Assembly (NCBI RefSeq): GCF_947495735.1
Contig: NZ_CANMAA010000001.1
Span: 558,001-622,000, forward strand
DNA length: 64,000 bases
DNA from: an uncultured Pseudokineococcus sp.
Lineage (GTDB): Bacteria > Actinomycetota > Actinomycetes > Actinomycetales > Quadrisphaeraceae
Direction of reading: 5' to 3'
This document shows positions 1 to 64,000 of the stretch, piece after piece. Every line of letters starts with the position of its first letter. Positions within the stretch are counted from its first letter, which is position 1. The position numbers and the translations under genes were made by a program. Under the pieces are notes generated by a model, which had not been told where the DNA came from, made no database searches, and saw nothing but the letters and a program-made list of their open reading frames with translations.

Positions 1-153
1 CGGCGGCGGGTCGGCGGCGGGTCGGCGCAGCAGCAGCGCGTTGGCGCACGTGTGCGCCAGCAGCGCCGTCGAGACGGCCGACGTCGCGGCGACGAGCCCG
101 CGCCCGGCCCGGGGGAGCACGCCGAGCGAGCGCGTGCCGCGGACGCGGCTCAC
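1..153 (-). CDS. N-terminal fragment of an uncharacterised protein (runs off window edge) with a hydrophobic N-terminal segment
   Basis: GTG start at 153; translation VSRVRGTRSLGVLPRAGRGLVAATSAVSTALLAHTCANALLLRRPAADPP; lies downstream of the carotenoid gene on the same strand. Confidence 0.35.
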   Translation of the reverse strand, partial: MSRVRGTRSLGVLPRAGRGLVAATSAVSTALLAHTCANALLLRRPAADPPP

Positions 154-160
154 GAGCGGG

Positions 161-202
161 CGATCACGGACGGGCGCTCACGGACGGGCGATCACGGACG
201 GG
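161..202. repeat. 3 x 14-bp tandem repeat cg(a/c)tcacggacggg between two genes
   Basis: cgatcacggacggg / cgctcacggacggg / cgatcacggacggg, contiguous. Confidence 0.85.
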
Positions 203-209
203 GGCGCGC

Positions 210-1118
210 TCATCGCCGGCGGCGCATCGGGCCGGCGGCCCACAGCCAGTGCGCGAGGGTCGGCGCGACGACGGCGCCCATGACGACGAAGCCCCACAGC
301 CCCGCCCACGGCCGGCCGGAGAAGACCACCGCGTCGACCGTCGAGCCGAGCCAGGTCCAGCCGAGCAGGAGGCTGGGGACGGCCAGCTCGGCCGAGCCGC
401 GCGCGCGCTCGGTGCCCGGGGCCGCGTGGCGCACCAGCCGGCGCGGGGCCGCCGGCTGCTCGCGCCGGCGGGGGGTCCGCCGCGGGTCCGGGACGACGCG
501 GTGCAGCACGGCGCTGATGACGAGCGCGACGAGCAGCCAGCCGAGGTAGTTCGTCAGCGGGATCCCGGGGACGCCGGGGAGGGCGGGGGTCGGGTCGGCC
601 CAGGCCCAGTGGCCCTCGGCGACCATCATCGGGTCGAGGAAGAGGTCCCAGGAGGCGAGCCCGACCGCGGCGACGGGGACGGCGGTCCAGCTGCCCGGAG
701 GGGCGAGCGTGCGCCCGGCGAGCAGCATCGGGTAGGCCATCATCGTCCAGGCCAGCGGCACGACGACGGGGACGTCGAGCACCTGGGGCCCCAGCGTCCC
801 GGCGTAGGAGTACTCCCCGAACGGCCACCCGGTCGCCGTCCCGACCGCCTCGGCCACGAGCCCGAGGCCGCCGGCGACCACGAGCACGGCGGCCGCGGCG
901 GGGACGCCGAAGCGCCGGGCGGCGTCGGCGAGGACGGCGGCGGCGAACAGCGCGACGGCCGCCATCGTGGTGGTGTGCAGCGCGGTGCCGGACAGCAGCG
1001 GGTGGGCCACCTGGGCCAGCACCGCGGCGCCGGCGAGGACGAGGGAGACCACGCCGAGGCGCGAGCGCGGGCGCCTGCCCGTCGCCGTCGGGCGCTCCGA
1101 GGACTTCGTCGTGACCAC
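210..1118 (-). CDS. carotenoid biosynthesis protein (DUF422/CruF-like integral membrane protein)
   Basis: Multi-TM protein with GEYSYAGTLGPQVLDVPVVVPLAWTMMAYP and WDLFLDPMMVAEGHWAW motifs; GTG start VVTTKSSERPT. Confidence 0.8.
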   Translation of the reverse strand: MVTTKSSERPTATGRRPRSRLGVVSLVLAGAAVLAQVAHPLLSGTALHTTTMAAVALFAAAVLADAARRFGVPAAAAVLVVAGGLGLVAEAVGTATGWPFGEYSYAGTLGPQVLDVPVVVPLAWTMMAYPMLLAGRTLAPPGSWTAVPVAAVGLASWDLFLDPMMVAEGHWAWADPTPALPGVPGIPLTNYLGWLLVALVISAVLHRVVPDPRRTPRRREQPAAPRRLVRHAAPGTERARGSAELAVPSLLLGWTWLGSTVDAVVFSGRPWAGLWGFVVMGAVVAPTLAHWLWAAGPMRRRR

Positions 1119-1141
1119 CAGCCGAAGAGTAGGCGGCTCGG

Positions 1142-1882
1142 TCAGGGCTCGCGCCCGGCGAGCGTGCCCTCGAGCGACGTCACGGCGAAGCGGGCGAAGA
1201 GCTCCTCGGCGTACCAGTCCTCCCGCGGCGTCCGCTCGACGACGGCGCGGTGGGGCGCTCGGCCGTGCGCGAAGGCCGTCAGCGCGGCGCTGTCGCGCCA
1301 CAGGCTCACGGTGCCCTGCAGGCCCACGGGCGCCTCGCCGACGCCGATCGCCATCCGCAGGCCGTCCACCGCCGAGAGGTCGTCCGAGACCGGTGGCACG
1401 GCGCGGGTGAAGGTGCGCCACGAGCCCAGCCGCACGCGGGCCCGGGTGATGCTCACGACGGGCGCGTCCGCCGGGGGACGGCGCGGGGGCGGGTCGCCGA
1501 AGGGCGCGAGGCCGCCCCAGCGCCCGCGGCTGGCGACCGGCGTCATGGCCAGGCGGAGCCGCTCCTGCGCCAGGCGGCCCCACGCGCGGGCGGTCGCCGA
1601 GCGCTCGAACCAGGCGGCGTCGCCGGGGGAGTCCCAGGCGGCCAGGAGCCCCCAGTGCAGGGGGTCGGCGTCGCGCGCGGTGAAGGTGCGCCCCGACCCG
1701 GTGCCGAGCAGCTTCGTCCACCGGGCGCCGCTGCGGCGCAGCAGGGCGCGGTCCAGCGCCATCCGCCCGAGCGCGGCGGGGACCGCGGCCGGGCCCACCC
1801 CCCAGACGTGGAGCGTGACGAGCGCCGGGACGTCGTCCCGCGCTCCCGCTGCTCCGCCCACGGGGCGAGGGTAGGCGGACAC
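1142..1882 (-). CDS. spheroidene monooxygenase (CrtA)-like protein
   Basis: [45 protein letters not shown] resembles the CrtA family; adjacent to a carotenoid gene. Confidence 0.65.
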
Positions 1883-1942
1883 CCCTCCCGCCCCTCAGCG
1901 GGCCGGGGCCCCAGCGGGCGGGGACCTCAGCGGGCGGGGACC

Positions 1943-2614
1943 TCAGCGAGCGGGCCCCTCGGCGGGTGCGCCCGCCCCGTGGAGGACGACGGTGCCGCCG
2001 CTCGCCTCGACGGCCTGCAGCGTCCGCAGCTCCAGCAGCCCCGGGGAGCCGGCGACCAGCCGGGCCGCGTTGGCGAGCGCCCGCGTGGCGGCCACCTCCG
2101 CGCGCGCCCGCTCGAGGGAGGCCAGGCCGAGCGCGCGCGCGGTCACCGCCTCGGCGGCCGCCTGGCGGACCTCCGCCGGCGCCGAGAGGTCGCGCAGGGC
2201 CGCCCGCCGGCAGACGGCGCCGACCTCGGCCAGGGGGTCGGCGACGAGGGCGCGGACCTCCTCCCCGAGACCGGCGCGCGCGGCGAGGAGGTCGTCGTAC
2301 CCGCGGCTCGTCACGGCGTCCCGCAGGCCGAGCTGGAGGGTCACGTGGACGAGGTCGTCGGCGTCCTGGACCGCCTCGATCCAGCGCTGGGGGTCGACCA
2401 CGGCGACGTCGGCCACGAGGGAGCAGCGCACCGACAGCCCCTCGGCGGTGGCGACCTCCTGCGCGGAGAGCACGACGGAGCGGGGCCGGGTGTCCACGCG
2501 CTCCCACCGCGTGCGCCACCGGGGCCGCCGGTGCGCGCCGGGGCCGAGCACCTCGACGAGGGCGCCGTCGCGGTAGCGCAGCACCCGCTCCCAGCCGTGC
2601 ACGACGACCCGCAC
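1943..2614 (-). CDS. SPFH/band-7 (slipin-like) family protein
   Basis: [25 protein letters not shown]...[17 protein letters not shown]...[18 protein letters not shown]. Confidence 0.8.
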
Positions 2615-2971
2615 GTCCTCGCCCTCCGCTCCTCCGGCGCCCCGGGGACGCGCAGGAGCCGGGCTCGGCCCGGGGTGCGACCGGTGCGGCGCGCCGGCGC
2701 GGGGGGCGCCCCTCGACGGGGACGCCGCTGACCGCGCCGCCGGGGGTGCCGCGCCGGCCGCACCGGTGGGAGTCGAACCCGTGCGTCCGTGAGCGCATCG
2801 CCTGGTGGCGGTCCGGGCCGACCTGCAGGACCCGCGGCGGCGACGCCGCCCGGCTGCTGCCCGGACGCGCCGGACGCTACGACCCCTCGCGCGGGTCGCG
2901 CACCGCCTTTCCCGGTCCGGCCGGGGGCCCGCCGTCCGACGTCCCCCGGACGGCGCAGGCGGCGAGGGCGC

Positions 2972-3368
2972 TCAGACGAGCGTGTCGAGCAGCGCGCGGC
3001 ACGCCCGGGCGCACGCCCCGCACGCCTCGGCGCACAGCCGGCAGTGCCCGTGGTGGCCGGCGTGGGAGGCGCACTCCTCGCCGCAGGTGGTGGCGGCGGC
3101 GACGGTGGCCAGGAGCAGTGAGCGCACACCTCCGTGACGCGGGTGCTCTGGCGCGAGAGCACGCGGGCGGTCGCCGCGCAGACGTCGGCGCAGCCCAGGT
3201 CCGTGCTGACGCACCGTCTTCTGGGGCGTCGTCGGCCTCGGACAGGCAGGCGACGGCGCCCGCGGTGCAGGCCTGCGAGCAGTCGAGCACGGCCTGGACG
3301 GCGGCCGCGAGCAGGTCCAGCTGCGGTGAGGGGCTGGGGTGGGCGGCCAGGGCGGCGGCGACGGTCAC
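2972..3368 (-). pseudogene. four-helix-bundle copper-binding protein (DUF326), split over three reading frames
   Basis: Frame 1 [34 protein letters not shown]; frame 2 [29 protein letters not shown]; frame 3 [51 protein letters not shown]. Together they make one DUF326-type Cys-rich protein. Confidence 0.75.
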
Positions 3369-3498
3369 GGGCCCCCGGGCGTCGGGGCGCTCCGGCGGTG
3401 CGCCGGAGCCCGGCCAGGCCGGGGCGCGGGCGCCGGCGCGCACCCGCGGCCCGCGCCCGCGCGGGCGGGGTGTCGGCGCCGGCTGCCAGGATGCCGTC

Positions 3499-4173
3499 AT
3501 GACAGCCACCACGAGCGCCCTGGGCCGCGCGCAGATCGCCGCGATGGTCGACCACACGCTCCTCAAGCCCGAGGCCGCGCCCGCGGACGTCGCGGCGCTC
3601 GTCGCCGAGGCCCGCGCGCTCGGCGTCCTGGCCGTGTGCGTCTCGCCGTCCGCGCTGCCGCTGGAGGAGACCGGCGACCTCGTCGTCGCCACCGTCTGCG
3701 GCTTCCCCTCGGGCAAGCACGCCAGCGAGGTCAAGGCCGCCGAGGCGGCCCGCGCCGTCGCCGACGGCGCGCACGAGGTCGACATGGTCATCGACGTGGG
3801 CGCGGCCCGCGCGGGGCTGTGGGACGCCGTGCGCGCCGACATCGCTGCGGTGCGCGCCGCGGTGCCGGCGCCGGGCGTCCTCAAGGTCATCATCGAGTCC
3901 GCGGCGCTCGAGGACGACGCCGTCGTCGCGGCCTGCCGGGCGGCGGAGGAGGCGGGCGCCGACTTCGTGAAGACCTCCACCGGCTTCCACCCGAGCGGCG
4001 GGGCCAGCGAGCACGCCGTGCGGCTCATGGCCGAGACGGTCGGCGGGCGCCTCGGCGTCAAGGCCAGCGGCGGCATCCGCACGGCGGAGCAGGCGGCCGC
4101 GATGGTCGCCGCCGGCGCCACGCGGCTCGGGCTCTCGGCCAGCGCCGCGGTGCTCGACGGGACCCCGGCGTGA
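3499..4173 (+). CDS. deoC: deoxyribose-phosphate aldolase
   Basis: [55 protein letters not shown]. Confidence 0.97.
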
Positions 4174-5318
4174 GCGCCGGGCCGTCCCGGGGCGGGCGGG
4201 AGCGGGGCCGCAGCGGCCAGGGCGTCGACGAGCGGGCGCTGCGGGCGATCCCGTCGCTGCCCAAGGTGGTCCTGCACGACCACCTCGACGGGGGCCTGCG
4301 GCCGCAGACGGTCCTGGACCTCGCCGCGGAGGTGGGCCACGAGCTCCCCGCCGCCACGGCCGACGCCCTCGGGCGCTGGTTCGAGGAGTCGGCGAGCTCG
4401 GGCACGCTCGTGCGCTACCTCGAGACCTTCGACCACACCACGGCGGTCATGCAGAGCGCCGACGCGCTGCGGCGGGTGGCGCGCGAGAGCGCGCTCGACC
4501 TGGCGGCGGACGGCGTCGTCTACGCCGAGCAGCGGTACGCCCCCGAGCAGCACCTCGCCGGCGGGCTCTCCCTCGACGAGGTCGTCGTCGCGGTGCAGGA
4601 GGGCTTCGCCGAGGGGGAGCGGGAGGCCGCCGAGCGGGGCACGCCCATCCGCACCGGCACCCTGCTGACGGCGATGCGGCACGCCGACCGCGGCGTCGAG
4701 ATCGCCGAGCTCACGGTGCGCCACCTCGGCTCGGCGTCCGGCGGGTCGGTCGTCGGCTTCGACATCGCCGGCGCCGAGGACGGCTTCCCGCCGGAGCGCC
4801 ACCGCGAGGCGTTCGACCTGCTCCACGCCGCCGGGGTGCCCGTGACCATCCACGCGGGCGAGGCCGCCGGGCTCGACTCGATCCACGGCGCGGTGCACGC
4901 GTGCTCGGCCCAGCGCATCGGCCACGGCGTGCGGCTGCTCGAGGACGTCGAGGGCGCCGGCACCCCGCAGGCCTCCCCGGGCCCGCTCGCGGCGTGGGTG
5001 CGCGACCGGCGCCTCCCGCTGGAGCTGTGCCCCAGCTCCAACGTGCAGACGGGTGCGGCCACGTCGGTCGCCGAGCACGGCATCAGCGCGCTGCGCGACC
5101 TCGGGGTCGTCGTCACCGTGAACACCGACAACCGGCTGATGTCGGCCACGACGATGAGCCGGGAGATGGAGCTGCTGGTCCGCGAGGCCGGCTGGACGCT
5201 CGAGGACCTGGAGGCGGCCACCGTCGCGGCGGCGCGGACGGCCTTCCTCCCGCACCCCGTGCGGGAGGTGCTCGTCGAGGAGCTCGTGCGCCCCGGCTTC
5301 GCCGCCGCCCGCGGCTGA
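4170..5318 (+). CDS. add: adenosine deaminase
   Basis: [61 protein letters not shown] start overlaps deoC stop. Confidence 0.95.
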
Positions 5319-5338
5319 GCGACGGCGCGCGGGGGCTC

Positions 5339-5812
5339 GTGGACGTCCCGGACGCCGCGGCGGTGGCTGGACCGGCCGCTGCCGCGGCGGTGCACCTGGC
5401 CGCCGCCGCGGCGTACGCCGGCTTCCAGTGGACCGTGCGCGTCGTGGTCTACCCGCAGCTGGCCACCGCGGCCCTCGCCCCGGGGGGCGAGGCGCCCTTC
5501 CCGGCGCTCGAGGCCGCGCACAGCCGCCGGGTCTCCCGGCTCGTCGGCCCGCTCTTCCTGCTGCTCGTGGGCTCGACGGGCTGGCTCGTCGTGGCGGGGC
5601 ACGGCTCGGCGGACGCGCCGCTCGCCGTCACCGCGGCGGGCTGCACCGCCGTCGTGCTCGCCGCCACCGCGCTCGGCGCCGTCCCGCAGCACCGCGTCCT
5701 CGGGAGCCGCTGGGACCCCGCCGCGCACCGGCGCCTGGTGCGCTGGGACGGCGTCCGCGTCGCGGCGGCCACGCTGCAGCTGGGCCTCGCGCTCGTCCTC
5801 GTCCTGCGCTGA
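5339..5812 (+). CDS. small integral membrane protein, uncharacterised
   Basis: Hydrophobic ORF: VHLAAAAAYAGFQWTVRVVVYPQL...LFLLLVGSTGWLVVAG...ALGAVPQHRVLG. Confidence 0.65.
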   Translation: MDVPDAAAVAGPAAAAAVHLAAAAAYAGFQWTVRVVVYPQLATAALAPGGEAPFPALEAAHSRRVSRLVGPLFLLLVGSTGWLVVAGHGSADAPLAVTAAGCTAVVLAATALGAVPQHRVLGSRWDPAAHRRLVRWDGVRVAAATLQLGLALVLVLR

Positions 5813-5868
5813 CCGCAGCGCCGGCCCGGCCCGCCCGCTCCGGCGGGAGGCGGCCCTACCGTCGGACC

Positions 5869-6060
5869 GTGCTGCGCAGACACCCCCAGCTCACGTCGTT
5901 CGCGGTGGTCGTCCTCACCGTCTTCGGGGTCCGCACCGTCCTCGACGCGGTGGCCCCCGACCTCCCCTGGTTCGCCGCGTCCGCGATCGCCGTGCTCACG
6001 GCCGCCGTGCTCGGCAGCGTCGTCGCGCGGCGGCTCGGAGCCGGCTCCGGCGACGACTGA
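5869..6060 (+). CDS. very small putative membrane protein
   Basis: VLRRHPQLTSFAVVVLTVFGVRTVLDAVAPDLPWFAASAIAVLTAAVLGSVVARRLGAGSGDD. Confidence 0.5.
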   Translation: MLRRHPQLTSFAVVVLTVFGVRTVLDAVAPDLPWFAASAIAVLTAAVLGSVVARRLGAGSGDD

Positions 6061-6102
6061 CCCCGCCCCCCTCCGACCCGACCGCCGAGCTCGCGCCCGG
6101 CG

Positions 6103-6798
6103 TCAGAGGAGGGAGCGGACGGCGGCCTCGGCGTCGGCGACGGGCAGCGGGCGGCAGCCGAGGTCGGTCCACCGGCGCACCAGGGCCGGCTCGGCGCGCG
6201 CCAGCGCCAGTCCGCGGCGCACCAGGACGTGCGGCGGCTTGCGGCTCTCGGCGACGTCGCGCAGGAGGCGGAAGGTGAAGCTGACCGCGACCGGCCGCTG
6301 CAGGCAGATGGCGTCGGCCAGCAGGGCGCGCTCGCGGCAGGCCGCCACCAGGTCGGCGGCGAAGATGCCCTCGGCGACGACGACGGGGGAGGTCCCGACG
6401 GACAGGTGGACGGTCCCGGTCCGCCTGCTGGAGGGGATGTCGTAGACGGGGACCTCGGCCTCGCCCTCGCGGCAGAGCCGCTCCAGCGCGGCGAGCGCGC
6501 GCCCGGCGTCCCAGCTGCCCGGGTCGTCCCAGTCGACGATGCCGAAGCGGTGCGGCAGCCCCGGCTCGTCGCCGTCCCGGTAGAAGTCGTCCAGGGCGAG
6601 CACCGGCAGGCCCAGCCGCCGCACCATCGACGTCTTGCCCGAGCCGCTGGGCCCCGTCAGGAGGACGACGCGGCGACCCGGCGGACGCCGGGCCCCCGCG
6701 GGCTCGGCGAAGAGGGCGTCCTGGGCGGCGCCGAGGGGGGCGCCGGTCGCGTCGACAGCTCGGCCGTGCCGCCCGCCGGGGGTCGTGGGCTCGCTCAC
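6103..6798 (-). CDS. uridine kinase-like P-loop kinase
   Basis: VVLLTGPSGSGKTSMVRRL, LALDDFYRDGD, WDDPGSWD, VVVAEGIFAADLV. Confidence 0.85.
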   Translation of the reverse strand: MSEPTTPGGRHGRAVDATGAPLGAAQDALFAEPAGARRPPGRRVVLLTGPSGSGKTSMVRRLGLPVLALDDFYRDGDEPGLPHRFGIVDWDDPGSWDAGRALAALERLCREGEAEVPVYDIPSSRRTGTVHLSVGTSPVVVAEGIFAADLVAACRERALLADAICLQRPVAVSFTFRLLRDVAESRKPPHVLVRRGLALARAEPALVRRWTDLGCRPLPVADAEAAVRSLL

Positions 6799-8603
6799 GC
6801 GGGGAGGGCGATGGCGCGACGCAGGTCGGACCGGACGGCGTCCAGGCGCAGCGCCGCCTCGCGCCGGGCCGCCGCCACGGCGAGGGCGTCCGCCCCGCGC
6901 TCCACGGGCACCACGACCTCGCAGTAGCACTTGAGCTTCGGCTCGGTCCCCGACGGCCGGACGACCACCCGGGCGCCGTCGGCGGTGCGGTACACGAGGC
7001 CGTCGGTGGGCGGCAGCTCCTCGTCGCCGGCGGACAGGTCGGTGACGGCGACGACCTCGCTGCCGGCCAGCGACGCGGGCGGCTCGGCGCGCAGGCGGGC
7101 CATCGCGTCGGAGATCAGGACGAGGTCGTCCACGCGCAGCGTCAGGGGCGCCGTCGCGTGCAAGCCGTGGGCGCGCGCGAGGTCGTCGAGGACGTCGAGC
7201 AGCCCTCTGCCCCGGGCCCTCTCGGCCGCCGCCAGCTCGGCGACGAGCACGGCGGCGCTGATCCCGTCCTTGTCGCGCACCGCGGCCGGGTCGACGCAGT
7301 AGCCGAGGGCCTCCTCGTACCCGTAGGCCAGGCCCGGCACGCGGCTGATCCACTTGAAGCCGGTCAGGGCGACGGCGCTCTCCAGCCCGTGGGCCTCGGC
7401 GACGCGCGCCAGCAGGTCCGAGGAGACCACCGAGCGGGCCAGGACGGAGCCCGGCGGCAGGCCCCGCTCGGCCAGGTGGTGGCCCAGCAGGGCACCCACC
7501 TCGTCGCCGGTGAGCTGGCGCCAGCCCCCGTCGCCGGAGCCGTCGGCCCCGTCGTCGACGCCCGGGCGCAGCGGCACGGCCACGGCGCAGCGGTCGGCGT
7601 CGGGGTCGTTCGCGATGACGACGTCGGCGCCGCTCTCGCGCGCCAGCGCCAGCGCGAGGTCGAGCGCGCCGGCCTCCTCGGGGTTCGGGAACGCCGTGGT
7701 GGGGAAGTCGGGGTCGGGCTCGGCCTGCTCGGCGACGGTCGTGAGGTCCTCGAAGCCGGCGGCGCGCAGCGCCCGCTCGACCAGGACGCCGCCGACGCCG
7801 TGCAGCGGCGTCAGGACCACGCGGAGGTCGCGCGGCCCGGTGCGCCCGGCGACGGCCGCGGCGCCGTCCACGTAGGCCTCGACGACGTCGTCGCCGAGCA
7901 CGTCCCAGCCGCCGGCGGCCAGGGGCACCTGCGCCGGGTCGGTGACGTCGCCGACCGCGGCGATGCGCGCGGCGATCTCGGCGTCCGCGGGGGGCACGAT
8001 CTGCGCGCCCTCCTCGCCGGGCCCGCCGAGGTAGACCTTGTAGCCGTTGTCCTGCGGCGGGTTGTGGCTGGCCGTGACCATGACGCCCGCGTCGGCGCCG
8101 AGGTGGCGGACGGCGGAGGCGAGCACGGGCGTGGGCAGCGGGCCCGGCAGCAGGGAGGCGCGCAGCCCGGCGCCCACGACGACGGCGACGGTGTCGAGCG
8201 CGAAGGGGCGCGAGCCGTGGCGGGCGTCGTACCCGACGACGACGTGCGGGGGGGACTCCGGCCCGCCCTCGCGGTCGACCAGGTAGCGGGCCAGGCCCGC
8301 GGCGGCCCGGCGCACGACGACGCGGTTCATCCGGTTCGGCCCGGGGCCGAGCCGGCCGCGCAGACCGGCCGTCCCGAAGGCCAGCGTCCCGGCGAAGGCG
8401 TCGTCCAGCTCGGCGACCGCCCCGGCGTCGCCCTCGTCGGCGCGCTGCACCAGCGCGCGGAGCTCGGCGGCGGTCGCCTCGTCCGGGTCGGCCGCGGCCC
8501 ACGCGAGGGCCTCCTCGTGCCGGCCGGCCCGGGCGCGGTCCAGGGCGCGCTCGCGGTCCGCGCCGTCGGGCACCCGCTCCTGCTGCTCGTCCGGGCCGCT
8601 CAC
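6795..8603 (-). CDS. phosphoglucomutase/phosphomannomutase
   Basis: [79 protein letters not shown]. Confidence 0.95.
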
Positions 8604-9472
8604 AGCCGCTCCACCACCTGGGCGAGCAGGGCGCCGATGCGGGGACCGGCGGCCCGGCCGGCCTCGACCACCTCCGCGTGGCTGAGGGCCTCGTCGCTGA
8701 TCCCGGCCGCCAGGTTGGTCACCAGCGACAGCCCGAGGACCTCGAGCCCGGCCGCGCGGGCGGCGATGGCCTCGAGCGCGGTGGACATGCCGACGAGGGA
8801 GGCGCCGAGGACGCCGGCCATCCGCACCTCCGCGGGGGTCTCGTAGTGCGGGCCGGGGAACTGGGCGTAGACGCCCTCGGCCAGCGACGGGTCCACCTCG
8901 CGGGCGACGTCCCGCCAGCGGCTGCTGTAGAGGTCCGTCAGGTCGACGAAGGTCGCGCCCTCGAGCGGCGAGCGACCGGTGAGGTTCAGGTGGTCGCTGA
9001 TGAGGACGGGCTGGCCGGGCGAGTAGGCGGGGTCCAGGCCGCCGCAGCCGTTGGTGAGCACGACGCCGCGGCACCCGGCCGCGGCGGCCGTGCGGGCGCC
9101 GTGGGCGACGGCGCGCACGCCGCGGCCCTCGTACAGGTGGGTGCGGCTGCCCAGGACGAGCGCCCGGCGGTCGCTGCTGCCGATGCGCACCGAGCGGAAG
9201 ACGGGCACGTGCCCGGCCACGGCCGGCGCGGTGAAGCCCGGGACCTCGTCGGCCGGGACCTCGGCCAGCACCTCGCCGAGGGCCTCGACCGCCGTGCCCC
9301 AGCCGGAGCCGAGCACCAGTGCGAGGTCGTGGCGCTCGGCGCCCGTGCGCTCGGCGAGGACCCGCGCCGCGCGCGCGGCGGCGTCGTGGGGGTCGGCGAG
9401 CACGTCGTCCGGAGCACTGGTGGGGGCGCTGGTCGGAGCGCTGGTCGGGGCACTGGGTGGGGTGCTGGCCAT
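8600..9472 (-). CDS. purine-nucleoside phosphorylase
   Basis: [24 protein letters not shown]-like [70 protein letters not shown]. Confidence 0.95.
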
Positions 9473-9692
9473 GGGCGCACGGTACCGGCGGCCCGCCGCC
9501 GTCCCGGGCACCCCGGCCCCGGGGTCCCGGTGCTGACCCGCCGTCCTGAGCGGCCGGGCGCCGGGCTCCGGCGCGCTCCTGCCGGACCTCGAGCGCCCGC
9601 TCGGGACGCCGCCGCGCCGCCGGTGCCCCAGGTCCCTCGGGCGTCGACGAACGCTCCGGCGCAGCCGGAGCCCTCAGGCGCGGCTGTCTCCC

Positions 9693-10187
9693 TCAGGCGC
9701 CGCCGACGAGCCCGGTGGGCGGCGGGCCGCCGGCGGGGGAGGGGCGGCAGGGCCGGGCCCGCAGCGCCGTGACGTAGTCGCCGGGCGCACCGGCGGCCTC
9801 GGCCGCGTCCGCGACCATGCCGAGGTAGCGCGCGGCCGGCAGCCCGCCCTCGTAGGCGTCCAGGACGTAGACCCACGCGACGACCTGCCCGGAGAGGGTG
9901 TCCACGCGCACCCGCACCTTCCGGTAGAGACCCATCCCGGCGCCCTCGAGGTCGTCGAGCGCGCGGGCGTCGGGCTCGGTGAGGTCGTAGAGGCCGACGT
10001 AGACGGCGGCGTCGGCGGCGTCGTCCTGGACGACGGTGGCCAGGGCGCCCTCCCAGCCGCGGTCCTCGCCGCCGAAGGTCAGGCGCCAGCCGCGCAGCCA
10101 CCCCGTCTCGGCGAGCGGGGAGTGCGGGGCCCGCTCGGCCATGCGCGCCGGGTGCAGGTTGCTGCCGTAGGCGGCGTACTGGGGCAT
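9693..10187 (-). CDS. gamma-glutamylcyclotransferase-like protein
   Basis: YAAYGSNLHPARM, RGWRLTFGGED, VYVGLYDLTEPDARALDDLEG, VAWVYVLD. Confidence 0.85.
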   Translation of the reverse strand: MPQYAAYGSNLHPARMAERAPHSPLAETGWLRGWRLTFGGEDRGWEGALATVVQDDAADAAVYVGLYDLTEPDARALDDLEGAGMGLYRKVRVRVDTLSGQVVAWVYVLDAYEGGLPAARYLGMVADAAEAAGAPGDYVTALRARPCRPSPAGGPPPTGLVGGA

Positions 10188-10337
10188 GATCGCGACTGTA
10201 TCCAGCCCGGGGGCCGCGCCCCCAGCGGCGGCAGCCGGTGGCGCGCCGACCCGCCCGAGCCGCGCGTGCGCGGGCGCGGCGGACGGCGGCGCAGCCGGCC
10301 CTCACCGCGGGCTGCCCGCGAGGCAGAATGGCGCGCG

Positions 10338-12008
10338 ATGCCTCCCTCCGCGCGCGACCCGCAGACCCCCGTCCCCGACGAGACCGCCGGCAGCGACGGC
10401 GCGTCCGCCTCCGTCGAGCCCTCGCCGGAGGAGGGCGCCGCCGGCGCGGAGGGCATGGGCGCCCCCGCCGAGCGCGCCCCGGAGGGCAGCGACGCGGACG
10501 GCGCCCCGGCACCGCCGCCCGGTGTGGCCGGTGACGCCGAGCGACGCGCCGCCGAGACCCCGCTGCCCCTGAGGTCGGCGGTCACCGACGTCGCCGGCAC
10601 GCGCGTCGTCGTCGTCGGCGGGGGCCCGGGCGGCTACGAGGCGGCGCTCGTCGCCGCGCAGCTCGGGGCCTCGGTCACCGTCGTCGAGCGCGACGGGCTG
10701 GGCGGCTCGACGGTGCTGACCGACGTCGTCCCCTCCAAGACGCTCATCGCCACGGCCGAGGTGATGGCGACGGTCACCGAGTCGACCGAGCTCGGCCTGC
10801 GCTTCCCCGGCGGCGGGCAGGGCGGGACGGACGCCCAGAGCGCCGTCACCGTGGACCTCGACCGGGTGAACACCCGCGTGCGGGGGCTGGCCCGGGCGCA
10901 GTCGGAGGACATCCGGGAGCGGCTCGAGCGCGAGGGCGTCGACGTGCTCGTGGGCCGCGGCACCGTGGTCGCCCCCGACCGGGTGCGCGTCGAGCTGGCG
11001 GGCGGCGAGACGCGCGACCTGCGCGCCGACGTCCTGCTGCTGGCCACGGGCTCCCACCCCCGCGAGCTGCCCGACGCGATGCCCGACGGCGAGCGCATCC
11101 TCACGTGGAAGCAGCTGTACGACCTCACCGAGCTGCCCGAGCGGATCATCGTCGTCGGGTCGGGCGTGACAGGGGCCGAGTTCGCCAACGCCTACGAGGC
11201 CCTCGGGTCCGACGTCGTCCTGGTCTCCAGCCGGGACCGCGTGCTGCCGGGCGAGGACGCGGACGCGGCGCAGGTCATCGACGACGTCTTCCGCCGCCGC
11301 GGCATGACCGTCATGGCCCGCTCGCGGGCGCAGTCGGTCGTGCGCGACGGCGACGGCGTCCTCGTGACCCTCTCCGACGGGCGCGAGGTGCGCGGCTCGC
11401 ACTGCCTGATGGCCGTGGGCTCCATCCCCAACACCGAGGGCCTCGGGCTCGAGGAGGCCGGGATCAGGACGTCGGAGTCCGGTCACGTCGTGGTGGACCG
11501 CGTCTCGCGCACGTCCATCCGCGGGGTCTACGCGGCGGGCGACTGCACCGGCGTCCTGCCGCTGGCCTCAGTGGCCGCCATGCAGGGCCGGATCGCCATG
11601 TGGCACGCCCTCGGTGACGCCGTCTCGCCCCTGAAGCTGCGCACCGTGGCGGCCAACGTCTTCACGGCGCCGGAGATCGCCACGGTGGGCTGGACGCAGG
11701 CGCAGATCGAGTCGGGCGAGGCGCAGGGCCAGGTGGTCAAGCTCCCCCTCGCCGGCAACGCGCGCGCCAAGATGCTGGGGATCCACGACGGCTTCGTGAA
11801 GCTGTTCTGCCGCACCGGCTCCGGCACGGTGATCGGCGGCGTCGTCGTCAGCCCGCGAGCCAGCGAGCTGGTCTTCCCGCTGACCCTCGCCGTCGAGCAC
11901 CGCCTCACCGTCGACCAGGTGGCCCACGCCTTCAGCGTCTACCCCTCGCTGTCCGGCTCCCTCGCCGAGGCCGCCCGGCGCCTGCACACCGCGCCCGAGG
12001 TCGACTGA
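10338..12008 (+). CDS. NAD(P)H-quinone dehydrogenase of the LpdA type (flavoprotein disulfide reductase fold, no redox cysteine pair)
   Basis: VVVVGGGPGGYEAALVAAQLGASVTVVERDGLGGSTVLTDVVPSKTLI; IVVGSGVTGAEFANAYEALG; VYAAGDCTG; C-terminal dimerisation domain. Confidence 0.9.
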   Translation: MPPSARDPQTPVPDETAGSDGASASVEPSPEEGAAGAEGMGAPAERAPEGSDADGAPAPPPGVAGDAERRAAETPLPLRSAVTDVAGTRVVVVGGGPGGYEAALVAAQLGASVTVVERDGLGGSTVLTDVVPSKTLIATAEVMATVTESTELGLRFPGGGQGGTDAQSAVTVDLDRVNTRVRGLARAQSEDIRERLEREGVDVLVGRGTVVAPDRVRVELAGGETRDLRADVLLLATGSHPRELPDAMPDGERILTWKQLYDLTELPERIIVVGSGVTGAEFANAYEALGSDVVLVSSRDRVLPGEDADAAQVIDDVFRRRGMTVMARSRAQSVVRDGDGVLVTLSDGREVRGSHCLMAVGSIPNTEGLGLEEAGIRTSESGHVVVDRVSRTSIRGVYAAGDCTGVLPLASVAAMQGRIAMWHALGDAVSPLKLRTVAANVFTAPEIATVGWTQAQIESGEAQGQVVKLPLAGNARAKMLGIHDGFVKLFCRTGSGTVIGGVVVSPRASELVFPLTLAVEHRLTVDQVAHAFSVYPSLSGSLAEAARRLHTAPEVD

Positions 12009-12027
12009 CCCCTCGCCGGGAGCGCCT

Positions 12028-12350
12028 CTGAGGCGCACTGTGTCGACACCCTGTCGCCGAAGGCGCCCCTGAGGCGCACTGTGTCGCCACCCTGCCGCCG
12101 AAGGCGCCCCTGAGGCGCACTGTGTCGCCACCTTGCCGTTGTGGGTGCCACTGGAGCGCACTGCGTCGGCACCTTGCCGCCGAGGTGGCCCCTGGGGCGC
12201 ACTGTGTCGGCACTCTGCCGCCGAGGCTGCCCCTGGGGCGCACTGTGTCGGCACTTCGTCGCTCAGGGCGCCTGTGCGACGCACTGTGTCGCCACCTTGC
12301 CGCTGTGGGGGCCACTGGAGCGCACTGCGTCGTCATCGTGCCGGTGGCGC
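12028..12350 (-). repeat. Array A: 8 tandem units of a 41-bp repeat (core gcactgtgtcgNcac), minus-strand orientation in the family
   Basis: 'gcac' cores at 12035, 12076, 12117, 12158, 12199, 12240, 12281, 12322: spacing exactly 41 bp throughout. Confidence 0.97.
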
Positions 12351-12412
12351 TGCCGCTGCTGGGCGGCGCCGGCACTGCGACGTCCCCGGCGTCTCCTGCG
12401 TCCGAGGCGGTG

Positions 12413-13279
12413 TCACCGACGCGCCATCGCCGCGCGGACGAGCGCTACGGCACGGCCGGGCTCGGCCATGTCGGCGGCGGTGACGTGGACGACGATCCAG
12501 CCGGCCTCGCGCAGCCGGTTGAGCCGGGCCCGGTCCTCCTCGAACTGGTCGGGCGCCCCGTGCCAGCGCCCGTCGTACTCGACGGCGATCCGCAGGTCCG
12601 GCAGGGCGAGGTCGACGCGGGCCACGGCGCGGCCGCGGTCCCGGACGACGACCTGGGGGACGACGTCGATGCCGGCCCGGCGCAGGTGGACCCGCAGCGC
12701 CGACTCCGGGAGCGACTCGGCCAGCGGGTCGACCTCCTGCAGCGCCGTACGGACGCCCACGACGTCGTTGTCGTGCCGGCCCTCGAGCCAGGTGGCGAGG
12801 CGCTCCTGGGAGATGTCACCTCGGCGGAGCAGCTGGTCGAGGCGACCGACGGCGACCACGAGGGGCACGCGAGCGGCGGCGTCGAAGGCCATCCGCTCTG
12901 GGGCGGCGAGCGACGTCGTGCGCCAGGGCGTGCCGGGGGGCAGGGGGGCCGCCGCTCGCCGGGCCGTGACGCCGCGGATGGACGGATGGGGACCACCGGA
13001 GGGCAGCACGACCTCCACCGGGTCGCGAGGCCGGAGCCAGTCAGCACCCAGGACGGCAGCGGCGGACGCCCCCGTGATCTGCGCCGAGCCCGGGAGCAGC
13101 AGGCCGGCCGCCTCGCACATCAGCGCGTGCGTCACCTCGACGTCGCGTCGTGTGTACACGCCGTGCAGGAGCCGCACCCACGGCCCGTCCCTCAGCTGCC
13201 TCGGCGTCAGCGCTTCGGCGGCGATCGCGTCGCGGCCGCGGAAGACGAGGGGCAGGTCGACGTCCGGCGAGCTCCGCAT
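12413..13279 (-). CDS. DUF559 (Vsr-like endonuclease fold) protein with an AbiEi-antitoxin-like N-terminal region
   Basis: N-term RGRDAIAAEALTPRQLRDGPWVRLLHGVYTRR; C-term RAVARVDLALPDLRIAVEYDGRWHGAPDQFEEDRARLNRLREAGWIVVHVTAADM (DUF559 signature). Confidence 0.85.
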   Translation of the reverse strand: MRSSPDVDLPLVFRGRDAIAAEALTPRQLRDGPWVRLLHGVYTRRDVEVTHALMCEAAGLLLPGSAQITGASAAAVLGADWLRPRDPVEVVLPSGGPHPSIRGVTARRAAAPLPPGTPWRTTSLAAPERMAFDAAARVPLVVAVGRLDQLLRRGDISQERLATWLEGRHDNDVVGVRTALQEVDPLAESLPESALRVHLRRAGIDVVPQVVVRDRGRAVARVDLALPDLRIAVEYDGRWHGAPDQFEEDRARLNRLREAGWIVVHVTAADMAEPGRAVALVRAAMARR

Positions 13280-13390
13280 GGCGGGACGCTGCCGTCTCCA
13301 CGCGGGCGCCCGCTGGCGTCGTCCACAGGGGCGCGTGCTGCGGGACGGCGCCTCGTCGAGGTCGTGGCGCCGCACGACCGGCTCCGCCGG

Positions 13391-13540
13391 CGAAGTGCCG
13401 ACACAGTGCCGTCTGAACAGCGCCCTGACCGTCAGATTGTCGACAGAGTGCGCTGGGACGGGGCGCCGGACGTCAGAGTGCCGACAGAGTGCGGTGGAGG
13501 GGCGCCCCGGGCGCCCCGGGCGCCGTCGAGGTGCGGGGAG
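13391..13540 (+). repeat. Array B: 3 clear plus 1 degenerate unit of the 41/42-bp repeat family
   Basis: gtgccgacacagtgc / ttgtcgacagagtgc / gtgccgacagagtgc / cgtcgaggtgc, spaced 42, 41, 42 bp. Confidence 0.9.
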
Positions 13541-13553
13541 GGCGCCGTCCAGG

Positions 13554-15353
13554 TCAGGCGGGGTCGACGATCTCGCAGAGGACGGCGCCGGAGGCGACGG
13601 ACTGGCCCACCTCGGCCGCGAGGCCCCGGACGACGCCGGCGCGGTGGGCGGTCAGCGGCTGCTCCATCTTCATCGCCTCGAGGACGACGACGGTGTCCCC
13701 GGCCTCGACCGCGTCGCCGTCGGCCACCGAGACCGCGACGACGGTGGCCTGCATCGGCGAGGTGAGCGACTCGCTGCTGCTCGTCGCCTTCTGCGCCCGC
13801 CCGCGGCGGGTCTTCGCCCGCGCCGGTGCGCCGGTGGGAGCACCGCCGCCGCCGAGCCCGGCGGGCAGCACGACCTCGAGGCGCCGTCCGCCCACCTCGA
13901 CGACGACGCCCTCGCGCTCGCCCGCCTCCGGCGCGTCGGCCGCGGGGCCCGCGAAGGGCTCCACCTGGTTGTCGTACTCGGTCTCGATCCAGCGCGTGTG
14001 CACCGTGAAGGGGCCCTGCCCGCCCGAGACCTCGGGGGCGAAGGCCGGGTCGACGACGACGGCCCGGTGGAAGGGCAGGACCGTCGGCATGCCGTCGACG
14101 ACGAACTCCGCCAGGGCGCGACGGGCGCGCTCCAGCGCCTGTCGGCGGGTGGCGCCGGTGACGACGAGCTTGGCGAGCATCGAGTCGAAGGCCCCGGCCA
14201 CCGCGTCCCCGGCGACGACGCCGGAGTCCACGCGCACGCCCGGCCCGCTGGGGGCCTCGAAGCGCGTGGCCGTGCCGGGGGCGGGCAGGAAGCCGCGCCC
14301 GGCGTCCTCGGCGTTGACGCGGAACTCCAGCGAGTGCCCGCGCACGGGCGGGTCGTCGTAGCCGAGCGCCTCCCCGGCGGCGATGCGCAGCTGCTCGCGC
14401 ACGAGGTCGAGGCCGGTGACCTCCTCGGAGACCGGGTGCTCGACCTGCAGGCGGGTGTTCACCTCGAGGAAGGAGATGGTGCCGTCCTGGGCGACGAGGT
14501 ACTCGCAGGTGCCCGCCCCCACGTAGCCCGCGGCGCGCAGGATCTCCTTGGACGCCCGGTAGAGCTCGGCCTCCTGCGCCGGCGTCAGGTAGGGCGCCGG
14601 CGCCTCCTCGACGAGCTTCTGGTTGCGGCGCTGCAGGGAGCAGTCGCGGGTCGAGACCACGACGACGCCGCCGTGGGCGTCCGCCAGGCACTGGGTCTCG
14701 ACGTGGCGGGGGCGGTCGAGGAAGCGCTCGACGAAGCACTCGCCGCGGCCGAAGGCGGTCACGGCCTCGCGGACGGCGGAGTCGTAGGCGGCCACGACCT
14801 CCTCGCGCTCGCGCACGACCTTCAGCCCGCGCCCGCCGCCGCCGTGCGCGGCCTTGATGGCCACCGGCAGGCCGTGCTCGTCGACGAACGCGAGCACCTC
14901 GTCCGCGCCCGACACCGGGTCCTCGGTGCCGGCCACGAGCGGTGCTCCGGCGCGCTCGGCGATCTTGCGGGCGGCGACCTTGTCGCCGAGGGACCGGATC
15001 GCCGACGGCGGCGGGCCGACCCACACCAGGCCGGCGTCCAGCACGGCCTGGGCGAACTCGGCGTTCTCCGACAGGAAGCCGTAGCCCGGGTGGACGGCGT
15101 CGGCGCCCGAGCGCTGCGCGACGCCGAGCAGCAGGTCCTGGCGCAGGTAGGACTCGCCCGGCGTCGTCCCTCCCAGGGCGAAGGCCTCGTCCGCGGTGCG
15201 CACGTGCAGCGCGTCGCGGTCGGGCTCGGCGTAGACGGCCACCGAGGCGATCCCCGCGTCGGCGCAGGCCCGGGCCACGCGCACGGCGATCTCCCCGCGG
15301 TTCGCGATGAGGACCTTGGAGATCGTGCGCCTGCCGTCGTCCGCCGTCGCCAT
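13554..15353 (-). CDS. acetyl/propionyl-CoA carboxylase alpha subunit (biotin carboxylase + BCCP)
   Basis: [80 protein letters not shown]. Confidence 0.97.
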
Positions 15354-15540
15354 GCCGCGTCCCGCCTCCTGGTGCTCAGCTGCCGTCCGCGTCGCGCCCC
15401 AGCGCACCGCGGGTCCGCCTGACGGCGGGCCGCCGGGAGCCTAGTCCCGCACCGGAGGGGTGCCCCGGCGACGGGCCGCGGCAGCGACGGCCGCACGGGG
15501 GCGCCGGGAGGGCCCCCGACGTACCGGGGGAGAGGGGCCC

Positions 15541-15690
15541 GGACGGCGAAGTGGCGACCAGGTGCCCCGAGAGGGGGCGTGCGGACGGCGAAGTGGCGAC
15601 GAAGTGCCGGGAGAGCGGATGTGCAGACGGCGAAGTGGCGACCGAGTGCGGAAGGAGGGGCGGGTGCGGACGGCGGGTCGGCGACGACGC
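15541..15690 (+). repeat. Array C: 3 clear plus 1 degenerate unit of the 41/42-bp repeat family
   Basis: 'gcgaagtggcgac' at 15546, 15588, 15630 and degenerate gcgggtcggcgac at 15673 (spacing 42, 42, 43). Confidence 0.88.
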
Positions 15691-15698
15691 GCGGGCCT

Positions 15699-16337
15699 TC
15701 AGGCCGGGCGGCGCAGGTCCGACCAGCGGACACCGGCGTCGTCGAGCAGGGAGCGCAGCGTGGCGAGGCCGAGCCCGACGACGGCCGAGGGCTCGCCGTC
15801 CACGGACTCGACGTAGGGGGCGCCCAGGCCGTCGAGGGTGAAGGCCCCCGCCACGCGCAGGGGCTCGCCGGTGGCGACGTAGGCCGCCACCTCCTCGTCG
15901 TCGAGGTCGGCGAAGCTCACCGTCGTGGAGGAGACGGCGCCGAGCGTCGCCCCGGAGCCGCCGTCCTCGCGGGCGTCGACGAGCCAGTGGCCCGTGTGCA
16001 GGACGCCGGAGCGGCCCCGCATCCGGCGCCAGCGCGCCGCGGCCTCGTCGGCGTCGGCGGGCTTGCCGTGGACCTCGCCGTCGAGCTCGAGGACGGAGTC
16101 GCAGCCCACGACGAGCGCGCCCTCGTCGGCGACGGCGTCGAGCTCCTCGAGGCGGCCCGCGACGTCCTCGGCCTTGGCGCGGGCCAGGACGAGGCAGACG
16201 TCGAGGGGGTCGGTGACGCCGTAGCGCTCGACGACGGCGGGCTCGTCGACACCGCTGACGAGCACCAGCGGGTCGACGCCGGCCGAGCGCAGCAGCGCGA
16301 GGCGGGCGGGGGAGGCGGAGGCGAGGACGAGGCGCAC
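15699..16337 (-). CDS. maf: Maf family nucleoside triphosphate pyrophosphatase
   Basis: VRLVLASASPARLALLRSAGVDP, VVGCDSVLELDGEVHGKP, VAGAFTLDGLGAPYVESVDGEPSAVVGLGL. Confidence 0.93.
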   Translation of the reverse strand: MRLVLASASPARLALLRSAGVDPLVLVSGVDEPAVVERYGVTDPLDVCLVLARAKAEDVAGRLEELDAVADEGALVVGCDSVLELDGEVHGKPADADEAAARWRRMRGRSGVLHTGHWLVDAREDGGSGATLGAVSSTTVSFADLDDEEVAAYVATGEPLRVAGAFTLDGLGAPYVESVDGEPSAVVGLGLATLRSLLDDAGVRWSDLRRPA

Positions 16338-16370
16338 GCCGCGACCGTAGTCCGCCGCGCGCGACGCCAG

Positions 16371-16416
16371 CACGACGCAGGGCCCGCCCCCGGGTGGGGG
16401 CGGGCCCTGCGTCGTG
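16371..16416 (-). terminator. perfect 21-bp stem / 4-nt loop hairpin, probable terminator of the symporter gene
   Basis: CACGACGCAGGGCCCGCCCCC-GGGT-GGGGGCGGGCCCTGCGTCGTG. Confidence 0.85.
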
Positions 16417-16442
16417 CAGCGGGTGGAGCAGGTGCGGAGCGG

Positions 16443-17891
16443 TCAGACGGCGGCGGTGACCCGGGTGCCGTCGTGGCTGCCCTCGCGGGCGTCGTCGGCC
16501 TCGCCGGGGCGGACCCCGGCGTCGCCGCGCTCGTCCTCGCGGAAGGAGAGCGGGTCGCGCCCGCGGGGGGCGTGGTAGGCCTCGACGTCGAGGATGCCCT
16601 CGCGCTTGGCGACGATCGCCGGCACGAGCGCCTGCCCGGCGACGTTGGTCGCCGTGCGGATCATGTCGAGGATCGGGTCGATGGCCAGGAGCAGGCCGAC
16701 GCCCTCGAGGGGCAGGCCCAGCGTGGACAGCGTCAGCGTGAGCATGACGACGGCGCCGGTCAGGCCCGCGGTCGCCGCCGAGCCGACGACGGACACGAAG
16801 GCGATGAGCAGGTAGTCGGTGATGCCGAGCTGGATGCCGAAGAGCTGCGCCACGGTGATGGCGGCGAGCGCCGGGTAGATCGCGGCGCAGGAGTCCATCT
16901 TCGTCGTCGCGCCCAGCGGCACGGCGAAGGAGGCGTAGGAGGACGGCACGCCGAGGTTGCGCTCGGCCACCCGCTGGGTGACGGGCAGGGTGCCGACGGA
17001 GCTGCGCGAGACGAAGGCCAGCGTGATGGCCGGCCAGGCGCCGGAGAGGTACTTGCGGGCCGAGAGGCCGTGGGCCTTCGCCAGCAGCGGGTAGACGCCG
17101 AGCATGACGATCAGCGAGCCGATGTAGACGTCGGCGGTGAAGACGGCGAGCGGGGCCACCAGGTCCCAGCCGTAGCTGGCCACGGCGTTGCCGAGCAGGC
17201 CGGCGGTGCCGATCGGGGTGAGGCGGATGACCCACCACAGGACGGTCTGCGTGACGGCGAGCGCCGAGCGGACGAAGGCGAGGAAGGGCTCGGCCTTCTC
17301 GCCCGTCTTGAGCACCGCGGTGCCGATGGCGAGCGCGAGGACGACGAGCGAGAGCACGCCGAAGGAGAGGCTGGTCGAGGCGGTGTCGCCGTCGACGCTG
17401 GTGCTCGCGTTGAGCGACAGGATGTTCGAGGGCACCAGCTGGTCGAGGAAGTCGAGCCAGCCGCCCTGCGTGCCGGAGGCCTCGGCCCCCTCGGTGCTGA
17501 TGTCGGCGTTGGCGCCCGGGTTGGTGAGCAGGCCGAGCGTGATGCCGATGGTCACCGCGATGAGCGAGGTGATGGCGAACCACAGCAGCGTCTGGCCGGC
17601 GAGGCGGGCCGCGTTCGTCACCTCCCGCAGGTTCGCGATGGAGACGATGATCGCCGTCACCACGAGCGGCGGGACGACGACGCGCAGCAGCTGGACGAAG
17701 GTGCCGCCGATGGTGGCGAGCACGGTGGTCAGCGCGTTGGGGTCGTCGGCCGTCCCGCCGAGGGAGCGGGCCAGGATTCCCAGTCCGACGCCGGCCACGA
17801 GGCCGACGAGGATCTGGGCGCCGAAGGGGATGCGCGCGGCGCGCCGGAGGAGTCTCACGGACCAGGCAACCACCACCGTTGCCCGAGGCAT
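16443..17891 (-). CDS. dicarboxylate/amino acid:cation (DAACS) symporter
   Basis: GLVAGVGLGILA, AFVSRSSVGTLPVT, VPLGATTKMDSCAAIYPALAAITVAQLFG, DMIRTATNVAGQALVPAIVAKREG; start codon uncertain. Confidence 0.93.
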   Translation of the reverse strand: MPRATVVVAWSVRLLRRAARIPFGAQILVGLVAGVGLGILARSLGGTADDPNALTTVLATIGGTFVQLLRVVVPPLVVTAIIVSIANLREVTNAARLAGQTLLWFAITSLIAVTIGITLGLLTNPGANADISTEGAEASGTQGGWLDFLDQLVPSNILSLNASTSVDGDTASTSLSFGVLSLVVLALAIGTAVLKTGEKAEPFLAFVRSALAVTQTVLWWVIRLTPIGTAGLLGNAVASYGWDLVAPLAVFTADVYIGSLIVMLGVYPLLAKAHGLSARKYLSGAWPAITLAFVSRSSVGTLPVTQRVAERNLGVPSSYASFAVPLGATTKMDSCAAIYPALAAITVAQLFGIQLGITDYLLIAFVSVVGSAATAGLTGAVVMLTLTLSTLGLPLEGVGLLLAIDPILDMIRTATNVAGQALVPAIVAKREGILDVEAYHAPRGRDPLSFREDERGDAGVRPGEADDAREGSHDGTRVTAAV

Positions 17892-17931
17892 TCCCCGCTA
17901 TCCCGACTCCATCGGTCGGGAATGCCCCGGG
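17882..17931. promoter_or_regulatory. inverted repeat overlapping the annotated symporter start
   Basis: CCCGaGGCATTCCC ...22 nt... GGGAATGCCcCGGG, 13/14 paired. Confidence 0.6.
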
Positions 17932-17988
17932 CGGCCGTGACCTGGTGCGGCGGCGCCGGTTCGGCAGCCAGACCGACGCGCGCGGCCG

Positions 17989-19707
17989 TCAGCGAGCCGG
18001 GACCAGCGCCTCGCGCAGCACGTCCAGGCCCACCGCGCCGAGGTCGAGCGCGCGCCGGTGGAAGTCGCGCAGGACGAAGTCGTCGCCCTCGCGGGCGCGG
18101 ACCTCCTCGCGCAGCGCCAGCCACAGGCGCTCGCCGACCTTGTACGACGGCGCCTGGCCCGGCCAGCCCAGGTAGCGCAGGTGCTCGAAGCGGCGCACCG
18201 GCTCGTCCTGGCGGGCGTGGGCGGTGAGGTAGTCCCAGACCCCGTCGGCGTCCCAGGTGCCGCCGCCGACCTCCGCGGGTGCCTCCAGGCGGCAGTGCAG
18301 GCCGATGTCGACGACGACGCGCACGGCCCGCAGCACCGAGCCCACGAGCATGCCCATCCGGTCGCCCGGGTCGTCCAGGTGCCCCAGGTCGGCCATGAGG
18401 CGCTCGGCGTAGAGCGCCCAGCCCTCGCCGTACCCGCTGCTCCAGGCCATGGTCCGGCGCCAGCGGTTCAGGACGTCGGAGCGCAGCAGGGCGTGGCCCA
18501 CCTGCAGGTGGTGGCCCGGGACGCCCTCGTGGTAGACGGTCGTCGTGTCCAGCCAGGTGGCGAAGGTGGTCTGCCCCGGCGGCACCGAGAACCACATGCG
18601 TCCAGGACGGGAGAGGTCCTCGCTGGGGCCCGTGTAGTAGATGGCCCCGGACGAGCTGGGCGCGATGCGGCACTCCAGCCGGCGCAGCGGCTCGGGGACG
18701 TCGAAGTGCGCAGCCCCCATCTCCTCCACGGCGCGGTCGGAGAGGTCCTGCATCCACGCGGTGAAGGCGGCGCTGTCGGGCAGGCGTCGCGCCGGGTCGG
18801 CGTCCAGCACCGCGATGGCCTCGTCGGGGGTGGCGCCGGGGCGGATGCGCTGGGCGACGTCGGCCATCTCGGCCTCGATGCGCGCGACCTCCTCCAGGCC
18901 CCAGGCGTAGGTCTCCTCGAGGTCGACCTCCGCCCCGAGGAAGAGCCGGCTGCGCAGCGCGTACTCCTGCCGGCCGCAGGCGTCGTCCTCCCGGGCGCGG
19001 GGGAGGACGTCCTCGGTCAGCACGCGCGCCAGGTCGGCGTAGGCCGACCGCGCCGCCTCGGCGCCGCGCGCCAGGTCGGCGGCCAGGCCCGCGGCCGGGG
19101 CGGTGCCGTCCGGACGGGCGCCGGCCGCGAGGCCCGGGAAGAAGCCGTCCGCGGCGGCGAACTCGAGGGCCTGCTCGGCCCCGGCCGCGACCTGCCGGGC
19201 GGCCGGGGGACGGCCCCGGTCGCACGCGGTGCGCAGCGACTCGGCGTAGCCCTCCAGCGCCCGCGGCACGAGGGCCAGGCGGCGGGCGATCGTCGCCCAG
19301 TCCCGCGCGGTGCCCGTCGCCATGAGGTCGAACACCTCGCGCACGTCCTGCAGCGGGGTGGCGAGCACCGTGATCTCGCCGGAGTCGAGGCCCGCGTCGG
19401 CCATCTCGACCTCGAGCGAGAGCCGCTCGCGCATCGCGGCGAGCGTGACGACGTCGACGTCGTCGGTGACCGACCCCGGCCCGAGGTCCTCGAGACCCGC
19501 CAGCGTGCGGCGGGCGAGGTCCGCGCGGCGCGCCGCGCCGGCGGGGCTGTAGTCGGTCATCTCGTCGTCGTGCCCGGGCAGGCCCATCGACGTCGCGGCG
19601 ACCGGGTCGAGGGCGGCGTAGGCCGCCACGTGGGCGTCCGCCAGGTCGTCGAGCGCCGAGCGGGCGCGGCGGGCGTCGGGGGCGGCGGTCGTCACGGGCA
19701 CCCGCAC
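17989..19707 (-). CDS. DUF885 family protein (putative metal-dependent hydrolase)
   Basis: TTTVYHEGVPGHHLQVGHALL, SSGYGEGWALYAERLM, RFEHLRYLGWPGQAPSYKVGERLWLALREE. Confidence 0.92.
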   Translation of the reverse strand: MRVPVTTAAPDARRARSALDDLADAHVAAYAALDPVAATSMGLPGHDDEMTDYSPAGAARRADLARRTLAGLEDLGPGSVTDDVDVVTLAAMRERLSLEVEMADAGLDSGEITVLATPLQDVREVFDLMATGTARDWATIARRLALVPRALEGYAESLRTACDRGRPPAARQVAAGAEQALEFAAADGFFPGLAAGARPDGTAPAAGLAADLARGAEAARSAYADLARVLTEDVLPRAREDDACGRQEYALRSRLFLGAEVDLEETYAWGLEEVARIEAEMADVAQRIRPGATPDEAIAVLDADPARRLPDSAAFTAWMQDLSDRAVEEMGAAHFDVPEPLRRLECRIAPSSSGAIYYTGPSEDLSRPGRMWFSVPPGQTTFATWLDTTTVYHEGVPGHHLQVGHALLRSDVLNRWRRTMAWSSGYGEGWALYAERLMADLGHLDDPGDRMGMLVGSVLRAVRVVVDIGLHCRLEAPAEVGGGTWDADGVWDYLTAHARQDEPVRRFEHLRYLGWPGQAPSYKVGERLWLALREEVRAREGDDFVLRDFHRRALDLGAVGLDVLREALVPAR

Positions 19708-19764
19708 CACCCTAGGAGGACGTCGCCCTCCCGCACCGGCCTTCCACGACCCCGACCGCGGGGG

Positions 19765-19798
19765 GCGGGGAGGGGCGGTAGCCGCCACCCCTCCCCGC
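19765..19798 (-). terminator. 11-bp GC stem hairpin downstream of pspA
   Basis: GCGGGGAGGGG...CCCCTCCCCGC. Confidence 0.65.
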
Positions 19799-19803
19799 GC
19801 GGC

Positions 19804-20520
19804 TCAGACGCCGCCGGCCTTCAGCGCGGCCAGGCGGGCCTCGACCTCGAGGGAGTCGGAGTCGGCGTCGAGCTCCTCGAACTGGGCGTCGATCGAGGAC
19901 GCCGCCAGCTCGGCCCGGCCGGCGGCGCGAGCCTCCTCGCGGCGGACCTTCTCCTCGAAGCGGGAGACCTCGCTGGTCGGGTCCATGAGGTCGATGCCCC
20001 TGACCGCCTCGTGCATGCGGTTCTGCGCCTCGGCGACCTTGGCGCGCGAGGCGAGCTGGTCGCGCTTGGTGCGCAGGTCGGAGAGCTTGCCGCGCATGCC
20101 CTCCAGGCCCTTCTTCAGCTTGGCCACGACCTCGGTCTGGGCCGCGATCTGCGGCTCGAAGCCGCGCAGCTCGGCCTCGGCGGCGATCTGGCGCTGCAGC
20201 GCGACCTTCGCGAGGTTGTCGAAGCGGTCGGCCTCGGCGGGGGTGCCGGCCGAGCGCAGGTCGTCGGCGCGGCGGCTGGCGGCGAGCGCCTTGCCGCCCC
20301 ACTCCGACGCCGTCTGCCGGGCCTCCGCGGCGTCGGCCTCGAGCAGGCGCAGGTTGCCGATCGTCTGGGCGACCGCCTCCTCGGCCTCGCGGATGCTGCT
20401 CGTGTAGTCGCGGACCATCTGGTCGAGCATCAGCTCGGGGTCCTCCGCGGCGTCGATCGCCGCGTTGAGGTTGGCCCGGACCAGCTGCCCGACCCGTCCG
20501 AGCAGGGACTGCTGCGCCAT
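19804..20520 (-). CDS. PspA/IM30 family protein
   Basis: SLLGRVGQLVRANLNAAIDAAEDPELMLDQMVRDYTSSIREAEEAVAQTIGN. Confidence 0.95.
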   Translation of the reverse strand: MAQQSLLGRVGQLVRANLNAAIDAAEDPELMLDQMVRDYTSSIREAEEAVAQTIGNLRLLEADAAEARQTASEWGGKALAASRRADDLRSAGTPAEADRFDNLAKVALQRQIAAEAELRGFEPQIAAQTEVVAKLKKGLEGMRGKLSDLRTKRDQLASRAKVAEAQNRMHEAVRGIDLMDPTSEVSRFEEKVRREEARAAGRAELAASSIDAQFEELDADSDSLEVEARLAALKAGGV

Positions 20521-20690
20521 GGTCGTCTGTCCTTCCGTCGTTCTCCGGTGGTCGCGGCCGCGCGCGATGGCGCCCGCCGCTCGCCCGCGAGCCTCCCACG
20601 ACGGCGCCCGCCGGGCCCGGTCCGACCGCCGCGCTCGACGTCCCGTCCAGGGACCTCGCCGACGACCGCCTGGAAAGGGGACCCCACGAC

Positions 20691-20931
20691 GGCACTGCGC
20701 CGTCGAAGTGCTGGGGAGAGCGCCTCACGGCGGCACTGTGCCGACACAGTGCGGGGAAGGGCGGCTTCCCGCGGCACTGTGCCGACACAGTGCGGGGAAG
20801 GGCGGCTCCCGGCGGCACTGTGTCGACAGAGTGCGGGGAAGGGCGGCTCCCCGCGGCACTGTGTCGACAGAGTGCGGGGAGGGGCGGCGACGGGCGGCAC
20901 GGGTCGCCGCAGTGCGCCGGGGGTGGGCTAG
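20691..20931 (+). repeat. Array D: 6 units of the 41-bp palindrome-centred repeat
   Basis: Cores at 20691, 20733, 20774, 20815, 20856, 20897 (42, 41, 41, 41, 41); e.g. gcactgtgccgacacagtgcggggaagggcggctcccggcg. Confidence 0.97.
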
Positions 20932-23021
20932 AAGCGCCCGCCGCCGCCGGAGCCGCCGAAGCCGCCGCCCCCGAATCCGCCGCCGCCACCGCCGCCCCCG
21001 AAGCCGCCCCCGAACCCGCCGCCGCCACCGCCTCCGCCGAACCCGCCGCCGAACCCGCCCCCGCCGCGGGAACCGCCCCCGCCGGTCAGGACGGCGCCGA
21101 GGATGCCGCCGATGACGGCGGCCTCCATCGACCCGCCCTGGCGACCGCGGTAGCCGCCGCCGTAGCCCCCGCCGTCCCAGGGGCCGCGGCGGTCGAGGTC
21201 GTCCTGGACGCGCTGCTGGACGCGCTCGGCGAGGGCGTCGGCGCGGCGGGCCTCGGCCAGCGCCGTCACCGGGTCGGCGTCGGCCGAGCGCTCGGCCCGG
21301 TCCAGCGCCTGCTCCGCCTCGCGCAGCAGCGCGCGGGCCTCCTGGCCGACGCCGCCGCGGCGGACGGCGACGACCTGGCGCGCCATGTCGACCTCCGCGC
21401 GCGCGGCCACGAGGGCGTGGTCGACGCCGGCCCGGGCGCGGGAGGCGCGCTGGCGCTGCTCGCGCACCGAGGCCAGGGCGCCGTCGAGGGCCTCGTCGGC
21501 CTCCTCCAGGCGGCGCAGGGCGGTGAGCGGGTCCTGGCGGCCGGGCTCGCTGGCGGCCTCGGCCTCGGCCACCGCCGTCCGGGCGCGCGCCAGCAGGGGC
21601 GCCAGGTCGCGCACGGCGGCGTCGCCCCGGCTGCCCTCGAGCAGGGCCTGGGCCTCGGAGAGGTCCTGCTCGGTCTCCGCGCGGGCGTCGGAGAGGTGGC
21701 GCTCGGCCTCCTCCAGCTCCTGCTCGCGCGTGCCGACGGCGTCGAGCAGCTGCCGCGCCCGAGCGGCGGCCTGGTCGGCGCCGCGGGCGGCGAGCGCCGC
21801 GCGCCCGGTGTCCCCGGCCTCGACGGCGGCGCGTCCCTCGGCGATCTCCTCCTCGGCCAGGTCGAGCGACGCCTCCGCGTCGTCCGGCGCGCTGCGCACG
21901 GCGGTGACGGCCGAGTCGGCGTACTCGCGGTGCATCGCCACCAGGCGCGAGCGCTCCTGCGCCACGCGGGGGCGCAGCGCGGCGACGTCGTCCGCGCGCG
22001 CCGTCAGGACGCCGGGGGCCCGGCGTCCCAGGTCGCGCAGCTCGTCGAAGGCGTCGGACTGCTCGTCCAAGGCCGTGTCGGCGCGGCCGCAGCGGTCCAC
22101 GACCTCCTGCAGGGCGGCCCGGCGCGCCGTCTCGTCGATCTCGAGGCGGTCGCCGTCGGGACCCTCGCCGTCCGCGCGCCGGCGGGCGGCGAAGGCGGCC
22201 GCGAGGTCCTGCCGGGCCGCGGCCAGGGTCTGCTCGAAGCGCACCACGGCCTCGTCGCCGAACTCGGCGCGCGCGAACTCGACCTCGGTGGCCGAGGACA
22301 TGACCGCGTCGTCGACGGCGACCAGGGCCGAGCTGGCCCGGCGCTCCAGCTCCGGCAGCGGCTCGAGCGGCGCCGGAGCGGGTCCGCGGCGGCGCCGGGC
22401 GTCCGCGCGCTGCTCGCCCCGGCCCCGCACGAGGGCCACGACGACCGCGACGCCGACCCCGAGGAGCAGCAGGAGGACCAGGAGGCCCAGCCCCGAGCCG
22501 CCGGAGCTCGTGCTCGCCCCCGCACCCGGGTCGGTGCTGCTGCTCCCGCCGGCGGCGGCGCCGGCCGACGAGCCGGCCAGGGCGTCGGCGTACGCCTCGA
22601 CGGCGCCCGCCCAGTCGTCGTCGGCGAGCTCGGTCTCGGCGGCGCTGTTGGCCGCGGCGACGTCGACGTCGGCGTCCACCTGGCTGCCGTACGCGCGGTC
22701 GCCCACCGCCACGGCGAGGACGCCGTCGCCGTCGCCGAGCTGGGAGAGCGTGCCCGTCTGCTGCGCCCACTGCTGGCCGCCGAGCCCGTCGAAGCTGTCG
22801 ACGAAGACGACGAAGAGCTGGACGCCGGTCTCGGCGCGCAGGTCCGCCAGCGCGGCCTCGACCTGCGCCTCCTCGCCGGTGAGCGCGCCGACCTGGTCGG
22901 TGACCTGGTCGTCCAGGCGCAGGGGCTCGACCGCCGAGGCGGCCGGGGCCAGGAGCAGCAGCGGTGCGAGCGCCAGCGCGAGAGCGGTGGACGTCGCGGC
23001 GGTGGCCCGCCGGCGGCTCAC
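20928..23021 (-). CDS. TPM domain-containing secreted/membrane protein with Gly-rich C-terminus
   Basis: Signal peptide; VTDQVGALTGEEAQVEAALADLRAETGVQLFVVFVDSFDGLGGQQWAQQT; TM; coiled-coil; GGGGFGGGFGGGGGG tail. Confidence 0.88.
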   Translation of the reverse strand: MSRRRATAATSTALALALAPLLLLAPAASAVEPLRLDDQVTDQVGALTGEEAQVEAALADLRAETGVQLFVVFVDSFDGLGGQQWAQQTGTLSQLGDGDGVLAVAVGDRAYGSQVDADVDVAAANSAAETELADDDWAGAVEAYADALAGSSAGAAAGGSSSTDPGAGASTSSGGSGLGLLVLLLLLGVGVAVVVALVRGRGEQRADARRRRGPAPAPLEPLPELERRASSALVAVDDAVMSSATEVEFARAEFGDEAVVRFEQTLAAARQDLAAAFAARRRADGEGPDGDRLEIDETARRAALQEVVDRCGRADTALDEQSDAFDELRDLGRRAPGVLTARADDVAALRPRVAQERSRLVAMHREYADSAVTAVRSAPDDAEASLDLAEEEIAEGRAAVEAGDTGRAALAARGADQAAARARQLLDAVGTREQELEEAERHLSDARAETEQDLSEAQALLEGSRGDAAVRDLAPLLARARTAVAEAEAASEPGRQDPLTALRRLEEADEALDGALASVREQRQRASRARAGVDHALVAARAEVDMARQVVAVRRGGVGQEARALLREAEQALDRAERSADADPVTALAEARRADALAERVQQRVQDDLDRRGPWDGGGYGGGYRGRQGGSMEAAVIGGILGAVLTGGGGSRGGGGFGGGFGGGGGGGGFGGGFGGGGGGGGFGGGGFGGSGGGGRF

Positions 23022-23326
23022 CGGTGTCCCCAGCCGCGCGTGCGCCACGCGTCCGGGCCGAGCGCCGCGACTCCGAGCCGGTGCGCGGGGTCGCCCCACG
23101 CCGGGACGACCTCCGGCGCGGGCTCCGGCAGCGAGGAGCCCTGCCGCGCGGCGACGACGGCCACCAGCGCCGCCAGCTCGGCGTCGTCGGGGCGCCCGCG
23201 CAGCACGCGCAGCAGCGGGGGAGCGCCCTCCGTCCCGGTCGCCGTCGTCGCCCCGGTGGTCGTCGCCCCGGTGGTCGTCGCCCAGGTGGTCGTCGCCTCG
23301 GTGGTCGTCGCCTCGGTGGTCGTCAC
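23018..23326 (-). CDS. acyl-CoA carboxylase epsilon subunit
   Basis: [26 protein letters not shown]...WGDPAHRLG...PDAWRTRGW; follows the beta subunit. Confidence 0.85.
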
Positions 23327-24963
23327 AGGGGGATGTTCCCGTGCTTCTTCGCGGGGAGCTGCTCGCGCTTGCCGCGCAGCGCCCGCAGGGCCTTGACGAC
23401 CTCGGCGCGCGTGCGCGAGGGCGCGATGACGGCGTCCACGTAGCCCCGCTCGGCGGCGATGTAGGGGTTGGCCAGGGTGTCCTCGTACTCGGCGACGAGG
23501 TCGGCCCGCAGCGCCTCGACGTCCTCGCCGGCCTCGGCGGCGGCCCCGAGGCGGCCCCGGTGGAGGATGTTGGCCGCGCCCTGCGCGCCCATGACGGCGA
23601 TCTGGGCGGTCGGCCAGGCGAGGTTCACGTCGGCCCCGAGGTGCTTGGAGGCCATGACGAGGTAGGCGCCCCCGTAGGCCTTGCGCGTGATGACGGTGAC
23701 CATCGGCACGGTCGCCTCGGCGTAGGCGTAGATGAGCTTGGCGCCGCGGCGGATGATGCCGTTCCACTCCTGGTCCGTGCCCGGCAGGAAGCCCGGCACG
23801 TCGACCAGGGTCAGCACGGGCACGTTGAAGGCGTCGCAGGTGCGGACGAAGCGGGCGGCCTTCTCGCCGGCGTCGATGTCCAGGCAGCCGGCCAGCTGCA
23901 TCGGCTGGTTGGCCACGACCCCGACCGCGTGGCCCTCGACCCGCCCGAACCCGCAGATGACGTTGGGGGCGAACAGCTCGGCGACCTCGAGGAAGTCGCC
24001 GTCGTCGAGCAGGTGCTCCACCACGCGGTGCATGTCGTAGGGCTCGGACGCCGCGTCGGGAACGAGGACGTCGAGCTCGAGGTCCTCCTCGGTGGTCCGC
24101 AGGCCCCGGACGTCCTCCGGCGGCACGACCGGCGCCTCGGCGAGGTTGTTGCTCGGCAGGTGCGCCAGGAGGTCCTTGGCGTACTCGATCGCCGCGTCCT
24201 CGTCCGCCGCCAGGTGGTGGGCCGCGCCGCTGCGGGTGTTGTGCGTGAGCGCCCCGCCGAGCTCCTCCATCGTCACGTCCTCGCCCGTGACGGCGCGGAT
24301 GACGTCGGGGCCCGTGATGAACATCTGCGACGTGCCCTCGACCATCACCGTGAAGTCGGTGAGCGCGGGGGAGTAGACGTGCCCCCCGGCCGCGGCGCCC
24401 ATGATGAGCGAGACCTGGGGCACGACGCCGGACAGGCGCGTGTTGCGGCGGAAGATCTCCCCGTAGAGGCCGAGCGAGACCACGCCCTCCTGGATGCGCG
24501 CGCCGCCGCCCTCGACGATGCCGACGACCGGGCAGCCCGTCTTGAGCGCGTGGTCGAGGACCTTGACGATCTTCTCGCCGTAGACCTCCCCGAGGGAGCC
24601 GCCGAAGACCGTCACGTCCTGGCTGAACACGGCCACGGGGCGCCCGTCGACCGTCCCGTAGCCGGTGACGACGCCGTCGCCGGGCGGGCGGCGGCGCTCC
24701 TGCCCGAACTGGGTGGAGCGGTGGCGGGCCAGCGCGTCGAGCTCGGTGAAGGAGTCCTCGTCGAGCAGCGCCTCGAGGCGCTCGCGCGCCGTCTTCTTGC
24801 CGCGGGCGTGCTGCCGCTCGACCATCCGGGCCGAGCCGGCGTGGACGGCCTCGTCGGAGCGGGCCTCGAGGTCGGCGAGCTTGGCGGCCGTGCCGTGCGG
24901 CGCCTCGTCCGGAGGTGGCGCGCTGCTCGTCTCGGCGGCTGCTGCGGACCCTGCTGCGGGCAA
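23323..24963 (-). CDS. acyl-CoA carboxylase beta (carboxyltransferase) subunit
   Basis: [79 protein letters not shown]; probable TTG start preceded by TGGAGG. Confidence 0.96.
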
Positions 24964-25095
24964 AGGAGGCCTCCAGGGGGCGGGCGCGGTGCCGCGGCCG
25001 CCCCGGGGGCGGCCGCGACCGGCGGGCGGTGCGCTCCGGGGCTGGTGCGCCTCGAGCACGACGGTCCGCGACTCTAGTGCGCCTACGCTGGACGG

Positions 25096-26040
25096 GTGAG
25101 CAGCGCCGGGCCGTGGGCCGACCTCGCGCGCCCGCCGCTGCGAGCCGGTGCGCTCCGCGCGGCCCTCGAGAGCCCCTCCGGCCCGCTCGGCCGGCTCGTC
25201 GTCGAGCCGGAGCTGGCCTCCACGAGCACCGCGCTGGCCGAGCGCGCCCGTGCGCAGCCGCACCGCTGGCCGGACCTGTCGGTGCTCGTCGCCGAGCACC
25301 AGACGCAGGGCCGGGGTCGCCGCGGCCGGACCTTCACGACGGCGCCGCGGGCGGCGCTGACCGCCTCCGTCCTGCTGCGAACCCCCGCCGGGTCCGCGCG
25401 CCACCTGCCCTGGCTGCCCCTGCTGGCCGGGCTGGCCGTCGTCGAGGAGGTCCGGCGTCGCGCGGGGCTGCAGGCCGTCCTGAAGTGGCCGAACGACGTC
25501 CTGGTCCCGCCGCCCTCGGGAGGGGAGTCGCGGCCGGCCAAGGTCTGCGGCGTCCTGGCCGAGGTGCTGCCCCCCGAGCCCGGTGCCGCGGGAGGCGCCG
25601 ACGAGGGTCCGGTCGTCGTGGTCGGCCTCGGCCTCAACGTCGACGCCCGCGCGCAGGAGCTGCCCGCGGCCGGTGCGACGTCGCTGCGGCTGGCCGGGTC
25701 GGCGACGACCGACCGCGACGTCCTGCTGCGCGCGGTCCTGCGCCGCCTCGCCGACCTCTACGGGCGCTGGCGCGAGCTGGGCGGCGCCGGGGACGACGCC
25801 GCGGTCGCGCGCGCCCTGGCCGCGCTCACCGACCCCGTCCGCGAGGTCTGCTCGACGCTGGGCGAGCACGTGCGCGTGGAGCTGCCCGGGGGGAGCGCGC
25901 TGGAGGGCGTGGCCGAGTCGCTCGACGCCTCCGGGGCGCTCGTCGTGCGCACGCCCGCGGGAGCTCGCGCGGTGACCGCGGGCGACGTCGTGCACCTGCG
26001 TCCGCTGACCGCGGCGCCCCCCGCCGGCGAGCGGCGGTGA
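25096..26040 (+). CDS. birA: biotin-[acetyl-CoA-carboxylase] ligase
   Basis: [55 protein letters not shown]. Confidence 0.93.
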
Positions 26041-27251
26041 GCGAGCCCGCGCGCGCGCCCGGCGCGCCGGACCCCGACGGGGTGGACGGCGCGCCCGCTG
26101 CCCTGCCGGAGCGGGCCGAGAGGCTCGCCAGGCCCTCCGAGGACGTCGTCGGCCCTCCTGACGACGCCGCCGGCGCGCCGCAGCGGGACGCGCTCGGCAG
26201 CGCCGCGCTGGCGGCCGAGCGGGCCCTCCTGGGCGGTGAGCCCACCCTGTCCCGGCGCGAGGTGGCCACCGCGGCGGACGTGCGCCTGCGCGACGCCCGG
26301 GCCCTGTGGCGGGCGCTGGGCCTGCCGAACGTCGAGTCCTCCGTGCCGGCCTTCACCCAGCTCGACGTCGACGCCCTCGCGCAGGTGACGCACCTGGTGG
26401 AGGAGGTCCGGCTCGGCGAGGAGGTGGCGCTCGAGCTCGCCCGCGCCATCGGCCGGACCATGGACCGGCTCGCGTCCTGGCAGGTGCAGCTGCTGCTGGA
26501 GGAGACGGGCCGCGCCGAGGACGTGCCGCCGCTCCTGGTCGCGCTGGTGGAGGACCTGCGCCCGCTGCTCGACTACACCTGGCGGCGGCACCTCGCCTCG
26601 GCGCTGGACCAGCTCGCCGCCGACCGCCTCGCGCTCGACACCGCCACCACCGTGCAGCGGACGGTCGGCTTCGCCGACATCGTCGCCTTCACCTCGGTCG
26701 CCCGGCGGGTCTCCGAGGCCGAGCTGGCCCGGCTCGTGCAGCGCTTCGAGACCACGGCGGCGGACGTCGTCGCCCGCCACGGCGGCCGCGTCATCACGAT
26801 GATCGGCGACGAGGTGCTCTTCGCCTGCGCCCCCGGGCGGCCGGCGGCCGGCATCGCCCTCGACCTGGCCGAGGCCATGAGCGACGACGAGCTCCTGCCG
26901 CCCGTGCGGGTCGGCGTCGCGACCGGCAAGGTCGTCGCCCGCCTCGGCGACGTCTTCGGCACGCCCGTCAACCGCGCGTCGCGGCTGACGGCCATCGCGC
27001 GGCCGGGCACGGTGCTCCTCGACGGCGCCACCGCGCACCCGCTCGTCGGGACGCCGGGGCTCGACCTGCAGCCCCTGCGCGAGCGCGAGCTGCGCGGCCT
27101 CGGGCCGGTGCGTCCCTGGCTGCTGCGGCGCGCGGGTCCTGACGGCGAGGCCGGCCCCCTCGAGACCGAGGACCTCGAGGGCGTCGCGGCGCTGAGCGAC
27201 GACGCAGACCTCGTGCGCCTGGACGGTCTGGGCGACCGGTCGCGCCCCTGA
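26037..27251 (+). CDS. class III adenylate/guanylate cyclase with N-terminal regulatory region
   Basis: [55 protein letters not shown]...[28 protein letters not shown]. Confidence 0.93.
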
Positions 27252-27370
27252 GGCCTGCGCCGCCGGGCGGGTGGGCACGTCCCGCGCGTCGCGCAGGCCC
27301 GTCTCGGGCGTGCCGCGAGTGCGACGGAGCTGCCTGAGTGCGACGAGGTCGGCCGCACGCGTCGGCGCAC

Positions 27371-27585
27371 GGCTGCCGCGACGGGTGGTGACGGCACCCA
27401 CCAGCGCGGGGGCGGGCGTCCTCCGGGGGCACGTGAGGCGAGCGTCTCGAGCGGGGCGCAGGCCCCGCTCGAGCGCGTAGCCAGTGCCCCCGGAGGGCGC
27501 CCGGCTCCGCGCACTCGTCCCCGCGGGACGACACCCGCCCCGCTGGCGGGTGACGTCACCACTCGTCGCGGGGCGATGGGCAGCC
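27371..27585. repeat. ~215-nt long inverted repeat with internal hairpins between convergent genes
   Basis: Left arm 27371-27432 pairs with 27484-27585 (18/19 at the inner end; GCTGG(T/C)GGGTG(C/A)CGTCACCAC(C/T)CGTCGCGG at the outer end); central perfect 12-bp hairpin CTCGAGCGGGGC-GCAG-GCCCCGCTCGAG at 27446-27473. Confidence 0.9.
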
Positions 27586-27611
27586 GCTCGGGCCCGCGTC
27601 CCGGGAGCGAC

Positions 27612-28337
27612 TCAGGCCCTCGCCGCGAGGCGCCGCCGCAGGTCCAGCAGCGCCCACCACGTGACGCGCACGACCGCCTCGCCGACGATGGCGGGCCCCA
27701 TCTTGGAGCGGCCGGCCGCGCGCTCGACGAACGTGATGGGCACCTCGACCACGCGCGCGCCGGCGGTGACGGCGCGCAGCGTGGTCTCCACCTGGAAGCA
27801 GTAGCCCGTCGAGCGCATCCGGGCGACGCCGATGCGCGCGAGCAGCGGGGCGCGGAAGGCGCGGAAGCCCGCCGTCGCGTCGCGGACGCCGAGGCGCAGC
27901 GCCGCGCCGATGTAGGCGTTGCCGCCCCGGGAGAGCAGGCGCCGGTGCAGGGGCCACCCGCGCGTGCCGCCGCCCTCGACGTAGCGCGAGCCGATGGCGA
28001 GGTCGGCGCCGCCCGGGCCGACGGCGCGGAGCAGGGCCGGCAGGCGGTCGGCGGGGTGGGAGAGGTCCGCGTCCATCTCCACGACGACGTCGTAGCGCCG
28101 CTCGCGGGCCCACGCGAAGCCGGCGCGGTAGGCGGCGCCGAGGCCGTCCTTGGTCGCCCGTCGCAGCAGGTGGACGCGCGGCTCGGGCCGGGCCGCGACG
28201 AGGTCGCCGGTGCCGTCCGGGCTGCCGTCGTCGACGACGAGGACGTCGACGTCCTCGTCGGCGGCCAGCACCCCGTCCAGGAGCGCGCCGATGGTGGCGG
28301 CCTCGTCGTAGACGGGGACGACGACGAGCGCCCTCAC
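27612..28337 (-). CDS. polyprenol monophosphomannose synthase / DPM1-like GT2
   Basis: VVVPVYDEAATIGALLDGVLAADEDVDVLVVDDGSPDGTGDLV...VEMDADLSHPADRLPALL...GSRYVEGGGTRGWPLHRRLLSRGGN. Confidence 0.93.
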   Translation of the reverse strand: MRALVVVPVYDEAATIGALLDGVLAADEDVDVLVVDDGSPDGTGDLVAARPEPRVHLLRRATKDGLGAAYRAGFAWARERRYDVVVEMDADLSHPADRLPALLRAVGPGGADLAIGSRYVEGGGTRGWPLHRRLLSRGGNAYIGAALRLGVRDATAGFRAFRAPLLARIGVARMRSTGYCFQVETTLRAVTAGARVVEVPITFVERAAGRSKMGPAIVGEAVVRVTWWALLDLRRRLAARA

Positions 28338-28873
28338 GCGCCGCGCTCCCGCGCGTCGGGAGCCCCGCCCGTGACGAGCACGCCGCCGTCCGCGGGCGGG
28401 CGCGGGGCGTCGCGGAACACGACCGTGCGGTAGGCCACGAAGCGGAACGCGGTGCCGAGCACCAGGCCGACCCCGTTGGCGGCGACGTTGTCCGCCAGCA
28501 GGCTGGTGAAGCCCAGGACGTAGTGCGAGACCGCCAGGCACCCGACCGCGATGCCCATCCCCACGACGTTCATGGCGACGAAGAGCACGAGCTCGCGGCG
28601 GGTGGACGCGGTGGTGCGGTGCCCCCAGGTCCACCACCTGTTGCCCTGCCACGTCACCGCCGTGGCCACCGCGGTCGAGGCGACCTTGGCCGTCAGGGGG
28701 TGGTCGTCGAGCAGGCCGAGCGCCTCGCTGCGCAGCGCGGTGAAGACGGCGACGTCGGTGACGAACCCCGCCCCGCCCACGAGCAGGAACCGCCACAGCT
28801 CCTCGGTGAGGCCGCGCGGGTGCCGGCGCAGGACCTCTGGCCAGCTGCGTCGTGCCCGCCTGGGTCCTGGCAC
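28334..28873 (-). CDS. GtrA family membrane protein
   Basis: LWRFLLVGGAGFVTDVAVFTALRSE...TWQGNRWWTWGHR...FRFVAYRTVVFRD. Confidence 0.9.
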   Translation of the reverse strand: MPGPRRARRSWPEVLRRHPRGLTEELWRFLLVGGAGFVTDVAVFTALRSEALGLLDDHPLTAKVASTAVATAVTWQGNRWWTWGHRTTASTRRELVLFVAMNVVGMGIAVGCLAVSHYVLGFTSLLADNVAANGVGLVLGTAFRFVAYRTVVFRDAPRPPADGGVLVTGGAPDARERGA

Positions 28874-29094
28874 GGGGTCCTCCTCCCGCTCGCTCCGGTG
28901 CGCGCGGTCGGTCCACGCCGGGCTGCCGACCTCGGCAATCTAGCCGGGGCCGCTGCGCCGTCCCGACCACCCCGTCCTGCGTCGGCACCCGGGGGCCGGG
29001 GCTGGAGCCGTCGGCGCGGCGACGACGGCGCGGCCCGGCTCCGCGGCCCGCGACGGGTGCGGGAGGAGCCTCGTCGCGTCGGTAGCCTCCCCGC

Positions 29095-29208
29095 GTGCAC
29101 CTCCTCGAGCTGTTCCCGGTGCGGCCGGGCCGCGCCGCTGTCGTGGCCCCGGCAGGCCTCGTGGCCGTGGTGAGCGCCCCGGGCGCGGAGCCGGGGGGTG
29201 CGGCGTGA
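29095..29208 (+). CDS. possible 37-aa leader ORF overlapping the purK start
   Basis: GTG...TGA uninterrupted ([37 protein letters not shown]); TGA overlaps purK GTG at 29205. Confidence 0.3.
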   Translation: MHLLELFPVRPGRAAVVAPAGLVAVVSAPGAEPGGAA

Positions 29209-30416
29209 GCCCGTCGGCGCCCGGCGAGCGCACGGGGGCCGGCCCCGGCTTCCCCGTCGTCGCCGTCGTCGGCGGGGGGCAGCTCGCCCGCATGATGCAG
29301 CCGGCCGCCGTCGAGCTCGGGGTCGGCCTGCGGGTGCTGGCGACCGCCCTCGACGAGAGCGCGGCGCTCGCGGTGCCGGACGTGCGCCTGGGCGCGCACA
29401 CCGACCTGGGCGCGCTGCGGTCGGTGGCCGAGGGGGCGGCGGCCCTGACCTTCGACCACGAGCACGTGCCGACCGAGCACCTGCGGGCCCTCGAGGCCGA
29501 GGGCGTCCCGGTCCGCCCGGGGCCGGCCGCGCTGGTGCACGCGCAGGACAAGGTCGTGATGCGCCGCCGGCTCACCGACCTCGGCGTGCCGTGCCCGCGC
29601 TGGGCCGCGGTGGACGACGTCGAGGCCCTGGTCGCCTTCGGCGAGGACGCCGGCTGGCCGGTCGTGCTCAAGACCCCGCGCGGGGGCTACGACGGCAAGG
29701 GCGTCCGCGTCCTGGCCGACCCCGGGGCCGCCCGCGGGGCGCAGGACTGGTTCGACGCCGCCGACGGGCCGCTGCTCGCCGAGGAGCGCGTCGACTTCGC
29801 CCGCGAGCTCGCCGTGCTCGTGGCGCGCAGCCCGAGCGGGCAGGTCGCCGCGTGGCCCGTGGTGGAGACGGTCCAGGTCGACGGGGTCTGCAGCCGGGTC
29901 ACCGCTCCCGCGCCGGGCCTGGACGAGGACCTGGCCGCCGAGGCGACCGGCGCGGCGCTGCGGGTGGCGGGCGAGCTGGGCGTGACCGGCGTCCTCGCGG
30001 TCGAGTGCTTCGAGACGGCCGACGGGCGGGTCCTGGTCAACGAGCTGGCCATGCGCCCGCACAACTCCGGCCACTGGACCCAGGACGGCGCGGCCACCTC
30101 GCAGTTCGAGCAGCACCTGCGCGCCGTCCTGGACCTGCCGCTGGGGTCCCCGCGGGCGCGGGCGCCGTGGACGGTCATGGTCAACGTGCTCGGCTCGTCC
30201 CGACCGGACCGCGCCGCGGAGGACCCGGCGCAGATGTACCGCTCCTACCTGCACGTGATGGCGCGCGACCCGGAGGTCAAGGTGCACCTGTACGGCAAGG
30301 GCGTCCGCACCGGGCGCAAGCTCGGCCACGTGACCGCCTGGGGCGAGGACCTCGACGACGTGCGCGCCCGCGCCCAGCACGCCGCCGACTTCGTGGCGGG
30401 GGACATCGATGAGTGA
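29205..30416 (+). CDS. purK: 5-(carboxyamino)imidazole ribonucleotide synthase
   Basis: [64 protein letters not shown]. Confidence 0.96.
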
Positions 30417-30972
30417 GGCGCCCGCGGGGCCCGGACCTCTGGGCGCGGTCGTCGGGGACGGCGACCCCGTCGTCGGCGTCGTCATGGGCTCGGACTCCGA
30501 CTGGCGCGTCATGGAGGCCGTCTCCACGGCGCTGCGCGAGTTCGACGTCCCCCACGCGGTGGACGTCGTCTCGGCGCACCGGATGCCCGAGCGGATGGTC
30601 GACTACGGCCGCGCGGCCGCCGCCCGTGGGCTGCGGGTCGTCGTCGCGGGCGCCGGGGGAGCGGCGCACCTGCCGGGCATGCTCGCGGCGCTGACGCCGC
30701 TGCCGGTGATCGGCGTGCCCGTGCCCCTGGCGCACCTGGACGGGATGGACTCGCTGCTCTCGATCGTGCAGATGCCGGCCGGCGTGCCGGTGGCCACGGT
30801 GTCGGTCGGCGGGGCGCGCAACGCGGGGCTGCTCGCGGTCCGCGTGCTGGCGGCCGGCGACGACGCCCGCGGGGTGGACCTGCGCGCGCGGATGGCTCGC
30901 TTCCAGGACGACCTGCGGGTCGCCGCCGAGGCGAAGGGCGCCGCCCTGCGCGAGGGGCTCGCCGGGGCCTGA
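30409..30972 (+). CDS. purE: 5-(carboxyamino)imidazole ribonucleotide mutase
   Basis: [67 protein letters not shown]. Confidence 0.96.
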
Positions 30973-30985
30973 GCCCCGGCGGCCG

Positions 30986-31024
30986 GGCGGCGTCCCGACG
31001 GCCCCGGGCGGTCGGGACGCCGCC
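30986..31024. terminator. 14-bp hairpin between convergent genes (bidirectional terminator)
   Basis: GGCGGCGTCCCGAC - 11 nt - GTCGGGACGCCGCC. Confidence 0.75.
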
Positions 31025-31030
31025 GGGCGG

Positions 31031-31474
31031 TCAGACGATGCCGAGCCGCGGCGCCTCGATCGCGGGGCAGGCGTCCATGACGACGTCGAGCCCGGCCTCC
31101 CGCGCTCGGGCGGCCGCCGCCTCGTCGACGACGCCCAGCTGCATCCACACCGCCTTCGCGCCGATCGCGATCGCCTGGTCGACGACGGCACCCACGCGCT
31201 CGCTGTTGACGAAGCAGTCCACGACGTCGATCGGGCCGTGCTCGTCGGCGGCGGCGAGGTCGGGGAAGCCCCGCTCGCCGTGCACGTCCACGGCGCGCGG
31301 GTGGACGGGGACGACCTCGACGCCCAGCTGCTCCTGCAGGAAGCGCGCCACCCCGTAGGCGGGGCGGTCGGTGTTGTCCGACAGCCCGACGACGGCCCAG
31401 CGGCCGGGCTCGGTGAGCAGGCGGCGCACGACCTCGGGGTCGTCGGCGGAGGAGGTGGTCGGCTCGGGGCTCAT
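31031..31474 (-). CDS. CoA-binding protein (YccU-like)
   Basis: WAVVGLSDNTDRPAYGVARFLQEQLGVEVVPVHPRA...VDCFVNSERVGAVVDQAIAIGAKAVWMQLGV. Confidence 0.93.
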   Translation of the reverse strand: MSPEPTTSSADDPEVVRRLLTEPGRWAVVGLSDNTDRPAYGVARFLQEQLGVEVVPVHPRAVDVHGERGFPDLAAADEHGPIDVVDCFVNSERVGAVVDQAIAIGAKAVWMQLGVVDEAAAARAREAGLDVVMDACPAIEAPRLGIV

Positions 31475-31632
31475 GGGCCCACGGTGCCCGGCAGGGCGGG
31501 CCTCGCGCCAGGCGGAGCGCCCCGCACGGGCGGGACCGGTTCCACAACTCTTCGATCACGACGCCTGCGGCGCCGCGCGCGACGTGCTCGGCTCGCCGAG
31601 GGGGCAGGGCGCTCCCCAGGAGGAGGTCATCC

Positions 31633-32436
31633 ATGTCCCGCACCACGCGAGCCGTCACCACCGCCGTCGCTGCGCTGGCGCTCTCGGCGGGCGTCGTCCC
31701 CGCCGCCCAGGCGGCGGAGACCCCGGCGAACCCGCTGACCGCGACGATCTACTTCCGCGACGGCAAGGTCGCCGACGTCTTCCGGCCCTTCGACCGCGCC
31801 TTCTTCGCGGACACGGGAGAGGGCGTCGAGCTCCTCACCTTCCGCGGGGGCCGCTGGACCACGGCGGGCAACCTGCTCCAGAAGTCCTTCGACTTCGGGA
31901 GGGCCGGCGACGTCCCCGTCGTCGGTGACTGGGACGGAGACGGACTGGACGAGCCCGGGGTCGTCCGCGGCAACCGCTACTTCCTGGCCTCGGAGGCCGT
32001 GGACGGCGGAGGCGCGGTGCGCACCTTCAGCTTCGGCAGCTCGCGGATGCTCCACGGCGTGGCCGGTGACTGGGACGGCGACGGGGTGGAGGAGCCGGTC
32101 GCGGTGACGAGTGCGGGCAGGACCGGCCGCTTCTGGTTCGCCACCGAGCAGGTGGACGGCGGGGGGACCCCCTACGCGCGCGACTGGGGGCGGGCCCAGG
32201 GGGACGTCGTCGCCGCGGGGGACCTCGACGGCGACGGCGTGGACTCCGTCGTGCTCCAGCGGGCGTCGCAGGACGGGGGCGCGCCGACCTTCTTCGTCTC
32301 CGACGGGCCGCCCGCGGCGGGGCTGCGCGCCGACGAGGTGCTGCGCTACGGACGCAGCGGTGACCTGCCCCTGGTCGCGGAGAGCGGTCGCGCCGGCGGC
32401 GCCGACCTGCTCGGCGTCGTGCGCGAGCGCTGGTGA
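31633..32436 (+). CDS. secreted FG-GAP/VCBS-like repeat protein (GDWDGDG module)
   Basis: Signal peptide MSRTTRAVTTAVAALALSAGVVPAAQAA; FGRAGDVPVVGDWDGDGLDEPGVVRGNRYFL, VAGDWDGDGVEEPVAV. Confidence 0.85.
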   Translation: MSRTTRAVTTAVAALALSAGVVPAAQAAETPANPLTATIYFRDGKVADVFRPFDRAFFADTGEGVELLTFRGGRWTTAGNLLQKSFDFGRAGDVPVVGDWDGDGLDEPGVVRGNRYFLASEAVDGGGAVRTFSFGSSRMLHGVAGDWDGDGVEEPVAVTSAGRTGRFWFATEQVDGGGTPYARDWGRAQGDVVAAGDLDGDGVDSVVLQRASQDGGAPTFFVSDGPPAAGLRADEVLRYGRSGDLPLVAESGRAGGADLLGVVRERW

Positions 32437-32662
32437 CCGGCACCCGCTGAGCCCAGCACGTCCGGAGGCCCCTGCGCGGTCGGCCCCGGGGGGGCCTGCG
32501 CACCAGCGCTCCCACCCGGTGGCCGGTCGGGCTCCGCGGGCGGGGCGGCCCCGCCCGCGCGGAGCCGTTCCCACAACGTTCTGATCACTTCTCCTGCAGC
32601 GCCTCCCGCGACGTGCTTAGTTCGCCGAGGGGGGCAGGGCGCTCCCCAGGAGGAGGTCATCC

Positions 32663-33460
32663 ATGTCCCGCACCACGCGAGCCCTCACCACCGCGGTCGC
32701 CGCTGCGCTGGCGCTCTCGGCGGGCGTCGTCCCCGCCGCGCAGGCGGCGGACGAGTCGCTGACGGCGCAGCTGTTCTTCCGCGACGGCACCGTCGTCGAC
32801 GTCTTCCGGCCGTACGAGCGCCTCTTCATGGCGGACACCGGGCAGGGCGAGGAGCTCCTCACGTTCTACCGGGGTCGGTGGACGGCGGCGGGCGGTGCCT
32901 GGGAGCGGTCCTTCAGCTTCGGGCGGCCGGGCGACGTCGCGGTCGTCGGGGACTGGGACGGCGACGGCGTCGACGAGCCGGGCGTCGTGAGGGGCAACCG
33001 GTACCACCTGGCCTCGGAGGCCGTGGACGGCGGAGGAGGGGTGCGCAGCTTCACCTTCGGCAGTCCCTCGATGTACCACGGTGCGGTCGGCGACTGGGAC
33101 GGCGACGGGGTGGACGAGCCGATGGCCGTGACCGGCGCGGGACGGTCGATCCGCTTCTGGTTCGCCACGGAGCAGGCAGACGGCGGTGGGACGCCCTACG
33201 CCCGTGACTGGGGGCGGAACCTGGGCGACGGCTTCGCCGTCGGCGACGTCGACGGCGACGGCACGGACTCGATCACGCTCCAGCGGCCCAACCTCAGCGG
33301 AGGAGCTCCGACCTTCTACATCTCGACCACCTCACCCCGGGACGGCCTGCGCGCCGACGTGATCCTGAGCTACGGGCGCAACATCGACGCTCCCGTCCTC
33401 GCCGACGTCTCCGGCGACGAGAGGGACGAGGTGGGGGTGCTGCGCGAGTACCTCTGGTGA
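32663..33460 (+). CDS. secreted FG-GAP/VCBS-like repeat protein, tandem paralog of 31633-32436
   Basis: Signal peptide MSRTTRALTTAVAAALALSAGVVPAAQAA; FGRPGDVAVVGDWDGDGVDEPGVVRGNRYHL. Confidence 0.85.
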   Translation: MSRTTRALTTAVAAALALSAGVVPAAQAADESLTAQLFFRDGTVVDVFRPYERLFMADTGQGEELLTFYRGRWTAAGGAWERSFSFGRPGDVAVVGDWDGDGVDEPGVVRGNRYHLASEAVDGGGGVRSFTFGSPSMYHGAVGDWDGDGVDEPMAVTGAGRSIRFWFATEQADGGGTPYARDWGRNLGDGFAVGDVDGDGTDSITLQRPNLSGGAPTFYISTTSPRDGLRADVILSYGRNIDAPVLADVSGDERDEVGVLREYLW

Positions 33461-33521
33461 GCCCTTCCGGGACACCGGCCGTGACACGCCGGGCCCCGGT
33501 GGGCGGAGGTCGCCCTGACGT

Positions 33522-33560
33522 CTCCGCGCCTCCGAGCGAGGTCCGCTCGGGGGCGCGGAG
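33522..33560. terminator. 17-bp hairpin (one G-T type mismatch) between convergent genes
   Basis: CTCCGCGCCTCCGAGCG-AGGTC-CGCTCGGGGGCGCGGAG. Confidence 0.8.
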
Positions 33561-33588
33561 AGCGCCGGGCGCGCCCGCCGGTGAACTC

Positions 33589-34875
33589 TCAGCTCGTCGC
33601 GGTGGCCTGCGCCTCCGCGATCGCCCGGACGGCCTCGGTGTCGTCCTGCCGCAGGGCCGACCACAGGGCCTCGGACTGCTCGGGGTCCCAGTCGACGACC
33701 TGCCCGGAGTTGGTCATGCGGTCGGTCCCGGCCACGGGCACCGCCATGGACACCCCGCCGGAGGACGAGGCGCTCCTCATGCCGCGGGCGAAGGTCACCA
33801 GGTCCCCCAGGCCGGTGGACTCGTCGACCGTCAGGGCCGAGCCCCCGGCGCGTGCGGTGGGGAAGGCGCGGAAGGGGTTGAGCAGCAGGGCGGGCGAGGC
33901 GCCCTCGTCGGCGATGGCGGCCATCAGCTCGCGCTGGCGGTCGGCGCGCCCCAGGTCCCCGCGGGGGTCCTCGTAGCGGGTGCGCGCGTAGCCGAGCGCC
34001 GTGTCGCCGTCCATCTCCTGGCAGCCGGCCTCGATGTCCAGGCGGGCCTTCGGGTCCTCGATCGCCGACGGCGGGCACATCTCGACCCCGCCGACGGCGT
34101 CGACGATCTCGGCGAAGCCGGTGAAGCCGGTCTCGACGTAGTCGTCGACGCGCAGGCCGGTCGCCTGCTCGACCGTGTCGACGAGCAGCGGCGCGCCGCC
34201 GAGGGCGAAGGCGGCGTTCACCTTCGTCTCGTAGTAGCCCGGCACCTCGAGGTAGGAGTCGCGGGGGATGCTCACCAGGACGCTCGGGCCCCCGCCGCGG
34301 GGGACGTGCAGCAGCAGGATCGAGTCGGTGCGCGCTCCCTCGGCGTCCCCGCCGATGGTGGTGCCCTCGCGGCTGTCCGAGCCGACCAGCAGGTAGGTGC
34401 TCCCCGGGGTGTTCTCGACGGTCGACGCGCCGAGGGCGTCGACGCGCTCGAGCGCGCCCAGCGCCGTCAGCCCCAGGGCGACGGGGTAGACGACGAGCGC
34501 CGCGACGAGCAGCGCCACGAGGACCGCGGCCGTCCGGCGGCGGCGCACGCGGGTCGAGCGCCTCCGGGGGCGGCCGTAGGTCGTCCCCGGTGCACCGGCG
34601 GGGGTCGCCGCCGGCCGCGCTGCGGAGGCGTTCGCGGGCGTCGCCGCCGGCCGCACCGCGGGGGCGACCGGGCCGGGCGCGGGCCGGCTCGGCGCCTCCG
34701 CGCGCGTCCCGGCGGGTCGGGAGGAGGACGGCGGCCGCTGCGGGCGCCGCCCGTCCTCGTCCGGGCGGCGCAGGCGGGGGCGCGGGCGGGCGCGGTAGGT
34801 CGTCGACGGTCCCCAGCGGGGGTCCTCGGTCCCCTCGGCGGACGTCTCCCGCCGGGGGTCGGGCTGGCTGGGCAT
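33589..34875 (-). CDS. LytR-CpsA-Psr (LCP) family glycopolymer ligase
   Basis: TM; STYLLVGSDSREG, RTDSILLLHVPRGGGPSVLVSIPRDSYLEVPGY, KVNAAFALGGAPLLVDTVEQATGLRVDDYVETGFTGF, ALGYARTRYEDPRGDLGRADRQREL. Confidence 0.94.
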   Translation of the reverse strand: MPSQPDPRRETSAEGTEDPRWGPSTTYRARPRPRLRRPDEDGRRPQRPPSSSRPAGTRAEAPSRPAPGPVAPAVRPAATPANASAARPAATPAGAPGTTYGRPRRRSTRVRRRRTAAVLVALLVAALVVYPVALGLTALGALERVDALGASTVENTPGSTYLLVGSDSREGTTIGGDAEGARTDSILLLHVPRGGGPSVLVSIPRDSYLEVPGYYETKVNAAFALGGAPLLVDTVEQATGLRVDDYVETGFTGFAEIVDAVGGVEMCPPSAIEDPKARLDIEAGCQEMDGDTALGYARTRYEDPRGDLGRADRQRELMAAIADEGASPALLLNPFRAFPTARAGGSALTVDESTGLGDLVTFARGMRSASSSGGVSMAVPVAGTDRMTNSGQVVDWDPEQSEALWSALRQDDTEAVRAIAEAQATATS

Positions 34876-35020
34876 GCCGGTGAGGATACGGGCGGGGGCT
34901 GGGCGCCCCCTGGGGCAGCGCGGCGCGTCGCGCCGGCCGTTCACCCCGTCGCGGCTCGCCCGTCACCCGTCGTGACCAGCGCGGACACCCCGTGGCCAGA
35001 GCCCCGCGAGGTGACGAGGA

Positions 35021-35641
35021 TCAGGGCCGGCGCAGCGAGGCGAGGTGCTCGGCGACCTGGTCGACCGTCGGCAGCAGGCCCTGCTCGCGGGCCTGCGCCA
35101 GGGTCGGTGCCGCCGTGTCCTTCTCGCTCAGCAGCGGCTCGAGCGGCTTCCCGTCGCGGTCCTGCGTCGGCCAGTCGACCGCGAGGTCGCCGTCTCGCGG
35201 GTCGATGCCGTGCTCGCGGCCGGGGGAGTAGCCCTCCGAGCACAGGTACACGACCGTGCTGCCCTCCGCGAGGGACATGAAGGCGTGGCCCAGGCCCTCG
35301 GCGAGGTAGACGGCGCAGCGGTCCACGTCGTCGAGGAGCACCGAGCGCCACTGCCCGAACGTCGGGGAGCCGACGCGGATGTCGACGACGACGTCGAGCA
35401 CGGCGCCCGCGGGGCAGAACACGTACTTGGCCTGGCCCGGCGGGACGTCGGCGAAGTGGATGCCGCGGACGACGCCGGCCGCCGAGACGCTGCAGTTCGC
35501 CTGCGCCAGCCGCAGGGGGTGCCCCGTCTGCTCGGCGAAGGCGCCCTCGGTGAACCACTCCATGAAGACGCCACGGGCGTCGCGGTGCTGGGTCGGGCGC
35601 ACGACGAACGCGCCCTCGATGTCCAGGGGCTCGACAGGCAT
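35021..35641 (-). CDS. rmlC: dTDP-4-dehydrorhamnose 3,5-epimerase
   Basis: GAFVVRPTQHRDARGVFMEWF, QANCSVSAAGVVRGIHFADVPPGQAKYVFCPAGAVLDVVVDIRVGSPTFG, EGLGHAFMSL. Confidence 0.95.
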   Translation of the reverse strand: MPVEPLDIEGAFVVRPTQHRDARGVFMEWFTEGAFAEQTGHPLRLAQANCSVSAAGVVRGIHFADVPPGQAKYVFCPAGAVLDVVVDIRVGSPTFGQWRSVLLDDVDRCAVYLAEGLGHAFMSLAEGSTVVYLCSEGYSPGREHGIDPRDGDLAVDWPTQDRDGKPLEPLLSEKDTAAPTLAQAREQGLLPTVDQVAEHLASLRRP

Positions 35642-35702
35642 GGGGGAACCCTAGGAGCGCCGGCTCGTCGGCGCCGTCCCGCCGCGCTGAGAGCATGGGG
35701 CC

Positions 35703-36575
35703 ATGACGACGCGACGGTGGGCCGTGGTGGGCGCGGGCGGGATGCTCGGGCGCGAGGTGGTGGACGTGCTGCGGCAGGCGGGCGAGGACGTCACGGGGCT
35801 GGCGCGGGCGGACCTGGACGCCACCGACGCCGCGGCCTGCCGTGATCGGCTCGCGGGCGCTGACGTGGTGGTCAACGCCGCGGCGTGGACGGCTGTCGAC
35901 GACGCCGAGCAGCACGAGGGCGCGGCCTTCGCGGCCAACGCCCTCGCGCCGGCCAACCTCGGCCGGGCCGCGGCGGCGACCGGTGCGCGCCTCGTGCACG
36001 TCTCGACCGACTACGTCTTCGACGGCCGCGCGAGCGAGCCCTACGCGGAGGACGCCGTGACGGCGCCGCGGTCGGCCTACGGGCGCACGAAGCTGGCCGG
36101 GGAGTGGGCCGCCGCGGCCACCTGCCCCGACCACCTCCTCGTCCGCACGGCGTGGCTGTACGGCGACGGGAAGTGCTTCCCGCGCACCATCGCCCGGCTC
36201 CTGGGCCAGCGGGACACGGTCTCCGTCGTGGACGACCAGCTGGGGCAGCCGACGTGGACGAGGGACGTCGCCGACCTCGTCCTGCGGCTGGTGCGGGCCG
36301 AGGTGCCCACCGGGACCCACCACGCGACGTCCTCGGGACGCGCGAGCTGGCACGACCTGGCCCGTGCCGTGGCGACGTCCCTCGGGACGGACCCCGAGCG
36401 GGTCCGCCCCACGACGTCGGCGGACTTCCCGACGCCGGCCGAGCGGCCGGCGTGGAGCGTCCTCGGCCACGAGGGCCTGCGTGCCGCGGGCGTCGAGCCC
36501 GTCGGCGACTGGGCGGACCGGTGGACGGCGGCCGCTCCGCACGTCCTCGCGGAGACGGGGTCGGCCGGCGCCTGA
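35703..36575 (+). CDS. rmlD: dTDP-4-dehydrorhamnose reductase
   Basis: VVGAGGMLGREVVDVLRQAG, VVVNAAAWTAVDDAEQHEGAAFAANALAPANLG, VHVSTDYVFDGRASEPYAEDAVTAPRSAYGRTKLAGE. Confidence 0.95.
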   Translation: MTTRRWAVVGAGGMLGREVVDVLRQAGEDVTGLARADLDATDAAACRDRLAGADVVVNAAAWTAVDDAEQHEGAAFAANALAPANLGRAAAATGARLVHVSTDYVFDGRASEPYAEDAVTAPRSAYGRTKLAGEWAAAATCPDHLLVRTAWLYGDGKCFPRTIARLLGQRDTVSVVDDQLGQPTWTRDVADLVLRLVRAEVPTGTHHATSSGRASWHDLARAVATSLGTDPERVRPTTSADFPTPAERPAWSVLGHEGLRAAGVEPVGDWADRWTAAAPHVLAETGSAGA

Positions 36576-36836
36576 CGGTGGCGCGGCGGGCTGAGCGCCC
36601 GCGGACGACGCGACGGGCGCGGCCCGCTCAGCCCCGAGGCCCGCGTGGTCTCCGTCGCCCGCCTCGACGCCGGCGCGTGAGCCCTCGAGGACGACGACGC
36701 CCCCGCTCGCCGTCGGGCGCTGGCGTCCGGGCGGCACAGGCGGCCTCGACCGGCCCCGGCAGCACGAGCCAGCCCGGAGGGCCACCGCTCACGACGGCCA
36801 CGGCGCAGGACGAGCGGCGTCCTAGAGTCCTCCCTC

Positions 36837-38429
36837 GTGAGCGGAGCCGGTCCCGAGGTCGGCCGGGGAGCGCCCCCGGCGGACGACGTCGACGTCCTCC
36901 GCGTCCTCGCCCCGGACGAGGACGCGGCGGTGGTGGCCGAGGAGCTGTCGCTGGTCGCGGAGACCGGCTCGCGCGGCGCCGTGCTGGCGTCGTCGCCGGG
37001 GCTGCCCGAGGAGGTCCTCGCCCTCGTCCGGCGAGGGGTCACGCGGGTCCTGCGTCCTGGGGAGCCGGTCCGAGCCGGTGCGGTCGTGGTCGGGACGCCC
37101 CGACCGGAGCACGACCTCCTGGCCGCGGTGGAGTCCCCCGTGGTCCTGGGCCGGGCGGAGCTCCCGGCGGGCGCCGCGGCCCTCCTCCGGGCTCTGGACG
37201 GGCGGCTGCCCGGGGGGCGCGGGAACGGTCCCGAGGGGCCGGACCCGGTCGGGCCCGGGCCGGTGGCCGCCGGGTCGTCGGGCCGGCGGCGGGTCCTGCT
37301 CGTGAGCTCCAACGGCTCGGGCCTCGGGCACCTCACCCGCCTGGTCGCCATGGGACGCCGCGCGTCGGCGGGCACGGACGTCCACGTCCTGTCGATGTCC
37401 TCGGCCGTCCCCCTGGCCGCCGAGGGCCTCCTCCCGTACGAGTACGTCCCCTCGGCGGGGGACCTCGGCATCTCCGCGCGCCGGTGGAACGTGCTGCTGC
37501 ACCGCCGCCTCGGCGAGGCCGTGCGCAGGTTCCGTCCCGACGTCCTCGTGTTCGACGGCACCTACCCCTACCGCGCCGTGGCCGAGCTGGGGGACCGGTT
37601 CCCCGGCGTCCGCCTCGTCTGGTCCCGCCGGCCGATGTGGAAGCCCCGCATGGGCGCCGTCCAGCTCGGGCTCGTGCCGCGGTTCGACCTCGTGCTCGAA
37701 CCGGGGGAGCTGGCGGCCGACCTCGACCGGGGCCTCACCGTCGGTCGAGGTGACGCGCTGCCGGTCCGCCCCATCACGCTGCTCGACCAGCACGAGCTCG
37801 TCGGCGCCGCGCAGGCCCGGACCGCCCTGGGCCTGGAGCAGGACGTGCCGACCGCCCTCGTGACGCTGGGAGCGGGCGCCTGGCACGACGTCGACTCCCA
37901 GCTCGGGGCCGTCGTGGCGGGGCTGCGGCGCGTGACCCCGGACGCCCAGATCTGCCTCGTGCGCCCGTCGATCGCCCGGTCCGGGGCCGACCCGGGCCAC
38001 GGGGTCCGCACGGTGAGCGCCTACCCGCTGAGCCGGTACCTGCGCGCGTTCGACGTCGTGGTCACCGCCGCCGGGTACAACACCTTCCACGAGGCCGTGG
38101 CCTTCGGGCGCGCCAGCGGCTTCGTCGGGGTGACGGCCCAGCTCGACGACCAGCCGCAGCGCGCGCGGTGGGCGCAGCGGGAGGGCGTGGGGGTGGACCT
38201 GGACCCGCTCGACCCCTCCTCCGTCGCGCGGGTGGCGGAGCTCCTCGTCGACGAGCGCGCCCGCGAGCGCTGCACCGCCCGCTGCGCGCAGGTGTGGCCC
38301 GGCAACGGCGCCGCGGAGGCCATGGCGGCCGTCGAGGCCGTGGCGGACGGGGCGAGCGGTCGTGAGCTGCTCGGGCGCGCCGGCGCCTCCGAGGGGCGCG
38401 GCGGCCGCGAGCGGGAGGCGTCGCGGTGA
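36837..38429 (+). CDS. GT-B glycosyltransferase (GT28/MurG-like C-terminus)
   Basis: RRVLLVSSNGSGLGHLTRLVAMGRRA, ITLLDQHELVG, VVTAAGYNTFHEAVAFGRASGFVGVTAQLDDQPQRARWAQ. Confidence 0.8.
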   Translation: MSGAGPEVGRGAPPADDVDVLRVLAPDEDAAVVAEELSLVAETGSRGAVLASSPGLPEEVLALVRRGVTRVLRPGEPVRAGAVVVGTPRPEHDLLAAVESPVVLGRAELPAGAAALLRALDGRLPGGRGNGPEGPDPVGPGPVAAGSSGRRRVLLVSSNGSGLGHLTRLVAMGRRASAGTDVHVLSMSSAVPLAAEGLLPYEYVPSAGDLGISARRWNVLLHRRLGEAVRRFRPDVLVFDGTYPYRAVAELGDRFPGVRLVWSRRPMWKPRMGAVQLGLVPRFDLVLEPGELAADLDRGLTVGRGDALPVRPITLLDQHELVGAAQARTALGLEQDVPTALVTLGAGAWHDVDSQLGAVVAGLRRVTPDAQICLVRPSIARSGADPGHGVRTVSAYPLSRYLRAFDVVVTAAGYNTFHEAVAFGRASGFVGVTAQLDDQPQRARWAQREGVGVDLDPLDPSSVARVAELLVDERARERCTARCAQVWPGNGAAEAMAAVEAVADGASGRELLGRAGASEGRGGREREASR

Positions 38430-38920
38430 TCCGCCGGCAGCCGCCCGCGCTCGTGCGCCGCGCCGCCGGGCCCGTCCTGTACCGCCTGGCGCGCCTGGCC
38501 GGGGGGCCGCCCCCGGGGCTCCGGCGCGGGCGGGACTTCGCGCCCGCGGACCTCCCCACGGTCGTGGTCGTGGTGGCCGGGGCGGACGAGGGCTCCTGCG
38601 CCGAGGTGCTCGACGCCGTGTCCCGGGCGCAGTGGGCGTCCGACGCCTTCACCCCCGTCTTCGTCGTCGACGCCCCGGTGCTCTCCCCGTTCCGGCGCGC
38701 GGGCTACGTCGTCGAGCTGGCGGGGCCGGGGGGGCTGGGCGCGGCGGTCGCCGAGGCGCGTCGCAGCTACGCCGCCGACCTCGTGGTCGTCGCGGGCGGG
38801 AGGGGCCCCGAGGCCGCGGACGCCCTGACCGGCCTCCTGCTGGCCCAGCGACCCCCGATCGAGGGACCGGTGGGGCGCTCGCGCCGGTTCCTGCGCGCGG
38901 CGGAGGCGCGACTCCGCTAG
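38426..38920 (+). CDS. conserved-looking hypothetical, translationally coupled to the upstream glycosyltransferase
   Basis: GTGA overlap; LPTVVVVVAGADEGSCAEVLDAVSRAQWASDAFTPVFVVDAPVLSPFRRAGYVVEL. Confidence 0.6.
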   Translation: MIRRQPPALVRRAAGPVLYRLARLAGGPPPGLRRGRDFAPADLPTVVVVVAGADEGSCAEVLDAVSRAQWASDAFTPVFVVDAPVLSPFRRAGYVVELAGPGGLGAAVAEARRSYAADLVVVAGGRGPEAADALTGLLLAQRPPIEGPVGRSRRFLRAAEARLR

Positions 38921-39033
38921 GGCGCCGCTCCCATATGGGTGAGATGCGAGGTTCACCTGCGGAGACGGCCCACGATGGTGGAGCCTGGCGCGGCAGCTCG
39001 TCCGGGTTGCGCCACGCCCCCGAAGGGACACCC

Positions 39034-39837
39034 ATGCACCGCACCGCACCTCGTGTCGTCGTCGCCGCCACCGCAGCGGCCGTGGCGGCCGTCGTCACAG
39101 CGGGACCGGCCCTGGCCGCCCCTGGTGACCTCGACGTCTACCTCGCCGACCCCCAGGACCGCGGCCGCTCGGTCTCCGAGCTGGACGTCGGCAACGTCTA
39201 CGAGGGTGACGTCCCCCTGGTGTGCGACGCGATCGACGCCCCGGACGGCGCCGTGACGTTCATCTTCTCCGGCGGCTTCTGGTACGCGCCGTCGGCCGAC
39301 GGCGAGGTCTCCTTCGGTCGACCGGGCGACGTCCCGCTCTGCGGCGCCTGGGGCTTCGCCGAGGACGGCGCCCCGGCCCAGGACACGTTCGCCGTGCGCC
39401 GGGGGAACCGGTACCTGCTGTCGGCGGAGCCGGCGGTCTTCACCGGCGGTCGGGCCGCCCAGAGCTTCGTCTTCGGCCAGCCGAGCGACCAGGCGCTGGT
39501 CGGGGACTGGGACGGCGACGGGATCGACACGATCGCCGTGCGCCGGGGCAACACGACCTACTACGCCAACGACAACGTCGACGGCGGTGGCGGCGTCCGG
39601 GCCTCGTCCTTCGGCCGCGCGACCGACATCGCCGTGGCGGGTGACTTCGACGGGGACGGCCGCGACACGATCGCCGTGCGCCGCGGGAGCACCTTCTTCG
39701 TGAGCGCGGGCGAGCCCGGCGGGCGCCTGACCAACCCGCTGGCCTTCCAGTACGGGCGCTCGACGGACGTCCCCGTCGCCGGGTCGGTCCTCCGGGACGA
39801 GGGCGACTTCCTCGGCGTCGTCCGGATCGAGGGCTGA
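39034..39837 (+). CDS. secreted FG-GAP/VCBS-like repeat protein (GDWDGDG module)
   Basis: Signal peptide MHRTAPRVVVAATAAAVAAVVTAGPALAA; LVGDWDGDGIDTIAVRRGNTTYYAND, VAGDFDGDGRDTIAVRRGSTFFV. Confidence 0.85.
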   Translation: MHRTAPRVVVAATAAAVAAVVTAGPALAAPGDLDVYLADPQDRGRSVSELDVGNVYEGDVPLVCDAIDAPDGAVTFIFSGGFWYAPSADGEVSFGRPGDVPLCGAWGFAEDGAPAQDTFAVRRGNRYLLSAEPAVFTGGRAAQSFVFGQPSDQALVGDWDGDGIDTIAVRRGNTTYYANDNVDGGGGVRASSFGRATDIAVAGDFDGDGRDTIAVRRGSTFFVSAGEPGGRLTNPLAFQYGRSTDVPVAGSVLRDEGDFLGVVRIEG

Positions 39838-39859
39838 GGCGCCTCGAGCGCTGAGGTGA

Positions 39860-39889
39860 GGGGCGGGCCGGCGCGAGCCGGCCCGCCCC
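39860..39889 (+). terminator. perfect 13-bp stem, GCGA tetraloop
   Basis: GGGGCGGGCCGGC-GCGA-GCCGGCCCGCCCC. Confidence 0.85.
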
Positions 39890-40118
39890 GCACCTGCCGG
39901 GTGCTGACGCCCGCGGACGACGCCGGAGACGCCCCGCGGACCCCACCCCGGCGAGACCACCGGAGAGCTCCGGGGCCGGCGCGCGGCGCAGGCCCGGACC
40001 ACGAGGACGACCCACGTCTCCTCGGCGGGGTGCGAGTTCGCCGGTGAGCACCGACCGAGGTCGTGCATGCTGGCGCAGCGGCCCGTCCGGGCTGCGGCGA
40101 ACCCAGGAAGGGACACCC

Positions 40119-40922
40119 ATGCACCGCACCGCACCCCGCGTCGTCGTCGCGGCCACCACGGCGGCCGTGGCGGCCGTCGTCTCCGCGGGACCGGCCCTCG
40201 CCGCCCCCGGTTCCTACGACGTCTACCTGGCAGATCCCCAGGACCGCAGCCGGTCCGTCTTCGAGAACGACGTCGGCACCATCGACGATGACGCGGTGCC
40301 GCTCTTGTGCGACATCAGCGACCTGGACGACGGTGCGATCGTCTACGGCTTCTCGGAAGGCCGCTGGTTCGTCGCGTCCACCGACGGGGAGGTGTCCTTC
40401 GGCCGCGCGGGCGACGAGCCGCTCTGCGGCAGCTGGGGTCTCGCCGAGGACGGCGCCCCGGCCCAGGACACGTTCGCCGTGCGCCGGGGGAACCGGTTCT
40501 TCCTGTCCGCGGAGCCGTTCGCCGACACCCGGGGCCGCGCGGCCACGTCCTTCGCCTTCGGCCGGGCGAGCGACCAGGCGCTGGTCGGCGACTGGGACGG
40601 GGACGGGGTCGACACGATCGCCCTGCGCCGGGGGAACGAGATCCACTTCGCCTCCGACAACGTCGACGGCGGAGGTGGGGTCAGCGTCTCGAGCTTCGGT
40701 CGGGCGTCGGACGTCGCCGTGGCGGGTGACTTCACCGAGGCGGGCCGCGACACCGTCGCCGTGCGCCGGAGCAGCACCTTCTTCGTCAGTGCCGGCGAGC
40801 CGGGTGGGCGCCTGAGCAGCTCGCTCACCTTCCAGTACGGGCGCTCGACCGACATCCCCGTCGCCGGGGGCCCCTTCCGGGACGAGGGCGACTTCCTCGG
40901 CGTGGTCCGGGTCGAGAGATGA
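40119..40922 (+). CDS. secreted FG-GAP/VCBS-like repeat protein, tandem paralog of 39034-39837
   Basis: Near-identical signal peptide MHRTAPRVVVAATTAAVAAVVSAGPALAAPG; LVGDWDGDGVDTIALRRGNEIHFASDNVDGGGGVS. Confidence 0.85.
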   Translation: MHRTAPRVVVAATTAAVAAVVSAGPALAAPGSYDVYLADPQDRSRSVFENDVGTIDDDAVPLLCDISDLDDGAIVYGFSEGRWFVASTDGEVSFGRAGDEPLCGSWGLAEDGAPAQDTFAVRRGNRFFLSAEPFADTRGRAATSFAFGRASDQALVGDWDGDGVDTIALRRGNEIHFASDNVDGGGGVSVSSFGRASDVAVAGDFTEAGRDTVAVRRSSTFFVSAGEPGGRLSSSLTFQYGRSTDIPVAGGPFRDEGDFLGVVRVER

Positions 40923-40927
40923 GGTGC

Positions 40928-40960
40928 AGGGGCGGGGCCGGCAGGAGCCGGCCCGCCCCT
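40928..40960. terminator. GC hairpin after the second paralog, similar to 39860-39889
   Basis: aggggcggggccggc-agga-gccggcccgcccct, one bulge. Confidence 0.75.
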
Positions 40961-41826
40961 CACCGTCCGGCGACGACGCCCAGCAGGTACTCGCCGTACC
41001 CGCTCTTGCGCAGGGGCTCGGCGAGCGCCGTCAGCTGGGCGTCGTCGATCCACCCCTCGCGCCAGGCGATCTCCTCGATGCAGCCGATCTTGTAGCCCTG
41101 CCGGGCCTCGACCACCTGGACGAACTCCGAGGCCGACATCATGTCGGCCACCGTGCCCGTGTCGAGCCAGGCCGTCCCGCGCTCGAGCACCGACACCGTG
41201 AGGTCCCCGCGCTGCAGGTAGGCGTCGTTGACGGCGGTGATCTCGAGCTCGCCGCGGGCGCTGGGGCGGATGCCGCGGGCGATGTCGACGACGTCGGCGT
41301 CGTAGAAGTAGAGGCCGGGGACGGCGAAGGAGCTCTTGGGCTCCGAGGGCTTCTCCTCCAGGGACAGCACACGTCCGTCGTCGGCGAACTCGACGACGCC
41401 GTAGGCCCGCGGGTTGCTCACGTGGTAGGCGAAGACGTGCCCGCCGCGGACGTCCGTGAGCCGCTTGAGGGCGGTGCCCAGGCCGGTGCCGTAGAAGATG
41501 TTGTCGCCGAGGACGAGGGCGACGGGCTGGTCGCCGATGAAGTCCGCCCCGATGAGGAACGCCTGGGCCAGGCCCTCGGGCTTCGGCTGCACGGCGTAGG
41601 AGATCTCCATGCCGAGCTCGGAGCCGTCGCCGAGGAGCCGGCGGAAGGCGTCGGAGTCCTCCGGTGTGGTGATGACCAGCACCTCGCGGATCCCCGCCAT
41701 CATCAGCGTGGACAGCGGGTAGTAGATCATCGGCTTGTCGAACACGGGCATCAGCTGCTTGCTGATCGCACGGGTGATGGGCCACAGGCGCGTGCCGGTG
41801 CCACCGGCCAGGATGATCCCTCGCAT
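40960..41826 (-). CDS. rmlA: glucose-1-phosphate thymidylyltransferase
   Basis: [70 protein letters not shown]. Confidence 0.97.
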
Positions 41827-41854
41827 GGGCTCGGACGCTACCGTGAGCGCCGCC

Positions 41855-42901
41855 ATGGACCCCGCTGACACCGCCGAGCACCGCACCCGTCCTCGGGCCG
41901 CTGCGGCCCCCGCCGTCTCCGTCGTGATGACGGTGCTGGACGAGGCGCGCCACCTCGAGGAGAGCGTCGGCAGGGCGCTGGCCCAGGACTACGACGGCGA
42001 CCTCGAGGTCGTGGTCGCCGTCGGCCGCAGCTCCGACGGCACCCGCGAGGTCGCCGACCGCCTGGCCGCGGTCGGGGGAGGACGCGTCGTCGTCGTCGAG
42101 AACCCCGACCCCCGCGGCGCCACGCCGGCGGGGCTGAACGCCGCGGTCGCGCGCGCCCGCCACGACGTGCTCGTGCGCGTGGACGGCCACTCGATGCTCC
42201 CCCCGGGGTACGTGGCCTCCGCGGTCGAGTCGCTCCTCGCGACGGGCGCGGACAACGTCGGGGGGGTGATGGCGGCCGAGGGCAGCACGTGGTTCGAGGC
42301 CGTCGTCGCGCGCGCCATGACGACCAAGCTCGGCGTGGGCAGCGCGCCCTTCCACACCGGCGGGTCCGCCGGGCCGGCGGAGTCGGTCTACCTCGGCGTC
42401 TTCCGCCGGAGCGCGCTGGAGCGGGTGGGCGGCTACGACGAGCACTACCTGCGCGCGCAGGACTGGGAGCTCAACCACCGGCTGCGCAGCACCGGCGGGC
42501 TCGTGTGGTTCGACCCGCGGCTGCGCGTGTCCTACCGGCCCCGCTCGACGCCGCAGGCGCTGGCGCGGCAGTACTTCCACTACGGGCGCTGGCGCCGGGC
42601 CATCGTGCGGCGGGACGCGACCACCGTCTCGCCGCGGTACCTGGCGCCGCCGGTCGCCGTCCTCGGGGCGCTGGCCGGTGCGGTCGTGGGCGTGCGCTGG
42701 CGGCCCGCCCTGCTGCTCCCCGGCGGCTACGCGGCGCTGCTCGTGGGCGGCGGCGCGCTCCTCGGCGGCGGCCTCGGGGTGCGCGGGCGGCTCGCGCTCG
42801 CCGGGGTGTACGGCCTCATGCACGTGTCCTGGGGGACGGGCTTCCTCACGAGCCCGCGGCGGCTCGCGCGCGCCCCCGAGCCGGGGACCCGCACCGGCTG
42901 A
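41855..42901 (+). CDS. GT2 family glycosyltransferase with C-terminal TM segments
   Basis: [71 protein letters not shown]. Confidence 0.92.
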
Positions 42902-42937
42902 GGCCGCCGCCCGGCGGACCCGCCGCCGCGCCCCGTC

Positions 42938-44044
42938 CTACCTGGCGTCGGCCCAGCGCCGGAGCTGGTCGACGAAGCGCGCGCCGTCCAGGCGCCAGTC
43001 GAGCTCGGCGAGGGCGTGCGCGCGCCCGGCCTGCGCCAGGGCGCTGCGCCGCACCGCGTCCCGCCGCAGGTCGCGCACCACCGCGGCCGCCGCGGCCGGG
43101 TCCTCGAAGGGGACGACGACGCCGCAGCCGGCGCGCTCGACGAGCTCCACGGCGGCGCGCGTCGGCGTCGTCACCACGGGCAGGCCGTGCGCCATGTACT
43201 CCATGACCTTCGTCGGTCGCGAGTGCGCGTAGTTGGGCTCGTCGTGGAGCAGCGACAGGCCCGCGAGCGCCCCGGGCAGCCCGGCCAGCGCCTCGTCGTT
43301 GGGGACGAAGCCCCGCCACCGGACGTGCCCGGCGTCGTGGGCCCGCTGCAGGTGCTCGCGCACGTCGCCGTCCGCCGGGCCCACGACCTCGACCTCGACC
43401 TCGCCCGCGAGCAGGCGCCCGAGCTCCACCAGGTCGAGCCCTCCCCGGGCCCCGGTGACGCGGCCCAGGTAGACCACCCGGTCCGCCCCCGGCGCGGGGA
43501 GGTCCTCGTGCGGCACGAGCACGCTGTTGGGCACCACCGGGTGCTCGCGCCCGAAGCGCTCCCGGTAGCCGGTCTCGGCGAGCGTCAGCCGCACGCCGCG
43601 CTCGGCCAGGCGCTCGGCGCCGCGGACGACCGCCGGCAGCAGCCGGCGCAGCGGCGCCGGCAGCCAGGCCTTCATCGACAGGGCGGCGGCCGTGTCCTCG
43701 TGCACGTCCCAGACGACGACCGTGCCCCGCGGCCGCGGGAGGACCGCGAGGAGGAGCTCGGGGTCGTGCAGGAGCACGACGTCGTGGTGCGGCCCCCGCT
43801 CGCGCAGGACGCGGCGGGCGGCCAGGGCGGCACGGGCGCGCCGACGCCCGACGGCCCGCGGCAGGTCCACGGGCTCGACCCCGGGTGGCGGGGTGCGCCC
43901 GTACGCGGTGAAGGGGGCTGCGTAGGTGACCTCGCAGCCGCCCTCGAGCAGGGACACCAGCTGGCGGTGCCGGACCCGCGCGTCCTCCGGGTCGTGCACC
44001 ACCGTGACGACGAGGACCCGCAGCGCCCGGGCGGCGGTCGTCAC
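42938..44044 (-). CDS. GT4 family glycosyltransferase
   Basis: VLVVTVVHDPEDARVRHRQLVSLLEGGCEVTYAAPF, RVVYLGRVTGARGGLDLVELGRLL, RPTKVMEYMAHGLPVVTTPTRAAVELVERAGCGVVV. Confidence 0.92.
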   Translation of the reverse strand: MTTAARALRVLVVTVVHDPEDARVRHRQLVSLLEGGCEVTYAAPFTAYGRTPPPGVEPVDLPRAVGRRRARAALAARRVLRERGPHHDVVLLHDPELLLAVLPRPRGTVVVWDVHEDTAAALSMKAWLPAPLRRLLPAVVRGAERLAERGVRLTLAETGYRERFGREHPVVPNSVLVPHEDLPAPGADRVVYLGRVTGARGGLDLVELGRLLAGEVEVEVVGPADGDVREHLQRAHDAGHVRWRGFVPNDEALAGLPGALAGLSLLHDEPNYAHSRPTKVMEYMAHGLPVVTTPTRAAVELVERAGCGVVVPFEDPAAAAAVVRDLRRDAVRRSALAQAGRAHALAELDWRLDGARFVDQLRRWADAR

Positions 44045-44814
44045 CGGGTCGAGTCCTTGTACGCGGGCAGCACCTCGTCGACGGGGCCGTCGGCCCGCAG
44101 CTGCCCGTGGTCGATCCACAGGGCCCGGTCGCACGTCTGCTGGATGGAGCCCATCGAGTGGCTGACGAGGAAGACGGTGCCCGCGCGCTCGCGGAGCTCG
44201 CGGATGCGCTGCTCGCTCCGCCGGCGGAACTCGGCGTCCCCCACGGCCAGCGCCTCGTCGACGAGGAGGACGCGGTGCTCCGCGGAGGCGGCGATCGCGA
44301 AGCGGAGCCTCGCGCCCATCCCGGACGAGTAGGTCGCCATCGGCAGGTCGATGGCCTCGCCGACGCCCGAGAACTCGACGATGTCGTCGTAGCGCTCGCG
44401 CACCTCGTCGGGGTCCATCCCGAGCGCGAGACCGCCCAGGATGACGTTCCGCTCGCCGGAGAGGTCGTTGATCAGGGCCGCGTTCACGCCGAGCAGGGTG
44501 GGCTGCCCGTCCGCGTAGACGGCGCCGCGGGTCGGCGTCGCGAGCCCGGCGACCGCCCGCAGCAGCGTGCTCTTGCCCGATCCGTTGTGGCCGACCACCC
44601 CGATGCTCTCGCCCTCGTGGGCGGTGAAGCTCACCCCGCGCAGGGCGTGGACGACGCGGGATCGGCGCAGCGCGCCGCGGCGCTGCGCGACCCCCCTCGC
44701 CCGGTCGGCGCGCCGGCCGCCCGCCAGGACGGTGTAGTCGACGTGCAGGTCGTCCACGACCACGGTCGGTCGCCGGCCGGCGACCTCCGGGGCCGGTGCC
44801 GTCGGCTCACTCAC
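44041..44814 (-). CDS. ABC transporter ATP-binding protein, polysaccharide/teichoic acid exporter type (Wzt/TagH-like)
   Basis: VVDDLHVDYTV, SIGVVGHNGSGKSTLLRAVAGLATPTRGAVYADG, MATYSSGMGARLRFAIA, VLLVDEALAVGDAEFRRRS. Confidence 0.95.
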   Translation of the reverse strand: MSEPTAPAPEVAGRRPTVVVDDLHVDYTVLAGGRRADRARGVAQRRGALRRSRVVHALRGVSFTAHEGESIGVVGHNGSGKSTLLRAVAGLATPTRGAVYADGQPTLLGVNAALINDLSGERNVILGGLALGMDPDEVRERYDDIVEFSGVGEAIDLPMATYSSGMGARLRFAIAASAEHRVLLVDEALAVGDAEFRRRSEQRIRELRERAGTVFLVSHSMGSIQQTCDRALWIDHGQLRADGPVDEVLPAYKDSTR

Positions 44815-45667
44815 GGCCGTACCTCTCCTCGGCGCGCCAGAAGAACAGGTACCCGAGGACCAGGACGACGAGGGCCCAGCCGACCCCCAGCCACCACGTC
44901 GACCCGTCGACGGCCTGGCCCTCGACCAGAGCCCCTCTGGACAGCGCGATGTAGACGTGCACCGGGTTGAGCAGCGCCACCACCTCGACGGCACGGGGGA
45001 GGCCGACGCGGTCGACGGCGTAGAAGATCCCGCTCGTGTAGAAGAGCAGCCGGGTGACGAAGGGCAGCAGCTGGGTGATGTCGCGGATGTGCAGCGTCGC
45101 CCGCGCCGCGATCATCGCGACGCCCGCGCTGAAGGTGGCCAGCAGCAGCAGCGCCGGCAGCAGACCGAGCCAGCGCAGCCCCACCGGCTCGCCGAAGACG
45201 ACGCAGATGACGGCGGCGACCACCATCATCGGCCCGAGGGCGAGCAGCTGCTGGAGCACCGAGGCCAGGGGCAGGAGCGCCCTCGGGAACCGCAGGGTCC
45301 GCACGAGGCCGAGGTTGCCGGTGATCGCCTTGGCCCCGTCGTTGAGGCACCCGCTGAAGAACTGGAAGACGAAGATGCCCACGACGAGGAACGGCACGAA
45401 GTTGTCCGGCCGCGTGCCGGCCGGGAGCAGCAGGCCGAAGACCAGCCCGTAGACGGCGGCGTTGAGCAGGGGCCGGATGACGACCCAGGCCATGCCGAGC
45501 CGGGTGCCCTCGTTCGTCGCGCGGAAGCGCGACCGCGCGAGCTCCACGAGCAGCGCCCGCCGCTCCCACAGGTCCCGCGAGTAGTCGACGAGCGGGGGGC
45601 GACCGCCCAGGCGCGGCAGGCCCGCGCGCCGGGCGACCTCCGCGGCCGGGACCTGCTCACCCGTCAC
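44807..45667 (-). CDS. ABC transporter permease, polysaccharide exporter (Wzm-like)
   Basis: Six-TM ABC-2 type: YSRDLWERRALLVELARSRFRATNEGTRLGMAWVVIRPLLNAAVYGLVFG, coupled to the ATPase gene. Confidence 0.94.
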   Translation of the reverse strand: MTGEQVPAAEVARRAGLPRLGGRPPLVDYSRDLWERRALLVELARSRFRATNEGTRLGMAWVVIRPLLNAAVYGLVFGLLLPAGTRPDNFVPFLVVGIFVFQFFSGCLNDGAKAITGNLGLVRTLRFPRALLPLASVLQQLLALGPMMVVAAVICVVFGEPVGLRWLGLLPALLLLATFSAGVAMIAARATLHIRDITQLLPFVTRLLFYTSGIFYAVDRVGLPRAVEVVALLNPVHVYIALSRGALVEGQAVDGSTWWLGVGWALVVLVLGYLFFWRAEERYGRE

Positions 45668-46926
45668 AGGCGCACCACCGACGCCGCGGCGGGGGCCCTG
45701 CCGCTCGTGTCCAGCACGGTCCGCGCCGCGCGGCACAGCGCCGGCAGGTCCAGGCGGGAGTGCGGCTGCAGCAGGACGACGACGTCCGCGCTCGAGGCGG
45801 CCTCGAGGAGGTCGTCGTGGTGGGGGACGACGACGTCGCGCACCCGCAGGGTCGGGACCAGCGGGTCGTGGTGGGCCACGTCCGCGCCGAGCGCGAGCAG
45901 CGCAGCCGCCAGCCCGAGGGCCGGCGACTCGCGCTGGTCGGCGACGTCCGCCTTGTACGTGGTCCCCACGAGCAGGACCTTCGCGCCGCGCGCTGCTCGC
46001 GACCGGTCGTTGAGCAGGTCCTGGACCCGCCGGGCGACGTAGCCCGGCATCGACTGGTTGATCTCCTGCGCGAGCTCGACGGAGCGGAAGGGGTAGCCCA
46101 GCTGGGCGCGCACCGCGGACGACAGGTACGTGGGGTCGATCGGGATGCAGTGACCGCCGACGCCCGGGCCCGGGCGGAAGGCCTGGAAGCCGAACGGCTT
46201 GGTCGAGGCGCAGCGGACGACGTCCCAGATGTCGATGCCGAGCTCGTGGCAGAACTTGGCCGTCTCGTTGACCAGGGCGATGTTGACGTGCCGGTAGGTG
46301 TTCTCGAGCAGCTTGGACATCTCCGCCTCGCGGGTCGACCGCGCCACCACCACCTCGTCCACGAGACGGCCGTACAGGGCCTGCGCCCGCTCGGCGCAGG
46401 CGGGGGTGGACCCGCCGACGACCTTGGGGGTGTTGCGGAAGCGGTGGACGGCGTTGCCCGGGTCGATGCGCTCGGGCGAGAACGCCAGGTGGACGTCCTC
46501 GCCGACCACGAGGCCGGTCGCCTCGAGCCTGCTGCGCACCAGGGTGTCCGTCGTCCCGGGCGCGGTGGTCGACTCCAGCACCACGAGCTGGCCGCGGTGC
46601 AGGTGCTGCGCGACCGCGTCCACCGCGGCCTCGACGGCCCGCAGGTCCGGCCCGCCCTCCTCCGACAGCGGCGTCGGCACGCAGATCACGACGGCAGCGG
46701 CCCCGGACAGGACGGAGGCGTCCGACGTGGCGCGGAAGCCGCCCCGGAGCATCTCGGCGAGGTCGGCGTCGCTGAGGTCGTCGACGTGGGAGCGGCCGGC
46801 GGTGAGGCCCTCGACGACGGCCGGCGACGTGTCGAGCCCGACGACGCCGAGGCCGGCCCGCACCGCCTCCTGGGCGAGGGGCATCCCCACGTAGCCGAGG
46901 CCGATGACGGCCAGGTCGTCGCTCAC
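45664..46926 (-). CDS. nucleotide-sugar (UDP-glucose/UDP-ManNAc type) dehydrogenase
   Basis: LAVIGLGYVGMPLAQEAVRAGLGVVGLDTS, ESTTAPGTTDTLVRSRLE, FSPERIDPGNAVHRFRNTPKVVGG, GPGVGGHCIPIDPTYL. Confidence 0.94.
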   Translation of the reverse strand: MSDDLAVIGLGYVGMPLAQEAVRAGLGVVGLDTSPAVVEGLTAGRSHVDDLSDADLAEMLRGGFRATSDASVLSGAAAVVICVPTPLSEEGGPDLRAVEAAVDAVAQHLHRGQLVVLESTTAPGTTDTLVRSRLEATGLVVGEDVHLAFSPERIDPGNAVHRFRNTPKVVGGSTPACAERAQALYGRLVDEVVVARSTREAEMSKLLENTYRHVNIALVNETAKFCHELGIDIWDVVRCASTKPFGFQAFRPGPGVGGHCIPIDPTYLSSAVRAQLGYPFRSVELAQEINQSMPGYVARRVQDLLNDRSRAARGAKVLLVGTTYKADVADQRESPALGLAAALLALGADVAHHDPLVPTLRVRDVVVPHHDDLLEAASSADVVVLLQPHSRLDLPALCRAARTVLDTSGRAPAAASVVRL

Positions 46927-47101
46927 TCGCTTCCTCTCCGCCGGGTCCCGGCGCCCGGGGACGCTCGTCGCATGGTGCTGGGGCGGTCCGCCCACGGCAG
47001 TGCGGGAGTCTGCCACCACGCCGCCACCACGAGGCGCACCGCCACCCGCGGCGACCTCGCCTACGATGCGTGGCCTCCCCTCACCCAGGTGGTGCTCCTC
47101 C

Positions 47102-47989
47102 ATGCCCTCAGCCGCGCTCCTCGCCCACAGCGACCCCCACGGCCTGGTCGCCCCCCACGTCCTGCGCCACCTGAGCGCGCTGGCGGAGGTGGTCGACCGC
47201 GTCGTCGTCGTCAGCTCCTCGCCGCTGCGCCCGGAGGCGGAGCGCGAGCTGGCGCTCCACGGCGAGCTCGTGCGGGACGTCGACGCCCTCGGGGAGTGGT
47301 CGCTGTGGCGCACCGGGATCGAGCACCTGGGCGACCAGCGCGCCCTGGACCGCGTCGTCCTCGCCGACGAGGGGCTGGTGGGCCCGCTGCGCCCCCTCCC
47401 GGACGTGCTCGGCCCCCCGCGCCCGGGGGCGCTGCGCGGGGTCACGGCGTCGGGCCCGCACCTGTCGCGCCACCTGCTCGACGTCGGCGGCGACGTCCTG
47501 CGCTCGGGGCCCCTCCGCGCGTTCTGGACCGGGGTCGGGAGCGGGCTGCGGGCCGCCGCGGCGCCGCAGCTGCTCGAGCGCAACCTCAGCCGCGCCGCAG
47601 CGGCGTCCGGCTGGCAGGTGGAGCCCCTGTTCCTCCCGAGCGGGCGGGACCGGCTGCGGACGCGGGGGCGCGCGCTGCGCCGCGAGCTGGGGCGCGCCGT
47701 CACCAGGACCGGCGAGAGGCGGGCCGAGGCCCTGAGGTCGGTGCGGCACCCGCCGGTGCGGCTGCTCGACCCGGCCGCGGTGTGCTGGTACCGAGCGCTG
47801 GACGGCGCGCTGCCCTACGTGCGGCTGGACGTCCTGGTCGAGGACCCCGAGGGGGTGGGGCGGCGGCGCATGCTGTCGGCCCTGGAGCAGGCCCAGCCCG
47901 GGGCCATGGCGGGAGTCCGCGCCCACCTGGCGCGCGTCGCGCCGGAGGACCCCGCGCGCCGGGGCGCACGCCGGGGGGTCGCGGCGTGA
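47102..47989 (+). CDS. RgpF-like (rhamnan synthesis F) family protein
   Basis: LLAHSDPHGLVAPHVLRHLSALAEVVDRVVVVSSSPL...ERELALHGELVRDVDALGEWSLWRTGIEHLG. Confidence 0.75.
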   Translation: MPSAALLAHSDPHGLVAPHVLRHLSALAEVVDRVVVVSSSPLRPEAERELALHGELVRDVDALGEWSLWRTGIEHLGDQRALDRVVLADEGLVGPLRPLPDVLGPPRPGALRGVTASGPHLSRHLLDVGGDVLRSGPLRAFWTGVGSGLRAAAAPQLLERNLSRAAAASGWQVEPLFLPSGRDRLRTRGRALRRELGRAVTRTGERRAEALRSVRHPPVRLLDPAAVCWYRALDGALPYVRLDVLVEDPEGVGRRRMLSALEQAQPGAMAGVRAHLARVAPEDPARRGARRGVAA

Positions 47990-50900
47990 TCGACCTGCGC
48001 ACCGTCCTGCGACGGGCCGCCGCGGCGTCGGGCTCGGCGCGGCCCGCGGTCAAGGGCGCCTACCGCGCGAGCTCCGCCGCGGACGTCCTCCGCAGCGGCC
48101 TCGTCGACCGCGCCTGGTACCAGCTCCAGGCGGGCAGGACCTTCGACTCCGACGCCTCCGCCGCGGCGCACTACGTCCTGCGCGGGCGCTTCGCGGGGCT
48201 GAGCCCCTGCCCGCTGTTCGAGCCGGAGTGGTACCTGCCGCAGACCTGGCGGGAGGCGGACCGCGACCCGCTGGCCACCTACCTGCGGCACGGGGCCGGG
48301 GCGCGCGTGTCGCCGCACCCCCTGTTCGAGCCGGACGCCTGGCTCGCGGAGCACCCGGAGGCCGCGGAGCACCCGGTCGGGGCCCTGGGCCACTTCCTCG
48401 CGGTGGCCGACCGCGGGACCGAGCTGCCGGTGCCGGCCGAGGTGCGGCGCTCGCGCGAGCGCGCGGGCCTGCCGCCGCTGCGGTACGGCGACCTGCTGGA
48501 CCGCGTCGCGGGGGCGATGAGGGAGCGCGCCGCCGGGGAGCGGGTGCGCACGGCGCCGCGCGTCAGCTCCTCGCACGACTGGGCCGCGGACGCGGCGCAC
48601 GTGGCCGCGGCCGCGGCCGCCCCGCTGCCGAGCGCCCCTCCGGGCTCGCCGCTCGTGAGCGTGGTGATGCCGGTCTACGACCGGGCGACCACGGTGGTCG
48701 CCGCGATCGCCTCGCTGCAGGCGCAGACGACGGACGACTGGGAGCTCGTGGTCGTCGACGACGGCTCGACGGACGGCACCGGCGCCGTGCTCGCCGAGCT
48801 CGCCGCCGAGGACCCGCGGATCGTCGTCGTGCCGGGCGAGCACGTCGGGATCTCGGTGTCCCGCAACCTGGCCGCGTCCCGGGCCCGGGGCCGCTACCTC
48901 GCCTTCCTGGACTCCGACAACACCTGGACCCCGCACTTCCTGCGCACGGCCCTGGCCGACCTCGCCGCCGCCGGGGGCGCCGTCGGCTACGCGACGTCGG
49001 AGCTGCGCTCGGCGCGCGGCTCCACCTTCCGCGCCCTGGACGCGCAGGTCGACCACTTCGCGGTCCGCAACCACGTGGACCTCAACGTCCTCGTCGTGGA
49101 GCGCGCGCTCTTCGAGGAGGTCGGCGGGTTCGACGCCTCGCTGCGCCGCACGGTCGACTACGACCTCGTCTGGCGGCTCGGGAAGCGCTCACGCCTGCAC
49201 CACCTCCCCTTCGTCGGGGTGGTCTACGACGACGACGCCCAAGGAGCGGACCGGGTCACGGTGCGGGAGCTGCACTCGTGGAAGGACGTCGTGCGCAGCA
49301 AGCACCTGGTCGACTGGGAGGCGCTGTCGGCGGCCGACCGGGTCGCCGACCGGGTGTCCGCCGTCGTGGTCGTCAGCGGTGACTGGCTGGAGCCGCTCAC
49401 CGCCGCGCGCAGCCTGCTCGCCGCGGCCGACGCCGCGGCCGAGGCCGCTGGTCCCCGGGCCGGGGCCGAGGACGTCGCCGGGCGCCCGTGGCGCGGTGAC
49501 GCCGAGGTCGTCCTGGTCGAGTGGTCGACCCGGCCGTCGGTCGCCAGGCTGCTCGCCGCGGCCTCCCTGGCCGACCCGCGGATCGTCGTCGAGCCGGCGC
49601 CGGACGACGTCCACAGCGCCCTCGGCACCAACCTCGGCCTCGCGCGGGCCACCGGCGACCACGTGCTGCTCCTCGCCCCCGACGCCGTGGTGCCCCCGGG
49701 GGCCGTCGAGGACCTCCTCGGCGTGCTGGCGCAGCCGGGAGTGGCGGCCGCGCAGGCGCTGCTGCTGGAGTGGACCGAGGTGGTGCGCAGCGCGGGGTGG
49801 GTCTTCCCCGAGCGCGGCGTGCTGCCGTCCCCGCTGCTCCACGGGCACCCCCGCGAGGACGCCCGACGGCTCGGGCCCGTGCGGGAGGTGCCGTCCGTCG
49901 ACGGCGGCGCCCTGATGGCCCGGACCGCCGACCTCGTCGCCGTGCGCGGCGCGGACGCCCTCCTCGTCGACGTCCTCTGGGACGCCGACCTCGGGCTCCG
50001 GCTCGCCGCGAGCACGGGCGGGCGGACCGTCGTGGTCACCACCGCGGAGGTGGTCCGGCAGGTGCCGGCGAAGGTGGCGACGCCGGCCCGGCTCGCCGCG
50101 GGGCGGCGGGCCTTCCTCGACCGCTGGTCGGGCCGCGAGCCCGCGGACGGCCGGCCGCTGTGGGAGGCCGCGGGGCTGCGCGTCACCCACTACGCCCCCC
50201 GGTGGGTCAAGGGCGTGCCGCTCCCGCTGCGCGTCCCCGAGCCCGTGGTCAGCCGTCCTCGTGCGCTGGTGGGGTCGGTGCGGGAGGCGGCGCCCCGGCT
50301 GCGCTGGGCCGTGCGCACGGCCACGCCGCCGGGCGTCGAGGGCCTGCACTGGGGGGACCTGCACTTCGCCGAGGCCCTCCAGTCGGCGCTCACCGCCCTC
50401 GGCCAGGAGGTGGTGCTCGACGGGCGCGCCTCGCTGTGGCGCCCCAGCACGCCCCTGGACGACGTCACGCTCTCCATCCGGGGCAAGCTGCCGCTGCCCG
50501 CCCAGCCGGGCGCCGTCAACCTGCTGTGGGTGATCAGCCACCCCGAGATGGTCACCGCCGAGGACGTGGACGGCGTCGACGCCGCCTTCGCCGCCAGCGC
50601 CGTCTGGGCCCGGACGGCCACCGCGGCGTGGGGCCGCGAGGTGCTCCCGCTGCTGCAGGCCACCGACCCGAGCCGCTTCACCCCCGACGCCGCCGAGCCG
50701 GACACGGGCCACCCCGTGCTCTTCGTGGGCAACTCGCGGGGCGTGCACCGGCCGGTGGTCCGCCACCTCGTGGAGGCCGGCGAGGAGCTCGCCGTCTACG
50801 GCGGGGGATGGGAGGGGCGCGTGCCCGCCGGGTTCGTGCGCGGGCTCCGGGTGGCCAACGCCGAGGTACCGGCCTTCTACCGGTCGGCGGGGGTCGTCCT

Positions 50901-51213
50901 CAACGACCACTGGGACGACATGCGGCGCCTCGGCTTCGTCTCGAACCGCCTCTTCGACGCCGCCGCAGCGGGCGCGCGCGTCGTCAGCGACCACGTCGAG
51001 GGCGTCGAGGAGCTGTTCGGCGGCCTGGTGCGCACCTACCGCGAGCCCGCCGAGCTCGTGTCGCTCGTCCGGCAGGGGGCCTCCGCCTTCCCCGGCGAGG
51101 ACGAGCGCGTGCGCGTCGCCCGCGGGGTCGCGCGGGACCACTCCTTCCTGGCGCGGGCCGAGGTCCTCCTCGACGCCGCGGTCAGGGCGCACCGCCGACG
51201 CGCCCAGCCCTAG
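47986..51213 (+). CDS. large multidomain glycosyltransferase: N-terminal WY/HPLF repeats, GT2 domain(s), C-terminal CgeB-like GT1/GT4 domain
   Basis: [106 protein letters not shown]...[40 protein letters not shown]. Confidence 0.9.
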   Translation: [1075 protein letters not shown]

Positions 51214-51366
51214 CCCCCCCAGAGGCTCAGCTCCCCTGAGTCCTAGCCCTAGCACCGCCGGCCTCCCCGCCCGCCGGCAGCTTCGCGTGGGCTCGGCGCC
51301 TGCGCCGTCCCGGTCTCTCGCGGGAGGCGCCGTCCAGGCCGCCCCCTGATCTGCCGAACCAGCGCC

Positions 51367-53427
51367 ATGCCCAGCGCGAAGCTCACCGGCCACCGTCCCC
51401 CCGTCCGCAGCGAGCGACCGGCCCGGGGCCGCGGCCCGGGGCCCCGCCGGGGAGCGGGGCGCTGGGGCGGCGTCCTGCTGGCGGTGCTGCTGGCCGTCCC
51501 CCTGGCGACGGCTGCCGGGAGCGGGACGGCCGAGGCCGCCTCGGGGTGCCCGGCCCCGGGCGGGACCCCGGCCGCCGACGCCGCCGGCTCGCCGGGCGCA
51601 GACCTGGTCGTCCACGGCCACGGGTACGGCCACGGCATGGGCATGAGCCAGTACGGGGCCCGCGGGGCGGCTCTGCTCGGGTGCTCCGCCGGCACCATCC
51701 TCCGGACGTACTACCCGGGCCTCGAGCCGCGCAGCAAGGCCCTCGCGGGTCGCGTGCAGGTCCAGATGCTCACCGGTGGCAGCCGCGCGGAGGTCCGGGC
51801 CGAGTCGGGAGCGGTCACCTGGAGGTCCGGCAGCTCCGCGGTGGTGCAGCCGGCGGGCTCGACGTGGACGGTGGCCCGCCAGGGGAGCGGCCTCCTCGTC
51901 CGCGCGGGGACGGGCGCCTCGGCGCCGGCGGTGCCGGCTCTGGCCGCGGCGGCGGGGGCGGCACTGGTGGCTGACCACCGCGGCGTGGTCACCCGCACGA
52001 GCACCTGGGCCGCGAGCGGCGCCGCGGGACTCGTCCGGCGCAGCAGCGGGGACACCACCCGCTTCACCGGCAGCTCCTCCGGCCTGGCCGTGGCGGAGCT
52101 GATGGTGGACGACGCCCGCGGCGCCGCCGTCCAGAAGTACCTGCGGGGCCTCGGGGAGATGCCCGTCTCCTGGCCCGTCGCGGCGCAGGCGGCGCAGGTG
52201 GTCGCCGCCCGCAGCTACCTGGTGGGCACGTGGCGCCCGGCGGAGGGGGCGTACGTCGTCCAGCCCACGACCACCGACCAGGTGTGGCTCGGGGCCGACC
52301 AGGAGGAGACCGACGCCCGCCACGGCGGGAACCTGGCCCGAGCCGTCGCGGAGACCTCGACGGGGACGTCGGGCACCGTCATGACCACGGCCTCCGGCGC
52401 CGTCGCGCGCGACCTCCTCTACGCCTCCTCCCACGGCGGGTGGTCGGAGGGCAACGCCTACGTCTGGGGCTCGTCCCCGGTGCCCCACCTGCGGCCCGTC
52501 GACGACAGCAGGTGGGACGCGGCCTCGAGCAACCCCTACCGGAGCTGGACCGTCGAGCTCAGCTGGGACCAGGTCGCCCGCGCCTTCGGCTTCACGGCCG
52601 TCGACGCGGTCGCGGTGGCGCCGCGCGGGAGCGCCGACCGGGCGCAGGGGGTCGTCGTCACCGGCGTGCGGGGCGGGGTGCGCACGCGCGCCGCCTTCAC
52701 CGGGCAGCAGGCCAGGGACCGGCTCGCGACCGTCGCGCCGGCGGTCCGCTCGAGCGGGTTCACCGTGAGCACCACGTCCCTCGAGCAGGGCGTCGCGCTC
52801 GCGGGCGACTGGGACGGCGACGGGCTCGACGAGGTCGGGTGGTGGCGCGACGGCGTGTTCACCCTGCGCGGGCGCGACGGCGACCTGCGGCGCGTCCGCT
52901 TCGGGCCGAGCGCCGGGGTGCCGGTGGTCGGGGACTGGGACGGCGACGGGCGGGACAGCATCGGCGTCGTCGCGTCCGGTCGCTGGTACCTGGGCGACGC
53001 CGGGTCGACGGGCGCGCTGCTGCGGACCTTCACCTACGGCAGCCCCGGGGACCGGCCGGTGGTCGGCCGGTGGGCCGGTGGGCCGGCGGACGGCATCGGC
53101 GTGGTCCAGGGCAGCCGCTGGCTGCTGCGGTCCGCGGCGTCGCCCGGGAGCCCGACCGCGAGCGCGGTCTTCGGGCGGGCCACGGACGTCCCCGCACCGG
53201 GTGACTGGGACGGCGACGGCACCGACGAGCCGGGGGTGCGCCGCGGGCGCACGGCGCACCTGTCGGGCGCCGGCTCCGTGGTGCTCGGGAGGGACTCGGA
53301 CAGCCCCGTCTCGGGCGCCTGGGTCGCACCCGGTCGCGACCTGCCGGGCGTGGGCCGGCAGGGCGTCGTGCACGTCGCCACGGCCGGTGGCGGGCGTGCG
53401 GTGCAGGCCTGGGGGCTGTCCCGGTGA
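51367..53427 (+). CDS. SpoIID/LytB-domain protein with C-terminal GDWDGDG repeat module
   Basis: VVHGHGYGHGMGMSQYGARGAA, GLGEMPVSWPVAAQAAQVVAARSYLV; VALAGDWDGDGLDEVGWWRDGVFTLR, VVGDWDGDGRDSIGVVASGRWYL. Confidence 0.92.
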   Translation: MPSAKLTGHRPPVRSERPARGRGPGPRRGAGRWGGVLLAVLLAVPLATAAGSGTAEAASGCPAPGGTPAADAAGSPGADLVVHGHGYGHGMGMSQYGARGAALLGCSAGTILRTYYPGLEPRSKALAGRVQVQMLTGGSRAEVRAESGAVTWRSGSSAVVQPAGSTWTVARQGSGLLVRAGTGASAPAVPALAAAAGAALVADHRGVVTRTSTWAASGAAGLVRRSSGDTTRFTGSSSGLAVAELMVDDARGAAVQKYLRGLGEMPVSWPVAAQAAQVVAARSYLVGTWRPAEGAYVVQPTTTDQVWLGADQEETDARHGGNLARAVAETSTGTSGTVMTTASGAVARDLLYASSHGGWSEGNAYVWGSSPVPHLRPVDDSRWDAASSNPYRSWTVELSWDQVARAFGFTAVDAVAVAPRGSADRAQGVVVTGVRGGVRTRAAFTGQQARDRLATVAPAVRSSGFTVSTTSLEQGVALAGDWDGDGLDEVGWWRDGVFTLRGRDGDLRRVRFGPSAGVPVVGDWDGDGRDSIGVVASGRWYLGDAGSTGALLRTFTYGSPGDRPVVGRWAGGPADGIGVVQGSRWLLRSAASPGSPTASAVFGRATDVPAPGDWDGDGTDEPGVRRGRTAHLSGAGSVVLGRDSDSPVSGAWVAPGRDLPGVGRQGVVHVATAGGGRAVQAWGLSR

Positions 53428-53507
53428 CGCGCCTCAAGGGGCTCTCGGGGCGTGACGACATGTCGGAGGACGGACGAGCCCCCCTCCACGTGACAGGAGC
53501 ACCACCC

Positions 53508-55538
53508 ATGCATCCCACCTTCTCCCGCCGGCTGGTCGCGACCGCCGGGTGCGCCGCGGTCGCCCTGCCGATGGTCGTCCTGGCCGGCCCCGCGGTCGCC
53601 GCGGCACCGACCGCCGCGCCCACCACCGTGGAGACCGCCGCGGGCCGGGTCGCCGTCGAGACGGCTCCTGTGGAGACCACCGAGAGCACGGTCGACGTCG
53701 CCGGCGTGGACCGCGACGCGCTCGCCGAGCTGCGGGCCGCCGAGGGAGCCGCAGCGGCGCCCGAGCTGCTGACCGCCCCCACCCCCGTCGACGAGTTCAA
53801 CCTCGTCGGCGTCACCTGGGACCCGGCGACCTCCGGCGACGTCCAGGTCGAGGTGCGCGTGCGCGAGGCCGGCGGCTGGAGCGCGTGGGAGACCCTCGCG
53901 GTCGAGGACGGCGGCCCGACCCCGGGCACGGAGGAGTACGAGCGGTCCGCGAAGATCGCGGGCACCGAGCCCCTGCTCACCGACGGCGCCGACGCCGTGC
54001 AGGTCCGCATCGACTCGCCCACCGGGCGGGCTCCCGAGGACGTCCGCGTGGCGCTCGTCGACGGCGGCACCGGGGCGGCGGCCTCCGCGCGCGCCGGCTC
54101 CCTCTCCGCCGCGTCCGCCGGTACGGTCACGGCGGCCTCCGCCCGGCCCGCGGTCATCACGCGCGCGCAGTGGGGCGCCGACGAGTCCTACGCGCGGACG
54201 GCCTCGCAGAACAGCCGGGTCACGGCGATGACCGTGCACCACACCGCGTCGTCGAACTCCTACAGCACCGCCGCGGGGGCCATGGCCCAGCTGCGGTCGA
54301 TCTACGCCTACCACACGAAGACCCAGGGCTGGTCCGACATCGGCTACCACTTCGTCGTCGACAAGTTCGGCAACGTCTACGAGGGCCGTCGCGGCAGCAT
54401 CACGTCCATGCCGGTGGGCGCGCACGCGTCCGGCTTCAACACCAGCACGATGGGCGTCTCCGCCCTCGGCAACTACGAGACCGAGCGCCCGAGCTCGGCC
54501 ATGGTCAAGAGCATCGCCTCCGTCGTCGCCTGGAAGCTCGGCGAGCGCGGGCTCGACCCCGAGGGCACGACGACGCTGACGTCGGCCGGGGGGACGGCGA
54601 AGTACGCCAGCGGGCGCAGCGTGACGCTGCCGCGGGTCTTCCGCCATCTCGACGTCGGGTACACCTCCTGCCCCGGCATCTACCTCAGCTCGCAGATGGC
54701 CACGATCCGGTCGACCGCTGCCGGCCTGATCGAGGCGTCGTCGACCCCGACGCCGACCCCGACTCCCACGCCGACGCCGACGCCGACCCCGACTCCCACG
54801 CCGACCCCGACGCCGACGCCGACCCCGACCCCCAAGCCGACGCCGACGCCGACGCCGGTCGTGGCGGTGCCGACGACCGGTGTGCCGCTGGTGGGGGACT
54901 GGGACGGCAGTGGTGGGGACAAGGTGGGGTGGTACCGCGACGGGGTGGTCTCGCTGCGGATGGGTCCGACGACCGCGGTGACGTACCGCTTCGGCAAGGC
55001 GGGGGACCTGCCGGTGGTGGGGGACTTCGACGGTGACGGCAAGGACTCGGTGGGGATCTACCGGGCGGGTCAGTGGCACCTGCGGAACAGCCACTCCAGC
55101 GGTGGTGCGGACCACTACTTCGTGTTCGGCAACGCGAGCCAGGTCCCGGTGGTCGGTCGCTGGGGCGGCGGGCAGCTGGGTGTGGGCGTGGTGTCCGGGC
55201 GCCGGTGGCTGCTGCGGGGCTCCCTGAGCGGTGGGGGCTACGAGAAGGAGGTCAACTTCGGGGCTCCGGGGGACGTGCCCATGGCGGGGGACTGGGACGG
55301 TGACGGCAAGGACAGCCCGGGTGTGCGCCGCGAGCGGATGCGGTACCTGCTGAACGGGCAGGACCCGAGCGGTCCGGTGACGGCCGTCTCGTTCGGGAGC
55401 CCGTCGGACCGGGGCATCAGCGGGGACTTCAACCGTGACGGCTCCGACACGGTGGGGATCGAGCGCACCGGTCTGTTCGCCTGGCGCGACGACCTGCGCG
55501 GCGGCGGCGCCACCGCCTCCATCCGGTACGCCGGATGA
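53508..55538 (+). CDS. N-acetylmuramoyl-L-alanine amidase (PGRP/amidase_2) with PT-rich linker and GDWDGDG module
   Basis: VITRAQWGADESYARTASQNSRVTAMTVHHTASSNSY...GWSDIGYHFVVDKFGNVYEGRRGS; (TP)n linker; LVGDWDGSGGDKVGWYRDGVVSLR. Confidence 0.94.
   Translation: MHPTFSRRLVATAGCAAVALPMVVLAGPAVAAAPTAAPTTVETAAGRVAVETAPVETTESTVDVAGVDRDALAELRAAEGAAAAPELLTAPTPVDEFNLVGVTWDPATSGDVQVEVRVREAGGWSAWETLAVEDGGPTPGTEEYERSAKIAGTEPLLTDGADAVQVRIDSPTGRAPEDVRVALVDGGTGAAASARAGSLSAASAGTVTAASARPAVITRAQWGADESYARTASQNSRVTAMTVHHTASSNSYSTAAGAMAQLRSIYAYHTKTQGWSDIGYHFVVDKFGNVYEGRRGSITSMPVGAHASGFNTSTMGVSALGNYETERPSSAMVKSIASVVAWKLGERGLDPEGTTTLTSAGGTAKYASGRSVTLPRVFRHLDVGYTSCPGIYLSSQMATIRSTAAGLIEASSTPTPTPTPTPTPTPTPTPTPTPTPTPTPTPKPTPTPTPVVAVPTTGVPLVGDWDGSGGDKVGWYRDGVVSLRMGPTTAVTYRFGKAGDLPVVGDFDGDGKDSVGIYRAGQWHLRNSHSSGGADHYFVFGNASQVPVVGRWGGGQLGVGVVSGRRWLLRGSLSGGGYEKEVNFGAPGDVPMAGDWDGDGKDSPGVRRERMRYLLNGQDPSGPVTAVSFGSPSDRGISGDFNRDGSDTVGIERTGLFAWRDDLRGGGATASIRYAG
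54744..54860 (+). repeat. (TP)n-encoding hexanucleotide-type microsatellite (ccgacg/ccgacc/ccacg)
   Basis: ccgacgccgaccccgactcccacgccgacg... encoding STPTPTPTP...KPTPTPTP. Confidence 0.9.
54836..55534 (+). repeat. 699-bp direct repeat, copy 1 (identical to 56296-56994 at offset 1460)
   Basis: Line-by-line comparison of the two segments found no difference. Confidence 0.97.
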
Positions 55539-57004
55539 CCGCGCGGGGACGTCGCGGCCGCCGGCATCGCGTCGCCGCGGCGATGGCGACCCTCGTCGCC
55601 GCGTCGGTCGTCGCCCCCGCGGCGGCGTCCGCCGAGCCGCCGTCCGCGCCCCTGCCCGCGGTGGAGGTCGGGCAGCTCGAGGCGTCCACCACGGCGGCGG
55701 CCGCGGCTGCGGTCGTCCCCGCCCCGGTCTCGACGTACACCGCGGCGCCGGAGGAGCTGGGCCGCTACGTGCCGCAGGTCTCCTGCGACCCCGTGGAGCG
55801 CCCGGGGGCGCAGGCGTTCCGCGCGCTGCTCGACCGCACCTACGGGGCCAACGCGGGCGGCATCACGCGAGCCTGCTCCTCGTCCAGGACGGAGCACTCC
55901 GAGGGGCGCGCCTACGACTGGATGCGGGATGCGGGCGAGCCCGCCGAGGCGGCGCAGGTCGAGGCCTTCCTGGGGTGGCTGATCGGCCCGGACGCCGAGG
56001 GGGTCCCCGCCGGGAACGCGCGCCGGCTCGGGGTCATGTACGTGATCTGGGACCGCAAGATCTGGGGCAGCTACAACCAGACGTGGAAGGCGTACACGGG
56101 AGCCAGCCCCCACCGCGACCACGTGCACGTCTCGTTCACCTGGGACGGCGCCATGGGGCGCACCTCCTTCTGGAGGGGCAGGACGGCGACCGGGCAGGAC
56201 TACGGGCCCTGCCAGGTCTACGTGGGGGAGGCGGCGCCGGCCTACTCGGGGCGCAACACCTCGCCGTGCCCGCCGGCCGTCCCGCGCACCCCGACGCCGA
56301 CGCCGACGCCGACGCCGGTCGTGGCGGTGCCGACGACCGGTGTGCCGCTGGTGGGGGACTGGGACGGCAGTGGTGGGGACAAGGTGGGGTGGTACCGCGA
56401 CGGGGTGGTCTCGCTGCGGATGGGTCCGACGACCGCGGTGACGTACCGCTTCGGCAAGGCGGGGGACCTGCCGGTGGTGGGGGACTTCGACGGTGACGGC
56501 AAGGACTCGGTGGGGATCTACCGGGCGGGTCAGTGGCACCTGCGGAACAGCCACTCCAGCGGTGGTGCGGACCACTACTTCGTGTTCGGCAACGCGAGCC
56601 AGGTCCCGGTGGTCGGTCGCTGGGGCGGCGGGCAGCTGGGTGTGGGCGTGGTGTCCGGGCGCCGGTGGCTGCTGCGGGGCTCCCTGAGCGGTGGGGGCTA
56701 CGAGAAGGAGGTCAACTTCGGGGCTCCGGGGGACGTGCCCATGGCGGGGGACTGGGACGGTGACGGCAAGGACAGCCCGGGTGTGCGCCGCGAGCGGATG
56801 CGGTACCTGCTGAACGGGCAGGACCCGAGCGGTCCGGTGACGGCCGTCTCGTTCGGGAGCCCGTCGGACCGGGGCATCAGCGGGGACTTCAACCGTGACG
56901 GCTCCGACACGGTGGGGATCGAGCGCACCGGTCTGTTCGCCTGGCGCGACGACCTGCGCGGCGGCGGCGCCACCGCCTCCATCCGGTACGCCGGCCCGAG
57001 CTGA
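55535..57004 (+). CDS. secreted M15-like/extensin-like peptidase-type domain fused to the same PT linker + GDWDGDG module
   Basis: RTEHSEGRAYDWMRDAG...VMYVIWDRKIWGSYNQTWKAYTGASPHRDHVHVSFTWDGA; C-terminus identical to the preceding protein. Confidence 0.85.
   Translation: MTARGRRGRRHRVAAAMATLVAASVVAPAAASAEPPSAPLPAVEVGQLEASTTAAAAAAVVPAPVSTYTAAPEELGRYVPQVSCDPVERPGAQAFRALLDRTYGANAGGITRACSSSRTEHSEGRAYDWMRDAGEPAEAAQVEAFLGWLIGPDAEGVPAGNARRLGVMYVIWDRKIWGSYNQTWKAYTGASPHRDHVHVSFTWDGAMGRTSFWRGRTATGQDYGPCQVYVGEAAPAYSGRNTSPCPPAVPRTPTPTPTPTPVVAVPTTGVPLVGDWDGSGGDKVGWYRDGVVSLRMGPTTAVTYRFGKAGDLPVVGDFDGDGKDSVGIYRAGQWHLRNSHSSGGADHYFVFGNASQVPVVGRWGGGQLGVGVVSGRRWLLRGSLSGGGYEKEVNFGAPGDVPMAGDWDGDGKDSPGVRRERMRYLLNGQDPSGPVTAVSFGSPSDRGISGDFNRDGSDTVGIERTGLFAWRDDLRGGGATASIRYAGPS
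56296..56994 (+). repeat. 699-bp direct repeat, copy 2
   Basis: See copy 1. Confidence 0.97.
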
Positions 57005-57162
57005 GGCGAGCCCTCCGCAGGCGTGCGGGACGCCGCGCGACGGAGCCCGGGACGACCGCCCGACTATGCTCGAGCGGTGCTGATCCGCCCGGACCACCAG
57101 AGCAGCGGTGCCGCCCTCGCAGGCCTCTGCTCCACCACCTCGGACCCGCACCGGGGCTCGAG

Positions 57163-60100
57163 GTGAGGGGCGTCCGGGGGGTTTGGCAGCTGGCGGCGGC
57201 CGGGCGGCGCGCCACCTCGGGCCGGGGCGCGGCGGTGGTGACGAAGACGCCGGCGACGCCGCCGCCGCCCAGTGCGGCCGAGCGCCTGGTGGCTTCCCCG
57301 TTCTTCGACCACGACTGGTACAACGCCATCACGGGCGGGACGCGCTCCCGCGCCGCCGCGGCCCGGCACTACGTGCGACGCAGCGAGGACCTCCAGCACT
57401 CGCCGCACCCGCTGTTCGACGTCGGGCACGTGCGCGACCGGCTCGCCGAGCTCGCCGAGCTGGCCCGGCTCGCCGAGCTCGAGCGGCTCGCCGAGCTCGA
57501 GCGGCTCGCCGAGCTCGACCAGCCCGCCCCTCCGCTCGTGGCGGCGGCGGGGGAGCCCGAGGAGGCGGAGGAGACCCCGGCGGAGCTCTTCCTGCGGCTC
57601 GTCTCCGACGAGCTGCCGCGCGAGCTCTCCCCGCACCCGCTGCTGGACGCCGAGCTCTACGTCGCCGAGCACCCCGAGGCGCTGTCCCACCGGGCCGGCG
57701 TCTTCGGCCACTACGTCCAGGTGGGCGCCTCCGCCGGGCACCGCCCGAGCTCGTGGTTCTCCCCGGCCGAGCACGGCGACCTCGTGACCTGGCTCGGCGC
57801 GCAGGGCGCTCGGTGGGCGCACCGGCAGTCGCTGCGCCCGCAGCAGGACAGGGCCCCCCGTCCCGCCGTCGAGATCCCGGACCCGCCCCCGCGCACGGCG
57901 GCCCACCCGGCGGTCAGCGTCGTCGTGGTCGCCGACGGGGTCCTGCCCGAGCTGCTGCTCGACTCGCTCCGGTCCCTCGCGGCCCAGGTGGACCGCGACT
58001 TCGAGGTGGTGCTCGTCCACCACGACGACCTCCCCGAGGCGGTGGTGGAGGAGCTGGCGCCGGCGGCGGGGCGGGGCGGTCACCGGGTGGTCCGCTCGAG
58101 CCGGCCCGGCGCCGCCCGGCTCCGCAACCTCGGCCTCGCCGTGGCGACGGCGGACGCGGTGGCCTGGCTCGTCGACGGGGCGGCCTGGGGCCCCGACCAC
58201 CTGCGCACCTGCCGGTCCGTGCTCTCGACCGCGGTCGGGCCCGCCGTCCACGACGTGAGCGAGGTGCACCTGGGCCCGACGCCGAAGGCGGTCGCGGACC
58301 CGCCGACGCGCGCGACGCGGTACACGACCGGTCGCCTGACGCCCGAGGCCCTGGTGCAGGGGGCGACGGCCCCGCTGTCGAGCGTCCTCGTGCGGCGGTC
58401 GGCGGCCGTCGAGGCGGGCGCCTTCGACGAGGAGCTGCCCCTCGCCGCCGCTGCCGACGCCGACTGGCTCCTGCGCGTGGCCCTGGAGACGGGTGTGGAG
58501 CCGGTGCCGGCGGTCGGGACGCACGTCTGGTCCCCCCCGACGCCGCGCGGGCCGTACCGCGGCCGGACCCGGGAGGCCTCCGTGCGCGACCCGGGGGCGC
58601 TGAGCACCTGGGGCGACGTGGTCCTCAACCGCCGGGTGCTCGACTGGGACGAGCAGGTGACCCGCCCGCGGGCACCGGGCAGCGTCAGCGTCGTCATCCC
58701 GACGCACGACGACGTCGTCCTCACCGCGCGAGCCGTCGAGCGGGTCGTCGAGACGACGCGCGGCGGGGGCCGGGACGTCGAGGTGGTGGTCGTGGACAAC
58801 GGCACCCCCCTGTCGGTGGCCGTGCAGCTGGACGCCCTCCCGCTGCGCCACCCCGGCGCCGTGGTGCGCGTGGTGGCGCTGGCCACGAACCACGGCTTCG
58901 CGCTCGGCAACAACTTCGGCCTCGCGGCGGCCACCGGCGAGCACGTCGTCCTGCTCAACAACGACACCGAGGTCCTCGACGGCTGGCTCGACCCCCTGGT
59001 CGAGGCCCTGCGGGACCCGCAGGTGCTCGGGGCCCAGTCCCTCCTGCTCTACCCGACCGGGAGCATCCAGTCCGCGGGCGTCGCCTTCCCGGCCGTGGGC
59101 GGCGTCCCGCACGCCTTCCTGCAGGGCTTCCCCGCAGAGGACGGCGTCCGCGCCCTGCCCGGCGCCACCTTCTCGGCGCTGACGGCCGCCGCGATGGCGG
59201 TCCGGGCCGTCGACGTCGCGCGCGTGCAGGGCCTCGACCCCGTCTTCCGCAACGGGATGGAGGACGTCGACCTCGGACTGCGCCTGCAGCGCGCGTCCGG
59301 CGGCCACTTCGTGGTGCGCCCGGACTCCCGGGTGGTCCACTACGAGTCGCGGGCGACGGGCAGGTACGCCAAGGCCGTGCAGAACCGGCGCGTCTACCTC
59401 GAGCGGTGGCGCGACCAGGCCCCGCGGGACGACGTCGACCTCTGGGCCCGAGCAGGTCTGGAGGTCGCGGGGCACGCCGTGCGCCACCGCATGGGGGCGG
59501 ACGGCCCCGCCTCGCTCCCCGAGCCCCGCCTGTGGCGCAGGCCGAGGGTGGACGAGCCCGCGCCCCGCCTGCGCTGGGCCCTGAAGAACCCGGCGCCCGC
59601 GGGCGAGGAGGCCGAGCGCTGGGGCGACACCCACTTCCTGCGTGCGCTGGGAGCAGCTCTCGAGCGCCACGGGCAGGAGGTCGTCCACGACCACCGGGCC
59701 GAGTTCAACCGGGCCACGGGCGTCCACGACGACGTCGTGCTCGTGGTGCGGGGGCTGGCGCCGGAGTACGTGCCCGTCCCGGGCCAGGTGAACCTCCTCT
59801 GGCTCATCTCGCACCCGGAGATGGTCGGGCGCAGCGAGCTCGAGCAGTACGACGCCGTCTTCGCCGCGAGCGAGACCTGGGCGCAGCGCACGCGGCAGGG
59901 CTGGGGCGTCGACGTCGAGGCGCTCCTGCAGGCGTGCGACCCCAGCCGCTTCCACCCGGACGCCGGGGTGCCCGACACCGGCCACCCCGTGCTCTTCGTG
60001 GGCAACTCGCGGCTGCAGCGCCGGCTCATGGTGGGCCTGGCCGCCGACAGCGGCCTGCCGCTGTCGGTCTACGGGCCCGGGTGGGAGGGGCTCATCCCCG

Positions 60101-60528
60101 AGCGGTTCGTCAAGGGCGCGTACGTGCCCAACGAGGCCCTCGCCGCCGCCTACCGCTCCGCCGGTGTCGTCCTGAACGACCACTGGGAGGACATGCGCGC
60201 CGAGGGGTTCGTCTCCAACCGCCTCTTCGACGCCGTGGCCGCCGGCGCGCGCGTGGTCAGCGACGACGTCGCCGGGCTGCCGGCGGACTTCGGCCGCTCG
60301 GTCCGGGTCGCCCGCACCGCGGAGGAGCTGGGCGACCTGCTCCGCGGCGACCCCGACGAGGTGTTCGGCGACGACGCCGCGCGCCGTCGCGTCGCCGCGG
60401 CGGTGGCCGAGAGACACTCCTTCGACGCCCGCGCGGCGCGGCTGCTGGAGCGAGCGGTCCCGCTCTGGCGCGCCACGCACGCGCACACCCGCTCTGACAC
60501 GGACACGCCCAGGAGGCAGCTGACATGA
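57163..60528 (+). CDS. large multidomain glycosyltransferase, paralog of 47986-51213
   Basis: HDWYNAITGGTRSRAAAARHYVRRSEDLQHSPHPLFD; GSVSVVIPTHDDVVLTARAVERVVETT...NNDTEVLDGWLDPLVEAL; HPVLFVGNSRLQRRLMVGL...NDHWEDMRAEGFVSNRLFDAVAAGARVVSDDVAGL; GTG start uncertain (57163 or 57238). Confidence 0.9.
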   Translation: MRGVRGVWQLAAAGRRATSGRGAAVVTKTPATPPPPSAAERLVASPFFDHDWYNAITGGTRSRAAAARHYVRRSEDLQHSPHPLFDVGHVRDRLAELAELARLAELERLAELERLAELDQPAPPLVAAAGEPEEAEETPAELFLRLVSDELPRELSPHPLLDAELYVAEHPEALSHRAGVFGHYVQVGASAGHRPSSWFSPAEHGDLVTWLGAQGARWAHRQSLRPQQDRAPRPAVEIPDPPPRTAAHPAVSVVVVADGVLPELLLDSLRSLAAQVDRDFEVVLVHHDDLPEAVVEELAPAAGRGGHRVVRSSRPGAARLRNLGLAVATADAVAWLVDGAAWGPDHLRTCRSVLSTAVGPAVHDVSEVHLGPTPKAVADPPTRATRYTTGRLTPEALVQGATAPLSSVLVRRSAAVEAGAFDEELPLAAAADADWLLRVALETGVEPVPAVGTHVWSPPTPRGPYRGRTREASVRDPGALSTWGDVVLNRRVLDWDEQVTRPRAPGSVSVVIPTHDDVVLTARAVERVVETTRGGGRDVEVVVVDNGTPLSVAVQLDALPLRHPGAVVRVVALATNHGFALGNNFGLAAATGEHVVLLNNDTEVLDGWLDPLVEALRDPQVLGAQSLLLYPTGSIQSAGVAFPAVGGVPHAFLQGFPAEDGVRALPGATFSALTAAAMAVRAVDVARVQGLDPVFRNGMEDVDLGLRLQRASGGHFVVRPDSRVVHYESRATGRYAKAVQNRRVYLERWRDQAPRDDVDLWARAGLEVAGHAVRHRMGADGPASLPEPRLWRRPRVDEPAPRLRWALKNPAPAGEEAERWGDTHFLRALGAALERHGQEVVHDHRAEFNRATGVHDDVVLVVRGLAPEYVPVPGQVNLLWLISHPEMVGRSELEQYDAVFAASETWAQRTRQGWGVDVEALLQACDPSRFHPDAGVPDTGHPVLFVGNSRLQRRLMVGLAADSGLPLSVYGPGWEGLIPERFVKGAYVPNEALAAAYRSAGVVLNDHWEDMRAEGFVSNRLFDAVAAGARVVSDDVAGLPADFGRSVRVARTAEELGDLLRGDPDEVFGDDAARRRVAAAVAERHSFDARAARLLERAVPLWRATHAHTRSDTDTPRRQLT

Positions 60529-61790
60529 GGATCGTCGCCACGCTCATGGTGCGTGACGAGGTCGACGTCGTCGCCGCCGTGGTGGAGCACCACCTCGGCC
60601 AGGGGATCGACGCGCTGGTCGTCACCGACAACGGCTCCGTCGACGGGACGGCCGAGGTGCTGCAGTCCTACGCCGACCGCGGCCTCGTCGAGCTGCACCG
60701 CGACCCGGTCCACCGCAAGCAGCAGAGCGAGGTCGTGACCCGCATGGCCCGGCGGGCGCGCACCCGCTTCGCCGCGGACTGGGTGCTCAACATCGACGCC
60801 GACGAGTTCTGGGTCCCGGTCGACCGGAGCCTGGACCTGCGCCAGGCCCTCGAGCGGACCCCGCTGTCCCTCAACGCGTTCACCGTGCCGGTGACCAACC
60901 TCGTCGGGAGCGCCTCGCAGCCGGGGTCCTGGGCGAAGCGCCTGCTCTACCGCGACCAGCGGTCGGCCGAGGAGCTGCTGGGCGTGGGCGTCCACGCCCA
61001 CCCGACGCCCGACGCGGTGCACCGCGGCGAGTCCGACGTCGTCGTCGCGCAGGGCAACCACTTCGTCAGCCTCGCGAGCAACGGGCAGCCGGACCCGGCC
61101 GTCGCGATCGAGGTGCTGCACGTCCCGTGGCGCTCCTGGGCGCAGGTGGAGCGCAAGGTGGTGCACGCGGGTCGGGCGTACGAGTCCAACCCCGACCTGC
61201 GGCCGAGCCCGCGGCACCACGGCATGGCCGACTACCGGCGCCACGCGGCGGGTCGCCTCCTCCACCTCTACGCGCTGCGCCTGCCGCCGCAGGAGAGCCT
61301 CGAGGAGGGCGTCGCGCGCGGCTCCTTCGTGGAGGACACCTGGCTGCGGGACCACCTCCGCGCGCTGGTCGAGGAGGGTCGCGCGCACCAGCCGGAGCTG
61401 CTGGCCCCTCTGCTCGCCGACGTCCCGGCGGACCTCGAGCCCGAGCGGCACGCCGACCTGGTGGAGACGGGCGCGCTGCTGACGGCCCTGGAGCGCGAGA
61501 CCGCGGACGCGCTGGAGCAGTCGCGGGAGACCATGCGGCTGGCCCGGCGGCTGGGCTCGGAGCGGGACAGCGCCCGGCGCGCCCTCGAGGAGGCCCGGTC
61601 GGAGCGCCGCGAGCTGGCGAGGCGCCTCGCGCGCCAGGAGAAGGCGTCCCCGCCGCCCGTCGCCGACGACGTCCGGAGGGTGGGGGCGCGGGTGCTCACG
61701 GGGGTCAGGCGGCGGGCGGGTCGCCTGCGGCGCGTCGTGCGCGCTCGAGCACGAGCAGCGACTGGCCGTCCGTCTCGCCCCCGCGGCTGA
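60525..61790 (+). CDS. GT2/GT92-like glycosyltransferase with C-terminal coiled-coil
   Basis: [59 protein letters not shown]. Confidence 0.88.
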
Positions 61791-62460
61791 GGTCGACCAC
61801 GGCCAGGCCGCTCGCCGCCACGAGGTCGGCGAAGAAGTCCTCGTCGTAGCGGACGCAGTGCAGCGGGCCCTCCCAGGCGAGCGGCCCGTAGCCGGGGGGG
61901 TTCACCGACCAGGAGGGGACGCCGCGCTCCACGAAGGCCGTGACGACAGCCCGTCCGGCCGGCGCCAGCACCCGGCAGACGCCCTCGAGGTACCGGGCGG
62001 TGTCGTCGGCCGTCATGTGGGAGAAGACGGAGTAGGCGTGCAGGACGTCGACGGAGGCGTCCTCGGCGGGCAGGTCGCGCACCGCCGTGCCCCCGGGGTT
62101 GTAGCGGGCGTTGGGGTCGTCGACCCGCACGAAGGAGATGCGGTCGGTCGCGAGGTTCGCCTGCGCCCAGGCGACGTGGTCCGCCTGGACGTCCACCCCC
62201 AGGTAGGACCCGAACTCCGCCCCGGTGGCCCGCAGGCCCACGGCCAGACGTCCTGCGCCGCAGCCCCAGTCCAGGAGCCTGCTGGCGGCGCCGAGGCCCG
62301 CGCGCTCCTGCAGCCCCCGCACGTCGCGGGCGGCGAGCCGCCGGTAGTCCTGGTCGTCCGTGAAGTGCGCACCACCGGTGCGCAGCTCCAGCGGGGGCAG
62401 GGGCACCTCGCCGGCGGGCGGTGCGGACGGGGGCCGGGCGTCGTCGTCCAAGTCCTGCAT
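61705..62460 (-). CDS. class I SAM-dependent methyltransferase
   Basis: [83 protein letters not shown]. Confidence 0.92.
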
Positions 62461-62627
62461 GTCCCGATCCTAGGCGCCTCGCCCCCTCGGCCACCGGGAC
62501 GGACCACCGGTGGTGGGCCCGGCGCGGGAGCGACCCCGGTGCGCTCCCCAGGCCGGGCGTTGACGGCGGCTCGGCCATCGAGGATGGTCGCGGTCCGACG
62601 GACAGCAGCGCTCTCGAGGAGGTCGAC

Positions 62628-63839
62628 GTGCACAGCAGAGCCGGACGCGCGCTGCGGCGCCTCCTGCCCACACCGGTGCGGCGGCGGCTCTGGCGGGTGC
62701 GGCGCGATCTCGACCGGCGGGGGTGGCTGCCGCCAGTCCTGGTGCCACCACCCACCGGCGCGCCGGCTCGGCGGCGGCACCCCTCGCGGCCGCCGGGGGC
62801 GGACCCCGCAGGACGGGGAGGGCCTCCGGGACCTGCGGGCCCCTCAGGACGTGCGGGGCCTCGGGGACCGGCCGGACCTCCCGGACCTCCCGGCCCTCCG
62901 GGGCCTCCGGGGCCGCCGGGGCCTGCGGGACCTCCGGTGCAACCCGCGATGCCGGCGGGAGTCGCCTCGCCCGCGCCGTCCCGGACCCGGCAGGAGCTCC
63001 GGCGAGATGCGGCGTTCGCGGGGGCTCCTCGCGACGGTCTGGTGCTGGAGATCGGCCCCGCGCACAACGCGGTCCTCCCGAAGCGCGAGGGCTTCCGCAC
63101 GAGGACCGTCGACTACCTCGACCGCGCAAGACTCGTCGAGAAGTACCAGAGCTTCTCGCAGTACTCGCCGGACGACATCGAGGACGTCGACTACGTCCTG
63201 GCACCGGGCGCCCGCATGAGCGAGGTGATCACCGAGCGCTTCGACCTCGTCATGGCCTCGCACGTGCTCGAGCACACGACCTCGCTCGTGCACTTCGTCG
63301 AGGAGTGCACGAGCCTCCTGGCACCGAACGGCGTCTTGTGCCTCGTGGTGCCCGACAGCCGGTACTGCTTCGACAGGTTCCGGGAGCGGAGCTCTCTCGC
63401 CAGGGTGATCGACGCCGCGCTCAACCCCCCGGCGGTGCACACCCGGGGGACGCTCACCGAGTTCGGCATGAAGGCCGTCCGCCACCGCGGCACCACGTCC
63501 TGGGCGCCGCTCCACCGCGGGACGTACGAGTTCGTGCACGACATGTCCGCGGTGCACGAGCTGGCGGACGAAGCGGCGTCGGGGCAGTACGTCGACGTCC
63601 ACAACTGGGTCTTCACGCCGAACCACCTCCGGCTGCTGCTCGCAGACCTCGCCGACCTCGGGTACGTGCAGGTCCGCGAGTCCTGGTTCCACCCCACCGT
63701 GGGCCACGAGTTCTTCCTCAACCTCAGACCGGGTGCCGACGTCACCACGAGCAAGCGGGAGCTGCTCGGTCTCGCGACCGAGGAGCTGCGCACCCTCGAC
63801 GCGGCGGTGTTCTCCGGCGAGGACGGCGCGGAGGGCTGA
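62628..63839 (+). CDS. methyltransferase-domain protein with N-terminal collagen-like Gly-X-Y segment
   Basis: RBS gagga before [79 protein letters not shown]...[48 protein letters not shown]. Confidence 0.88.
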
Positions 63840-64000
63840 CGCCGTCCTCGCCGGCGGCGGTGCCGGCCGGCCCGAGACGGCTGCTCGGCGACGTCGCCGT
63901 CGCCTGCGTCGTCGTCGACGAGATGCCCGACGCGCTGGTCCCGTCCGTCCGGACGACGCGCACGACCGAGGTCGCGGGCTCCCGTGTTGAAGGCCACCGG

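Follow-up and report, generated by a model that had tools for sequence, protein, structure and literature searches.

How dispersed palindromic repeats, which are common, persist without an obvious transposase is an open question. That a folded single strand can combine a variable stem sequence with informative unpaired bases is known from integron attC sites. Among the dispersed palindromes of bacteria, REP sequences measure 20-40 bp (PMC3733652) and have been described in inverted doublets (PMC3116915); unpaired positions matter in one REP group, and co-evolution of repeat and recogniser has been reported for REPs (PMC8266576). Bacterial MITEs, represented in our comparison by ERIC, Correia/NEMIS, RUP and CIR (PMC2229807), form a second point of reference.

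Here we describe an inverted repeat in a 64,000-nucleotide stretch of DNA from an uncultured Pseudokineococcus sp., the whole of which we call the window. It is one copy of a previously unlisted dispersed hairpin family with about 60 copies in four Pseudokineococcus genomes; a literature search on palindromic repeats in Kineosporiaceae returned nothing relevant. Like REP, BIME and REPIN sequences, these elements are dispersed, extragenic, palindromic and multicopy, and they occur in species-specific variants. They differ in being 109-nt hairpins with more than 40 pairs rather than palindromes of 20-40 bp, in numbering tens rather than hundreds of copies, and in lacking the GTAG/CGTC head at the foot of the hairpin, where the flanks of 60 copies instead read CACGAGCG and CGSACCCGACC. 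Moreover, the genus has no Y1/RAYT gene, and many copies are syntenic between species. By head, size and Y1 transposase, the element is thus not a REP proper.

With MITEs it has in common a length of 100-200 bp, a non-coding, intergenic character, a transcript that would form a long stem-loop and the lack of an encoded transposase. However, it has no TA ends and is not A+T-rich, no target duplication was seen, a search for a related IS by way of PF01797 identified none, and its arms differ from copy to copy while the centre is conserved. The initial annotation had called it MITE-like, which suits its dispersed, multicopy nature. As no target-site duplications or link to a transposase came to light, and many copies are syntenic, the element resembles a REP/BIME-like repeat more than it does a typical MITE. 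As in attC sites, its folded strand has variable stems and informative unpaired bases; it lacks, however, the GTTRRRY/RYYYAAC core sites and a cassette array. Finally, its covarying helices and conserved internal loops recall the structured RNAs of Rfam, but it matches none of the 4227 families and its orientation relative to genes is mixed.

Anatomy of the repeat

Arm comparison and folding place the inverted repeat at 27371-27585, as initially annotated, and the flanking genes are indeed convergent. Its best-paired arms (27404-27432 and 27484-27512, 29 nt each) are 90% complementary, whereas broader arms of 68 nt (27376-27443 and 27504-27571) are 76% complementary. In a scan of the 64-kb window for 29-nt arms, 27404-27512 ranked highest with 26 of 29 pairs, the maximum in five mononucleotide shuffles of the window being 24; the runner-up, another long inverted repeat at 16363-16424, has 24 of 29 pairs. 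As RNA, positions 27350-27610 fold at -206 kcal/mol, compared with -156 +/- 5 for shuffles (z = -9.6), and DNA folding of 27371-27585 yields z = -10.5 (plus strand) and z = -10.9 (minus strand). The features of the region are the following:

26046-27251, plus strand: upstream convergent gene with an adenylate/guanylate cyclase catalytic domain (PF00211, E = 1.2e-11); start putative
27387-27408, plus strand: conserved 5' flank GGTGACG...CCAGCGCG (family consensus GGTGACGCCCACGAGCGCG), from comparison of copy flanks
27404-27512, plus strand: complete type A hairpin of 109 nt (outer arms, conserved core, apical stem-loop), from arm complementarity and alignment with 11 other own-genome copies
27404-27428, plus strand: outer left arm, variable from copy to copy and covarying with the right arm
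27429-27487, plus strand: conserved core GCACGTGAGGCGAGC...GCGTAGCCAGTGC, 59 nt here and 58-59 nt in every type A copy
27433-27436, plus strand: internal loop GTGA, with A at 27483 across from it; the other three species have GTCA
27437-27439, plus strand: 3-bp helix GSC:GSC with its partner at 27480-27482, from covariation
27440-27441, plus strand: internal loop GA, facing GNA at 27477-27479
27446-27473, plus strand: apical stem, 12 bp and perfect, with a GCAG loop
27488-27512, plus strand: outer right arm, from covariation and arm complementarity
27509-27520, plus strand: 3' flank GCGCACTCGTCC, diverged from the family consensus CGSACCCGACC, from comparison of copy flanks
27516-27530, plus strand: small hairpin CGTCCCCGCGGGACG, already noted in the initial annotation
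27526-27564, minus strand: second copy, inverted and partial, similar to the element's 5' half (on the reverse strand GTGGTGACGTCACCCGCCAGCGGGGCGGGTGTC), from by-eye comparison, inverted repeat I1 and repeat D2
27612-28337, minus strand: downstream convergent gene for a family 2 glycosyltransferase (PF00535, E = 8e-31); start approximate

Two details proposed earlier, the perfect 12-bp central stem with its GCAG loop (27446-27457/27462-27473) and the CGTCCC-CGC-GGGACG hairpin in the right arm (27516-27530), are present as described. The repeat had been described as about 215 nt long, which calls for a correction: the inverted repeat is composite, a 109-nt hairpin joined to a partial second copy. 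Likewise, the right arm does contain extra DNA, described as an insertion of about 30 nt, but this DNA is the inverted partial copy at about 27526-27564. Judged by what the copies have in common, the true homologous unit is the 109-nt hairpin at 27404-27512 plus its conserved flanks, and the pairing beyond it (27376-27403 with 27554-27571) derives from the inverted partial copy of the 5' half.

Among the copies in its own genome, the core follows the pattern CACGTGAGSCGAGC-N(30-31)-GCGNAGSCAGTG, with a spacing fixed at 56-57 nt. Within the family, two types can be distinguished by their apex, which is a stem-loop in type A, while type B has the form GCACGTCAGGCCGGCGC...GCGCCGAGNCAGTGC with an apical loop of about 30 nt. 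Both have common flanks, 5' CACGAGCG and 3' CGSACCCGACC, a consensus drawn from 29 copies of type A and 31 of type B. A covariance model (R1) matches 27416-27500 with 95.4 bits, the best score in the genome, although this copy belonged to the training set.

Copy number and range

In a BLAST search of its own genome, the element matched some dozen additional sites with 72-90% identity, and the exact core pattern has 12 matches there, compared with none for a reversed-pattern control. The initial annotation had named a single-copy, non-conserved sequence as its refutation; instead, the repeat is dispersed, with 12 intact copies in its own genome. A looser core pattern, which brought type B to light, matches 14, 16, 10 and 17 times in G000, G001, G002 and G003, the four genomes of the genus, and not at all in nine other Kineosporiaceae genomes. 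With one mismatch allowed, the catalogue for the four genomes comprises 65 copies, 29 of type A, 31 of type B and 5 others.

The covariance model likewise detects the element in all three further genomes of the genus and in none of the nine other family genomes. Across 297 genomes of the order, the type A model has matches in four, all Pseudokineococcus, in a search with strict filters, in which few candidates were scored and weak relatives may escape. Furthermore, in a scan of one genome per species for about 85,000 species, the genus that carries the exact type A pattern is Pseudokineococcus, with matches in P. marinus and in an uncultured relative. The sole match outside the genus, in a Pseudomonas MAG, has no stem and was dismissed as a chance match, as was a stemless pattern match in IMG/VR. 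In these searches, type A is confined to a single genus. The exact GTGA pattern of the window's genome has no match in the relatives or in species-wide genome contigs because the relatives carry GTCA. No match to the element was obtained in phages, plasmids or viral contigs, and a search of the window and seven copy-bearing loci against the 4227 Rfam families yielded only tRNAs.

Covarying stems and the favoured strand

We examined covariation at 35 proposed pairs, using 26 copies of type A drawn from the four genomes, and also in the own-genome copies alone. Standard pairs occupy 94.5% of the cells in proposed pairs, and two-sided changes occur in 179 cells, compared with 60.6 +/- 6.0 in shuffled and at most 64 in slid controls, and affect 23 of the 35 pairs; these counts are not independent events, as orthologous copies are related, which inflates them, and the structure was drawn from the same sequences. 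The middle pair of the GSC:GSC helix swaps between G-C and C-G (17:9) without a single broken pair, and the outer arms of type B covary as well, with two-sided changes in 13 of 27 pairs. While the stems vary, the unpaired internal loops GTSA/A and GA/GNA are conserved, and they persist even though correction of the palindrome would tend to erase them.

The wobble pairs are distributed unevenly in type A. In its outer arms, counting wobbles flanked by Watson-Crick pairs, G.U exceeds A.C by 21:1 (8:1 in the own genome), and in its apical stems by 18:5. Since an A.C mismatch on the plus strand is a G.U pair on the minus strand, neither a cruciform nor the opposite strand would produce such an asymmetry, and so large an excess points to one strand as the folded form. 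For type A, the form that is maintained thus appears to be the plus strand, either RNA or single-stranded DNA, whereas type B (16:12) shows no clear asymmetry.

A species-wide loop letter

The first internal loop reads GTGA in all 12 intact type A copies of the window's species, whereas all 16 intact type A copies of the relatives have C at the same position. This difference holds at seven syntenic sites, and a decayed own-genome copy (C1:484643) keeps GTCA. Many sites are syntenic across species, with flanks that are 80-98% identical, but the elements at such sites are often as unlike as elements from different sites. At the gyrB-gyrA, rpsD and M13-peptidase sites, however, the apical stems show common descent, so that replacement of whole elements does not explain the loop change there. 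The change would have arisen at each site, as under co-evolution with a recogniser, or by very short gene conversion. A loop letter altered in step across one species suggests that a cell factor may recognise the folded strand.

A shared change of its own is seen in type B of G002, where GAGCC has become GAGGC in 7 of 9 copies. The two exceptions form an inverted pair (G002:C2:64943 and 65264; L134) that reads GTAAG and keeps GAGCC, while the remaining type B copies of this genome have GTCAG and GAGGC. We also considered parS, which has CACGTG in common with the element, as its identity, and dropped it, as the ancestral core is CACGTC.

Chromosomal setting and turnover

Among the 56 copies that could be classified with a GC3-based gene caller, 43 have tandem neighbours and 13 convergent ones, and not one is flanked by divergent genes; of the remainder, seven fall inside a called frame, probably through caller errors, and two are unclassifiable. 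A second gene caller left 2 of 45 copies without a facing gene end. The copies follow housekeeping genes, and different species often have one in the same position; the genes next to the examined copies are ordinary chromosomal genes. Sites in the own genome, with gene names assigned from translations by inspection, include dnaA-dnaN, gyrB-gyrA, tig-clpP, the regions upstream of ispG and downstream of rpsD, M13 peptidase-murA and sdhB. The dnaA-dnaN interval is the usual location of the actinobacterial origin. It holds copies in G000 (C5:81950; L130), G001 (C31:4172; L161) and G003, where there are two in tandem (C10:42602 and 42796; L153). The copies beside dnaA, gyrB, tig-clpP and rpsD bear on the interpretation of these regions in Kineosporiaceae.

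Relative to the genes, 23 copies have the same and 20 the opposite orientation. Where type A lies within 110 nt of a gene end, its plus strand is antisense to that gene in 11 of 12 cases, and at five sites (tig-clpP, gyrB-gyrA, rpsD, the S9 peptidase gene and M13-murA) both neighbours are antisense to the element. The element's 3' end does not face the nearer gene significantly more often (18 versus 11 site groups), and by eye we noticed no conserved promoter-like sequence upstream of the copies.

The set of occupied sites, the copy type found at them and the orientation of the copies all differ between species. The site in the window is unoccupied in the three relatives, and two others (c6 and c1d, the alignment of the latter not read in detail) are unoccupied or much shorter there; at unoccupied orthologous sites the spacers are unalignable, so that neither a target-site duplication nor a precise empty site is readable. 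At gyrB-gyrA, G003 has a deletion scar where the second own-genome copy lies, and G001 a shorter product of deletion, which marks this difference as a loss rather than a gain. At tig-clpP, the element in G003 is oriented opposite to those in G001 and the own genome, and at the OYE gene the own-genome copy is opposite to those in the other three genomes. Most copies are single; close inverted pairs are without exception in (-,+) order, and direct pairs and tandem duplicates also occur. The flips may reflect the loss of alternate members of inverted pairs.

Interpretation

With slightly more confidence than doubt, we consider the family a genus-specific, dispersed extragenic hairpin repeat that is REP/BIME-like but differs in anatomy, that is non-autonomous and whose folded strand is recognised. 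A copy consists of the 5' flank (GGTGACG..CACGAGCG), a variable, always complementary outer arm, a conserved core with fixed unpaired loops, an apex (stem-loop in type A, loop of about 30 nt in type B), the complementary arm and the 3' flank ..CGSACCCGACC. The recognised form would be the type A plus strand in a single-stranded DNA (or RNA) fold, and the loops would be read by a trans-acting protein, which may once have mobilised the element as a non-autonomous unit or may still copy and re-orient it. Mobility is in this respect what we infer; neither PF01797 (Y1/RAYT), which is absent from all 13 family genomes with controls positive in 5 of 14, nor the examined neighbour genes revealed a mobilising protein. 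The complementarity of the arms would be upheld by selection jointly with template-switch repair of the palindrome. As the family combines synteny across four species with strong covariation, a bias towards one strand and a species-wide loop letter, the question of a putative reader of the hairpin becomes directly testable.

It is conceivable, though we are inclined to doubt it, that the elements constitute a new class of dispersed hairpins whose folded strand is read by a non-Y1 factor and whose recognised loop code shifted genome-wide. If this is true, the type A shift in one species and the separate type B shift in another would be a natural record of co-evolution between element and recogniser.

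Compared with the REP/BIME-like repeat that we favour, it seems unlikely that the hairpin functions as a structured RNA, transcribed from the plus strand as a 3' UTR, antisense or small RNA and bound by a protein at its GUSA/A and GA/GNA loops. The strong covariation and conserved loops would fit, the wobble asymmetry in type A is as selection on RNA predicts, and GA/GNA may resemble non-canonical RNA loop motifs. Yet there is no Rfam match, no promoter-like sequence was noticed by eye upstream, the orientation relative to genes is mixed, and near gene ends the plus strand is mostly antisense, at five loci to both neighbours. For the structured ncRNA of the initial annotation, covariation strongly supports the structure, and an RNA role is possible. 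Distinctly unlikely is an immobile architectural site, a hairpin or cruciform that helps to organise the chromosome by binding a nucleoid, topoisomerase or replication protein. The fact that copies persist at syntenic sites among housekeeping genes, dnaA-dnaN and gyrB-gyrA included, the preference for one strand and the species-wide letter change, which fits co-evolution with a binding protein, speak for such a site, whereas the turnover of sites, the local pairs and tandem duplicates and the species-dependent copy type speak against it, and a cruciform would give no wobble asymmetry.

We regard it as improbable that the element is a bidirectional terminator, an mRNA-stabilising hairpin or an RNase III site 3' of genes, even though the hairpin is very stable on both strands and at least one gene end always adjoined it in the first classification. 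Termination requires neither a fixed spacing of 57 nt nor conserved loops nor a species-wide loop letter; the stop codons of tig and sdhB adjoin a separate hairpin of their own; and in the window, no T-tract follows the GC-rich hairpin, while the short hairpins beside the stops of the two genes do not exceed shuffles in strength (z = -1.5 and -0.4). We hold a pure terminator role to be unlikely, and the strong bidirectional terminator initially proposed finds no support as the main role. Least credible of all is that the hairpins are a by-product of replication template switching at palindromes, recognised by no factor. According to published work, hairpin stems can be both generated and mended by template switching (PMC8794818), and such a process could account for the rapid, compensated divergence of the arms, but it leaves the shared flanks and the species-wide change from GTCA to GTGA unexplained. 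We rejected it as the sole cause since the unpaired loops are conserved, and the same core at about 60 unlinked sites largely refutes it.

Observations on individual copies

The apical loops of type B often contain CCCGACC followed by a CA(C/G)-type sequence, like the element's own 3' and 5' flank motifs, and look as though two element ends were fused there (alignment A4). Upstream of several copies (L121, L128 and L130), the 5' flank motif (GGTGACGCCCACGAG or GGTGACCCGCACCC) is present in short tandem repeats, which suggests slippage beside the hairpin. Lastly, one contig (G000:C9; L132) ends in long C and G runs immediately beyond one of the copies, where the hairpin has probably caused an artefact of assembly.
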